Source: Thermothelomyces thermophilus ATCC 42464
Lineage: Eukaryota > Ascomycota > Sordariomycetes > Sordariales > Chaetomiaceae
DNA length: 64,000 bases
Assembly (NCBI RefSeq): GCF_000226095.1
Contig: NC_016475.1
Location: forward strand, 124,001 to 188,000
Reading direction: 5' to 3'
The position numbers and the translations under genes were made by a program. Within the stretch, counting starts at the first letter, position 1, and each line of letters starts with the position of its first letter. Under the pieces are notes generated by a model. The model saw nothing but the letters and a program-made list of their open reading frames with translations. It was not told the origin of the DNA and did not search any database. Of the stretch, positions 1-64,000 are shown one piece after another.

Positions 1-930
1 AAGCCAAAGAATGATAGACTAATCAGGATAGGATCACACTTAGCAAGAAACGATCCCAGCAGAGGATCACTAGCTCACGACGTGAGCCAGGTAAGCCAGT
101 ACGGAGGATCACCACGACCGCTAGTGATCCCAGGATTATATATATATGTAGATAGTCACTCGTTATAGTGGACTCTAGGAGTTTACTAGTGGTAACAATC
201 ACAATCACAGTACTTATACTAAGCACTGCCGACTACTGTAAGAGATAACTCTAGTGTTGTTGTGAACCCTTTGGCTTTACCGAATCCCTTAGATGACCTG
301 CCTGCTTGTCCCGCTTTACCTACCTCCGTCTGGACCCTTTTAGAAGAAGTCTGAGTTAGGTTCGTCACACTAGTATTATAGCTATCCTATCTACTTATTA
401 ATATCTATAATATATATAATATCTTTATAAAAGGAGTCTTATAATTATATAAATTTAGCTATAATAGTTATATTAAAAGATATTAAATCTATAGATATTA
501 AAGGTAATAATCCTTCTAAGAGTTACTCCTAGGAGGCTAGAATAAGGTTATCTCTAGCTTATTTATAGGTTAGGCATTATAGAACTTCTAGATCTAGCTT
601 ATAGTTACTATTAAGGTTAATAAATCCCTATATACTAGTAAATTTAGCCTATAACTATAGTTTAATATACTACAAGTTCCAGGAACTAAGCCCTATAAGG
701 CATATAGAAGTCTTAACTAGGATCTTAGATATAATAGATAGATATATCGTCAAAAGCGTATTAAAGCAAGGTAAGAGAGTTCGTAATAGAAGAAGCTACT
801 ACTAATATTAAAGATACGTCAGTAGAAGAGTAGTCAAGGCGCCGGGCTTATAACTACCGAATGTAGTGATGAGCTTCCGGGAGCGTTAAAAGCAGTCTAT
901 AGTAGGTGGCTATACGAAGGAAAAGAGTGC
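1..930. repeat. AT-rich degraded repeat, probable RIP-affected transposon relic
   Basis: Bases from about 370 to 800 are strongly AT-rich, with runs of TA, TATA and AGAT-like words, unlike the GC-rich genes that follow. No long reading frame survives. This composition is what repeat-induced point mutation leaves in repeated DNA of filamentous ascomycetes. The first 360 bases are less AT-rich and could be part of the same element, perhaps of an LTR retroelement, but no family can be named. It is heavily broken and looks old. Confidence 0.5.
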
Positions 931-1369
931 CTTGTTAAAACTATCTATAAAGGAGACAAAAAGAGTGGTATTTATAGACAAAGGGACTGGCCAATGCGTT
1001 GAACAGCCTTATACAGCTGTGGCAAACGCGTGGCTAATGCGTTTGGAAGCTCCACAGCTTCCGACAAGCTTCGATCTAGGCCTACTCCGTATCCGTAGTG
1101 CTCCGGGAATAAGGTAGAGAGGCGTAATCATACCACTCCCAGTTAGACCTGGCCGTTCTTATTGCATTGGGGGGCCAACAACGGCTATATTGTATGTTGG
1201 ATTAGTCAAAAGGCGTTACGATTGGACATATAACAACTTTATGTTCGCCCGCGACGCGCTTCAAGAGTGCCGTCGTGTCGGTTGCTTTGACTCCTTGAGC
1301 ACCGGCATCTATTCCTACAAACATCCATACCCGAGATAATTGATTACTTTCGTTGCTGGAAACATCAAC
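931..1369. other. Non-coding stretch with a short hairpin
   Basis: Only a 61-codon open frame (932-1117) occurs, and it resembles nothing I recognise. A perfect 7-bp stem with a 4-base loop lies at 1045-1062. Composition is intermediate between the AT-rich edge and the genes. It may be more of the degraded repeat or the promoter of the hemerythrin-like gene. Confidence 0.4.
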
Positions 1370-2279
1370 ATGGCCCCGGTCTACGCAGATCATCCCTTCG
1401 CGCTCATTCCGACTCCCGGCTTCCTCGCCAGGAGCAGGAACGAAGAAGTATAACTTCATCCCTTTGGTCTTTTGTCTAGGTATGCTCGGAACTTACATGT
1501 CTCCCAGCCAGACATGTTCGACAGGGTCGCCTCGGAAATGGCCCTTGTGCACAACGTCATCATCCGCGGGCTGAACTCCATCTACCTCCAGGCGCCGTAC
1601 ATCCGGCCGGAGGACGAAAAGGCCGTTTTGCCATTACGTATCGAGCTGGTGCCAGTTCCTGGACGTCCACCACGGCAACAAGGAGGAGTTCTTCTTCCCT
1701 TTCGCGGAGGAGATGACCGGGGTCAAGGGCATCATGGACGCCAACATCGAGCAGCACAAGGCGTTCCACGACGGCGTTGAGGAGCTCGAGGCCTACGTCG
1801 GAGCGGTGCTCGCTGACGAGGACAAGTACGACGGAAGCAAGGTGGTGGGCACAATCGACAGGTTCGGAACGGTCCTGATGCAGCATCTCACCGACGAGGT
1901 CGCCTCCATTCTCAGCCTCCGTCCGTACGGCGACAAGCTGGCCGGATTGCCCAAGCTCCTTGACGAGGAGGGAGGCAAATCCATGGTATGCGAGTTCCAG
2001 CTTTCACAAGCCAAGCCCAGCCCGCCCAAAAGACCCGGAGCGAAAGCTGACGCCGTGGAGTAGAAGAAGATGGGCAACTTTGTCGGGGTCTTGGCGTTCG
2101 CCAATATGGACCTGCAATATGAGAACGCCATGTGGCAGGACTGGCCGTCGGCTCCGGCACCGGCAAAGCTGATCATGCGCTACGTCTTCTGGTGGATCTA
2201 CGCCGATGCCAGGAAGTTTGGCGCCGTCGACAGAGCCGGCAACTTGAGGCACCTGTACGCCGTTCCCGAGTCGGCATGA
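1370..2279 (+). pseudogene. Hemerythrin/HHE-domain protein, frame disrupted by one base
   Basis: Proposed exons are 1370-1447, 1508-1985 and 2064-2279. The introns have GTATAA...CCCAG and GTATGC...GTAG ends, and the second has a GCTGAC branch site. The product starts MAPVYADHPFALIPTPGF and continues with DMFDRVASEMALVHN, FFFPFAEEMTGVKGIM, NIEQHKAFHDG and MQHLTDEV, which supply the spaced His and Glu/Asp ligands of a di-iron hemerythrin fold. The C-terminal part (MGNFVGVLAFANMDLQ... ending in AVPESA) is typical of cytoplasmic fungal hemerythrin-like proteins of about 240-260 aa. Between DEKA and FCHYV, near 1625, one extra G throws the frame; both sides otherwise match the family. No intron fits there. 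The gene is either a young pseudogene or carries a sequencing error. No signal peptide is seen. Confidence 0.75.
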
Positions 2280-2831
2280 GCACAGTATTACAAAGGTTTC
2301 AGCGTGTATAATTAGACTATCAGTGTAACAGTACTACTCTCAAGATACTAATACTCGCAAAATAAAGGCCGAGCCGTGCATACTCTGGGCATGTCTTGAA
2401 GATATTCAAACAGGAATTTTTTGGTGCTCGCCAGTAATTAACATACGGCATATTTCTGGGATGGCGTTCTCCGGATCGGGGGAACAAGCTCTCGTTGCGA
2501 AGGGACACACAGCATGCTCTCCAGTCCGATCAACACGGGGGATCACTTATTAACCCGCACCGTTTAAATCTAACCCTGAGTGCCGACGGTAGTTCAAAAG
2601 TGACAGGAAAATGACGGCGAGGGGACTGTTGGGCTGGTTCTGTTATTATTAATTATAGATCAACCCTGCACCATTCCCTCAATACTTTACCTACGTGACC
2701 TCAACATGTATGTGTCTTCTGAATAATGGGACCTGATGAAGCTCTTCATTTCTGTGTGCTCCATAAACTAAGTTTGGGTCGTCGTCTGATTGGAACGGAA
2801 ACGGCATTCATTTGCAGTATTATCGACGGTG
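2280..2831. other. Intergenic, no gene seen
   Basis: It holds the 3' flank of the hemerythrin-like gene and the 5' flank of the transporter relic. No convincing coding segment, RNA or repeat is visible. Confidence 0.5.
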
Positions 2832-3660
2832 ATGGCGGGAACCATGGAACCTCTCGACGGCACCGGGGCCGCTCCAGGGGCGTCCCTAGATCGGGACCCG
2901 GAGAAGACAAAGACGCGGACCAGGGTGCATGAACGCATTGGCGACCAGATCCCTCACGAGATGGTCGAGGAGCTGGCGCCGAACGGGAAGGCGAGTACAT
3001 CCTGGACAAGATCAACAACATGAGCGAGGAGGAAGCCATCTCGATCATCCGAGAAGCGGACGATTTCCACGCCGACGACTGGAACTTCCCGAGCGACATG
3101 CGCGAGCGCATGCGCCGGCTCCTTCAGGGGCCCTAGCAGTATTACGGCGAGTTCTACGACCGCGACCTGCGAATTGACGCCGTCATGGTCCGCTACTCGT
3201 CCCCCTACCCGGGCGTCCGAGCGGTGGCAGAAATCATGGACGACTCGAGCACCCCGACCGAGACGGCGAGGGCCTACTTTCTCGCTATATCGTGGGCCAT
3301 CATTGGCACCTGGGACTGGGCCTCTTCAACCCCATTACCACCTTGGACTGGAACGTGGCCACGAGCTCGTACAAGACGCCCGGCTTCCTCCTCCTGCTCT
3401 TCTTCATGTACTGGCTGCCCCGCCGCCGACTGGCCTGGTGGGAGAAGTACAACTACGTCCTCTCGGCCGCCCTGGCCGCCGACGTCGCCGTCGGCGCCGT
3501 CGTCATCTTCTTCGCCGTCCAGGACAACCCCGTCGAGCTCGACTGGTGAGGGAGCAGGGTCAGCTCCGCGGGTATGGACGGCAGGAGCGTCGGCATCTTG
3601 CCCATCCCGGAGAGGGGTTACTTTGGCCCCGAGAGGGGAAGCTTCCCGTGGCCATTCCAT
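2832..3660 (+). pseudogene. Oligopeptide transporter (OPT family) relic with core deleted
   Basis: The N-terminal cytosolic part of a fungal OPT small-peptide transporter is clear: INNMSEEEAISIIREADDFH, then DDWNFPSDMRERMRRLL, then RYSSPYPGVRAVAEIMDD and ARAYFLAISWAIIGT. Sequence then jumps directly to the family's C-terminus: FNPITTLDWNVATSSYKTPG, FMYWLPRRRLAWWEKYNYVL, VVIFFAVQDNP. Intact members run to about 750-900 aa with 12-16 membrane helices; nearly all helices are missing here. The reading frame changes near 2990 and again near 3300, where the deletion falls. In-frame stops lie at 3134-3136 and 3547-3549. It cannot encode a working transporter. The surviving motifs are well preserved, so decay looks fairly recent. 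Confidence 0.85.
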
Positions 3661-4363
3661 CCATCCACTCGCTCTTTTGTTACGTCGATCAAGCCGTACG
3701 TATCTTAGGGCATCTCGTCCGAGGCGGGATGGACCCGGTCCCTTTAAGGCACTTATTAATGGCGATTAGCAGCGGACAGGCAGATAGGACAAAATAAACT
3801 ACCTTAATGAAAGCCGGGCGGCTTGCCATTGAATAGAACCTGTATCATTCGAGTGTGTGGCGGGCGATATGCTAACAACTGAATCTTCGAAATCGAGTGT
3901 ACAGGGCTCAGATCAGAGTCGGGAACTCCTATACCTTGTTAATTATTCGGGCATCTCCGCAATGGTAACCGTCTAAGAATAGGCCAGTGGTTCAAAACTG
4001 AGCGCGCTCTAAAGGCCAGGAAGACAAGAAATTAGGGACAGCCCGTTGCACACACCAAGCACCCTTGCTATCTGGCCTTGTTCCACTTGCCACCATTGTC
4101 CAACAGCTGTTTCGTTTCACACTTGCTACGAGAGATTGTCGTTTTTTTGGCGGCTCCGGAAATGACGGGAACATGAAACTTGGACAGCTCGTGTAAGGTA
4201 TCATGATTTATTCCCGCCACTGTGCCACTGTTGCACTCTCACTGTGCTCCATACCTGCCGCGTATTACTCTCCTTTGTCAGACCTCATGGAAACGCACCT
4301 TCCCGCCAACCAAGAGACTCGATCGCAGGCCCTTGCTCCATTGCAAGCGCTCTTTCCCTGTTA
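3661..4363. other. Intergenic, promoter side of the BNR-repeat gene
   Basis: No supported coding segment. An in-frame extension of the next gene begins with GTG at 4244, but the first ATG in that frame is at 4364, and a hydrophobic leader follows it. Confidence 0.5.
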
Positions 4364-5653
4364 ATGCAACGGAAGAGCGCCCTCGGCGACTCGAGGGACC
4401 TTTCTCGCCCCCGCGGTCCATTTCTTCGAGTCAGCGTCTGTTTGCTGGCCATCCTCTCATTCGCCCTCGTTTCAATCCGCCCCAGCAGCAGCATCAATGA
4501 GCTCACGCGACAGATCCTCAAAACGCTCGATTCAGCAGCTAATCCTCACCTTCCACCCATCAACTGCAAGCCCAACATGAATTCTAGCATCCGCCGATTA
4601 CACGTCGCTCAGGAAGAGCACTTTGTCCATGAGGTTCCTGGCACGTACCCCCGCTTGTGCCGCCTCTCGGACGGCTCTATCCTCGCGGGATTTACGCGCT
4701 TCTTGCCCCGCGGTCAGCGTGCTCTTACAGTTGTGCGAAGCACCGATGGAGCCAGAACGTTTCAGCCTCACGGCGAGGTGACCCGCTCGTTCGGCGACTG
4801 CGATAACCTCTTTCTCCTCGAGGTGCCGCCCAGGCCCTCGGCAGGTGGAGAGCCCAGGCCGAGCGCGCCAACTGTCCTCGCCGCATTTCGCAACCACGAT
4901 TTGGACCAGAACGGCGTGCACACCTACTTCCGCATCACTGTGTGCCAGTCCACCGACGGCGGCCGGACGTGGTCCTACCTTTCTCAAGCCTTTGAGAAAC
5001 CCGCCCCTTTCGGTCTGTGGGAGCCTTTCCTCCGTATGAGCGCCGACGGCAAGGAGGTCCAGCTGTTCTTCTCCCAGGAGTTGGCCGCGAACGACCAGGA
5101 CACCATGCTCGTCCGCAGCTCCGACAACGGCGCGACCTGGTCGGCGAGACAGCGCGTTACGGGCGCGGGCGAGGCACTGCGCGACGGCATGGTCGGGCTG
5201 GCCGAGGCAAGATACTGTGGGGGACACTCGGCGTTGGTTCTTGTCATGGAGACCACCCGCAGGGGCACCTTCTCGATCGAAGCTATGGTCTCTTTCGACG
5301 ACGCAAACACATTCGGATTCCGGCACGTGGTGTATCAGGCGAAGGAGGGGCGGAATGCTGGGGCGCCTCAGATCACGGCATTTGCGGACGGATCGGTGGC
5401 TGTTGTGTTCATGACGGACGAGGACGGGGAGGGCCCGTCCAGGTGGCCACGCGGAGCGACAATCAAGGCCGTGTTCGGTACCTTTAATCCTGACGGAACG
5501 CTTCAATGGAGCGCGCCTCAAGTCGTTCGCAACGCCGTGAGCTGTTGGCCGGGCATCATGCGCATAGCTGATGACGCAGCCGTGGCGGTTTATGAGAGCT
5601 CGTCGAGCATCAGGGGCCGCGTTTTGAAGGTTGCAACACTCTCAGCTAGCTAA
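4364..5653 (+). CDS. BNR/Asp-box repeat beta-propeller enzyme, GH93/sialidase-like
   Basis: Single exon, 429 aa. A hydrophobic stretch at about residues 21-38 (LRVSVCLLAILSFALVSI) follows an arginine-rich start, so it is a signal peptide or type II anchor. Three Asp-box motifs are visible: STDGARTF (about 126-133), STDGGRTW (about 196-203) and SSDNGATW (about 252-259). Conserved words AAFRNHDLDQNGVHTYFRIT, GLWEPFLRM, LRDGMVGLA, GRNAGAPQI and FMTDEDGEG place it in the six-bladed sialidase-like superfamily, closest in feel to fungal GH93 exo-arabinanase-like proteins. The substrate cannot be set from sequence alone; arabinan or another extracellular glycan is plausible. If it is an arabinanase it would feed arabino-oligosaccharides to the GH51/transporter module 50 kb away, but that link is only a guess. 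Confidence 0.8.
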   Translation: MQRKSALGDSRDLSRPRGPFLRVSVCLLAILSFALVSIRPSSSINELTRQILKTLDSAANPHLPPINCKPNMNSSIRRLHVAQEEHFVHEVPGTYPRLCRLSDGSILAGFTRFLPRGQRALTVVRSTDGARTFQPHGEVTRSFGDCDNLFLLEVPPRPSAGGEPRPSAPTVLAAFRNHDLDQNGVHTYFRITVCQSTDGGRTWSYLSQAFEKPAPFGLWEPFLRMSADGKEVQLFFSQELAANDQDTMLVRSSDNGATWSARQRVTGAGEALRDGMVGLAEARYCGGHSALVLVMETTRRGTFSIEAMVSFDDANTFGFRHVVYQAKEGRNAGAPQITAFADGSVAVVFMTDEDGEGPSRWPRGATIKAVFGTFNPDGTLQWSAPQVVRNAVSCWPGIMRIADDAAVAVYESSSSIRGRVLKVATLSAS

Positions 5654-6536
5654 CCATTGCTGATAGTACGCCGCCGCGTGGCGCGAGGGTGCGGCATGAC
5701 AGCTGCAGGATCATCTAAATATGCTGGGAAACCTGCTTTGAAGAAACCTGGAGCCGACAGCAGATTTCAGTAGGGCTGGCTGGCTATAGGCTCTCGCCCT
5801 CCCTTTTCCTCCCCGCGCATGCCCCAAGTTAATTATCCCTCAATGCCCAGGGTATGACTCCCCGCCTTCTTTCCGTCCGCAGACATTCCGTCACCAAACC
5901 ACCCAGGCTCTCATACCTAGCCATTAACGACGTGTTGTCTGCACCGGCCTGTTTTCCTCCTCACATGACCTATCGTGTTCCGTGGGGATCAGAGCAGAAC
6001 TCAGAGGTCGATGTATCGATACTAGCCGGGACGCACTTGAAAGAAGTCGAGAAGGTGGCCCCTCCACCTGGACGGATATTTACCCGGCTACCGGTGCTGG
6101 CCGCGCGCATTCATCCCCCTTGACCAACCCCGGGTGTTAGCCAATCCGCAGGAGTTGCGGAATTGAGATCCGCGTAGACTGCAGCTCCTGCGCACAACGG
6201 AATCTGGGGTCCCGTGCTGCGTGGAACACGATACCCCGGAATATCGAGTTGGCATAGGAATAGATTAACAACGCCCCTCTTCATCCGGCGCGGTGGCTTG
6301 GGATTCCGAACTCGTATGGCGTCACTTCGGGCGACCCACTTATGGGCCAGAATGGAAAATACATGTGTATATATCCTCAGGTGAGGAAATGTGGGAGGGA
6401 GAGGGGGAAGGGCATACATAGGGCTACTCAGCAAGCTACCTACTTACCTTGCCGGCCACTCCCCTAGAAAGCAAATTCAGCGTCGTTACGCGTCGGAAAA
6501 ACCACTGCGCGTCCTAGCCCGATCTCGGAGACCGTC
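5654..6536. other. Intergenic, no gene seen
   Basis: It contains 3' and 5' flanks of two plus-strand genes. Short open frames on both strands show no family resemblance or coding bias. Confidence 0.5.
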
Positions 6537-7269
6537 ATGATGAAACCCATCTTGATCGCGGCCCTTTTTGGCACAGCCCTGTCGTCGCCGGTGATCGCAG
6601 CCGACGACCCCATCTCGACGCCGACGCCGACAGAGCTCCAACCGGGGGCGTACTGGATCCGCGCGGTGGCCGCGCCCAACTTCCACAAGTACTTCCAGAC
6701 GATACCGGCCAATGTGCCGGGGGTGGCGATCCTCGAGTCGCACACGACGGCCGGGCAGTTCAACATCGAGGACGGCCAGCTCGTCAACAAGGTCTCGAAC
6801 CCGCCGCTGTACATGTGGGTGGAGGAGCCGGCCGACAAGGCGGACCCGCCGCGCACGCTGGCGACGGGCTTCAATACGACCAAGAACACGTTCGGCACGT
6901 TCGCGTGGCAGGGCGACGCCCTGACCTGGTCGGATCCGAGCATCAACCGGCAGAACCTGGCGGCGTGGCTGGTGTGTGCGAAACAGGAGCTGTTCATCAA
7001 CACGGGTGCCTACGGTTGGCAGACGCCCGAGGGTTGCGCTGATCAGACGGTGAGTTCTTCATTCTCCCTCTTTTTTCCTTTCGTTTCTCCCCTTTCCCCC
7101 TCTTCCTTTCCGCCTTGGATTGCCGATTCCTATGAATGTGCATGGATGTGCATGATTGCTATTGTCGATGGCTGGTCTGTTGTACGTCCGCATTGCGAAA
7201 CCACAGCAACTAATATTGGGGTTTTGTCCGCAGATCCACTACTATAACGGCCAGACGGCAAACGAATGA
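6537..7269 (+). CDS. Small secreted protein of unknown function
   Basis: Two exons, 6537-7049 and 7234-7269, separated by an intron with a GTGAGT donor and a CCGCAG acceptor; product 182 aa. The start MMKPILIAALFGTALSSPVIAA is a clear signal peptide. The mature part has ELQPGAYWIRAVAAPNF, AGQFNIEDGQLVNKV and AWLVCAKQELFINTGAYGW, with two cysteines, and ends IHYYNGQTANE. The pattern of a short beta-rich secreted protein ending in an aromatic-rich segment is common among fungal hypothetical surface or effector-like proteins. I do not recognise a named family. The second ATG, one codon later, could equally be used. Confidence 0.75.
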
Positions 7270-8723
7270 GGGGCAGGGGTTAGATTAAGCTTGAAAGATA
7301 AGAGAGGCAGGCGGATCAAGCCAAAGACACAATCATCTATGTGATGTACGGCTCCTCAAGTCACTTATTCAGTATCAATCAGGTGGTGTTAACGAGCTGG
7401 AAACTCGGTGCAAATTGCAACCAGTGAAGGAAATCAATTGCCAGGGTTATTATTCTACAAAGACTTGGCTGTACTCCGTAGTGGACGCGAAAAGGGGTTC
7501 AGCCTTCCCGTTGCTGCTCGTTCCCGGAAAAGAGCGCTGCGAATCAATTTTACAATACACTAGTCATTTGCCAAAGTGTTTTGTCTTTCGCGGAACAGGA
7601 TCGCTCTGTTTCAAAGCCATGACAATCTTCGGCGGTAACTAGTTATTGAACGTGCCCTTTTTTTTTACTGGGTGTTAAGGAAAGAGCCGCGTGTGGGTAC
7701 GGAAGAGTTAGATTACGTCCGTACATTCATTTTAACTAGACTGCCGGACTTCCCGTTTGACAACTTCTCCCCCTCCACTCTTCCGCTCCCGCAATTGTGT
7801 GCGTACTGCGGTTTCTCCGAGCCGTGTTCGGTGGGGCTCGGAATTGCCCATCGCTTGCACCATCCAATCAGTTTGAAGTAGGTAATCCGTACTCCGTACC
7901 CGACATCTGTTGCTTTTGCCCCGGATTGCAACTTGGGTCAGGACTCCAAAACATGCGTTCAAGATGAACGGCGGTGCAATCGAGTCCGTTGCCGTCATGC
8001 GGTGACCCAACTGCCGGAATCGAACCTGCGGCCACTGACGATCGCAGCGTCACCAAACTGCCGGTAACTGGAGAGCCCTCATCGACCGTTCTATCGTGAG
8101 CGTCCGATTCCGTTCGATCGCGCCCTCCAGATCGTGGTTGTCATCAACTGAAACCCATGGCCACCTGCCCTTTGCCCAGACCACCTCCTCCCAGCGAACG
8201 ACTCAGGGGGTTTTCCATGGGGTCATCTTCCCGCTTGATGTCGCCAAGACGAGCGCCCAGAACGACTGCCGGCCAGTCGCATTGTCGCAGTGGATCGCCC
8301 AGCCGCTGCCGAGTCGGGCACCGCCCTGCGATGCCCAGAAAGCCAAGCGTCTACCGAGAGTACCAAGAGTCCAAGGACGCCCCTTTCGCGTCATGCCCCC
8401 GAGACACAGCACCCAGCCGTCCGCCGGGTTCCAGAAACCATGGTTTCTCTCACTCTCTCGAGAACGTTCCGCTCGTTGTCGCCCAAACTGTTGGCCATCA
8501 TGACACTCGTTTGAACCCCTCCGTCACTCGCTTGTTTACTTTCGATACCCCGCCCTTATTCCTAGGGCGACTTGCTCAATAACTACGCATTTCAGCGTAC
8601 GATTATATTTTTTTTCTCGAGTCATTTTTTGCCGCCGCTTTGCTCGCCCGGAATCGCTCTTCCCCGCCGGTAACGACTCCCCCGGTTCGCCGCATCAGAG
8701 TGTCGTGACCGAAGTTTGGGAGG
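7270..8723. other. Intergenic, with tRNA-like box B sequence
   Basis: No coding gene is supported. On the minus strand around 7999-8062 there is a perfect box B word (GGTTCGATTCC) inside a degenerate tRNA-like segment, but no acceptor stem can be formed. Two copies of TACTCCGTA lie at 7472-7480 and 7890-7898. The last few hundred bases are CT-rich and probably form the GH76 promoter. Confidence 0.45.
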
Positions 8724-10210
8724 ATGGCACTATCACCACCGTCAAACAGTCCTGCGCGATGGCTGCTAAGCGCTCTTCTTGCGACGAGCAGCTTGCTCCC
8801 GGTCGCACAGGGCCAGGGGTACAAGGTTGGCACACCAGGTATATTCTAAGAGGAGCGACCCAGGGGATCAAGACTGTCAGGTAAGCTAATCGGGCCATAG
8901 ACGAAATTCGGGAATCTGCACGAACCCTCGCCTACGACCTGATGCTGTTCTACAAGGGCAATCAGTCCGGTGAAATTCCAGGCATCTTGCCAGGTCCGCC
9001 AACAGAGCACAAGGGCGACTACTACTGGTGGGAAGGAGGGGCCATGATGGGCACATACGTCGATTACTGGTTCCTGACCGGCGACCCGAGTTACAACCAC
9101 GTCGTCACAGAGGGCATGCTGCATCAGGTCGGGCCCAACGCCGACTACATGCCCCCTAACCACACGGCTTCCCTGGGCAACGACGACCAGGGATTCTGGG
9201 GCATGTCGGCCATGCTCGCCGCCGAGAATAAGTTCCCCAACCCGCCCGAGGACAAGCCGCAGTGGCTCGCGCTCGCCCAGGCCGTCTTTCACACTCAAGC
9301 AGCGCCCGACCGCCACGACGGAACGTGCAACGGCGGCCTTCGCTGGCAGGTGCCTCCGACCAACGCGGGATACAACTATAAGAACACCATCGCCAACGCC
9401 TGCTTCTTCAACCTGGGCGCCCGCCTGGCCCGCTACACCGAGAACCAGACGTACGCCGACTGGGCCAGCAAGACGTTCCAGTGGCTCTGGGACGTAGGCT
9501 ACATCGACCACGAGAGCTGGAAGGTCTACGACGGCGGTCATGTCGAGCACAACTGCACCGACATCAACAAGGCCCAGTTCAGCTACAACGCCGCCCTGCT
9601 CCTTCACGGGTCCGCCTTCATGTACAACTACACCAACGGCAGCGAGATCTGGAGGGAGCGCGTCGACAAGCTGCTCGAGGGCATCCTCCGCGACTTCTTC
9701 CCCGACGGCGTCGCCTTCGAGCTGCCCTGCGAGGGCCGCAAGGGCGCCTGCACCGCCGACATGCTGTCCTTCAAGGGCTACGTCCACCGCTGGATGGCGG
9801 TGGTGACCAAGCTGGTGCCCGACACGGCCGGGACCATCCTGCCCGTGCTGCGGACCTCGGCCGAGGCGGCCGCGAGGCAGTGCACGGGCGGCGACACGGG
9901 CCGCCGCTGCGGCTTCTACTGGTCCGAGGGCGTCTTCGTCGACCCGGCCGTCGACAAGACCAGCGGCGCCGGCGAGGCCATGAGCGTGCTCGCCGCCGTG
10001 TCCAGCTTGCTCATCGACGAGGCGCCCCCGCCGGCCACCAACGCCACCGGCATCAGCAGGGGCGATCCCAACGCCGGCAGCCGCAGCCGCGGCCCTTCGG
10101 AGCCGCTCGCGCCCATCACCACTGCCGATCGGGCCGGCGCGGGCATCCTGACCATGTTGATCCTTGGCGGTTTCATTGGTACCTGGAGCTGGATGAGCAT
10201 CGGTGATTAA
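8724..10210 (+). CDS. GH76 endo-1,6-alpha-mannosidase, GPI-anchored (Dcw1/Dfg5 type)
   Basis: Exons 8724-8838 and 8901-10210; 474 aa. The short first exon encodes a signal peptide (LLSALLATSSLLPVAQG), and splicing restores TPDEIRESARTLAYDLM, which matches the family's usual N-terminus. Hallmarks are YYWWEGGAMMGTYVDYW, the catalytic Asp pair in LGNDDQGFWGMSAML, NGGLRW, YKNTIANACFFNLGARLAR and CGFYWSEG. Several N-glycosylation sequons are present. A Pro/Ser/Gly-rich linker and hydrophobic tail (ILTMLILGGFIGTWSWM) indicate a GPI anchor. Dcw1/Dfg5 homologues act at the plasma membrane, probably cleaving GPI glycans to cross-link mannoproteins into the wall. The family's usual length is 430-480 aa, so this looks complete. 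Confidence 0.93.
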
Positions 10211-11158
10211 AGAAGGGGGTAGGGGGAATTCGTTGTTTCGTAACTCTTCGATTTTCGGGTCCATATTTCTGGGATGTGGCGCTTTGTTTTCCTTGCAATG
10301 GTCGTTTAGTCTTGCAGTAGTTTCCTTTTTATTTGCTCTTTGCGCGGCACTGGTTGCGCGGGGGCACCAGGGGCGGCGTTGGAGATGGGGTTGGATAGTT
10401 CGGACCAGTCATCCAGTCATTTGCTTTTCCGGCCCTCCTACTGGCGGCGTTCGCGATATGAGGTATGTATGGATGTACTGTACTCCGCACATACCTTTAC
10501 GGACCTGTACATTCGCTAGTGCATCATACTATATTATAGTGCATGGTGTCTATCATGATGACGGGAGCACTGCAGTTCAAACCGTGCCTCTTCGTGTCCC
10601 AGAACGGTTATCTCAAGACACAATTAATTGTGCCTTTTGGTTTTTAAGACCTTTTTAATGCGAACCGTCATCGATTGCTCTTGTATTGCAGTTCCCGGCC
10701 TGCCCTCTGAGCACTCAACGCGTCAGGATACCAGGATCCTTATCTAGGGCAGCAGCAATTAGGAGATAAATGCTGGCTTCAAACGTGGCGCACCTTGCAC
10801 ACCGGCTGCAGGTTTCCTTAGTTAGCTCTCCCCGAGCTCGAGGTCACGGATTGGTCTGTACAGAGTCGATATCAAGGCTATGCCGCAAGCTTGACGACTC
10901 GTGCAGACCACATCTGCTGTATGACCTGATGCTGCCCTCTTGATGATGCCCCTGGGAGGTCTCGCTCCTTTCTTCCTGCATCTGCGTTCCCTCGATTGAG
11001 TGACGGACCTCCTCGACAAAAAAAAAAAAAATTAATCTGCCATCCCCCTCCCTGATGTTGGCTCTTCGGTTCTAGCTCTGTATATGTGTTGGATCTCTCT
11101 TCCACGCTAGCTTGGTAACGTCGCCCAGGGTGCTCTCCTGCTCCTCTTGAGATCCATC
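10211..11158. other. Intergenic, no gene seen
   Basis: The first 450 bases extend an open frame past the GH76 stop in another phase and look like 3' UTR. Nothing else is supported. A 13-base A run at 11020-11032 precedes the promoter of the next gene. Confidence 0.5.
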
Positions 11159-12316
11159 ATGGATCCAGACCGTTACTGGCACGCGGCCGAGGGCTACGAG
11201 ACCGATACCTTCACGACCAAAGAGGTCGCCCGCCGCTCTTCACGGCCAAAAGGGCCACCCAAACGGGGATGCCCACTACGCAAAAAACAACGGCACATGT
11301 TCAAGTTCCCCAACCTACGCGAAGGCCTCGTGTACATCTCCCTCTTGGTGCCAGCCTACGCCATGGCCCAGTCATTTGTCGGCGGCGACCTCTCACATCA
11401 GGCCCCCTACGGCCTGCCGGTACAGGACTTCGCCGCCGCCTTCTCGAGGTCTTCTTCGGACGCCACGTTCCCCATCCGCGGATACAACACGTCACTTCCC
11501 GCCGGCACCGCCCGAGCGACGGAGCGCACGGTTGACGGCTGGACCATCACCATCGGCCTCGCCGCCAACGTGCCGCTGACCAACGCGGCCAACGCGGCGG
11601 TCGACAAGAGCCTGTACATCGACGCGACCGCGCTGTCCATCACGCCGCCGGCGAGCATCCCTCGCTACAACAGCAGCAGCTGGCGAGTGTGCGCCGTCGT
11701 CTTCACCGACGGCCTCAAGGCGGGCGAGAGCGCCAAGTCGGACGGGTCCTGCTCGGCCGTGCTTCCGGACGACTGCATCCGCCAGCTGCAGGCCGACAGC
11801 GTGGCCAGCAAGGCCGGGCGCACGGGGAGCTGTCGGAACCTGGCCATTCCCGACAGCTGCGTGGGGCATTTCAACGGGAAGAATGGAGGGACTGCTTTTG
11901 GTGAGTTTCTGAGAGGCTTATTTGACTTTTCTTCTTCCCATGCCCATGGTTTTATGTCATTGTGCGGAGCTGACGATGATGATGGCCGTTTATCAGAGAT
12001 CACGCCTATCGGCAGAAGCGGCCGCGCGGACAGGCAATCCATGTTCTTCGCTGCGGGGTTCGACCCGGTTCAAAAGGGCAACAAGTCGGCGCTCGAGGCT
12101 GCGGCGCGCCATATCTGGCCTGTGGTGTTGGCGTGGACGCATTTCGGCAAGACCGGCGACGTCCAGGACAGTGCTGGATGGTTGTCGTGCGCGAAAACTA
12201 CAGAGTCGAAGGAGGTGACGGGCGGCGGGCAGAGGATGGGCGCTGAGAACGTATTGAGCATCCCCGGATGGCTCTTTCTGATCTGGGCCATGTCCATTGC
12301 TTTGATGTCCAATTGA
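11159..12316 (+). CDS. Secretory-pathway protein with hydrophobic C-terminal tail, function unknown
   Basis: Exons 11159-11900 and 11997-12316; 353 aa. The 96-nt intron (GTGAGT...TATCAG, GCTGAC branch site) is a multiple of three and stop-free, so retention would only add 32 residues. A basic N-terminal stretch is followed by hydrophobic REGLVYISLLVPAYAMAQS, acting as signal or anchor. The lumenal part has SWRVCAVVF, a cysteine-rich segment (CSAVLPDDCIRQLQ, TGSCRNLAIPDSC) and several sequons. It ends with a short hydrophobic tail (IPGWLFLIWAMSIALMSN) that could be a GPI signal. The layout matches fungal surface proteins without known function; I do not recognise a characterised family. Confidence 0.75.
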   Translation: MDPDRYWHAAEGYETDTFTTKEVARRSSRPKGPPKRGCPLRKKQRHMFKFPNLREGLVYISLLVPAYAMAQSFVGGDLSHQAPYGLPVQDFAAAFSRSSSDATFPIRGYNTSLPAGTARATERTVDGWTITIGLAANVPLTNAANAAVDKSLYIDATALSITPPASIPRYNSSSWRVCAVVFTDGLKAGESAKSDGSCSAVLPDDCIRQLQADSVASKAGRTGSCRNLAIPDSCVGHFNGKNGGTAFGEFLRGLFDFSSSHAHGFMSLCGADDDDGRLSEITPIGRSGRADRQSMFFAAGFDPVQKGNKSALEAAARHIWPVVLAWTHFGKTGDVQDSAGWLSCAKTTESKEVTGGGQRMGAENVLSIPGWLFLIWAMSIALMSN

Positions 12317-12788
12317 AGAAGGAGGGTCAACACAGAGGACTCTCTCGAGAGGTTGGATCGGTGGTTGCATGAATTGGGTGGGAAACGGATGGAATGCGTC
12401 ATCGGAATGCAGATTTGTTCAGGTGCTACAGGGGCGCTAGTGAATGTCCTCTGATATTTCGGTTCTTGCGGATAGGTTTAAATAACAATATCGTAAGGAG
12501 AAAAGTGTATCGGGTGGCCGTTTCGGACCACCAAACGATTTCTCACGTCGGCAGTGTGAAGAGCTCAAGGTTCAGCAGTAGTTAGGTGTCTGGAATGGGC
12601 CATTGCACAAATTCATTCAAACCTTAATCAGGCCCAGAGCAACCCACTGACCCATCAAGGTTCGCGCCCAGGCCCCGCTAGGAGCCCCGCAACACCCCAA
12701 GCTCGAGCGACCGAGCCGAAATTTTTTGGATTACGAGCGGGAACAGGAAGCAACCACACGCGTTGCGGCGCCTATCAACCCCTCCACG
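12317..12788. other. Intergenic, no gene seen
   Basis: It serves as 3' flank of the preceding gene and promoter of TRM6. No repeat or RNA recognised. Confidence 0.5.
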
Positions 12789-14707
12789 ATGCATTCCGTC
12801 ATCCGCCCCAATGCTTGGGTAGCGCTTAGACTCCCATCCGGAAGCACCAAGGTTCTCCAGGTTGCCCCGAATACGTGAGTTCATCCTGGTTCTTCTTTGG
12901 CCAGATCGCATGCTGATGCAGTTTCTACAGAACAATATCGCTGGGCAAGTACGGATCGTTCCCTTCCAATCTCATCATTGGGCGCCCATATCACCTCACA
13001 TTTGAGGTATTAGACAAGGCACCCGGTGAGAACTTTTCTCGCCTTCGAGTTGTCCCTACCGACGAGCTCTACGCCGAGGTGTTCGCCGAGGAGTCGGCCC
13101 CGGAGTGTTCGACACCCGCGGCAGGCACAAACGAGACAGTGATATCCGCCACGGACGGGGAGGAATTTCGCTTGGTCGACGACGATGGCAACGTAGTCGC
13201 GCGCTCGAACCATGAAGTCATCGACGAGAATGCGCGCCAGACCCTGACGCAGGATGAGATCGAGGAACTGAAGAGAGAGGGCACCAACGCCGGCAAGGAT
13301 GTCATTGCCAAACTGCTGCTGTCGCATACAGCTATCGATCAGAAGACGAGCTTCAGTCTGGCAAAGTACAAACTCCTCAAGACGAAGAAGTACATCCGGC
13401 GGTTCCAGGTCCTCCCGATTGACGTTCCGACCTTCGCACAATGGCAGCTCGAGGAGAGGGATGCCAGCAAAATCATGGACCTCCGGGCCGAGATGCTAGG
13501 GCTCGTCGGTTGTTGGGGCAATGTGCACTACGGGGGCGACGATGTCATGCTGCCGGATCCTAAGGCCCCCACCGACGCGGGAGACGAGGCGCGTGTTCCC
13601 GTGGACGAAAAACTGCTGCGGGGGAGGTGGCTCGTGGTGGATGATACCTCCGGGCTATTAGTGGCAGCAATGGCCGAGAGGATGGGCGTGTTGTATGAGA
13701 GAGAGGAGACAAGCGAGGAAACGACCGAGAATGGAGCCGCAACAGAGCAGCGACCTGCTACTGCACAACACCCACAAGAGCCCCAGCCTAGCGCATCAAC
13801 TCCCGGAACACAGCAGCAGCAGAAAGATGGAGACACCGAAATGGCGGATGCGCCGATGACCTCAACCACCACGAGGCAGAGCGATGGAAGGACGAAGCAA
13901 CAAAAAGCCCATCCCTCCGACTTTGCGATTCCATACTCTCAAACAAACACCATCACAGTGATCCACTCAACCAGTCAGCCGAATCTCTCGCTTCTCAATT
14001 ACTGGGGATTCGACATCACCTCCCCCAACCATCCGCCACACCCCTTACTCAATCATCTCCTGACCCTTACCTGGCTGCAGCTCTTGAAGCCGGAACTCGA
14101 TACCTCGTACTCGACACCACCGCTCACGGCGACTCCCGAGACTCTCGCGTCGTGGAAGCCAAGCCGCAGAGGCAACTTCCACCGCAAGCGAAGGAGGTAC
14201 GCCCGGATCCGGCACATTGTCGATAGCACCCGGGCGGGCAACTTTTCCGGCCTTGTCTGCGCGAGCACCATGGACCCCATCAGCATACTGCGCTACACCC
14301 TCCCCTTGCTCGCCGGTGGCGCGCCGGTAGCAATCTACTCCCCCTCCGTGGAGCCCCTTGCCGCCCTTGCCGATTGCTTCAGCGTGCCGCGGCGCACGGC
14401 CTGGGTCAGCGGCAGCGTGCCCGAGATCGAGGGGCTCTCGAACGAGGAACTGGAACGCTGGCAAGGTAACGACCGATTCCCGCTCAACCCCACGCTGCTC
14501 CAGGGCGTGTCCATCCAGACGAGCCGCGCCCGTCGGTGGCAGGTCCTGCCGGGCAGGACACACCCGCTCATGACGGAACGTGGCGGGGCGGAGGGTTATG
14601 TGTTCACGGCGTGGAGAGCAAAGCCGGCTGAGGGGAAGGTGGCCGCCAAAGGGAAATTCAAGCGCAGGAAGGTTGATTCTGAGACGGCCACCCCTGCTCC
14701 CGCGTGA
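12789..14707 (+). CDS. TRM6: tRNA (adenine-58-N1)-methyltransferase non-catalytic subunit Trm6/Gcd10
   Basis: Exons 12789-12874 and 12931-14707; 620 aa. The N-terminus MHSVIRPNAWVALRLPSGS, then SLGKYGSFPSNLIIGRPYHL and the LTQDEIEELKREG and ADSNE-like segments are typical of Gcd10. The central block KYKLLKTKKYIRRFQVLPID is the family's RNA-facing region. A low-complexity Gln/Thr/Pro-rich insert (about residues 310-370) explains the length above yeast Gcd10. The C-terminal Rossmann-like half (GNFSGLVCAST, ILRYTLPLLAGGAPVAIYSP, THPLMTERGGAEGYVFTAWR) lacks the SAM motif, as expected for the non-catalytic partner of Trm61. With Trm61 it makes m1A58 in tRNA, including initiator tRNA-Met, in the nucleus. 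The basic tail (KFKRRKVD) is a plausible nuclear signal. Confidence 0.93.
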
Positions 14708-14942
14708 GATGGGTTCGCACAGTGAGTACGGTGTAATCCGTAGACCTGAACAAAAGACGGTTCAAGTGCACCCTGGCGTTGGCGTCGTTTAGATATTACC
14801 ACCATTAAACCGGCCATGTGAACCTGCACCGATTGCGAGTCGCATAGCGAGCGCCCTATTTCCTTGCCGGCGATCTATCATGCAGCTCTTGTTTTTGTCA
14901 CTACAACGACGTCTACCAACCTAAAAGCCATCTGCCGTTTTG

Positions 14943-15742
14943 TTACAGCCCCTTGCCCATAAACTTCCTCTTGGTAAAGCTCAACCACCACTTGCTAGGC
15001 TTGGCATCGCCCTCGTCGTATACCCTCGCCAGTAGCCGTGACGCAAGCTCTTGCCTTACCTGCGACATGTACTGCCGGAGAACCTCGGCATCTTGCCTGT
15101 CGCGGGGGGGCTCATACATCTACGCGAAGCAGAGTGTTAGCATCCGTCCCACCTTCAACACACAAGGCACCCAATTTCCACATACTTGATTCAGAGGGAA
15201 CGCAGGGTCCCCCGGGATCGCAAAGTTCAGGTCCAACGCGAGGTTCGTCACATCCTTGGTCGCCTCCCGCAGGGTCGCATTCGGCTTGATCTTGCTCAGA
15301 CAGTCCGACACGAACCAGATGCCGTACACGAGAAGCCTATCGGCGGGGCCCTGAATCTCAAAGTTGCGGAAAAAGGTGTTGGCGCGGAAGAGCGCGAGCA
15401 CCTCGTCCAGGATGTCGTAGCTCTCCGAGCTCGGGTCGGGCGACTCGTTCGCGGGCAGGGGCGGATCCGGGAACGGCAGCGGGTAGACGGGGCCTCGGAC
15501 CTTGGTCCGCAGCGGGAACAGAGGGAAGTTGCCGATCAGCCGCGGGGCCGGCTCGGAGGCGTTGAAGACGGAGTTGTAGGCCTACGAGTGTTGCATCGGG
15601 GGCAAGTCAGCGGCGCAAGCGGCGAGAGAACAAAATAAAAGGGGGGGGGGGGGGTTGGGGTTGGAGGCGGTGTCGAATGGAAGCCGAAGAGAATGCTGGT
15701 CGAGGGCAATGGCAATCATTGGACTTATCGACTCACCGGCAT
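14943..15742 (-). CDS. ARC18: Arp2/3 complex subunit 3 (p21-Arc/Arc18)
   Basis: Minus-strand exons are 15737-15742, 15186-15581 and 14943-15119; 192 aa. The first exon is only six bases (Met-Pro), with a GTGAGT donor directly behind it; the 154-nt intron ends in CTCGTAG and gives MPAYNSVFNASE, exactly the family's start. Hallmarks are RLIGNFPLFPLRTKVRGP, DILDEVLALFRANTFFRNF, ADRLLVYGIWFVSDCL and the C-terminal KPSKWWLSFTKRKFMGKGL. It is one of seven subunits of the actin-nucleating Arp2/3 complex, acting at cortical and endocytic actin patches. Length agrees with fungal members (about 180-195 aa). A start-codon search inside exon 2 alone would miss the true N-terminus. Confidence 0.93.
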
Positions 15743-16948
15743 CGTGGGCAGCACGCGCCTGGCGAGAGCTCCTTGGATTGCTGGGGAATCGAAGTGGGAT
15801 GTCTATTGCTCTCGGGAGCTCTATCGCAGCCTTGCGGGGTCGCTTGGGCGGGCGCAACCAGGCTGCTGCCAGTCAACCCTGACGTCGCTGGTTGTGGCTG
15901 AGCTGGCTTGGCGCGCGGTCGGAGTAACTATGTGCCTCGGGCACAAAAAGATGGAGGTGTCACTGCACTGCAGGCAGCCACACCGTCAGCTGGCGAAATT
16001 GGTGGGGCCCAGCGGCTTGTGCCTCATTCCCCGTTTCAAGCTCGGGGGGGGGTCTGATGACACTTGACACCAAGATGCGATCATGCGAAACATTTCCTCG
16101 TGCTCATTAATTATGCTGTCTGAGTTGGTAAAATCTGAGCTGGTGAACCTGGCTTCAGAATTTGGAATGCGTCGCGATCCCCAACGCGTCGGACTCTTTT
16201 GTAGAATGAATGAACTTGTCCGAGCCAGGTATCCGTATTTCGTACTGCAAGTGGTGCCAACTCGCAGCAACTGCATGTGGTGCCAACTCGAGCTTGCGGC
16301 CATCAAGGCACAAGTGATTTGACACGTCGGTGCCTAGCCGGATCCAGTCAGTGTCACGGGATTTCGCGTCCGGGCCGCGATGGCCAAGAGCCCATGTTGT
16401 TGGCACATTTTGCTCGCCACACCCGAAGGGCGAGTTGAGGGGGTCGAGCCCCCCCCCGGCTGGTCGCGTTGGTTTCTTAAACCCACGCATTCCTACCCAG
16501 CCAGTTCCCGAGCTGGCCAGAGACCCTCTTGTCGCACAAATCACTTCACCACTGAAATACTCGTCTTTTCGACGCCCAGAATTACAGTTTATCTTAGGAG
16601 CCAAATTATTTGGGTCCTAGTTTTATTGTTTTTTTTTTTTTCGCTATTCATTAGGCGACACATTTTTGCGACCGAGGTCCTTCGCGCCTGTTCGTGTTTT
16701 GCGGGGCGACAATCGCGACAAGCGGGTGTCAATCCACCCACCCCGGCAAGGCGACCAGCCTTCCTTTTTCGATGCTCACAATTGAGTAAGTCGCGCCTTT
16801 TCGTGTTTTCAGCAGAGAGAACCGAGTGGACAAGATTCGCCAATTCGAAAATTCCTTGAAAAGGATATTCCCGCTAAGGCGCTCCGCCTACTGAACCAGA
16901 TCCTTATTCAGCAGCAGCTTTCTCGGTCAGCTGCGCGCCATCGTCCAC
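15743..16948. other. Intergenic between divergent genes
   Basis: It includes the promoters of ARPC3 (minus) and the unknown protein at 16949 (plus). A repeated GTGGTGCCAACTCG word occurs twice near 16251-16288. A T run lies at 16629-16640. No coding segment is convincing. Confidence 0.45.
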
Positions 16949-18349
16949 ATGCCGACCTCACACGAGAAGTCCGGCTCGCCGGAGCGCGCCCGGCCCTCCA
17001 AGAACGGCAGCCCAACCCAGTCCACACCGGCGACAAGGCAACCGAGCCGGCGTCGGATGACGCGCATAACGCGGGCCGAGCCGGGCTCGTTATATGACAT
17101 CATGCATGACCACGCCGGCACCCCCCTCTACGTCGTCCCCATCTGTTGGACCGATCAACACGCCCAGTTGCTGGGCGCACGGTTCCGCAAGCGCGCCACT
17201 ATCACCACGCCCGTCCCTGAACTGGTTCCCGGAGTGTGGCTTGAGCCGTCCAAGATGGCGCAAACCCTGACATCCGAGTTGCACACGCTTGCTCGGGAGG
17301 ACGCGACACCGGCGCGAGCCTTCTGCAAGAATCGCGCCATCAAGCACATCCTCTCCACTCTGTTCCCGACAACATTATCCCGTCCAAAAACTGGCGCCGA
17401 GCTGAACCTCTACTTCGGACATCGTGTCTTCAAGAAGGTGGTTCGCATCCCTTGCGTATGGAAGAGCCCTAGCTGCACCGACACGTCCTTTGACTCGTGT
17501 CCGGCCTTACCCGCAACGTCGTTCAACGGCGTGCCAAGCAGTCCTCGCGATGCGGGCATGCCGATGTTGGCCTACATCAACAAGTCGCAACTCGCCGCGG
17601 TTCGCAAGAACCTCTACACCGTCCTCCGCGGCCCTGGGGGCTGCGCCAACGAGCCGGTCAGCAATCTCCAGCGGCTAAGATCCAAGATGTTGATACCGGC
17701 AGACCCCGATCGCGACCGCTACATCATCGCCATCCTCCTCGCCATGGCGCAAGCACACTTTTACCATGAGTCGTCGTCGCGTTCCTCATCGCAGTCCGAC
17801 TCGCAGAGCGGCCGGAAATCCTTCCGCATCATGCCCCCATCATTTCGCGACGTCCAAGTACAGGTTATCACGCATGACGAAGGCAACGACAACGACCCCA
17901 ACTTTGTCGTCTACACGGCGACGGTCACGGCGACTTTCCTTAACCGCTTCATGTTTCCACACAAGGCACCCAGGGGCCCAGCGGGAGAAGACGGCGACGC
18001 CGGAATGGACATCTCATACACGCCGGTCAGTTTCTGGCCCATTCTGGGCCTGAAGGAACGCCTCGCCAAGGCCCTAGGCAGGGAGATCGCCGGCGACGCA
18101 ATATACGACGATCCAAACTACATCGGTCTCTGGGGTCCCCTCATCGAGCCGCAGCAGTCGCCGGTGTACCACCCAGTCAGCCTCAAGCGGAGGCGTACGG
18201 ACCGGGAGCCGCTCTCGCAGGTGTTCAACAGTAGCTTTGAGGAGGAACCACCGAGCAGTTCGGATGATCGGCCCGTGCTCAGTCCCGCGGCTAAGAAGCG
18301 AAGGACAGCTCGGCGGGTCAACGGTAGTAGTACCTTGGAGGTATGCTGA
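16949..18349 (+). CDS. Conserved-looking protein of unknown function, probably nuclear
   Basis: Single exon, 466 aa, starting MPTSHEKSGSPERARPSKNG. The first 45 residues are basic and disordered. The middle has a folded appearance: SLYDIMHDHAGTPLYVVPIC, ARAFCKNRAIKHILSTLFP, YIIAILLAMAQAHFYHE and FVVYTATVTATFLNRFMFP. The C-terminus is Ser/Glu-rich with two basic clusters (LKRRRTDRE, AAKKRRTARR) that look like nuclear localisation signals. Codon use is the same as in neighbouring genes. I know similar fungal hypothetical proteins but no assigned function. No signal peptide or membrane helix is seen. Confidence 0.75.
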   Translation: MPTSHEKSGSPERARPSKNGSPTQSTPATRQPSRRRMTRITRAEPGSLYDIMHDHAGTPLYVVPICWTDQHAQLLGARFRKRATITTPVPELVPGVWLEPSKMAQTLTSELHTLAREDATPARAFCKNRAIKHILSTLFPTTLSRPKTGAELNLYFGHRVFKKVVRIPCVWKSPSCTDTSFDSCPALPATSFNGVPSSPRDAGMPMLAYINKSQLAAVRKNLYTVLRGPGGCANEPVSNLQRLRSKMLIPADPDRDRYIIAILLAMAQAHFYHESSSRSSSQSDSQSGRKSFRIMPPSFRDVQVQVITHDEGNDNDPNFVVYTATVTATFLNRFMFPHKAPRGPAGEDGDAGMDISYTPVSFWPILGLKERLAKALGREIAGDAIYDDPNYIGLWGPLIEPQQSPVYHPVSLKRRRTDREPLSQVFNSSFEEEPPSSSDDRPVLSPAAKKRRTARRVNGSSTLEVC

Positions 18350-21300
18350 TGCTGGATGGTATGATGATGACAAAAAGGTTTGGCGTCCGGGTCTTGGTTT
18401 CCTTTTCTCCGCCGTTTGGGCGGCAGGCAGTTTATGACTTCATCGCGAGGCACGACGGGTCAAGTCACGGGAAATGGTGCATGGAATGGGACAATATACC
18501 CCTTTCGCAGGACCGGCTAGACGGTGAGAGGTGTTTATGACAGTGCTGAGAGTTGAGATATGTCCGGAGATGGCAGCGTGGTCATGGCTATGCTCTTGAA
18601 AGTTGCATCATATATGCAGCGCTAGGTTGACACCTGGCTGTTGCCTTAAGTCCTCGCAGCGGCGAGTAGACATTCGGTGCTTCATTCTTGTTCGGCAAAG
18701 TATACATTTAAAAGAATATCCTTGCCTGGTTGGGGATACGTCGTGGCCCCGCCACAGGTCCTATCCATCTTCGCAAGCCTTCCGACTTTTGCCGTGATTC
18801 ATGACTTAACGTGACATTTACGGTTGTTATTTCTCGCAACCGGCGAGGCGTTTCCATGAGGAACAGTGTTGAGTTGCTTGGAGGCAACGGCTTACGGTCT
18901 ACCTGGCCAAGCGAGCATGAGAACGTATCATATTCCAGGGCTGTGTGCACCATCGTCATGCTCTTGGTGAGCGGCCTCTCCTTCGCAGGGCGAGGAACTC
19001 GACTTCAAACAAGTGCAGCGTTCCTTTCCCTCGCCGCGAGCGTGTCGGAATCTTAATCTCGGCCACCTGGGGCTCCCGCAACTCGGATAGCTCGCACACC
19101 CGAGCTGAATCGGACGTTCCAGACTCGTTTGCACGCTGCACGTTCGGGGGCACATGAGTTCGAAGCTGGCTCTGGGGCGACGGGAAGGAGCGGCAGGACC
19201 GTGAGCGTGATTTGCTTTCTCGTCGGACAGAAATACCAGGACGCCACTGCCATATCGGGATCGTGTCCGGAGGACTGATTTGGTTCTAGAGCGCCCCGAC
19301 TGCCATCATCAGATCATCAAAGGAGAGTACGATGTCCGCACGACCGAAGAGGTTTCCCCTCTCTTCACATGTCTGTTGGCCTCAACCGCGGCGAGGGATA
19401 CCTCATTCCCAGGCGAGCTCGCAGGCAGACACACCAAGGCGGGGTCTGTCGCACTGCATCCAAGTGAAGTAGCTGTGCTTATGTGTGGGGGACATTTCTT
19501 GCGGCAGTTGAGGGCCTTGGGATCAGAGCTCTCTATCTGTAGTACATATTTAGCGTAAGCTTGGGATGGTCGGAGAAAGCACCGTAAGCGGACAGCCTGG
19601 GGTACTAAGGGCAATAGGACCTTGAAGCACGGAAGGTGTGGATGCGGCACATGGTAGTGGGAACCCTCCGGGCGGAGCCGCTCCTCTTAGAACCCAATCG
19701 TCCGTGTTCCTTTCGGCGCCAAGGGTCTAGATTGGGCAACTCGCTTGCTTCCACCGTTGCGCTACTGAAGGGCTCATGTTCGGACGAGAGAGAAAGCAGC
19801 GGTGTAAACCTGACAGTCGGGCTGTCAGGGGATGGTTTTCTCAGGCCATCGATCTAATAAAGTTACTTTTGATGGTTGGCCACTTTCCAATTTTGACCGA
19901 GCAACTTGGGATTCACTGGCGTAGTAAACTGTGTCGGCACGTCCGTTTGGTTGTCGAGATATACTGCAAAGGGCTCGCAACGGCTGCCACTGCCAGCGTC
20001 GTTGCTTACTTACCTGAGAAAGGCCTGGGGAAGGGAAAGAAAGGGCGTACTCGGATATCCAATTTCACTGGCCAGACAACCCTCTCAAACATGGCGGCCT
20101 GACGCTCGGCGGTGTGCACCTCAGAGTAGCAACGGTAGAACTGATGGCGCTAGACTACCAAAAAAGCAGGAAAGGGTGAGGCGCAGCATAGAGGGTCGGG
20201 GCTTCACTCCAAAATGGGAAGGTCACCCCGGCTAACCCGCAAACCCGCGCAGGCCCCACACATCGCTTTCCCCAGACTTTCCCCAGACTCTTCCCCCGCA
20301 ATGCCGGAGCGGTCAAACTTAACAGCAAAACTGTCAACCTTCTGCACACCAATACCGGTGCCCGCGCCTTTACCAGTCTTTTTTTTTTTCCAGTTCTTGA
20401 TCCCGATAATACGTTACACCCGTGCCGTCGACTACCGCCCCAGCAAACAGATGACAGTCGGGAACTCTACCACACCTCGCATCAGCGCTTGAAACCGAGT
20501 GACACTGAACCTCTCACATTTGCCCTTCAAGCTTAGGAGACAATACATACAATACATACATGTGCGACAGAAGTAAAGAACGAGAGTAATATCTTTGGGC
20601 TTCTTGTTTTGCTCCCGGCCATCGGTTTCTCCACTCGAGATCGGGGTCGAACGGTGACTGTCCGAACTCGAGCCCAGATTTCGTAAGGCGGGCAACCCTC
20701 CGTCCAGGTGACGACGACTGGTTCCCCGCGTCCGCGAATGTTGGAGAATGCCCGCTGCGACTAACGCTAGCGGCCGTCTGCGGATCAACGCCGAAACGAA
20801 GTGCTAATGCACGGCTGCCCTGCTCGCCATTTTGTGTTGCCGAGGCTGACACTAACGCCAGGCACAAAAAAAGCCCTCTCTTCACATGCTTTTTTTCCCC
20901 ACTGCACCCCCGCCAGGCACGGCGAGACATGGAAATGAGGTGGCTCATATTGGCGGAGGATGGAGGTCGTGGCTCAGGTTCAGGTGCGTGACGTGACCAA
21001 TGCAACCCAGACTCACCCTGTTACTGACTGTCCAGCGGAACCACTCAGTGAACCCCTCCTACCCTTCCACCGTGGTGTTCCAAGGGTTGTAAGCGCCCTC
21101 TTCCTCAGTAGGAAAATGAAGACTGAAGATGCCGGCTGGGTCCCTCATTCGGACAGTTTCTCGGCGCGGAAGACGCTAGCAGCTCCCACCCCAACTGAAG
21201 CAAGCTAACTCACCCCGGACTTCGCAAACCGAATCGCAAAAGGAGTCCGGCTCCATTGTTGTTTCTCGGGATCTTTTGCCCACTCCGCCCAGATCTCCAT

Positions 21301-21697
21301 GCAGTCGCGTGGTCACCTGGGCCACTGCGGAGCCCTAGGGCACGTTGTATGTATGTACATGGCCAAGTCGGACTCCCCTGCTATACGGTTTAGTCTGTAC
21401 ACTAAGTACTTCGCCGAGTCTTGTATGGTGGGGGGTCATGCCCAGCAGTCACTGTTGAACCCGTGTGGGCATCCTCGAAGGGATCCGTCTGCTCCGATCA
21501 GACAGGTGGATCACCACGATGGGCCTCCCCAGAAGCTGCTACTATATGAGGCTTCCTCTCGCCGCCCCTCTGGTGGAGCTACGACTTGAGGCTGGTCAGT
21601 CAAGCAACCTCTCGACTCCTCGTGCCTTGTCAGCCCCCTCCTCTTCCCCTTTCCTGGTGTCGCGTGCCCCAGCAACCAGATCACCCCCTAACGCGCC
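18350..21697. other. Long gene-poor stretch (3.3 kb)
   Basis: Many short open frames occur on both strands, none with family resemblance, sustained codon bias or matching splice signals. Base composition is mixed rather than AT-rich, so it is not an obvious RIP island. It could hold a non-coding RNA or decayed sequence, and its right end is the carboxylesterase promoter. Confidence 0.4.
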
Positions 21698-23492
21698 ATG
21701 AAGGGCTTCACCACCTTGGTCACCGCCGCCCTCCTGGGCCGGGCTGTTGCGGCCCCTCCGGAACCGCCCACGAAGATTGTCGAGAAGAGGGCTGCCCCTA
21801 CGGTCACCATCGCTTCAGGCTCCATCGTCGGCGTGAGCCGCCAGGCCACCGAGGCCTTCAACGGCATCCCCTTTGCGGAACCGCCGGTTGGCCCGCTGAG
21901 ATTGAAGCCTCCCGTCAGGCTCAACTCATCTCTGGGCGTCTTTGATGCCACGGGGATTGCCCCGGCTTGTCCGCAGTTCTTTGCGGACTCGGACTCGAAC
22001 GATTTCCTGTCCAGGGTCATAGACACCGTTACCAGCTTGCCTTTCTTCCAGAAGGCCCTCAAGGTCAGCGAAGACTGCCTGACCATCAATGTCATACGGC
22101 CGAAGGGTACCAAGGCTGGCGACAACTTACCCGTCCTGTTCTGGATCTTTGGAGGAGGTTTCGAGGTGAGTTATTGTGTCATGTTCCAACATTGCTCGGC
22201 CCATATTCCCCCCCTAACTTCCATATCAGCTAGGCTGGAGCTCGATGTATGACGGCGGCCCCCTGGTTTCGAACGCCATCGACATGGGCAAGCCATACGT
22301 GTTCGTGGCCGTCAACTACCGTGTCGGCGGCTTCGGTTTCATGCCGGGCAAGGAGATCCTCGCGGATGGCTCGGCCAACCTCGGCCACCTCGACCAGCGC
22401 ATGGGTCTCGAGTGGGTTGCCGACAACATCGCGGCGTTTGGCGGCGACCCCAACAAGGTGACCATCTGGGGCGAGTCGGCGGGCGCCATCTCCGTCTTCA
22501 ACCAGATGGCTCTCTACAACGGCGACAACACGTACAAGGGCAAGCCCCTCTTCCGCGGCGCCATCATGAACTCAGGCAGCATCGTCCCTGCCGACCCGGT
22601 CGACTGCCCGAAGGGTCAGGCCGTCTACGACCAAGTCGTGGCCAAGGCCGGCTGCGCCGGGGCCAGCGACACCCTGGATTGCCTCCGCCAGGCGCCTTAC
22701 GACAAGTTCCTCGCCGCCGCCAACTCGGTCCCGGCCATCCTGTCGTACAACTCGGTTGCCCTCTCGTACCTTCCCCGTCCCGACGGCAAGGTGATCACCA
22801 AGAGCCCGGACGTCCTGGTCAAGGAGGGTAAGTACGCGGCCGTGCCCATGATCATCGGTGATCAGGAGGACGAGGGCACGCTCTTCGCCTTGTTCCAGTC
22901 CAACGTCACAAGCACCGACAAGCTCGTGGAGTATCTCGGCGGTCTCTTCTTCCACGGGGCCACCACCGAGCAGATCGAGGGTCTCGTCAATACCTATTCC
23001 ACCTCGATCCTGGCGGGCTCGCCGTTCCGCAGCGGCATCTTGAACGAGATCTACCCGGGCTTCAAGCGGCTCGCCGCCATCCTGGGCGACCTCGTCTTCA
23101 CCCTGACCCGCCGCGTCTTCCTCGAGGCCGCCACGACGGTGAACCCCAACGTCCCGGCGTGGTCGTACCTGGCCAGCTACGACGAGGGCACCCCGATCCT
23201 GGGCACGTTCCACGGCAGCGACCTCCTGCAGGTCTTCTACGGCATCCTGCCCAACTACGCGAGCAAGAGCATCCAGAGCTACTACGCCAACTTTGTCTAC
23301 AACCTGGACCCCAACGACGCGAGCGGCGGCACCAGCGCCAAGAGCAAGGTCGCCGAGAGCTGGCCGCGCTGGACCGGCACGGAGCGCAAGCTCATCAACT
23401 TCTTCTCCAACCGGAGCGGCTATCTGAATGATGACTTCCGGTCCGAGTCGGCCAACTACATTAGCTCGAACGTGGGAGCTCTTTACATTTGA
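21698..23492 (+). CDS. Secreted type-B carboxylesterase/lipase
   Basis: Exons 21698-22165 and 22230-23492 (64-nt intron, GTGAGT...ATCAG); 576 aa. The signal peptide is [19 protein letters not shown]. Alpha/beta-hydrolase landmarks are in order: [28 protein letters not shown], the oxyanion loop FWIFGGGFE, the nucleophile elbow [11 protein letters not shown] (Ser about 239), the acid in EDEGTLF (Glu about 371) and the catalytic His in [11 protein letters not shown] (about 484). This is the cholinesterase-like/Candida rugosa lipase family, normally 540-590 aa, so it appears complete. It would hydrolyse carboxylic esters outside the cell; whether the substrate is lipid, sterol or feruloyl ester cannot be told. 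Ends LYI with no GPI tail. Confidence 0.93.
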
Positions 23493-23770
23493 GTGCATGT
23501 TTTGGTTGTTTTCTTTTTTTTTTTTTCTATTCCCTTTCCAAATGAATGAACGTAACTATGGGCGATCTTGAAGGGTTTTAATGCTCTCCCTAGCATTAGG
23601 AACGGCTGGCATGTATGCAATGGGCTTGGGGTCAATGATACTATTTCTTATCTAGGTACATATCAGTTGGTTACGAATGTCTTGGATATGATCTTGGTTG
23701 GCAACTTGCACACACCATACGGTGCCTATTGTGGCAGTTAGGGAGTTATCCGTTTACGCCCGTGCGTCCG

Positions 23771-23795
23771 GAGAGAGAGAGAGAGAGAGAGAGAG
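23771..23795. repeat. (GA)n microsatellite
   Basis: Twelve to thirteen uninterrupted GA units lie in the intergenic region downstream of the esterase gene. This is a simple dinucleotide repeat, probably length-variable between isolates. Confidence 0.95.
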
Positions 23796-24401
23796 TTGCA
23801 TGTGACAAAGCCAACGATGACTGCTTCCGGTCCTTTTTTGCCCAAATGAGTCAGCAATCAAGAGCTGATGATTGTTTTGCTTTTGAACCGCATATTACCC
23901 AATGATGATAACCCGATATTGTCATGAGATCGACTCCCGAGGGCCAACAGGCTTCGGTTCGACACGCAAAGTCTCAGCTCTTCTAACAAGATGTTCAACA
24001 GAAGACAGAGAATATAATCAGATGCTATCTGCTTGTCGGAGCACACTGGATCCCACGGACATTCGGGTCTCCCCCGCGGGTTGAGATACCGCACCAAGCA
24101 ATAATATAAGACATGCAACATCAAAAGCCCTGAGCAGATGCTGCGTGATCTGATTGGCGACCTGGAATGGTATCATTAGTATTTTTTTCGTGGCTGATGG
24201 TCATGAGTGTGAATCAGTTTCAAATAGTGTCTCTCTGCCTTTCTCTCTCTGTCTTTCTCTCTGTGTGTGTACGGAATACGTACATACATAATTACATCCC
24301 TTCTACAAGTAGGCTAGTCTACAATCCTGATATCAACATCCCTTTTCGTATTGATCAGTGATCACGCCTGTTTCTGTCTCTCGCCACTTTTGCCAGCTGA
24401 A

Positions 24402-24545
24402 CTAACAGGCTCCAACTATGTTTCCGATGTCTCCGTTGGTCTCCCCAACGGTAACGACACCGTCTCCGCAGTTGTAATACTGATTCATCCATACGGCATC
24501 CGGCTGTTGGTCAAAAACCACCAGGAACAGGAGATTGCAGAGTTC
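24402..24545 (-). other. Exon-like fragment, possible gene relic
   Basis: A CCCGCAG acceptor is followed by 47 codons reading ELCNLLFLVVFDQQPDAV, WMNQYYNCGDGVVTVGE and NGDIGNIVGAC, then TAG. The ordered aromatic and Cys pattern looks like the end of a small secreted protein, but no upstream exon with a signal peptide could be found. It may be a relic or a chance frame. Confidence 0.25.
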
Positions 24546-25371
24546 CTGCGGGTGGGATGGAAGGTTGTGAAGAGAGAAGTTCGAGTGTTCTATTAGGTGT
24601 ATTCTGAAAAGAATTTCTGTTCTTGCCGCCCCTCCGTGCCTGTTGCGGGTAGCACCGTGATCCACGGTCCCACAAGGTGATCGACAGTCAAGATTAATAC
24701 CTCCAAAGCAGCAAAGCAGTTGCAGAACCCCGCTCGCAGATGCTGTCGCCATGGGAATTAAAAAGGCCACGCGTTACGGAGTTACTAAGACTCAAACTTC
24801 TGGTAAATGTGCAAATCTCAATCGTGAATAATAAAGGTCCGAGGTAGGTGCCATGAGGGGAAAGCAGAAGAAGGAATTACGCAGGGGCAGACATATGGCC
24901 ATGTTCCGGGCCGCGCTTGATCTTCAGGGAGATTTGTATGTATGTGGTCAGGAAGGGAAATTTGGTGCCTGTGATTACTTAAGCCTCTCGGGCCATTTGA
25001 GCATCAGGAAGGGGAGATTCAAATGATAGATTGGGAATCGCTACCAGTGTTTCTCTACGGATCAGACGATCGGAGCACTCCGTACAATACTCGCACGACC
25101 ATGTATAATGTCTCAATGTCTACGATCTTTCTCTCAGTTCCTTTGTTGCTCGGTACTCATGCAGACACCGCGTGTGCAATGCATTGTATGCATTCGGTGC
25201 ATGCATACGTAATTACAATACGATAATTACACCACACCAGCTGGAACACAAGAATAACAGCACATAGCAGACTTATGTCCTGCTCAAAGTGTCGATGCTT
25301 AGGAGAAGAGAGTTGTTTTATCTACCACAAATTAGCCCGCCAGTTCCAACAATCAGCAAAAGCCGCCCTTC

Positions 25372-25462
25372 TCGGGTGTGGTGTAATGGCTAACATCGTT
25401 GACTCTCATTACTCAGCAGTGAATGTTCTCAACAGCTCCGGGTTCGATTCCCGGCATCCGAG
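25372..25462 (+). tRNA. tRNA-Glu (anticodon CUC) with intron
   Basis: A cloverleaf can be drawn. The acceptor stem pairs 25372-25378 with 25455-25461, with one G-U pair. The D arm carries the box A-like sequence GTGTAATGGCTAACAT. The anticodon stem GTTGA/TCAAC holds loop CT-CTC-A. The T arm CCGGG-TTCGATT-CCCGG holds a perfect box B. A 19-nt intron at 25409-25427 sits one base 3' of the anticodon, the canonical position for nuclear tRNA introns. The discriminator base is G25462. Confidence 0.88.
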
Positions 25463-25608
25463 TCACAACTTCTTTTTCTTCTCAATCTGTCCCTTTTCTG
25501 TTTTATTCTTTTGCCCTCTTCATCAAACAGTTCCTCATGTGTTGGAACAAAAGAGTGTCTTGCAACGCCGGGCTAGCCATGCGTGACCACTTCACACGAG
25601 GACTCCCT

Positions 25609-28517
25609 TCATGGCAAGCTCATAAACAGCTTCAGGAGCTTTGGGTAGATGGGCGACCTGCTACAGTTAGCCGCAACAAGATCATGTTCAAGGACGGGAA
25701 CAAGTGTGTCTTTCTGCCATACCCCAGACCTGTCACCGGATCCCATCCCTCCTCGACCGGAAAGCCGTCAGTTCCGCATCCGGGGTTGGATCCCACGGTG
25801 ATGTCGGTAAAAACCTCCGGGTGTTGATACTGAGAAGCCATGAGCAAAACCTGGCGGTCAGAGGGGTTAAAGGGGGGGGGGGAGGAAAAGAAAGAAAAGA
25901 GAAAAAAGAAACAAAAAAAAGAAAAGAAAAAAAAAGAAAAAAAGGGGGGGCAGGTTTAGCAACTCACGAGGACCTGATGCACAAAGCCGACGGGGCCCTT
26001 GCCCACCGCCCGGCGCTCCTCGTTGATGAGGGTCAGTATGGAGGCCCAGACCGGCGCGGCAGCCGAGGTGCCGTGCATGCGGTTCGGGTAGCCCCTGAGG
26101 ACGACGCGGAAGTTCTGGCCGACGGCGGCCACGTCGGGATAGCCCCTGCCGAGCCTGTTGAACAGCTTGCCGCCGGCCGGGGGGGGCCGCAGGCTGTCGA
26201 AGCTCATCCCGGCCGCGTTGTCGTACCCGAGCTCGGACAGGTTGGTCTTGCGCAGATACTCCCTCACGTGCCTGTCCTGCCACTTGGGCCGCCCGAAGAT
26301 GTTGGAGAAGCCGCCGCCCGAGGCGAACGTCCGGGCCGCCACCTCGACCAGTCTCGGCTCCTTGCCGCTACCGCCCCGGTCGGCATGCTGCTGCTGCTGC
26401 TCCTGCTCGGGGTCGACCAGCGCGGTGGCCCCGACGCTGAGCACGTACGGGCAGTTGGCCATGACGCGGGGGCTGAAGACGGCGCGGTCCGGGCCGAGGC
26501 AGCCGGCGCGGGGGTCGAAGGGGCGGCCGCCGACGCCGAAGTCGCCCGACGACTCGACGACGGTGACGCCCTGCAGGGCCAGCTTGAGCACCTCGAGGCA
26601 CTGCCGCCGCATGTAGCTCGCCGGCCACGAGTCCTCCGTCCCGCTGTAGCTGACCGACACCACGCTCGTCGGCCGGTGCCGCCCGCACATGAGCGCCCCC
26701 GCGTACCCGCCCTGCTCCGGCGTCGCGTTCGGGTTCGGGTACTCCGGGTCCCGGCACTCCGGCGTCACGCAGTTGCCCGTCATGTTGAATGCCGTCATGT
26801 GGCAGTAGGACCCGTCGATCGCGTCAAAGAAGGCTGGGGGGCCACGTCAGTGTCATATATATTATGCTTTCTTACTCTCTTGTTTCTTTTTTCTTTTTCT
26901 TTTGTTTTCTCTTCCCTCCTCTTCATTCTTTCACTCTTCTGTTTTTATTAGTACACAGAGAGTTGATGGCACGCACGTACTGTTAAAGAAGCCCGGGTAC
27001 TTGGTATCAGCGCGCTGCTGGTCTTGCTGATACCACTCGTCGTCCGTCTGGAAGAGGACCGTCCTCTGAGGCCATATCAGGGGAATGGCAATCTGGAAGT
27101 CGAGGTCCGCTTCCTCTCCGGCCCTGAGTGTGTCGTTGGCCGGGCCGAGGGCGCCGTTGATTGACCGGAGTTCCGGGTGCGTCCCGCGGGGGACCCAACT
27201 GCTTTGGGTCAGTCATCATCATCAAGCTTACCGCCGTGCTGAGGCGTTCAAAGAAAATGGGAAACCTCACGGGGCAACGTATTTCCAGTAGTTGTCGAGA
27301 TCTTCCTGGCTGTAATGCTGACCCAGTCCCTGGAAGATGCCGAGCTCGTTGCCGCTCGCGGCTCGTGTACCGTTGGGGAGTTGATATTGAGCTAATTATC
27401 CTGATTGGTCAACAACTGTAATTACCAAACATCCAAACAAGAAAACAGAGAAATGACTTATGAACGTACCCCGAATACAGTTGGGTGTGATCTCGGCGCT
27501 GCACGGTCCGGTCACCCGGAAAGGGCTGTCGTCCACGACGGGATCATCCGGCGATCTACTTCCTCCTCCTCCTCCATGACCCATTCCATGGGCTCCCTTT
27601 CTGCCCTGGCTGGCCAGACCCGCTACGAGAGAACGCCGGTCCGCTTTCCTCCACCTGACCATTCTTTCCTCACGCCCACCGGCCATGAGCTTGATGCCAG
27701 GAGTGATGTAGTCGATGTGATGCGACACGTCGCGAGGAACATGGTACCTGGCCATTCAGTTGGTCCTGCTTATTAGCTCACTCAAGGGTGGGAGAGAACG
27801 GGCGGTTTTGCCTTACTCGGAACAAGCAATGTTCTGCACACCCGTCTCGAGGTTTTCAAAGATGTGGTACCTCGTGAGGAGCAATTTCTCGAGCTCGTAG
27901 ACAGGAGCATCGAACTGAATCCACTGTACCGGCAGCCGCGGACATGCTACTTTAGCTCCTTGCTTTGTGTTTTCCCCACTCAAAACTCCTGGCCATAATT
28001 AGTATATGGCGGTAAACAACTTTCGCTCACCTGCTTGTTGGCCGATTGCGAGATTCTTCCTTCATCAACCCCTGCCGACGCCAGCCAGCGTTTGACCTTG
28101 GCAACCGAGTGTTCCCGAGGTGCAAAGAGATCTTCGACTTCGCTCCTCGAGAGGTGTTTGCCGTAGTTTGGGGAACGTGGGTCGGAGCTAATCATGTTCA
28201 TGTAAGTGTTCATGTAAGTGCACCATCAAGTCATTGGTGTCCCCTTTTCAGACTTACATGTCCATCAGCAAGTCATGCGCAGCGTCCACGTTGGACTGCT
28301 TCAGCCCGATCCTGACCGGAACGGTGGACTCGGCATCTGCGAGTCCTCTCTTGACCCATCCTTCAACGTTGCCCGCCTCGTGTCTCTCGTGAAGGGTGTG
28401 CGACGGCGGGACAACCCGCCTCGATAACATGTCCCTACTACTGATTCGGGCCCCCGAGGCAGTCCCGAGGAGACAGCAGAGGCTAGCGATCCCGACCAGG
28501 GCGTGACGAATGCGCAT
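25609..28517 (-). CDS. Secreted sedolisin (S53 serine-carboxyl peptidase, tripeptidyl-peptidase/aorsin-like)
   Basis: Nine minus-strand exons: 28258-28517, 28031-28187, 27817-27923, 27470-27747, 27271-27391, 26981-27198, 25968-26833, 25723-25829 and 25609-25660; all phases agree and give 721 aa. A signal peptide (HALVGIASLCCLLGTASG) leads into a pro-kumamolisin activation domain (HDLLMDISDPRSPNYGKHLS, then VEDLFAP). In the catalytic domain, EEADLDFQIAIP supplies the Glu/Asp pair, VESSGDFGVGG the oxyanion Asp and HGTSAAAPVWASILTLI the Ser. The C-terminal calcium site (YQHPEVFTDITVGSNPGC, WDPVTGLG) is intact and the protein ends SPIYPKLLKLFMSLP. The tetrad is complete, so an active acid protease in the extracellular space is expected. 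A His/Gly/Ser-rich insert (about residues 210-250) marks the prodomain junction. Confidence 0.92.
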
Positions 28518-29385
28518 CTTTATTGTTTCTCTCAGCCGCAAGCCAGTAGAGATTCGATCTCCCACAACAAGAGGAAGTTATCAGGCCAAGTGTCACATTT
28601 CTTGAGGGGGGGGGGAGACAACACGAGCCATCTTAAGGCGAACGGGTGTGCTGACTGACAACTCGGACACAGTGGCAAACCAAGAACAGGCGCGACCCGC
28701 CAATGTCTATTTTCGTATTAATATCTGTTATCCATCTTGGCAGGGATAATTATGAGGACCTGGTACAAGCTTAGCCTGGGAGTAGGATTGTGGAATGTGC
28801 GGCCGGGTAAATGCTACCTTTATTGCGGTACTGGGCCCAGAACCCTCTTAAAGGGAAAGCTGCGAGCTACTTGCACATCTTCCCGAGACGAATTCGGGAG
28901 AGAGGATGATGAGTTCCGCCGCTAGTCATAATAGCAGTCTCACTCAAATCCTCTCCTTGGTACGGGGCCGTCTTCCGGTCAATATTGCAACCTGTAATAT
29001 TGTACAGCACATACATACGTAGTCGTAGTGTTGTACTGGCTCAAAGATGCCTCTTGAACACATGGATGAGGCTCAAACCCACATAATCCGAAGTCCTAGA
29101 ACCTGAGCCACGTGCAATGCTGCTGCTAGCAGCAGCTTTTGGTGAATTCACTGGGGTATGCCTTCAAATGGCGTCCACAACGGTATGACGTCTTTGTCAA
29201 GGGGAGAGAGATGGAGGTATAATTATAGAATCAATCATTAAGTTGTATATATATTCCGTTCAAAGACGCCAAGATATGCCTGCTACCTAATATACCATCG
29301 TCTCTATATATGGACCTACGTACAAGCTCTAAACGGTCTATCAAGTCAACCAACCGCCCCAGGACGCCACCCAAACGAGGACTGA
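28518..29385. other. Intergenic, no gene seen
   Basis: It lies between the 5' end of the sedolisin gene and the 3' end of the glucan synthase gene, both minus-strand. No coding segment, RNA or repeat is supported. Confidence 0.5.
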
Positions 29386-32300
29386 TTAAGGCTTGGAAAC
29401 CTGCTCCTTCCGGAAGAATTTGAAGAAGCCGATGGGAATGATCAGCTGGAAGATCAAGCAGACCCAGAAGAACGGGCTCGCAATCCCCGGCATGACACCC
29501 TGAGAGAAATCCGGGAACGTCGTGTTCGGCGAGAGAGCGTTCGGACTTGTCGCGCGCGCCAGCATAGTGAACACGCTTCCCACCACCTGCGCCCCGATCA
29601 GGACGGTCAACACGTGATGCCGGGTCAGCGTAGCGAGCAACAGCATGCCGATTCCGACGCCCTGGATGTTGTCTAGCAGACCTAGCCACAGCCAGAGGCA
29701 CCTCGACAGGATCGTCGACCCCACGGGGCCGCCGGCCCACGGCAGGTACCAGCCGAGGCCGCTGGTGCCCCAGAATTCCTGGGCCCAGCGCGGGGCGCAC
29801 AGGCCGATGGCGAAGATGGGCAACAGCCAGGTGTGCTCATCCGAGAAGTACGAGAATGCGTACAGCACCAGCGCCCACAGCCCGCAGTAGAAGCCGAGCG
29901 CGAGGAGGAAGATGCCCCAGCCGGGAACGTGCTGCGTGTTGAACAAGAACTGCCAGCTGCGGCCGTAGGGCGCCGAGAGCCAGTAGTTCTGCAGGATGAT
30001 CATGACGAAGAACCACGGCACGACCTTGCGGCGATACAGCGAAATGTAGAAGCCCGGGATGGTGGCGGGGGTCTGGCGGTAGAAGTCCGGCAGCCCGAGG
30101 TAGAGCACGACGCCGATGGCCCAGCACAGGAGGCAAATGGGCACGCCTATGACGACTGCCTGCGGTACCTTGGAGGTGCCGACAAAGACGGTCGCCGTCG
30201 GGTCTGTGTCGGCTACTATGGAGCCCCAGTACCAGAGACCGATGCTGTAGACCTGGGCGAAGCCCGAAACGATCAGAGCGCGCGTAATCCATTGCTTGGT
30301 GGGCGCACCGCCTTGTTTCACCTGTCAGCATCTGCCTGCATACACGCGAGGGGGGGGGGGGGGAAGAGAAGAAAGGGGAAGGAGGCAGGGAGGATTGGGG
30401 CATTAGGGAGCCATACCTTCGTCGCCAAAGTTTAGGGCAAACGACAGCGCACCGCTGCTGGCACCGGCGGCGTAGAAGCAGGTGGCAGCGTCCTCGATCT
30501 TGTTGGCTACGCGCCAGTCGGGGATGAAGGGCGCGACGCCGATCAGCAGGAAGGCGAAGCCGAAGAAGAACCACGGTAGAGACAGAGGGTAGACGGACTT
30601 GAAGTTCCGCTCCATCGCCCACCAGAGCAGCGAGGTTCCTATGTACGTGGCCGCGACCATGTAGAGCTTCTCCGGTGTTTGGGTTGTCTCGCCCGTGAGG
30701 AGGACGATTTGATACGAGCTGACCGAGATGATCTGACAAAGAGCGAGGAGGAAGGAGTAGAGCGGCCAGTCGCCAAGACGGATGGAGAGGATCCTGGTCA
30801 ATGGTCAGCACAGTTTACGCAACGACAACAAGATTAGAGAGCCCATCCTCGAGGCTCGGGACTTACTTCTTCAATCCGGTTGGGGGTTGGTAGCCGTCGC
30901 CCAGCAGGAACTCGTCGTCCACGTCGTTCGGCGGGGGCGAGACATCGAAGGCGGACCTGGCGAGGCTGCTTGGCGTTATGCTCCGGTGGCGTTGGCGGCC
31001 GCGGCTGACAACAGACTCGTTCCTCCCTGAGCCTTGTCTTGACGCCGGCCGACTGTTCGCTGGGCTTCCGATCCTGGAGTGCCTGCCCAGCTTGGCATCC
31101 CGGTATCTGGCGAACCATTCTTTCTCGCTCTTCTTGATGAACGCCTCGATGCACAGCTCGTTGGCCGAGTTGGACGCGGTCAGAGACTCCAGCATCTCCT
31201 CAAACATGGCATAGTACTCGCCATTGGAGTCGTTAAAGAATTGGTCAACCTGCTGCAGCTTCAGGTCGTGTCTATCGCCGACGACGTCGGGGAGACTGAG
31301 AAGACTGCTGTTGCGGTGGCTCTGTCCGACAGTGGCTCGAGGGGGGGCCAGCCCGAAGTTTGGGGTCAAATTGGGCGAGTCCATGCCATCCTTTTGTGCC
31401 CGAACACCGAAGCTGTCGACACTCATGGTGCTTTCCCTTGCCGTGGCATTCCCGTAGATGCTTCCTGCAATGGAGCTTGCGGCGGAATCACGGGGCGAGC
31501 TGGGAGCCGTGCCTGTCACCCACGGAGCCGAGGGACTTGGTAGGTCTGGGCTCAACATTGCCCTTGGTGCCGGCGAGGCGGACGAGTGTGGTGGCATAAG
31601 ATGTGTCTCTGGCCCTGGGCTAAGTGCCGAGGACCCATGGTCAACATACGTGGCCGTGCTCGTTGGGGAAGGCGGCCGGGATGACAGCCGGGACGGCGGC
31701 CGGGACGGATTTGGGCTGCTGGGACTGAGTGCCTCGAGCTTCTTCTTTCTCGCCTCTTTGTGGTGGATCCGGATGGACTCGCTGTACAGTTCATCCAGCT
31801 GCTTGACCCATTGCGCGACAGGGAAGCGTTGCTTGGCGCTCCAGGCGCGCATGAGGGCGCGCTTGGAAGGCTTGCATTCCAAAGCTGACACAATGGCCTG
31901 CTTGAACTGCTGTAGGAGATGGGACGGCGTCATGGACTCGACCGTGTACCAGAAGCCGGGCATCTGGCCGAGGCCTCCAACGCGTGCGCCGACGCCCAGC
32001 GCGCCCTTGCGACCGAACTCAACAGCGACCAGACCGAAAGGCTCGTCCCGCGAGGGAATGAGAGCGAACTCTGCGCCGCTGAAGACATACGGCGGCAGCT
32101 GGGTGAACTCGGGCTTGCTAAACACTCGCTTGGGGTACTTCTCCATCAGCTTCTGGAGCTTCAGAGCCGCAAACCGACCGTAGAGGTCGATAACCGGGCC
32201 GACGCAAATGAGCTGCGTCTTGGGGTACTTCTCCAGAATGCTGGGGAAGATGTCGGCGATGAGATCCACGCCCTTCTGCAAACTCCAGCGACCGACGAAA

Positions 32301-35300
32301 ACAAACAACTCTGCGGTAGGGTCAACTTCCAGGCCGGCCCATTCTTGCGCCTGGCGTCTGAGGTCGGCCCTCTTCTCCTCGAAAGCCTGGTCGATCTCAA
32401 TGTCCTTGGATTGCTTCGAGACGTCCTTGGTAGGATCCCATTCGGCCGTGTCAGACGGGTCGGGGTTCGGGAGCTGGCCGATATTCTTCAAGCTCCAGAA
32501 GATGGGGTACCGTGCAAGAGAGCGGTCACCGTACTTTTTGGACACGCCCACTGCGCCGAAGCCCCGCTGATGGATCCGGAGGTAACTGGCACCGGCGTGG
32601 AGCAAGTTGAAGACTGAGCCGTATTGTACGTATTCCTTGACTATTTCCGGCGACAGGTTGAAGACGTCACAGACCTCTTTCTGTTCTTCCGGCGTTCGCA
32701 TCGGCCACAGACCTTGGAATTCGGCGTTGTGAAGAGAGAGACAGCAGGGAATGGTCCGCGGGAGGAGATAAAGTGGAGCGGCAGCACCGTGATAGTCGTT
32801 GATATGGTAGATATCGACCGGGAACCGACGGATTGTCTCGGCGATGCAGCTGTTCCATGCGGAGTACAGAATGGCGCTCTCGATGTCGTCCATGCGAGCG
32901 ATGTACGGGTTCGCCTTGGTCTGCTTGCGAAAGATCGGGGCATCGAGGAGGACGTAGGTGATGTTTTTGGTCGTGTAGTAGTAGACCTCTATCTCGTAGG
33001 GCTGCCCCATGACGTTCACGAACATGGATTCTGCCCGGGTCATGCGGTCAGTCGGGTAGTCAACATCGCCCACCATGGGAACAACCCAAATGAGGTCGAC
33101 ATGAGAGAGCGCGCTTCCCATCAGCTGGGCCATGACGCCTAGGCCACCAATCTTGATCTTGATACCGAAGTCGTCAATGTTGTACTCCATGGTAGCGATG
33201 AGCACGGTGCGGCGGCTGCCGGTGGCACCAACAGGGGCGACGGCGGCGGCGCTCTGGGCCGGCGACGGAGTCATGGCTTTCATTTCGACGCTGCCTTTGC
33301 CGAATGATTTGAGGTCAAGCATGGAGATGCTGCTGAGCCCCAGGGGCATCCATCCCTTGCGAGTGAAACCCGACTTGTTGACCTTGACTTGATAGAAGCT
33401 GCGAACATAAATCCACCCGGCTAGCACGGCGAAGATGACTGGCAGGACGGCGAGCAAGACGAAAATCACGATCTGGAGGCCCATATTGCCTGCAGGCTCA
33501 TACCTGAACTTGAAGGCCGAATCGTCGAAAACGAGCTTGTAAGCGAGCGCCGGCATGGGTGGCGGTTTCGTAATGTTGATGACGTTCTTTGCCAGACTGC
33601 TGGGAGGCAGACGATCGACCACGCCGTCTCCGTCGATATCTCCGAAAATGGCGGTGACGTCGGGCTGCTTGTCCGGATTGATGCCCCAGACGTTGAGCTG
33701 AAAGTTTGCTGGCCACTCGTACATGAAGTGCAAAGACCAGGTGTGGTGATAGATGAGGTCCATGGATCCAGGCAAACCGGAATCGTATCCCCATTTGTTA
33801 TACGGGCCATGAATACGAATATGGGGGAGTGATCTCTCCCACTGAACGTCGTTGCTATCGGCGTGTTGGATGAAGGCCGAGGAGCCGAGCGGCTTACTGT
33901 AGTACTGGACCTGGATATGCGTACCCGTCCATTTCTGCAGGTCCGTTCCGTCCCACTTCAACTTGGGAACCACAGGCCTCGTATCCGAGGAGTCATAGGG
34001 GAACCATTCGCTCCAACTTGACGCCCAGTTCGTGCTGTACCGCCAATGCGTGGCGCCAGGGGCGCTGTGCTGGATGTACACATTATCCCCTTCTTCGCCA
34101 GCCAGCAATGTTCGCGAATAGTTGGCCAGAGACGGGAAGACTACGGGGTTGTTGATTCTGCCGAAGCGAATGAGAAAACGGTCGGTGGTGTTCGTGGAAA
34201 TGCCACCCTTGGTGAGAGCTTTGTCGATGGTGATCTGGATGACGCCATCTGGCACGTTCCTCAAGCTCGTCTCCAACCTCCAGCTAGACTGAATCTCTCC
34301 TGTGTAGCCAAACCGTTTCTCCGGCGTGATAGTGCTGCATTTCGGCGACTGGAAGGTGAGCTTGGTAGCGTTGTGCGCGCCGTCCGTGGTGACCACCGCG
34401 GTCATAGCATCCTTGAAGGAATCGCAATCCATCTCAACGTTATACTCGATGACAATGCCGTCGATCTCGCCATTTGCATCCGTCGAATCAAGAGACACAT
34501 CATGACCAGGTGCGAACTTCGTAATCATGGGGCCCGGTGCCACCCATTCCCCGGCCGGCACGTATGCCCGGAACTCGAAGGGCTCGAGGTCGATGCTGGA
34601 GAGACAACCGGCGCTCTTGCCAGTTCCCGTGAAATTGTTTTTCCGCGGAGAAGCCTCTAGTCGAATGGACTTCCCGTTGCTGAAGAGGTCCTTGACTTCG
34701 GTACCCTCGTCGAAAGGCGAGACGAAGGCGTCATTCACGTCGTCGCAGGCAAATGTGTACGAAGCAGACTTTTCACGGTTGTGGTATACCAGCCACACTG
34801 GCGTTTCGGTCTCGTTCTGTAGCGGGTGATACATGTCGCGAACCACGCTCCAGATGCCGAACTCTGTCGGGGTTGTACTGCCATTGAGCGTGATGAATTC
34901 GGTGCGCTTGGAGAGCGTCTGGAGAAACCAGCCATGCTCAAGCACCGGAAAGGAGTCGCGGAGAGCAAACATGTGCCGGAAGATGTTGCGAAGAGGCGCT
35001 GACGGATCCCGATGATCGCGGGAGACACCGGGATCTGTGCACCCATGGCGCCCTTGTTCAATGGGCCAGCCGATATACTGGCCGATCGTAAGCTGGAAAC
35101 ACCCGTGAGCTTGCCACGCCGGGGACGGGGCGAACGCTTGCCGGCCATAAACGTAGTTGGAAGCGGTTCCGTCCAACGCATACAGTGCTTGCTCCTCGCC
35201 GTAATATACCAGCGGGGCGCCGGGCATGAGGAGGGTGGTGACGAAATAGCCCAGGAGCATGCGCTCGACCCCGAGTTTGATGGCGGGCCAGCGAAAAACA

Positions 35301-36880
35301 TCCTGGTTGGTCACGCCATACAGATGGCGCGGGTCGAACTTGTTGTTGTTAGGGTTGAAAAAGTCGTTGGTGATGACCATATGGTTCCAGGCGTCCACCC
35401 AATCCAACGGCAAGTCGTATCCAGCCTCAAGATTGCCGCTCAATCCGAGGAAGCGGGTCAAGAAGCGGTATATCGAGTAGTGGAAGGCGCCGGCATCGAG
35501 CGCGCTGTTCCCGGCCTCGCGGATGAAGAAACGAGAGGAATCGGAACTGGATGGTTCAAGGGCGATGGCATTGTCGGGTTTCTCCAGTTCCTTGGCCACC
35601 TTGGGTTCCCGGCCGCGCCCGAGATAGATGGATCCAAGGTCGTTGCCGCTGGTAATTTCTCCAAAGATGACAAAGTTCTTCTTGCCAACCTCACTCGCAC
35701 ATTTGCGCATCGCAGAACTGAACGCGGCCTGCGCATCAACAGTGACTTGAACGGCCTTGTCAATACGGAAACCGTCGACATCCAACATCCGGATGGCCAT
35801 GCACGAGAAGCGCTGGAGGCGAGCAGCTACCGAAGGCTCCCATTCGCGGAGGCGGTCTTGGACAGATGCGAATTTGGCGAGTTGGCGCTGCCAGTCGGGG
35901 TACACACCGAAGGCCTCGATATCGCCATACTGGTCGAAATCGCTGTCATAGCAACCTTTGAGCCCTGGCGGGTCAATTCGAGTCCCGTCCTCCAGCCAGA
36001 ACTGCGGATAGTTGCACGTCTCATTGTACTCGTTGCCGATATCGAAATCGTAGTAGCGCCTTTCCGGATCCTTCCAGAGAACTTTATGTTCTTCGGTACG
36101 GAACGGTGTGCTTTCGTTCAGGTAGCCCTCGAACCCGATCAGGTCGCCCAACCTGTCCTAGGGTTAGCCGTCCCGCCGGCCGCGAGAGAAGCAGCACATT
36201 GCATATTTACGTAGCCATAGTGTTGTCCATCACGACCCACATGCCGCGGGCATGGATTTCGTCAATGACCTGTTGCCATGTCTTGATGGTGCCGAAGTGC
36301 TTATCGAGCGTGGTCAGGTCGATGGGCTAGATCTCGCCGTCAGCACGGAGAGGAATTCGATGTGTTGTCCTTCAAGACGTACCGAGTACGAGTCTGCACC
36401 CCACGGAAGGTTGACGAAAGGAGAACCTGCGATGTAAAGACCCTACTTTCCCGTCAGAACAAGCTACCTGTGGTGTCGAGGGACCTCAACGGTGCGCGGT
36501 ACCTTGATTCCCATGCCAGTGATATAGTCTAGCGAATCTCTGAGGCCTTCGAGATCGCCGCCGAACCGGAGCTGGGTGCTCATCATGTCGGTTTCGTAAG
36601 GAGTGGAATAGATGTCATCGTTTGACGGGTCGCCATTGACAAAACGATCCAGGAAGATAGTGTAGAATGGCATCCGCCAGTTTTCCGGAGACGGAGCATA
36701 CTTGAAGTCGGGTTCATCATCCTGACGCGATCCCCAGTAGTCGTAAGGGCTTGTGGCTGACCGGTTTCTATTAAGATTGTAGTCTATCAGGCTGGCGTCG
36801 AACTTGCGGCCGGAAACGAAAGTCGGAAGAGAAAGAACCGTAAGAAGGAGCGTGCCAGTGAGGACGGAGGGACGAGTCAT
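29386..36880 (-). CDS. ags1: Cell-wall alpha-1,3-glucan synthase
   Basis: Six minus-strand exons: 36503-36880, 36383-36442, 36211-36326, 30867-36152, 30417-30793 and 29386-30311; phases agree and give 2380 aa, the usual size (about 2400). A signal peptide (TGTLLLTVLSLPTFVSG) is followed by an extracellular GH13 amylase-like domain (about 45-600) with MDVDGFRID-type Asp near 316 and FGEITSGND Glu near 350. A membrane helix lies at about 1074-1103. The cytosolic GT5 glycogen-synthase-like domain (about 1165-1660) has KIGGLGVMAQ and FVGRWSLQKGVDL. A Ser/Pro-rich linker precedes a multi-helix C-terminal region (about 1950-2375) thought to export the polymer. It makes wall alpha-1,3-glucan from UDP-glucose at the plasma membrane, with the GH13 domain possibly joining segments. 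The divergent neighbour at 39379 is a GPI-anchored GH13 protein. Confidence 0.95.
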
Positions 36881-39378
36881 CGTCACTGTCGCCCGCCTGT
36901 CATGGAGGGTGATAGATAATACGACGAAGCAAACGAGAGACAACAGAATACACAAACGACAGACAACGACACACTACACTGCAAAGCGTAACACGAAGGA
37001 GCGAAAGAGAGGCGATGCCATGAGGTGGATGAAGAAAAAGGTACACCCCAGGTTCGAAAGGAGCTGGCATCCAACGAGGGAAAGCCCCTTGTTCCAAAAC
37101 TCCAGAACGGCCACTTGCCCGTCCAGGAGGGAGCAGCTAAACGAGATTCTAAACTGGGAGTCTGGAGGCATCAAGGGCGGAGGTCCATCCAGGAGGTTCT
37201 CGACCCGCTCGGGTCACAGAAGGAGAGAGCCTATGGCGGAGCATGTCAGCATGGTGTATCTCTTGGCCGAATTGTTATCGGTCCATTCTCCGGGCGGTGC
37301 GCCAGCTGGGTACACGATGCGCTCCTGTTCCCAATGAGATTCAGCACAGCCGGAAGCCGGCAGAAACGCTCTTCCTGGGAGTGGGGTTCGTGGCCAAGGC
37401 GTTCCTTGAGCTCTCGTCCTACTGCCTCCCCACGTACTCGTAGTTATCCATCACCGTTTGCCACAAGCGGCTCTGCTATGCCGCGCTCACCGGAGAGTGC
37501 CGTGTAATGTACGTCGCCCGGGAAGTAAACCAGTCCTTTCGTTCCAGGAAGTCTGGCAGGGATCACGTTCGAAACCAAGTGCGTTTGAGCGCGGGAGTAA
37601 ATCCGACCTACCCGGCAGCACTTGCTGGCTAGTGTACTCAAGGTCGTGCAAAACCTGCGTTTGAGGTGGGGAGGGGCTCTCCTTCTTTCGCCGCATGTTC
37701 CCCATTGTGTCGACATCATCGGTAGCGTACTGTGTACTTGTAAGGGAATGTAGTCCGTTTGGCGTTGACATGGCTCCACTTTAGGATGGGGCTCTGGTCG
37801 ATACGAGGCTCCCCTTCAGGTAGCCGAGCGCCCGGGCTGAGAAAGTTGCATTCCGACAGCGAAGGCGAAATGGTCGATCGGCTTCGGTCAGGAACGGCGC
37901 GATCGTTGATCGCTAACAATGATTGCTGCCCATCTCCCGAGCGATTCCCACAACATCATGGGTGACGGCGCTTGGTCCCTTGCAAGGTGGGGGAAGCTCA
38001 ACTTCGTTCCTGTCAGCCATTAGTTATCCCATCTTCGCTGGTCGGATACGTCGTCGGGAATCTCACAAACTCACGCCGAGACCGGGGTCGCCGCGCGGGT
38101 CCTCGTTGTTGTCAAGGAAGGGGCATAATTTTTTTTCGTGGTCTGTCGTTTGCCCGTTGTGCCTGTGCGTGGTGCAATGCAGTGCGTTGAAATGGCCCCA
38201 CATTGGCCAGATTTTTTTCAGAAGCGCTGAAAGCCCCACAATGCCCACCTCGCGGCTCTCATGCTACAGCTGGTGTAAAGGCCCCTGCTGAGACACGCGA
38301 TAGTGGGTCTCCCGTAGAAAGAGCCCTTACCCTACCGAGGACCCAGGAATTTGAAGATAGAGAGCTGACAACCCGCTACAAGTCGTTGCCTCGAAAACGC
38401 CGAGTGTGACCTCCGATGGCAATCCTCCTGCACAGTAGGCCTGAGCACTTGTTAACACTGGCTGCGACCATGCCAATGTGTTACCGAGGCCTGGGTGTTC
38501 CCTTTTTCGAAATAACTACTAGTAGGTATACCCTAGCGCGTTCTCTTTCGTATTCTCGACCTCGGGGTGTTCTCTGTCCGATTCCAAACCGATCCAGGCT
38601 TCAGACTGACAAGGATGGTTAGATACATGGCCGGAGCACACACCGCAAACGCGACTCAGAGTGGTCCGGCATCCCCGGGCAGGTTGAACGAGCAGTACCT
38701 GGTCTCCACTTCCGCCTTCGTGATGGCACGCTTTAGCCATCGTTTACGAAGTACACTACTGTATGCCGATAACATGAGTGGCTTGGTGCATGATTGGGTG
38801 GTTCGACATTGTTCGGAGCATACGCCTTAGCGAGGAGAAAAAAAAAAAAAACCCGCTGTTCTCTCAACAGGGAAATCCTTTCAGGATCGTTTTGATACTG
38901 AGCCGCGGGTCAGACGCAGTGGCCCCCGGGCCGGGTGGTCCCCCTTGGGCCGTACAGTGCACTGGTACGGCAGGATGGCCACCCAGGCCTTTAGTTACCA
39001 TCACTGGCGCTATTCCAACCGGTTGGTGTCTTCTCTCCCCTAGCTTGGGGTAAACGAACTAACGTCTCTCCTGCAGCAAGCACCTCGACCCTTACGCTCG
39101 ACCCTTACGCTCAACCCTTACACTCGTTTCAACGTCATCTCCTTAGCACTTCACTTACACTCGTTCTAGTCTGTTTATGTCGTCTCTTGCTGCCGTGCTG
39201 CGTAATTTGTTGATGCAGCAGGGTACGCGAGAAGACCTGTTGTTAGCATCCGACCACAGTCACTCCTTGGGACGATCGACAGCCGATAAGACCGGTCCTT
39301 CCGAAGGTCTTTGGACCGGCTTAGAAGTAGGAACGTTATCTACTCGAGTACTCCCCTAGTGTTTTAGTCGCTGCGAAC
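36881..39378. promoter_or_regulatory. Shared divergent promoter region of the alpha-glucan genes
   Basis: This 2.5-kb region separates the start codons of the glucan synthase (minus) and the GH13 GPI protein (plus). No coding segment is supported, so it should hold both promoters and 5' UTRs. A 13-bp unit repeated three times lies about 260-295 bases before the plus-strand ATG. No specific transcription-factor site can be claimed. Confidence 0.55.
39084..39122. repeat. Three tandem 13-bp units in the GH13 promoter/5' UTR
   Basis: The unit CTCGACCCTTACG occurs twice perfectly, and a third copy has two changes (CTCAACCCTTACA). A further CACTTACACTCG word follows nearby. The tract is pyrimidine-rich, as fungal core promoters often are, and could bear repeated factor sites. 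Confidence 0.85.
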
Positions 39379-41103
39379 ATGCGGACATCCATCATCAGTA
39401 CCGCGGTGGCCACGGCCCTGGCCTTCGCCGGCTTGGGCTCAGCAGCCAACATAACCGAATGGAAGTCCCGATCCATCTACCAGGTCATGATTGACCGGTT
39501 TGCTCGCACTGACGGTTCCACGGATGCGTCCTGCGATGTCTCACGGTTCTGCGGCGGCACCTGGAAGGGCCTCCTGAACAATCTGGACTACATTCAGGGT
39601 GAGCATGTCGTGAATGACTACCTCCCATCCAAGGAGCTTGTTTGGCAGCCTAACCGGAATCGCGCGAGGCAGACATGGGCTTTACCGCCATCCAGATCAG
39701 CCCCATCGTGAAGAACATAGAGGAGCATACCTCCGTCGGCGACGCGTACCATGGCTATTGGTCGGTCGACAACTACGCCCTGAACGATCGTTTTGGTACG
39801 AAGCAGGATTTTGAGGACCTGGTGGCTGAGCTCCACAAGCGTGACATGCTGCTCATGGTTGACGTTGTGGTCAACAACATGGCCCAGGCTTTCGACAACG
39901 TCGTCCCGCCCAAGATCGACTACTCCAAGTTCAATCCGTTTAACGATAAGAAGTACTTCCACCCTTACTGCAATGTGACCCAGTGGGAGAACGCGACCGA
40001 CTATCAGAACTGCTGGTTGTACCCGTACGGCGTTGCCCTGGCCGATCTGGCCACCGAGACCAAGCCGGTGTCGGATGAGCTGGGCAGGTGGGTTAAGGAG
40101 CTTGTCGCCAACTACTCGATCGACGGCATCCGTATCGACGCTGCGAAGCACGTTAACGACGGGTTCCTCCCCGGATTTGTCGAGGCGTCTGGCGTTTTCG
40201 CTTTCGGCGAGGTTCTCACCGGGTTGCCGGAGGACATGTGCCGCTATCAGTCCCTCGGCTTGCTCCCGGGCATGCCCAACTACCTCGAGTACTACCAGCT
40301 CAACGAGGCTTTCAACGGTGGATCTATGGCCGATGTTGCCGAGATGCGCAATGAAGCGGCTTCCAGCTGCAACGACACCGCTGCGCTAGGAAGTTTCCTC
40401 GAGAACCACGACATGCCCCGGTTCGCCAACCGCAACGACGACATGGCGCTCGCCAAGAATGGCATGACGTACATTCTCCTCAACGATGGCATTCCCACAG
40501 GTAACTATACCCATTTAGAGGTCGTCTTATCGGCAGTGCGGCTGATTGCTCGCAGTCTACCAGGGCCAGGAACAACACTTCAAGGGCAACGGCACCCCCT
40601 TCAACCGTGAGCCCCTCTGGTCATCCGAGTACAACAAGGAATCGCCTCTGTACGTCCTCACGGCGACACTAAACAAAGTGCGCAACAATGCCATCAAGTT
40701 GTCGTCGGATTACATCTCGACGCCCTCGGAGACGCTCTGGGCCGATGTGAACCACCTCTGTCTGCGAAAGGGCCCGGACGGCAGCCAGGTGGTGTTTTGC
40801 ATCAACAACAAGAGCAGCCAAGGCGAAAGCTACCAAATAAGCGTTGGCGGTTTTCAGAAGAATGAGAAAGTTGTCGAGGTCTTGACTTGCAAGACCAACA
40901 CGGCGGACATCTCGGGCAATGTCACCATGTACATGAACAAGGGCGAGCCGAAAGTGTATGTTCCTCAGGCGGCACTGAGCGGCACGGGCCTTTGCGACAA
41001 GACTGAGGAGGATGGACCGAGCAGCGGGGCGGCTGCGTTGGGTTTGACCGGCAGCGTGGTGTTGACTGCTGTCATCGGATGGGCGGTAGTGCTCCTTGCG
41101 TAA
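39379..41103 (+). CDS. GPI-anchored GH13 alpha-glucanotransferase/amylase-like protein (AgtA/AmyD type)
   Basis: Exons 39379-39598, 39673-40500 and 40556-41103; 531 aa. A signal peptide (SIISTAVATALAFAGLGSAA) precedes the GH13 barrel: WKSRSIYQVMIDRFARTDG, MGFTAIQISPIVKN, DAYHGYWSVDNYALNDRFG. Region II GIRIDAAKHVNDG holds the nucleophile Asp, region III GVFAFGEVLTG the acid/base Glu and region IV SFLENHDMPRFANR the transition-state Asp. Region I reads VDVVVNNMAQ, with Asn where alpha-amylases have His. The tail (SGAAALGLTGSVVLTAVIGW) is a GPI signal. In Aspergillus, GPI-anchored members of this group are 4-alpha-glucanotransferases or amylase-like proteins encoded beside alpha-1,3-glucan synthase genes, as here. 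Likely role: shaping alpha-glucan in the wall or its primer, at the cell surface. Confidence 0.92.
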
Positions 41104-43863
41104 GTCACTCATTGGGGTGCGGTCATGCCGGCCAAGTCTCGGCATCGTGTTGGCCCTCTTCAAGTACAAAGGACGCATTATAATACCCATGAACTACCTA
41201 ATCTATCAACGCTGCTGAGTGCTCCTCGTAGCGTTTGCTTTCCCACAGGCCACAGATAGCGTAGATGCTTTGGGCACAGACACCAGCGAAGGACTTCGGA
41301 CTGCCGTTTCTCTTCCCTCCGTAACCTCCAGTCCTCAATCGCTTGGCCATCTGCGACAATTGGCTTTTGTATTCCCCCATCAAGTAATGCTTGAGCAAAT
41401 GCTGTGGAAGACTCGTATTATTGAAAGAGCCCCTGGATATCTGCCATCCCATCATCACGGCAAGATATGCCTATCGTGCCAAGTCAGCCAAGTCAAAGGC
41501 CCACTAGGATCCCCTCCCCCCCCCCACAACAAGCAACACAAGCCCCCAGCCACTGCCCCATATCATGGGAAAGTGGCACGACTGGAATGCGGGCAATTTT
41601 GCGGTAGGGTGGGACGGTAACGTTAATTACACATGTATGTACATACGTGCATACGTAGATACACTACATGCAGGATGACCAAAAGCCGAGTCTACATTAC
41701 ATTATGAAGTAGTTGTGGTGTAGATAGCGAGGCCTCACGAGGTTGGTCATCGTGTTCGGCCGCGCGGGATTGGGCAGACTGAGAAATTAAAGAAATGATG
41801 TAGGAGATGCGTACTTGCGAGAAGACGGGCAACAGTATAACATGATACTGTGCCTCGTTAGCATTTGAATGGGTCGTTGCTCAGGGGCCTGGACTCGGTA
41901 AGATAAGACCAGCTGCAGGGCTGCAGGGGCTAGGGGCAAAGAAAAGGTGGGACCGGTCCTGCTGCCTCCCTACCTACACAGTATCTCCGTACGTTACAGT
42001 ACCCCCACGCAGTTCAGACGTGCTCGCTACCATCTTCTTGTGCCACAACTAGTGTAGAGTTTGGCGAAATACCCTTCCTTCAAAAGATAAGAGGTTGAAT
42101 AGAAAGTGGAAGACCGGTGACAAGTCGCGTCCCGCATATGCAAGGTGGTATTGTAGGTCAAATTATTGTGCTTTAACAGGAAGGAAAAACGAGTGAAGAT
42201 CCAGAGGAATACCTACCTAAAAGTTTAAAGGGATATTCCACAGGGCGCGATGTGCGTGACCAATCATAGGAACGAGGCGCATACAGTACATACATGCTCA
42301 TATTACTCCGTAGATAAACGTGGGATGAGAGCCCTTATACTCCGTAGTACCCAGTAATCTACCCGACTGACCAAAAATGGTGTTCGCCAACCTCCACAGT
42401 GGTGACTAGGTACCTAATATGGATGGTGTGCCTCGCGCCATTCTACCAAGCGGTGAGAGCAGTCGCAAAGCAGTTCTAATTAGTTCCTATCTCCTCTTCC
42501 CTGAACATGAACTGAGCTTTGGTCCTCTGTTTCTTGTAAGGAATGTAACACCGGTATGAGGCCAGAACTTGAACCGCACATAATAAAGGGAGACTGACAA
42601 CGGAATCATAGTCCATCTCCAATCTCCCTTGGGAGAGAATGAGATCTAGATCAACCTACTACGCCACCGGGTACAATGTATAGCGCACTCAAACCGTTCT
42701 GTTCCAGGAGCATTGTTGATCAACAAACAGACCAATAAAAGGGGGATGACTCGTATGAAATGTTGACACGGTTTGTAGGACAACAACCTAGCCGCCTCAC
42801 ATTAATCCTAGCATGTGCATAACCTACGTGCTACGATGCTAACATTTCAGATCCTGTTAGGGCTTCTTACTCGACTCAGTGATATAGCGGAGGGAGTCCC
42901 CGATCTGCTGCTTGAGCCACCTCGCCAGTTTGGCTAAAATGCCTTCCCTGCTTGGAGCCAGTTAAAGAGAAGAATATCATTCATTTTCTCTACGCCAAAG
43001 AGACGAGCAGACGATCTCAACCCCCCGCGCACACACAATGACATTATCTTACAGTGTCAGTTCGTCGATAACTTCAATGTGCTAAGCAACAACAGGGACG
43101 TCTCAGAGCCAAAATTGTCGACAACATCTTTGACAGATATTGCTAGGCGCATAGTGTAGTATCGGAAACGAGAGCAAAGTCGTTTTGCTGTGATCGTCGA
43201 GGACGTAGCGTCACGCGAGAAACGGAGAAGCACGGAGGTTGTAGTTACGTTAGAAACTGATTTAGGCTTCCAGACGGAGATTCAGAAGCACGAAGGAAGC
43301 GGGCTGCTCGCACATGGTTTTACGCTTTATTTTTACACCCACATCGAATGCTCTTTCCGCTATAATTTATCTGGTGATGCACGGTGCTTGGGCTTACGGC
43401 AATTGAGAACCGTCTACACTCTGGGTTTGTTTATAAAGTCTGGGTTTACTCCTACTCCCTCCATAGCAGGTACGGAGTCAAGCTAACCGACTTGGGAGCA
43501 GTTGCAGGGATTCTCCTCTCCGTTGCTTCCCTGGTCGCCCCAACCAGGCAACTCCAACCGCTTTCAGGTGCAACGCACTGCAACAATGACGGTTGAGCAA
43601 CCGAGGTATTCGAGTGGTCTGATTCCCCTTCCCTAATGGATCATAGTCACCCGTGGCGGCCCTCGCAAGCGACATCAAAGGGAACGCCGGGGCTTGCTTC
43701 CTCCAGGAGCTTTGCACACATGACCTAAGGATTCGCAGCCCAAAAAAAGGCAGAACATTCCCAAGCTTTGCACTTTGCTCCGGCTGTTCGTGATACCCAC
43801 GGTTGCCGAATCTTTTACTCGAGTAGTCCCGGCCGCCTCGACTCCCTGCGGCAGGAAAACAAG
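41104..43863. other. Intergenic, one possible small spliced gene
   Basis: 2.7 kb without a clear gene. Two copies of TACTCCGTA occur at 42304-42312 and 42338-42346. A possible small minus-strand gene end lies at 42857-43081 (separate entry). The rest appears non-coding. Confidence 0.45.
42857..43081 (-). other. Possible end of a small spliced protein gene
   Basis: The minus-strand segments 43053-43081 and 42857-42947 join across a GTAAGA...AAGCAG intron. They read IEVIDELTLEGILAK, then LARWLKQQIGDSLRYI and TESSKKP before TAA. Codons favour C/G at third positions like real genes in this window. The upstream segment begins after a GCTTAG acceptor, but no start exon could be fixed. I do not recognise the protein. 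The evidence is weak but more orderly than the surrounding frames. Confidence 0.28.
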
Positions 43864-45588
43864 ATGGCATCCAACACCGACAAGAAGCCCGTCATCATCG
43901 TAGGCGCGGGGCTCGCAGGCCTCGTCGCCGCATTCGAGCTCACCCAGCAGAACGTGCCCACCATCATCGTCGACCAGGAAAATGCTGCCAATCTGGGCGG
44001 CCAGGCGTTCTGGTCGCTGGGGGGCCTGTTCTGCGTCAATTCGTCCGAGCAGCGCCGCATGGGCATCAAGGACTCGCGCGAGCTGGCGATGCGCGACTGG
44101 TTCGGCTCCGCCCGCTTCGACCGCGACAAGGAAGACTACTGGCCGCGCAAGTGGGCCGAGGCGTTCGTCAACTTCGCCACCGACGAGATGGAGAGCTACG
44201 TCAAGGCGCGCGGAATAGGGTTCCTGATGAACGTGGGCTGGGCGGAGCGCGGCGACGGGCGGGCGGACGGGCACGGCAACTCGGTACCCCGCTTCCACAT
44301 CACCTGGGGGACCGGGCCGGAGGTGGTGCGCGTCTTTGCCGAGCCCGTCAAGGCGGCCGAGAAGAAGGGCCTCGTCGAGTTCAGACACCGGCATATGGTG
44401 GACGAGATCATCGTCGACGAGAAGACGGGCCGCGCCGTGGGGGTCAGGGGACGGGTGCTGGAGCCAGACGATTCGCCGCGAGGAGTCAAGTCGTCGAGGA
44501 ATGTCGTGGGTGATTTTGAGATCTACGGCTCTGCCGTGCTGGTCTCCTCGGGCGGCATTGGCGGCAACGTCGAGAAGGTCAAGGCATGCTGGCCCGTTGA
44601 GCGCCTCGGACCTAAAGTCCCCGAGAACTTTGTCATCGGTGTGCCGGCACATGTCGACGGCCGCATGATCGACATCGCCGAAGCCGCGGGTGCCAATGTC
44701 ATCAACCGCGACAGGATGTGGCATTATACCGAGGGGCTCCAGAATTGGGACCCCATCTGGCCCGATCACGGCATCCGCGTCCTGCCCGCACCGTCCTCCC
44801 TATGGCTCGACGCCACCGGTAAGCGCCTGCCGCCGTTCCTCTATCCCGGCAGCGACACTCTGGCGACGCTCAAGTACATCTGCAGCACGGGTTACGACTA
44901 CACGTGGTTCATTACCGACCAGACCATTGTCGCCCGCGAGTTCGCCCTTTCGGGCTCGGAACAGAACCCGGACTTGACCAATAAGTCCATCTGGCAGCTT
45001 CTCACCCAGCGCGTCTTCGGTTCCCAAGGCACCGTGCCCGTGCAGAAGTTTGTCAAGCACGGCGTGGACTTTGTCGTGCGCGACAATCTCGAGGACCTCG
45101 TCAAGGGCATGAACGAGCTGGTCTCCACGGTGCCCGGCGCCCCGCAGCTCGACTACGCCCAGGTCGTCGAGGTCGTCAAGGCGCGGGACGGGCAGTTTGA
45201 GAACACGTACTCCAAAGACGCCCAGGCGATGCTGATCCACAACGCGCGGACCTACTGGCCCGACAAGCGGAGCCGCGTCGCGGTGCCGCACCGGCTATTG
45301 GACGTCAAGAACCACGGCCCACTGATCGCGGTGAGGATGAACCTGCTGACGCGGAAGACGCTCGGCGGGATCGAGACGAACCTGGACAGCAACGTGATGC
45401 GCCCCGACGGGACGGCGTTTCCGGGGTTATATGCCGCGGGCGAAGCGGCCGGATTCGGCGGCGGCGGCGTACACGGGTACAGCTCACTCGAGGGTACGTT
45501 CCTCGGAGGGTGCATCTTCTCGGGGCGCGCGGCGGGGCGGGCTATGGCAAGGGAGTTTTTGGGCGAGGGGGCCAAGGGGACAGAATGA
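43864..45588 (+). CDS. FAD-dependent dehydrogenase (fumarate reductase/3-ketosteroid dehydrogenase-like)
   Basis: Single exon, 574 aa, starting MASNTDKKPVIIVGAG. The Rossmann dinucleotide motif VIIVGAGLAGLVAAFEL is followed by the acidic ribose-binding end of strand 2 (TIIVDQE) and GGQAFWSLGGLFCVNS. The distal FAD site is GLYAAGEAAGFGGGGVHGYS near the C-terminus, then FLGGCIFSGRAAGRAM. This arrangement is that of the FAD_binding_2 group, close to bacterial-type KstD-like FAD-binding dehydrogenases of about 550 aa. There is no signal peptide or targeting sequence, so it is probably cytosolic. The electron donor or acceptor cannot be inferred. No intron and no obvious operon-like partner. Confidence 0.9.
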   Translation: MASNTDKKPVIIVGAGLAGLVAAFELTQQNVPTIIVDQENAANLGGQAFWSLGGLFCVNSSEQRRMGIKDSRELAMRDWFGSARFDRDKEDYWPRKWAEAFVNFATDEMESYVKARGIGFLMNVGWAERGDGRADGHGNSVPRFHITWGTGPEVVRVFAEPVKAAEKKGLVEFRHRHMVDEIIVDEKTGRAVGVRGRVLEPDDSPRGVKSSRNVVGDFEIYGSAVLVSSGGIGGNVEKVKACWPVERLGPKVPENFVIGVPAHVDGRMIDIAEAAGANVINRDRMWHYTEGLQNWDPIWPDHGIRVLPAPSSLWLDATGKRLPPFLYPGSDTLATLKYICSTGYDYTWFITDQTIVAREFALSGSEQNPDLTNKSIWQLLTQRVFGSQGTVPVQKFVKHGVDFVVRDNLEDLVKGMNELVSTVPGAPQLDYAQVVEVVKARDGQFENTYSKDAQAMLIHNARTYWPDKRSRVAVPHRLLDVKNHGPLIAVRMNLLTRKTLGGIETNLDSNVMRPDGTAFPGLYAAGEAAGFGGGGVHGYSSLEGTFLGGCIFSGRAAGRAMAREFLGEGAKGTE

Positions 45589-46570
45589 GGTCACTACAAG
45601 TGCACTCTCTCTTGCGTGTGGAGGCCAGGAGTTGTGAGGCTCGTCTATTATCTCAGGCGCCCCCTCGTGTTATACGTTCTACCGAACCGCCGTTGACGAC
45701 TCATGCATATAGGTTGCGCGGGTCTAGCGTTCAGGTAGAATGCGCCCCTCCGCCGTAGTGTCGAGTCGGCGCTCAAGAAGGTTTGTTCAACAAAGAAACG
45801 GGGTGCACCTCGATCGTTTCCGGCAGAATTGACGCCGCGAGAATTTGAAAGCGTAAAGCGCCCCGAGCTGGGAGATCGCTATTGTCATTCGGATATTCTG
45901 GACATGGAATGGAGTCCGGATTATGTACATACATGTGATATGTATATACATCCGGATTACTGAACAACAACAGCAGTCAATGAAGATCGATGGTGGGCAC
46001 GGACACCGTGATCCTTTTTGATGTGTATCCGCTGCCGACGATTCCCACACCACTCCCCCAGATTGGCTTTCCATAAGTATTAGGCAACCAAAAAAAACAA
46101 CGAACAGCAGTTGTTGCGAACATCAGTCACATTGAGATGCGTCAGTCGACGAGGAATTGATTGATTGCGCCCAGGCCGCGGACTGTACATTTTCCTAGTT
46201 TTTGAAGCTCATATCCATCGCGGTTGTTGCGCAAGGAACAACTAGTCCGTACCTTGGGCAGCACGTGCCCGTCTCTGACCCGCCCGCCAATGGCCCACCA
46301 AGCGAGCATCAGGGAATACGGACTGACCAGACCTATGAGCACTTTGCTGTGTTCACAGTTACGTGGGGAAGCCTCGAGCTCCTGCAACCCCATTTATTTC
46401 TGCAATGCGACCCGACTCCCGCGTTCGCGCTTCTTGCCTGATCGTGTCCCTCTTTTACTGGCCGAGGGAGGTGCGATTGTTGCATTTATGCCCAGTGGCC
46501 AGCCAAGTTCCAACGTCGCAGCTTCTTGGAGACCTTTCCTATCACCCAAAACGTCGATTCCCTCCCAACC
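45589..46570. other. Intergenic, no gene seen
   Basis: It contains the 3' flank of the flavoprotein gene and the promoter of the DUF7924-like gene. Short frames show no family resemblance. Confidence 0.5.
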
Positions 46571-48122
46571 ATGACGCGCACCCAAGCCCAAGCAGCTGCT
46601 GATATAAGGCATCCATCACCGGTGTCAATGGGCCAAGGTACCTACTTATTCCTCGTCGCACCCGACAACGCACATTTTGCTAACGGCCACGCGAGCACAA
46701 CCCCAGGCCATCCAGTCGCCGACCGGAGGTTGCAAGCGCAAGCGGCCGATCGAAGACCCAATCGAGTCCCCTCCGGACCGAGAACGCCGGCGAAGGATAA
46801 CCCCCACACGCACTGCCGGAGATACAATTAGCGAACCAGGGATTGGCGGTGGCTGTCCTGAACCCACCGACCCGATTTCTTACTGGGTAGAGAACCAGTG
46901 CTGGCCAGAGAAGCTAAAGCAGCCTGAAGAGGCCTTAGAGATGGATTACATGGAATATCCACTTGCACGGAAGAGATCCGTGTCGAGTTCATCCCGGAAG
47001 CGACCGAGCTCTACGATGACGCGGACGCCCACCGACGAGAAGCCGAGGGAAGAGAAGAGCACAGCGTATCGGAACCCGCAGTTCCCCCTTCTTCTGAAGG
47101 CCCTGGGCTCATATATGGAGGCTTCTGACCTTGGTATCACGGATACAAGTGAGCATCTTATCTCGGCCCTCCTTAGCGGCGAACAATCGGTTCCCAGGGG
47201 AACGCTTTTCGACGACGATGTCTTTGCGGATGCTTGTCGCAACCTAAAGAACAGGAACGAGCCGAGGGTTATCCAAGATATTTCCAGGCTTATCGTTCCT
47301 TCGGCGGAATCTCTCGCACTTCGTGACAGGAAGTACAAATGCCTAGTCGAGAGCGTCAATGAAGGGTGGAACCACTCGATCCCTCTAAGCCGTATTACTC
47401 GTCCTCAGCCCGACTACTCTGTTGGGTTTAAGGATGATGCGTTCACAAAGGAGCAGCTTACCAAACTGTCGCCACTTGTTGGCGATATCGTCGCCGGGGA
47501 CCGGTCCTTCTTTATGGCCACCTGGTACATGTACTTCCCCTTCCTGACCTGCGAGGTCAAGGCCGGCACCGCCGGGCTCGAGATTGCAGACCGACAGAAC
47601 GCCCACAGTATGACGCTTGCAGTACGTGGGGTCGTTGAACTCTTCCGTACTGTAAAGCGCGAGAGCGAGGTCAACAGGCAGATCCTCGCCTTCTCTGTCT
47701 CTCATGACCATACCTCTGTCCGAATCTACGGCCACTACCCTGTCATCAGCGGGAAAGATACAAATTACTTCCGGCACCTGATCCATGAATTTTCCATTGC
47801 TACGTTCAATGGAAGGGATAAGTGGACGGCATATCGCTTTACGAAGAACGTTTACGATATATGGATGCCTAAGCACTTCGAGAACATCTGCTCCGCCATC
47901 AACCAGTTGCCGTCGGATTTGGATTTTAATGTCCCACCGCTTTCTAGGGGGACCGGGCTTTCCCAGGAGTTGGGGACTGTCATAGAGTCGGAGGCAGAGA
48001 CAGGCTCTGCTTCAGCGCACGCCGAACGCGCCAGCGGGTCGACAAGTGGTGTTGGGCAGCAAGACGTTACCCCGGACACCTCGTTCATACCATCAAGGGC
48101 AGGAAAGAGGAGAAAGGAATGA
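46571..48122 (+). CDS. DUF7924-like fungal protein, possible PD-(D/E)XK fold
   Basis: Proposed exons 46571-46637 and 46696-48122; 497 aa. The 58-nt intron has a GTACCT donor, a TGCTAACG branch site and a CGCGAG acceptor, and joins MGQ to AQPQAIQSPTGGCKRKRP. The N-terminal third is basic and disordered, with several nuclear-signal-like clusters (KRKRP, RERRRR). The C-terminal domain has QPDYSVGF (Asp about 262), PFLTCEVKAGTAG (Glu about 309, Lys about 311), IADRQNAHSMTLAVRGVVEL, FSVSHDHTSVRIYGHYPVI and WTAYRFTKNVYD. These words mark an abundant fungal domain family of unknown function. The D...ExK spacing resembles PD-(D/E)XK nucleases; that is inference. The tail ends AGKRRKE. Such families are often multicopy and lineage-variable. 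Confidence 0.8.
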
Positions 48123-49351
48123 GCCAAGGAAAGGAGGGCTATGCCCAGCTATACACAGAAGACAGGACTAAAGAAGGATTGGTCAGTGTTAGGGAATTAG
48201 CCACACTTATGATTAGATGGAGGGAGACGTCGCCTTCTGCCTGCGGGGGGGGGGGGGGGGGGGGGAGCCGATCTTCAGATTCCTTAATTACGTGTACTAC
48301 CATTCGTTTTCAGCTCTCTCTCTTCCCTCTCCTTCGGTTAGGAAAAGGGAGTGGGAGATGTCAAGATGTCCAGGAATTACCTAGGTAGTTAACCATCCAG
48401 TCAGCACTAGTGTCATCCGTACAGTACCAATACACACATGTTGTCCTAATGATTGGCAACTTAATCAAGTTTCCAGACACGATTTTGCTGTCCAATCGCA
48501 TTGTAACCTCTCGATGACATAATATACTCTTACAATGAATGCACTGCCTCTCGGCATAGACACCATCCGAGAAGGTCTGGCCGCACGAAGAGTACCTAAT
48601 ATTAATACATGCATTACCTAAGCTTGCGCCGCATCATCTTGAGATTCAGCAGGTCCAATCAGACTTGCGACGCTACTGGCAAGCGGCTTCTTATCAAAAG
48701 TTCCCTTCTGTTCCGGCTAAGCTTCTTGGAGCATCTCCATACCTCTAACTAAGACTTAATTATTAGCGTTAAAGTTGACCTCGCCACGGCACAGACCGTG
48801 GTCCACCCTCCCACCGAGTCATGCACGCCTCGCTTTCGTCTTTTTGCCCATGCATATGACTTGGTCCATACAAGCCACAGGATTACTGCACTTACGCAGC
48901 GACAAGATTTGGACTCAACCGTGATTGGTAGGACGACACGGACGGGTACATATATACGTACATACATACATTCGTTTATTATAGTACTGTTTCCTTTCGC
49001 TTGCCCCTCGAAGAGGGGGAAGGTACCGGGGATGAGACGATGATGAAACAACAGGACCAAGCTTCGCGAAAGTCCCCAACGAAGGCGCAGCGCTTCGTCT
49101 CAACAACACACACTACGGCGCTGCAGCTTTAAATAGCGTCGTTGCCACCTGGAGTGCCTTTGTTTTCCATTGTGAGGTTGCTTGTATTAATTATTAAGTG
49201 AAACTGTATATACTGCATAAATAATCCATACCCGTGGCTTTCTCTTTGATCTTAATTATTACATTTAGCATCGTCACTCCTGTTCGACGCATCACCCTAC
49301 CACCGCTTCGCAGTTGCACTGCTTAGTACAACAACGAATCAACCGCAAATC
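48123..49351. other. Intergenic, no gene seen
   Basis: It includes a 21-G run, AT-rich words and TACATAC repeats near 48957-48971. It ends in the promoter of the oxysterol-binding protein gene, with a TAAATAG box near 49131. No coding segment is supported. Confidence 0.5.
48245..48265. repeat. Poly-G tract (21 G)
   Basis: An uninterrupted run of 21 G lies about 120 bases past the stop of the DUF7924-like gene. Runs of this kind can fold as G-quadruplexes and are hard to sequence, so its exact length is uncertain. Confidence 0.85.
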
Positions 49352-50913
49352 ATGGACAGCAGGAGCTTTTCCTCACGCTTGCGCGAGCTTGTCAAGGTGA
49401 GTGTAATTATACGCTGTCGAAACAACAACCCAACCCCCCCCCCCCAAAAAAAAAAAAATATTCCCGACGGCCTTTCTTGTTCTTTTTTGTCCTTTTTTTT
49501 TTCCTGTTGCAAAAGAAATATAAATATATCTGACCTCATGCCCCTCCGCAGTTCCTCAGCACCGTCAAAGGCGACCTCGCCAACGTGACCGGACCCCCAT
49601 CGCTCCTGGCGCCGCTCTCGGTTGTCGAAGTAGGCCGCTTCTGGGCCGAGCGGCCATCCGTCCTCGCCGCGCCCGCTCGGGAGCCCAAGCCCGAGAAGCG
49701 GGCGCTGCTGGTGCTCCGCTGGTTCCTCATTGCCCTGCGCGGCCAGCTCTACGTCGGCGTCGACCTTAATAACAACCACAACCATGACCACAACCACAAC
49801 CACAACCAGAACAACAACAACAACGGCAAGAAGACTCCGACGAGCAGCACGTCCATCCGTAAGCCGCTCAATGCCTTCCTGGGCGAGCTCTTCCTTGCGA
49901 GCTGGACCGACGAGACCAAGGGGACGACCACGACGACGACGCGGCTGGTGGCCGAGCAGGTGTCGCACCACCCGCCCATCACGGCCATGCACGTATCGTG
50001 CGACGACGACAGCGAGGGGGGCGGCGAGGGGCTGGTGCGCGCGGACGGGTACGCGCGGGTCGAGATGGTGTTTGGCGGGGTCAGCGCGGGCCTGCAGATC
50101 CGGCAGGTCGGGCACGCGACGGTGCGGGTCGACCGGTACGGCGAGGACTACCTGATCCCGCTGCCCGACGTGCGCGTGCGCGGCTTCCTGGCCGGCTGCC
50201 TGTACCCCGAGATCGCGGGCGTCTACCACATCGTCGGCAGCAACGGCTTCCGCGTCGAGATGAAGTTCTGGGGCGAGGGCTTCATCCGCGGCAAGAGGAA
50301 CTCGTTCGAGGCGAGGGTGTACCGCGACGAGGAGGAGGAGGAAGAGGAGGAGGAGGAAGAAGAAGGGGAGGATGAGGACGAGAGCCAGAACAAGGAGAAC
50401 AACAACAACAAGAAGAAGAACAAGGAAAAGAAGAGGATCCGGGTGGTCTACTACGAGGTGGCCGGGTGCTGGAGCGAGGGGTGGACGGTCAAGGACGGGC
50501 GGACGGGCGAGCTGGTCGAGGTGTACCGGGTGGACGGGCCCGAGAACGGGCCGGCGCGGATGGAGATGGAGCCGGTCGAGAAGCAGGACCCGTGGGAGTC
50601 GCGGCGGGCCTGGGCGGGCGTGCTGCGCGGGCTCGCGGCGGGCGACATGAGGTCGGTGGTGGCCGAGAAGACCAAGATCGAGCAGGCGCAGCGGCAGATG
50701 CGCGCGACCGAGGCGGCCAGGGGCCTCGTTTGGGAACCGCTCTTCTTCAACTCATACCCGTCCGACGACCACCCCGTCTTCCACCGCCTGTCACAGGGTC
50801 TGGGCTGGCAGCTGCATGCCGACAAGACCAAGGGTGTCTGGAAGTTGGACGATGGCCGGCTCAAGAGGATACAGCGTCCATTCCGGGGCGATATCACCCC
50901 GTTCGGATACTGA
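49352..50913 (+). CDS. Oxysterol-binding protein (ORP, short Kes1/Osh4 type)
   Basis: Exons 49352-49396 and 49552-50913; 468 aa. The short first exon gives MDSRSFSSRLRELVK and splicing adds FLSTVKGDLANVTGPPSLLA, the lid region of Kes1-type proteins. The signature EQVSHHPP lies at about residues 150-157. It is followed by the beta-barrel words YLIPLPDVRVRGFLAGCLYP and KFWGEGFIRGKRN, and ends in the PI4P-proximal helices (WEPLFFNSY, WKLDDGRLKRIQRPFRG). No PH domain or ankyrin repeats are present. It should exchange sterol and PI4P between membranes in the cytosol. Two simple-sequence inserts are unusual: an Asn/His-rich run (about residues 86-106) and a Glu-rich then Asn/Lys-rich run in the second half. 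Both fall between conserved strands, so probably in loops. Confidence 0.92.
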
Positions 50914-50933
50914 TCATGCCTCCGCTCGTCCAT

Positions 50934-50958
50934 AGGGTCCAACCGTACTGCCGTCACG
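50934..50958. repeat. Left arm of perfect 25-bp inverted repeat
   Basis: This arm begins AGGGTCCAACCGTACTG and is the exact reverse complement of 51894-51918. It starts 21 bases past the oxysterol-binding protein stop. No matching short direct repeats flank the two arms, so a standard transposon insertion is not shown. Confidence 0.95.
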
Positions 50959-51059
50959 ATAGAGAAGAAGGGTGGGGAAAAGGAGGACGTGGAGGAAGTA
51001 GCGGCGGAAGAAGAGAAGAAGAAGGGGGACGGCGGCGGCGGCAGCCGCGGCGGCAGGGA

Positions 51060-51560
51060 TGGGATGATGATCTTCGCGCGGACGAAGCAGGAGGAGCGGG
51101 ACCTCTGGGTGGCGCGCAAGGAAGGCGCTCTTCGCCATGACGAGCATGCGTCCCGACGGGCACGTGCTGTGGTCGACCGACGTGGCCGTGCCCGTGTCGC
51201 GGCTGGCCGACACGGTCGACTGGTCCAAGGCCGAGTGCAGCCGGCTGGGCCTCTTCGCCAGCGTCGTCGGCCACGTCGGCGACGGCAACTTCCACGTCGC
51301 CATGATCTACGACCCGCGCGACCCGGCCCAGGCCGCCGCCGTGGCCCGCTGCGTCCGCCGCATGACGGACCGGGCGCTCGAGATGGACGGCACCGTGAGC
51401 GGGGAGCACGCCATCGGCATCGGCAAGAAGGCCTGTCCCCGGGACGAGCTCGGTGACGAGACAATCGGGCTCATGAGGGCCCTGAAGCGGGCGCTCGACC
51501 CTAAAATGGATCATGAACCCGGGCAAGGTGTTTGATGAGACAGACAAGGTGACCGGGAAA
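51060..51560 (+). pseudogene. D-lactate dehydrogenase (FAD-linked oxidase) C-terminal relic
   Basis: The last part of the FAD-linked oxidase C-terminal domain is recognisable: RDLWVARKE, then MRPDGHVLWSTDVAVPVSRL, LFASVVGHVGDGNFHVAM and MDGTVSGEHAIGIGKK. These match mitochondrial D-lactate:cytochrome c oxidoreductases. Intact proteins are about 560-600 aa; only about 160 aa are left. One extra base near 51124 and another near 51504 shift the frame; beyond the second, the original end (NPGKVFDE-like) continues in the new frame. The metal/flavin-site words HVGDGNFH and SGEHAIG are intact. No FAD-binding half precedes it, so it cannot work alone. Confidence 0.85.
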
Positions 51561-51624
51561 GCATTCACAAATGAAGGGCCGCCAACTTGTGTCTGGTCTC
51601 CCAGGGACCCTGGCTCTCGGTATT

Positions 51625-51960
51625 ATGCAGAAAGCCTAGGCACGACGCTAGCCATTGCCGCAACAGTTTAGACGTTGTATAATAACAGTACCACCAGCAC
51701 CACCAACAACAATAACACCAACAAGCGGATCGTCGCGCCAGGCAGGCGGCCGTTCTTCTGGTGGGTCTAGTACCCGGGGTGAAAATGGGAAAACGGCAGC
51801 AATCGCCGGTGCCATGGGTGTCCTCGGGTTTGGGACCGGGGTGTTGTTGACCAAGTATTACCCCAGCAGCCATGATGATGATGATGATGGGGCCGTGACG
51901 GCAGTACGGTTGGACCCTCCGACAGAAGCCACCGCCGGACCGCGACGGCGCTACGCCAGC
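51625..51960 (+). pseudogene. Probable D-lactate dehydrogenase N-terminal relic (presequence and membrane anchor)
   Basis: From ATG 51625 the frame reads a mitochondrial-presequence-like segment (PLPQQFRRCIITVP), a Ser/Gly linker, a membrane-anchor-like stretch (KTAAIAGAMGVLGFGTGVLL) and RRRYASQA. This resembles the leader of fungal D-lactate dehydrogenases, whose mature part starts with a similar RYAS-type word. Two TAG codons near the start could be C-to-T changes of CAG. The FAD-binding domain that should follow is absent; sequence runs into the 3' flank of the transporter gene. The assignment rests on layout and on the neighbouring tail piece, so it is tentative. Confidence 0.4.
51894..51918. 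repeat. Right arm of perfect 25-bp inverted repeat
   Basis: This is the exact reverse complement of 50934-50958. In the plus frame it encodes VTAVRLDP within the head relic of the dehydrogenase. The left arm is therefore likely an inverted copy of this bit, or both derive from the same break-repair event. Confidence 0.95.
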
Positions 51961-52014
51961 CAAGCCGTGAGAGAGAGCAAACAACAACAACAAAAAAAAA
52001 AAAAAAGAAGAAGA

Positions 52015-53806
52015 TTAACGTCGGTCGGCGTGGGCGGCGACCGACTCCTGCTTGGCCTTGACCTCCTCGACGCGGAGCTCGAGGTCGTTGAGGGCCCAGT
52101 CGGAGCGGTTCATGGTGGGGACGAAGAGGGGCGCGTCGGTGAAGAGGCGGTTCATCTCCTCGAGGGGCCGCTTGGCGGTCTCGGGCAGGAAGGCCCAGAA
52201 GAAGAGGGCGTTTGTGAAGTTGCAGACGACGAAGAGGAGGTAGAAGCGGTACCCGACCGTCTTCATGGCCGGCCCCGTCACCTGGCCGATCATGGTGTTG
52301 AGGGCGAAGGAGGTCATGGTGGCGATGGAGACGCCCTTGGAGCGCGTCTTGGTGTCGAAGATCTCGGCCGGGATGATCCACGAGAGGGGCCCGCAGGTGG
52401 CGCTGAAGCTGAAGTTGTAGACCCAGGTGACGACGATGAAGCCCCAGGCGGCCGCCTTGTTGCTGCTGGTGCCGGGGGGGTAGCGGGCCAGCATGACGGT
52501 GGCGATGATGAAGGTGACGCAGTTGCCCAGGTTGCCGCCGATCAGGGTCCAGCGGCGGCCGAGCCGGTCGATAAGGAGGATGCAGAGCGCCTGGGCGACG
52601 AGGGCGATGATGGACGAGATGGCCTGGTACTTGAGCGTGTCGTCGCCCTCGATGCCCATGAGGCCGTAGATGGTGACCGAGTAGTACTGGATGGCCGAGA
52701 CGCCCGTCATCTGGACGGACCCCTGGATGGCGCAGGCCAGGAACAGGCGCCGGAAGCAGGACCGGTCCCGGAACAGCTCCGCGTACGACTTGGCCTCGTT
52801 CTCGCGCACGAACTCGACCGACTCGCGGATCTGCTGGTACTCGGCCTGCACCCACGCGTCGTCCACGTCGCCGTGCGAGTGCAGCTGCGCCAGCGTCCTG
52901 AGCCCCTCCTCCGACCTGCCGTGGTCGATGAGCCACCGGGGCGACTCGGGGAACAGGAGGATCAGCGCGGCCAGGAAGACGGCGGGGATCACCTGGATCC
53001 CCAGCGAGGTCCGCCACTGCCCGTCGTTGGTGGGGGCGAAGCCGACGTACGTGCCTGGAGAGGACGAAGAAAACTCAGGGGTTAGCCTATTTTTTTCCTT
53101 TCTCTTTCTTTCTTTTTTCTTTTTTCTTTTTTCTTTTTGTCGATCGGGGAGACAGCAGACTTACCGTACGAGATCCAGGCGGCCGCCAGAGCGCCGATGC
53201 CGAGCATAAACTGCTGCAGAGCCGTGATTCGGCCGCGGATGCTGGGGTGGGCGAGCTCGGCCTGGTACATGGGAACGATCATGCAGAGCACGCCGACGCC
53301 GAGTCCGGCGATGGAGCGGCCCGCATAGAGGTACGAGAGCGCCTGGGCGCCCGTCTGCAGGGCGCCGCCGAGGCAGAAGACGAGGGCGCCGCAGAGGATG
53401 GTCCAGCGCCGGCCGAGCTTGTCGCCCATGGGGCCGGCCGCCATGGCACCAAAGAAGGCGCCGCCCGTGAAGACGGACACGACCGCTGCTCTAATTAGAG
53501 AGAAGCAAAAGTGTCAACATGTCTGTCACTTAATATGGACCGAGACATATGGGAAAGGGAGGAAGAAGAATGAAAAAAAGTCAAGAAAAACGGCGGTGAG
53601 AGGAAGGAGAGGAAGAAGATAATAAACTAGTAATTAGGTAATTAATTAATTACTCACTCCTCATTGTCACTGGGACTGAACCGTGACTTGAAGGACTGCG
53701 AGGCAATCACCTGGGCAATGACACCCAGGTCGTAGCCGTACAGCAGAGACCCGAGCGAGGCGAAGACGCCCACCAGGAACTGATACCACTTGGGAGAGAG
53801 GACCAT
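52015..53806 (-). CDS. MFS sugar transporter (hexose/pentose family)
   Basis: Minus-strand exons 53658-53806, 53165-53490 and 52015-53054; 504 aa. Twelve membrane helices are implied. Family marks are LVGVFASLGSLLYGYDLGVI in helix 1, GDKLGRRWT after helix 2, YLYAGRSIAGLGVG with VPMYQAELAHPSIRG, PESPRWLIDHGR, GSVQMTGVSAIQYYSVTIYG in helix 7, DRLGRRWT, and PETAKRPLEEM at the end of helix 12. These define the sugar porter family (TC 2.A.1.1). It is divergent from the GH51 arabinofuranosidase gene with 1.28 kb between start codons, so L-arabinose or another pentose is the likely substrate. The second intron is very CT-rich. Confidence 0.92.
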
Positions 53807-55089
53807 CGTGGAGATGGGATGGTGCGACCAAGCTGCCGGTCAAGTTGGACTTGTCTTGGTCTTGCTGTTGCTGTCGGTACTGCTTTGTATATATGGTAGT
53901 ATGCAGCAACGTCAGCAGCATCGGGAGAGATTCAACCCCACACGGGGAGATCTGCAACCTTTATACACCAAAAGTTGGGGATGTAACGGCCGGTTTCCTA
54001 CCCCCCGGGGGCCCAGGATCCGGGGCAGCTAACCCCCCCTGGTCCTGCCGCTGTCGCGTGGCAACGGAGTATTCGAGACCTTGGAATCCATCGTGTTGGT
54101 TGTCCACCAAGGTCTTGCTTAGTGCTACTGCAGTACTAGCACTCCGTAGCTGAGAAGGAATGGGGATGGTACTAGCCACCTGACGCATACATACGCTATT
54201 ATGAACTCCACGAGCCAAGCGAATGGTGAGGAAAGCCACAAACCAAGAAAGCAAGAAGAAGAAAATACACCGAACTAACAAGCGTTTAACCAGTATGCTC
54301 CTGGCCCATCCAGGTAGCGCACCTATCCGAGACGCCCCTTACCCCCGAGCTGGCCCGAGATCCTAGGGTACCAACAAGAGAACGTACTGTACAATACATA
54401 CATACAATACATACATACAGTAATTACCCCAGTCTCCGCCCCGGCATTCTGGTGCATCATGGGCCCCAACTGTAGGACCACAGTACATACACTCGTAGCA
54501 TCCAGCGCCGCCAGGGTCCAGACCAAAACGGGGCTCCGCGCGTGCAAAGATGCGCCGAAGCTCGGGAGGGCGGCACTGGGGAATGCAGGGCCCACGCCGA
54601 CTGGTGGGTATTCTATTGCATCGTCCCCGCGTGGCGCTTTCCCCGCCTATCCCCGGGTCTGGCTCCCGATCTGGGCTAGGAACCTCTGGGCATGCTTGTC
54701 AGCTCCAGGGCGGATTTGGGGGATGTAGTGTACTGTAATATGCGCACGAATCAGCGGCCGCCGGCTAACGGCGATAAGCTCCATCAGGAACCCCCCTCCC
54801 CTCCCCCACCTCCCACTTTCCGCACCACTCCCCTTCAGCATCGTAAGGTCATAAATCATGCGGAGAACCTGATTCGTACTCCATCACGACCGACCAGAGG
54901 AGAACGCGATGCCGGAGGTTTGGGGTGTGGAATAAAAAACATCACAGAGTAATTATTGGGTCTTTCTGTTGTCCCCCCCTCCCCCTTTTCCCATCGAGAA
55001 GAGAGAAAGGGCAGGAGTGAGAGGCACTATCCCCACGAGATCAGTATTATAGGAGGGTAACTCTAAGTTTGCGTTGTTGTCTGTTCACA
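53807..55089. promoter_or_regulatory. Divergent promoter of sugar transporter and GH51 gene
   Basis: It separates two divergent genes with related roles and contains no supported coding segment. A GGCTAA word, the core of XlnR/XLR-1-type activator sites, lies at 54763-54768, about 325 bases before the GH51 ATG. ACTCCGTA lies at 54141-54148 and a TACATAC repeat near 54396-54420. Single short words are expected by chance, so only a shared promoter is inferred. Confidence 0.45.
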
Positions 55090-57039
<1,950 letters not shown>

Positions 57040-58033
57040 TTAAAACACGTCATAATATCAGAAAATCGAGTCCGGGGTTTGGAGGGAGGAGAAAGGTTAG
57101 GGAACTGGTTAATTATTAGGTCATCACGGGTTAATTAATTACAAGATAATTATTAGACTTGGGATTCGGAGTGGGAAGTCACATAATTAATACTCAATTA
57201 CGCCCAAACAATGTTCCTGGCCGAAGTGATGTTTGAGAGAGTCTTGAAACAGTAATTAATCGCGAGGTAGTACTATATATAATTACATATATAATTATCT
57301 AAGGCCATGCCAAGCTGCATGTGCCGAGCATAGATCCGGGCGAACGATCATCTCACTACTCGCAGGAGAGACTAACTATTTTACATACACTACACGGCAA
57401 GTCCGAAGCTAATTAAACAAAGTTTAGCCTGGGCGGTCAGGACTCGCTTGGTTTAGAGACTTGTCCACACTTGGTAGGAATAAGTAGGGTACTACACTAG
57501 TATTTATTAGGCACTTAGTCGCGGCAGTTAGCTGCATTACTGCACTTCAGGCTCCACTCCCTTAAGGTTGAACTCGGGACAAATCACGGCCGAGTCGGTC
57601 ACCGTCGCCCGATCTGCCTTTCTCTCACGATAATTACAGATGATATTAATTAGACGTTTGGAAGAACGGGGTGGTATAACGGGACGCACTCATGGGCATC
57701 AAATAATAATATGGCACATTTTCATGGAGCCAAAGAGGTTGTTGTTTCATATTCTCCCTTCGACTTTCTCTCTTCAACGAGAGGGGGGGGGAAAAAGCAG
57801 AGGAAGTCGTTTGCTGAGGCCTGTAAATATTTCCCCCACACCACGCGAATCATCCAGCAACGTCACCTCACCCGTTCTGCAATCCCGAAAAGCACAAAGC
57901 AGTCTAACAATCCACAGGCATTCATTCATTCCTTACAAAAGGGACTCATCAAACCCCTTCCACCACCTCTGCACATTCCCTCTCTCTCTCTCCCTCCCAC
58001 TGCGACTCTCTTCTGTGAGAACTCTAATATTAA
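57040..58033. other. Intergenic between convergent genes, AT-rich
   Basis: It contains many TAATTAATTA-type words and the 3' flanks of the GH51 gene and of the second transporter. No coding segment or RNA is supported. Confidence 0.5.
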
Positions 58034-59967
58034 TTAAACCTTCTCCTGCTCGCCGACGGAGGGCACGGCCTCCACCTCGCCGGCCTCGGTCTTCTCGCGC
58101 CGGCGGGCCTCGACGGCGGCGATCTCGGCGGCGAGGCGGGAGTCGCCCTTCCTGGTGTTCCAGGGGTGCGGGGCGTCCGGGCCGGAGAAGAGGAGCTCGA
58201 TCTCCTCGAGCGTCTTGCCGCACGTCTCCGGGCAGAGCAGGAAGAACCAGGCGGCGGCGGTGACGCAGAGGACGCCGAAGATGATGAAGAGCTTCCAGGT
58301 GATGTTGACGAAGCCCGGCGGGGTGAACATGCCGAGGGCGAAGTTGAAGACCCAGTTGCTCATGGCCGCCAGGGACATGCCCGTCGCCCGCGTGCCCAGC
58401 GACCAGACCTCGGCCGCGTAGATCCAGCAGACCGGGGCCAGCGTCAGCGCGTAGACGACGATGAGCAGGTACGAGAAGGTGATGACCGTGTTGGCCGGCG
58501 CGCCCTTGTTGACGGCGATGACGATGTTGCCGTTGGGCGGGTTGCCCACGCCCTCGGGGTGGTAGGTCGAGTGCGCGCCCATGACGCCGCCGACGACGAA
58601 GTGGCAGAAGCCCATGCCGAGGGCGCCCCAGATGAGCAGCGTGCGGCGGCCGGTCTTGTCGATGAAGAGCCTTTTTTGTTTATCATGATTAGTAAGAAGA
58701 AACAAGGGTTAATTAATATTACTCGGTTAAGGTGAAAAAGGAAAAAAAAGGAAATGGATGGATGGTGGACACCGGGAGATTGCATAACAATGGATGATTA
58801 ATACTTAATACTTACCACATGATGCCGGTGAAGACGATGAAGACGGCATATTGGATACCCGACGTAACCATGGCGACGTCGCCGGTCAGACCAGCCATCT
58901 GAGCGATGTAAGTCAGGTAGTAAACGATCACGTTGGCGCCAGCCAGTTGCTAATTATTTCCCTGTTAACTTTTGTTCCTCTTCAACAAGAGAGGGATGGA
59001 GAAGAAGAATGGAGATCAAAATGAAGAGAGAGAAAAAAACACGCACCTGCCACGCCTGGACCGACATGCCGGCCAGGGTACGCTTCCACATGCCGTTGAG
59101 CAAGAACTTCCTCCAGCCGCGGCCGGCCTCGCGCTCGGCCTGCATGACGGTCTGGATCTCCTCCCACTCGGCAATGACGCGGGAGTCCTGGGTGTTGCCG
59201 TCGGCCTGGATGTTGGCGAGGGTCTCGATGGCCTCCTTGTCGCGGCCGACCTTGGCGAGCCATCGGGGCGAGCGCGGGAGGAAGGGGAGGCCGAGCATGA
59301 GGAAGACGCAGGGGATGAACTGGGTGCCCCAGGCGGTGCGGAAGGAGCCGGTGCCCTCGATGGAGGCGCAGCCGTAGCCGATGAAGTACATGATGAGGAT
59401 GCCGAACTCGACGGCCAGCTGCTGGATGATGACGATGGAGCCGCGCTTCTCGGCCTTGGCGATCTCGGCCAGGTAGACGGGCACCTGGGACGACGTGATG
59501 CCGACGGTGAAGCCGTTGAGCACGCGGCCGGCGATGAGCTGGCCGACGTTCTGGGTCGCCACCTGGACCGCCGTCCCGACGAGCCAGAACAAGCAGGCAA
59601 ACATGATGGAGTCGCGCCGGCCCATCCAGTCGGACAGCGGACCTGCCACGGCAGAACCGACGACCGAGCCGGCCGCGAGAGCCGACCCGATGGCGCCTTG
59701 GATAACCCCGGTAGGGTTGTTGAAGTACTCAATGTACTGGTCGGTCACGACGATGGCCGACATGGAAGAAATGTCGAACCCGAACCTGCAAAACGGCGGG
59801 GCGGAAGTCAGTCCGAGGTTCTCGTCTTGCCGTAGATGCGAATTGGATGGGTGGAGAGGTCATTCATTAATAATAATTAGGTTGCTGAAGGGGGGAACTT
59901 ACAGCATGCCACCGAGGGTCGCGATGATGGCCACGAGCTGGACATTGTAAATCGTGGGCAGCTTCAT
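58034..59967 (-). CDS. MFS sugar transporter (second member of the arabinose module)
   Basis: Minus-strand exons 59903-59967, 59047-59785, 58816-58949 and 58034-58670; 524 aa. The first exon gives MKLPTIYNVQLVAIIATLGG and splicing completes LFGFDISSMSAI. Sugar porter marks are GPLSDWMGRRDSIMFAC, QLIAGRVLNGFTVGITSSQV with VPVYLAEIAKAEKRG, LPRSPRWLAKVGR, WQQLAGANVIVYYLTYIAQM in helix 7, DKTGRRTLLIWG, VCWIYAAEVWSLGTRATG and PETCGKTLEEIE. It is only about 28% similar by eye to the transporter at 52015, so the two are not a recent duplicate. Position beside the GH51 gene suggests a pentose or arabino-oligosaccharide substrate, but quinate or hexose cannot be ruled out. Confidence 0.92.
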
Positions 59968-61906
59968 TTTGCTCCGTGTCGCCTTGTTCCTTGCAATATA
60001 TCACAGACGTATTCCGATGCTAATTCGCGGTTCAGTTCGGAGGGTAATAAATGGGGATGAGTTTGTGTGTTTCACAAGAAAGTCGTGGTGGGAAACAAAA
60101 TCAAGTTCAAGTCGCAATTGGCGAAGAAATCCAGAAGGCTCCGGGTTTATGCACGCGCGGGTGCTGTCTCAAAACGTCGGCCGAGAGAATCACGCCGGTA
60201 CCTGCCACTTTTATCTGAAGTGGCAGTGTTGATGTTTTGTTTGCCGGTGGCTCCAGAGGGCCGAACAATCTGAAAGGTCTTCTCGGGATTAGCCGTGAAT
60301 AATTATCTGTTCACTCCCCCGGATTCGCCGTCGGCCTGCGAGCTGATGGAGAGAACCGGCATGAAATCAATTGAACTCTCCGCACATCCTTCTTCCCCAG
60401 GTCGGCGACGAGGCCGGGGAAGCTTTAATTATATTTATAAGTGATCATCCCCCTGACAGACTCCATGCGGAGTCGACTCGACACGGGCCGAGATTGATCA
60501 AAAACGGACCCATCGTGGGCTGCAAACCCGGAGAGTGGACGTTACATGGCAAGCACATGCTTGATGCTGCCATGGAACGATGGCTCCTTTGTTTTGTTTG
60601 GTCCGCTCTCAAGCCCCAGGCCAGGGTTTTCGGACGGTGGATCCCGCCAATCAATGGGGAAAGCTCTGGGGAGTGTAATGGAACAACGATCGAGTCAAGA
60701 ATCCCGCGCTGCACCCGGCGGTGCCAAGCTGACGGGTCGCGGCCACCTGATAGGCGCGCTTCTGGCGCCCTGGCGGGGCCGCTGTGGACTCGCAACAAGC
60801 TCACAAGGGCACACTACCGAAGGAGGCAGTTTTTGGCTCGAGATGCCGTCACTACACCGCCGTTGGTCGCCGTTGGTCGCCGTTAGTGGGCGAGGTGGAC
60901 CGATGTTCCTGCCCGGTCGCTTGGCAGTCTAGCGCCCGGAGTTGTGTATGTACGGAGTACAGTACTGTACAGTACAGAGTTTTGATCTTTTCCCGCTGGG
61001 CAGCTGACGCACACCCTCTCTCCTGGAAGGAACTGGTCTGGGGGGCTGGCATCCTCTCGCTTCCCCACACTCCGCACTCGGGGTAAACAACATGCGGGGG
61101 ACGCATTCATCGGTGGGCTGACCAAAACCCCCATGTAATTATCCGAGTTTCCTAGTCACATGCCCGAAGTAATTACAAACAGGAAGAGGCTGTAAAACCA
61201 CACCACAGCGATTGCTTTCCCGAGTCTGGATGCAAACGGCAGCATATCGCAAAATCACAAAATACCCGCCTCCTCAATTAGCTGCAAGCAGTTCGTCTCG
61301 TCGATTGGAATTCCGCATCGCGAGCTCCAATCGCGGCATGGTTCGCACCGACAATGGCGCGGTCTTGCCGCACAAGCCTGATAACATCCGTACGCGCTGT
61401 GTGCGTGTCGCCAGCGCTCATCCCCTCGTACATCATAGTGTGTGAGAGTAGCGTCGTCTCTCTCATTCTGGTCGGCCGTGCTAGCCGGACGCCGCCGCTT
61501 CTCCCGCGGTTGGCAATGAACCGGTCTCATCCAGGCAACCCGACTGTCTTCCCACTATCCTCGAGGGCGCGAACGATCCAGGCATCGACAAACCCATTCA
61601 ATTCACGTTGCGAACCAATACGGGACGACGAATAGATGATTATTGCCCTGTTTCCTTGCTTATTGTTGAACTCGTATGGGTTGTCATGGGTAATGCAGCT
61701 TGCGGGTGAAGTTGGAGCAGTGGAAGCTCTGTGAACGCCCATTTCAGTGAGAGAGTAAGACGCAGCCAATCACACTGAGGCCGGATCATGCGTTAAGAAC
61801 AGCTACACGTCGCGAAGCAGTTGCCGGACCTGCAAGCTGAGACCCATTTGCCAGGGAAGCGATGGGTGCGTGGAATTGATGACTGCGCGCCGACAGTGTA
61901 GGAGGA
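59968..61906. other. Intergenic, no gene seen
   Basis: 1.9 kb. It starts with the promoter of the second transporter; a minus-strand GGCTAA word lies at 60289-60294, about 325 bases before its ATG. TACGGAGTA occurs at 60951-60959, and a triplicated CGCCGTTGGT-like word lies near 60857-60886. No coding segment is supported. Confidence 0.45.
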
Positions 61907-62947
61907 TTAGGTACACGCGCGTGCTCTCACGGGTCCCGCCGGCAGAGGCTGTTTTAGCAGGACATGTGCCGACTCTGGCCCATCTTTGTAGAGTTTCTCT
62001 TGCCATCCATATCCGCGGGGTGGAACGATATCGGACAGATCCACGAGCACTCCGCTTTTCCAGTTCCTTAAGAGGGGTGAGAAGGCACAGCTGAAGCCGG
62101 CAAGCCAAAAAAAGTCCATCGCTTTCTGCATCGTCTCGGGGTCGTTTTCGCCTTCCTCGACGTACTCGTAGACAATTGCGATGTATTCCTGGTCAGGCGT
62201 GAGGTAACGTTTGATCCTGTCAACCTGAACTGGGGGCGGCCGGAGTGTCCAGTGCAGTTCCCGGAATATCGTACCGGGGATTGTCAGCCAGCCGTAGCAT
62301 TTCTTCACGCGTGGCATGGTCGATATCTGGCAGAAGCCTTCTTGGGGGGGCCCAGAGCCCTGATCGGCCGGTGACGGCTGTTTCAGACGTGCCTCGTCGG
62401 AAAAGGCGGCGAGGTTGGCGATCGCGTCGTCCCAAGTTGTCGGCTTGGGGTTGACCAAGATTGGACGAGAGGCTGCAGCCGCCTGCTCCACTGCGGTTTG
62501 CATCATCTGGAGGAGAGCGGCATTCTGGCATTCTCGCTGCGGGGCGTAGTAAGTTGGAAAGTCGACGGGCTGGGCATCCCAGAACTGGCGGGAAACATGA
62601 GCGATGATGGTCGATAAGCGGGGCCAGTTTCTCGGGGGCCGGGATACAGGAAGCCTGATGAGGGAACGACTTACCACCTTCAGTACGAAAGGTCCTTGGG
62701 TCCCGAAGCGGACCTTCCAAACATAGCCATCTAATCCGCCGCCCATACGGGCTTCCCAAACCATGCTGTCCAGGTCGAAAGGGCAGCGGCGCAGCCGGGG
62801 CATCTCGAAGTCTGCGGCAGTCGTCTTGGGCGGCCCAACCATCGGCGCGTCGTCGCGGAAAGGTGTCTGTGCTGCTTCCAGCCACGGCCGTCGGCGTCGC
62901 ACTCTGCGCTGCAAGGCGACTCGCACCTCAACGTAATCTGACGACAT
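61907..62947 (-). CDS. Kinase-like/FTA2-like fungal protein
   Basis: Proposed minus-strand exons 62675-62947 and 61907-62584; 316 aa. The 90-nt intron (GTAAGT...CGCCAG) is in frame and stop-free, but removing it restores VLKVFWDAQPVDFPTYYAPQ, the form usual in this family. The N-terminal lobe has a glycine-rich loop (RMGGGLDGYVWKVRFG) and FVLKV with a candidate ATP-binding Lys. Then come RECQNAALLQMMQTAV, MPRVKKCYGWL, YIAIVYEYVEEGENDPE (a hinge-like strand) and NWKSGVLVDLSDIVPPRG, where a catalytic loop is degenerate. Similar fungal proteins are often labelled kinetochore Sim4 complex subunit FTA2. Most exist in many copies and are probably pseudokinases; a kinetochore role here is not shown. 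Confidence 0.7.
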   Translation of the reverse strand: MSSDYVEVRVALQRRVRRRRPWLEAAQTPFRDDAPMVGPPKTTAADFEMPRLRRCPFDLDSMVWEARMGGGLDGYVWKVRFGTQGPFVLKVVSRSLIRLPVSRPPRNWPRLSTIIAHVSRQFWDAQPVDFPTYYAPQRECQNAALLQMMQTAVEQAAAASRPILVNPKPTTWDDAIANLAAFSDEARLKQPSPADQGSGPPQEGFCQISTMPRVKKCYGWLTIPGTIFRELHWTLRPPPVQVDRIKRYLTPDQEYIAIVYEYVEEGENDPETMQKAMDFFWLAGFSCAFSPLLRNWKSGVLVDLSDIVPPRGYGWQEKLYKDGPESAHVLLKQPLPAGPVRARACT

Positions 62948-64000
62948 GAGAGGGGAATAAGGGATCGAGACAAGTGAGCTTGAGGAGGCAAATGGCAGGC
63001 GCGAGGTTGTCTTGCTAAATTACGCGATTCGATGAAGAAAGCAGCCTTGGTCGAGGCAGGCAACTGCAAACAAGTGCACTGCAGTGCAATATCACAAGGC
63101 CCCACACTCGCCTAACACCCTCTTAAATCGAGCCCTCTGCCGCGCAACTTTGATTGCCCTGGAATCGGTGTGCATACTGTATGTACATACATCCTTCGTA
63201 TATACATACCTGAGATAGGTACGATAAAGCACAGGTTTTCGTCGAGGCTCACCTTTATCGATGCCAATGGAAATGAGCGTGTCACTACAAGGGAGCAGTG
63301 GAAGAAGGTTCCTGGTGGATATCAGCTCACTGGGAGGAAGAATGTTTACTTCACCAAGCGCTTCCCTTAGGCTGGGCAGCAAGGACAGTCAAGCGTTCTT
63401 CAAGAACCACCTATTTCCTCTGACCCTACTTCCTCGGAATCATCAGAGTCGGTTTTCTTTTATTATCATTCGCGTATTCCCGCGGGTTTCAATCAAGTCG
63501 GCGTAATTAAAAGACACTGAGAGGGCGAAGAAAGTTCAAATGAGGTGGGATATTCCGAGCGCGGCGAGGGCAGACTGGATAAGGTATTATGTTCATTTGT
63601 CTCCTCCTGCCAGTTTACCGTGGTGCCTGTTAGGCTCCCGCAATTGGCGACCATTGAAGTCTTGCTCAAGTTAGGTCTTCAGCGTAATTCACCCTCTTTC
63701 TCACATAGCTCGACGGACGCACCTCGTTCTACCATACCTCCAGTAGTCTCTCCGAGGTAAAGAGTAGAAAACGTTTCACAGGTTTGTATTATCAGTGTAA
63801 TTTACAGGAGTCATCGCCCTGGTAGCGGTACGGAGTACTCTTTGGATTAAGACTCGGGCAATTTGGGTCCTCAGTTGAGTGACGTGACGTAAGGACCATA
63901 GCTCTCAGGGAACTGTATGTATCTTGCTCGATTTCATCTACCCTGATGAAGTAAAGTACACTTAAGGCTCAGTATCTTTGTGATCAACCCCAACAGTGGA
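62948..64000. other. Intergenic to window end
   Basis: It holds the promoter of the kinase-like gene and further sequence without a supported gene. TACATAC-type words lie near 63180-63210 and TACGGAGTA at 63829-63837. A gene beginning beyond the window could have its promoter here. Confidence 0.45.

Follow-up and report, generated by a model that had tools for sequence, protein, structure and literature searches.

A probably rearranged D-lactate dehydrogenase pseudogene in Thermothelomyces thermophilus with a perfect 25-bp inverted repeat, a possible scar of fold-back copying during break repair

On contig 4 of Thermothelomyces thermophilus, the DNA between an oxysterol-binding-protein gene and a convergent sugar-transporter gene is best read as a D-lactate dehydrogenase pseudogene that carries a templated inverted insertion. 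Scars of this kind are known, and this one is well preserved; the pseudogene is probably rearranged, with its tail lying ahead of its head. The locus looks like the product of error-prone break repair and not of a mobile element. The origin that we favour, with confidence about evenly balanced, is that fold-back copying of 25 nt during break repair, followed by end-joining, made the left arm of the repeat at the relic of a third D-lactate dehydrogenase paralogue. Should related genomes bear this reading out, the locus would stand as a clean natural example, in a filamentous fungus, of a decaying gene marked by template switching or by fold-back copying over a long range. The papers listed in our literature search deal with such processes mainly in experimental systems and in tumours. 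Failing such support, the relic is an ordinary pseudogene.

Results

The locus and its neighbouring genes

The window, by which we mean the whole 64,000-nt stretch of DNA analysed, corresponds to bases 124001–188000 of contig 4, with genome searches covering 38,744,216 bases in 7 contigs. In window coordinates, the features of the locus are:

49537–50913, + strand: main coding part of the oxysterol-binding-protein gene, left neighbour (PF01237, 120.7 bits; open frame to 50913)
50934–50958, − strand: left arm, a 25-nt inverted copy of 51894–51918, read as junction filler DNA
50959–51536, + strand: tail, the D-lactate dehydrogenase C-terminal part, in three frames (secure from ~51073; 50959–51072 plausible only)
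51537–51624, no strand: spacer of 88 nt from the tail homology to the putative head, by frame reading
51625–51966, + strand: putative head, with a presequence-like stretch, two early in-frame stops, a hydrophobic stretch, RRYASQA and GTGAG
51894–51918, + strand: right arm, within the putative head in a frame giving VTAVRLDP, taken as the template from which the left arm was copied
52015–53806, − strand: sugar-transporter gene, right neighbour, convergent toward the relic (PF00083, 217.7 bits, 52018–53157)

The oxysterol-binding-protein gene ends in a stop codon at 50911–50913, and a further first exon may lie to the left of 49537. The sugar-transporter gene has its stop codon at 52015–52017 and, as judged by eye, its start at ~53806, the span being given without an intron model. 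Between the putative head and this stop codon, 15 consecutive A residues occupy 51992–52006, within a longer stretch of AAC/A/GAA simple sequence. Repeat-induced point mutation was considered and rejected, with 50914–52011 bearing no signature of it (TA/AT ratio of 0.55 and substrate index of 1.09, compared with 0.71 and 1.12 for the window).

The tail is a remnant of a D-lactate dehydrogenase

An earlier note on this DNA had proposed that it holds a C-terminal piece of D-lactate dehydrogenase, and both domain and structure searches bear this out, with 51071–51532 matching the FAD-linked oxidase C-terminal part in a Pfam scan (PF02913, 132.5 bits), and mitochondrial D-lactate dehydrogenase returned as the top PDB match (94 bits). 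The FAD-oxidase C-terminal domain that the tail carries is of the D-lactate dehydrogenase type. Whilst it resembles the mitochondrial FAD-linked enzyme in this domain, matching 140 residues of the PDB entry, the relic differs from that enzyme in being frame-broken, in lacking the middle of the protein, and in the probable permutation of its parts.

The tail changes frame twice, near 51125 and again near 51505, and the motif WIMNPGKVFD, which follows the second change, ends the homology. Upstream, secure homology extends in a different frame to FARTKQEERDLWVARKE, from about 51073, which aligns with FAKDAREQKLLWSARKE of a paralogue. The score of the whole upstream piece against the two paralogues is reached by 0 of 1000 shuffles each in local alignment, and by 0 and 3 of 1000 in global alignment. 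Taken alone, the acidic, low-complexity part before ERDLW (50959–51072) gives scores that are not significant, being reached by 95 and 518 of 1000 shuffles; it is plausible on alignment that the tail homology extends all the way to the left arm. Past the homology, the tail's final frame has no stop for 44 codons (51537–51671) and runs into the putative head before closing with TAG at 51669–51671.

Of the six matches that a genome search with the tail returns, one is the tail's own locus, two lie on contig 1 and three are weak (E values of 0.0042 to 0.53). The contig-1 relatives share 55% identity over 105 residues and 51% over 67 residues with it, which argues that the tail is the remnant of a separate, third and decaying D-lactate dehydrogenase paralogue. 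The third-position G+C of the tail is 0.95, and its decay therefore looks recent. Among 101 pattern-matched stretches from prokaryote genome contigs, where fungal genes are not expected, none encodes a relative of the tail.

The contig-1 paralogues and the missing middle

In the two contig-1 genes (L012 and L013), head, middle and tail are visible in exon frames that were read without built gene models. A genome query of 423 residues from one paralogue matches the relic locus only with its C-terminal end (residues 346–423), and the FAD-binding middle was not found there. Elsewhere, the same query matches, at E ≤0.01, the paralogues, a D-2-hydroxyglutarate-dehydrogenase-like gene on contig 3 (31% identity), and four places of 26–30% identity. 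At this threshold no orphan middle of paralogue-level identity is apparent genome-wide, with the four 26–30% places characterised by identity alone. The tail has no introns, and each paralogue has some in the tail region; L012 and L013 have one intron near the same C-terminal place, offset by ~two codons, with their tail-region introns otherwise differing.

A putative head downstream of the tail

The stretch at 51625–51966 is likely to be the head of a D-lactate dehydrogenase, judging from its layout and its alignment to one paralogue. The frame opening with the ATG at 51625 is at first rich in Ser/Thr and has two early stops; a hydrophobic stretch of 19 residues follows, and then PRRRYASQA, which abuts GTGAG, a possible splice donor past which the reading frame itself continues open. 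This is the layout of the contig-1 paralogue at 7.28 Mb, in which PAPRYASMRGMEQ stands directly before GTACG, with a hydrophobic stretch followed by YAS ahead of GT in both cases and mean hydrophobicity values of 1.73 for the putative head and 1.55 for the paralogue. Against the head of the same paralogue the putative head scores 52, a value reached by 5 of 1000 shuffles, compared with 24–35 for the other five frames of 51625–51966.

Whilst these observations favour a head, it is possible, if rather unlikely, that 51625–51966 is nothing of the kind, and that the locus combines a truncated tail with adjoining intergenic DNA of unrelated origin and a 25-bp inverted repair filler, with no permutation at all. 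Of 4344 control frames cut as overlapping pieces from the rest of the window (starts at ~51300–52000 excluded), 10 also reach the score of 52, and the score of the putative head against the second paralogue's head is not significant, being reached by 178 of 1000 shuffles. Database searches likewise return little, with no Pfam match at E ≤1, a genome search at E ≤10 finding the putative head itself and neither paralogue head, and a PDB search at E ≤10 yielding 4 matches (best E value of 0.13), none of them a D-lactate dehydrogenase. Furthermore, the third-position G+C of the two halves of the putative head is 0.28 and 0.63, compared with 0.76 and 0.79 for the paralogue heads and 0.95 for the tail. 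However, the heads of the two paralogues are likewise not significantly alike, their score against each other being reached by 181 of 1000 shuffles. In viral contigs, where fungal genes are not expected, none of 68 pattern-matched stretches encodes a relative of the putative head.

The N-terminal presequence and anchor that the earlier note placed at 51625–51960 show modest similarity to one paralogue head, and no paralogue head came up in the genome search. The comparison with intact homologues of the same genome that it had proposed supports the tail, securely from about 51073, and modestly supports the head against one paralogue and not the other. Of the permuted relic that it described, the relic with an inverted copy stands, whereas the tail-before-head order is only probable and hangs on the identity of the head; were that identity wrong, the permutation would vanish and the inverted copy would remain.

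The 25-bp inverted repeat

The two arms, at 50934–50958 and 51894–51918, are 25 nt each and 100% complementary with 935 nt between them, confirming the perfect inverted repeat reported to bound 50934–51918. As also reported, the right arm sits in the frame that translates to VTAVRLDP, and the left arm is its inverted copy beside the oxysterol-binding-protein gene, starting 20 nt past the stop codon. A scan of the window allowing ≤3 mismatches finds these two arms only (100 shuffles average 0.00), and the 38.7-Mb genome holds no further copy, exact or with ≤3 mismatches; this was the check suggested for arms that serve genome-wide as the termini of an ordinary transposon. The outer 17 nt of the arm, searched genome-wide with ≤2 mismatches, occur at two extra places, each with 2 mismatches, compared with 5 for a reversed-pattern control.

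Perfect inverted pairs within 3 kb were surveyed in 26 sequences totalling 289,505 bases (<1% of the genome), comprising the window, five loci retrieved as candidate D-lactate dehydrogenase relatives, and 20 segments of contigs 1–4, each 10 kb long and placed at round coordinates, with pairs having <70% distinct triplets in their arms left out of the counts as simple sequence. The filtered survey contains 11 inverted pairs of at least 20 nt, 10 of which lie in one stretch (L032), the remaining one being the 50934/51918 pair; the longest next pair outside L032 is 18 nt, and a mirror-repeat control in the same survey yields nothing >14 nt. The arm pair is therefore far beyond chance.

Comparison by eye of the printed flanks reveals no direct repeat abutting the two arms, such as a target-site duplication, and no microhomology is visible in the flanks just outside the arms, though the arm itself could conceal it. 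The perfect identity of the arms suggests that the copying event is young; by our own estimate, in which the probability of no change at 50 sites is ~exp(−50d) for a neutral divergence d, an arm divergence of d >0.06 is unlikely.

Discussion

Because it separates the flank of the oxysterol-binding-protein gene from the tail, the left arm reads as filler DNA at a junction, with the gene order suggesting that it marks a breakpoint. The earlier note had offered three origins for the structure, a tandem duplication with deletion, a template-switch repair event, and an unknown capture element, of which copying repair best fits the inverted arm. In the origin that we favour, a third, decaying D-lactate dehydrogenase paralogue would have lain between two converging genes, having lost its middle and with its tail and head already arranged as they are now, whether as remnants of adjacent copies after tandem duplication and deletions or as a re-inserted circularised copy. 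A double-strand break would then have laid bare the left end of the tail, whose 3′-ended (bottom) strand may have folded back onto the head ~935 nt to the right and copied 25 nt, from 51894 to 51918, before the extended strand came free and was joined by its end to the DNA flanking the oxysterol-binding-protein gene.

This origin is supported by arms that are perfect, unique in the genome, and the sole filtered pair of at least 20 nt outside L032 in the 289,505 bases surveyed, and by our geometric reasoning the orientation of the left arm matches extension from the broken end of the tail by fold-back. Against it stand a 935-nt loop, compared with 41 nt in yeast, the lack of microhomology outside the arms, the modest similarity of the head, and the stretch abutting the left arm (50959–51072), which is not significant by itself. 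Additionally, the order of tail and head requires another, unseen event, with tandem-copy leftovers, a re-inserted circle, or a single serial template switch all possible sources.

Templated inverted insertions at double-strand breaks, most of them about 5–34 bp, are documented in yeast (PMC11724301). In that system the loop is 41 nt, the inverted microhomology used is imperfect and 10 bp long, and most fold-back inversions are <14 bp. The relic resembles these insertions in carrying, at a junction, a short inverted copy of sequence from close by, with its 25 bp falling inside the 5–34 bp range, and differs from them in its 935-nt spacing and in being a natural scar with no visible priming microhomology. 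Short-range template switching in evolution (PMC7954356) and the templated insertions of MMBIR (PMC8421209) are likewise described as local copying from another template; what differs here is that the pre-event state is inferred from a single genome. Among the matches listed in our literature search, no published title concerns the relic locus.

A less probable origin than fold-back copying, which we consider quite unlikely, is that one complex, MMBIR-like event of serial template switching remade a single intact gene, with deletion, swap and inverted copy arising together. Synthesis would have left the oxysterol-gene flank, switched strands to read 25 nt of the head, moved on to the tail, returned to the head, and ended on the transporter flank. 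Such a single event would account for all the junctions, which lie within about 1.1 kb, without a tandem intermediate, and the 25-nt copy demands DNA synthesis under any reading; however, four switches are required and the arm edges are without visible microhomology. That the locus is a small natural chromoanasynthesis-like scar of serial template switching in the fungal germ line, readable at base level, seems to us slightly less likely still.

The perfect 25-nt terminal arms enclosing gene pieces might suggest a terminal-inverted-repeat element with captured gene fragments at 50934–51918, but we reject this capture element as highly improbable on copy number and the absent target-site duplication, with no arm copy beyond these two genome-wide at ≤3 mismatches, outer 17 nt that are no commoner than the reversed control, and no Pfam transposase domain in the three interior frames scanned.

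A retrocopy, that is, a chimeric reverse-transcribed insertion accounting for the intron-free tail and the A-tract at 51992–52006, is similarly far-fetched, although LINEs are known to have made chimeric retrogenes in a fungus (PMC2104539), and AGAAGAAG occurs at both 50963–50970 and 52006–52013 (simple sequence, as judged by eye). Whilst each paralogue has introns in the region concerned, their positions are not exactly shared, so that the absence of introns from the tail tells little and the case is weak; the A-tract follows the head and not the tail, simple A/AAC runs occur elsewhere nearby, and the inverted arm is left unexplained. Inversion between the arms was rejected by reasoning from the gene order, with flipping of the inner 935 nt restoring no normal order.

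The survey of inverted pairs also brought out a separate structure at L032:6074–9768 (contig 3, about 2806074–2809768), where many perfect inverted matches of 17–44 nt are nested round a shared centre. This stretch resembles a large decayed palindrome, with arms that are AT-rich by eye, and perhaps, as a guess, represents two inverted copies of an element changed by repeat-induced point mutation.
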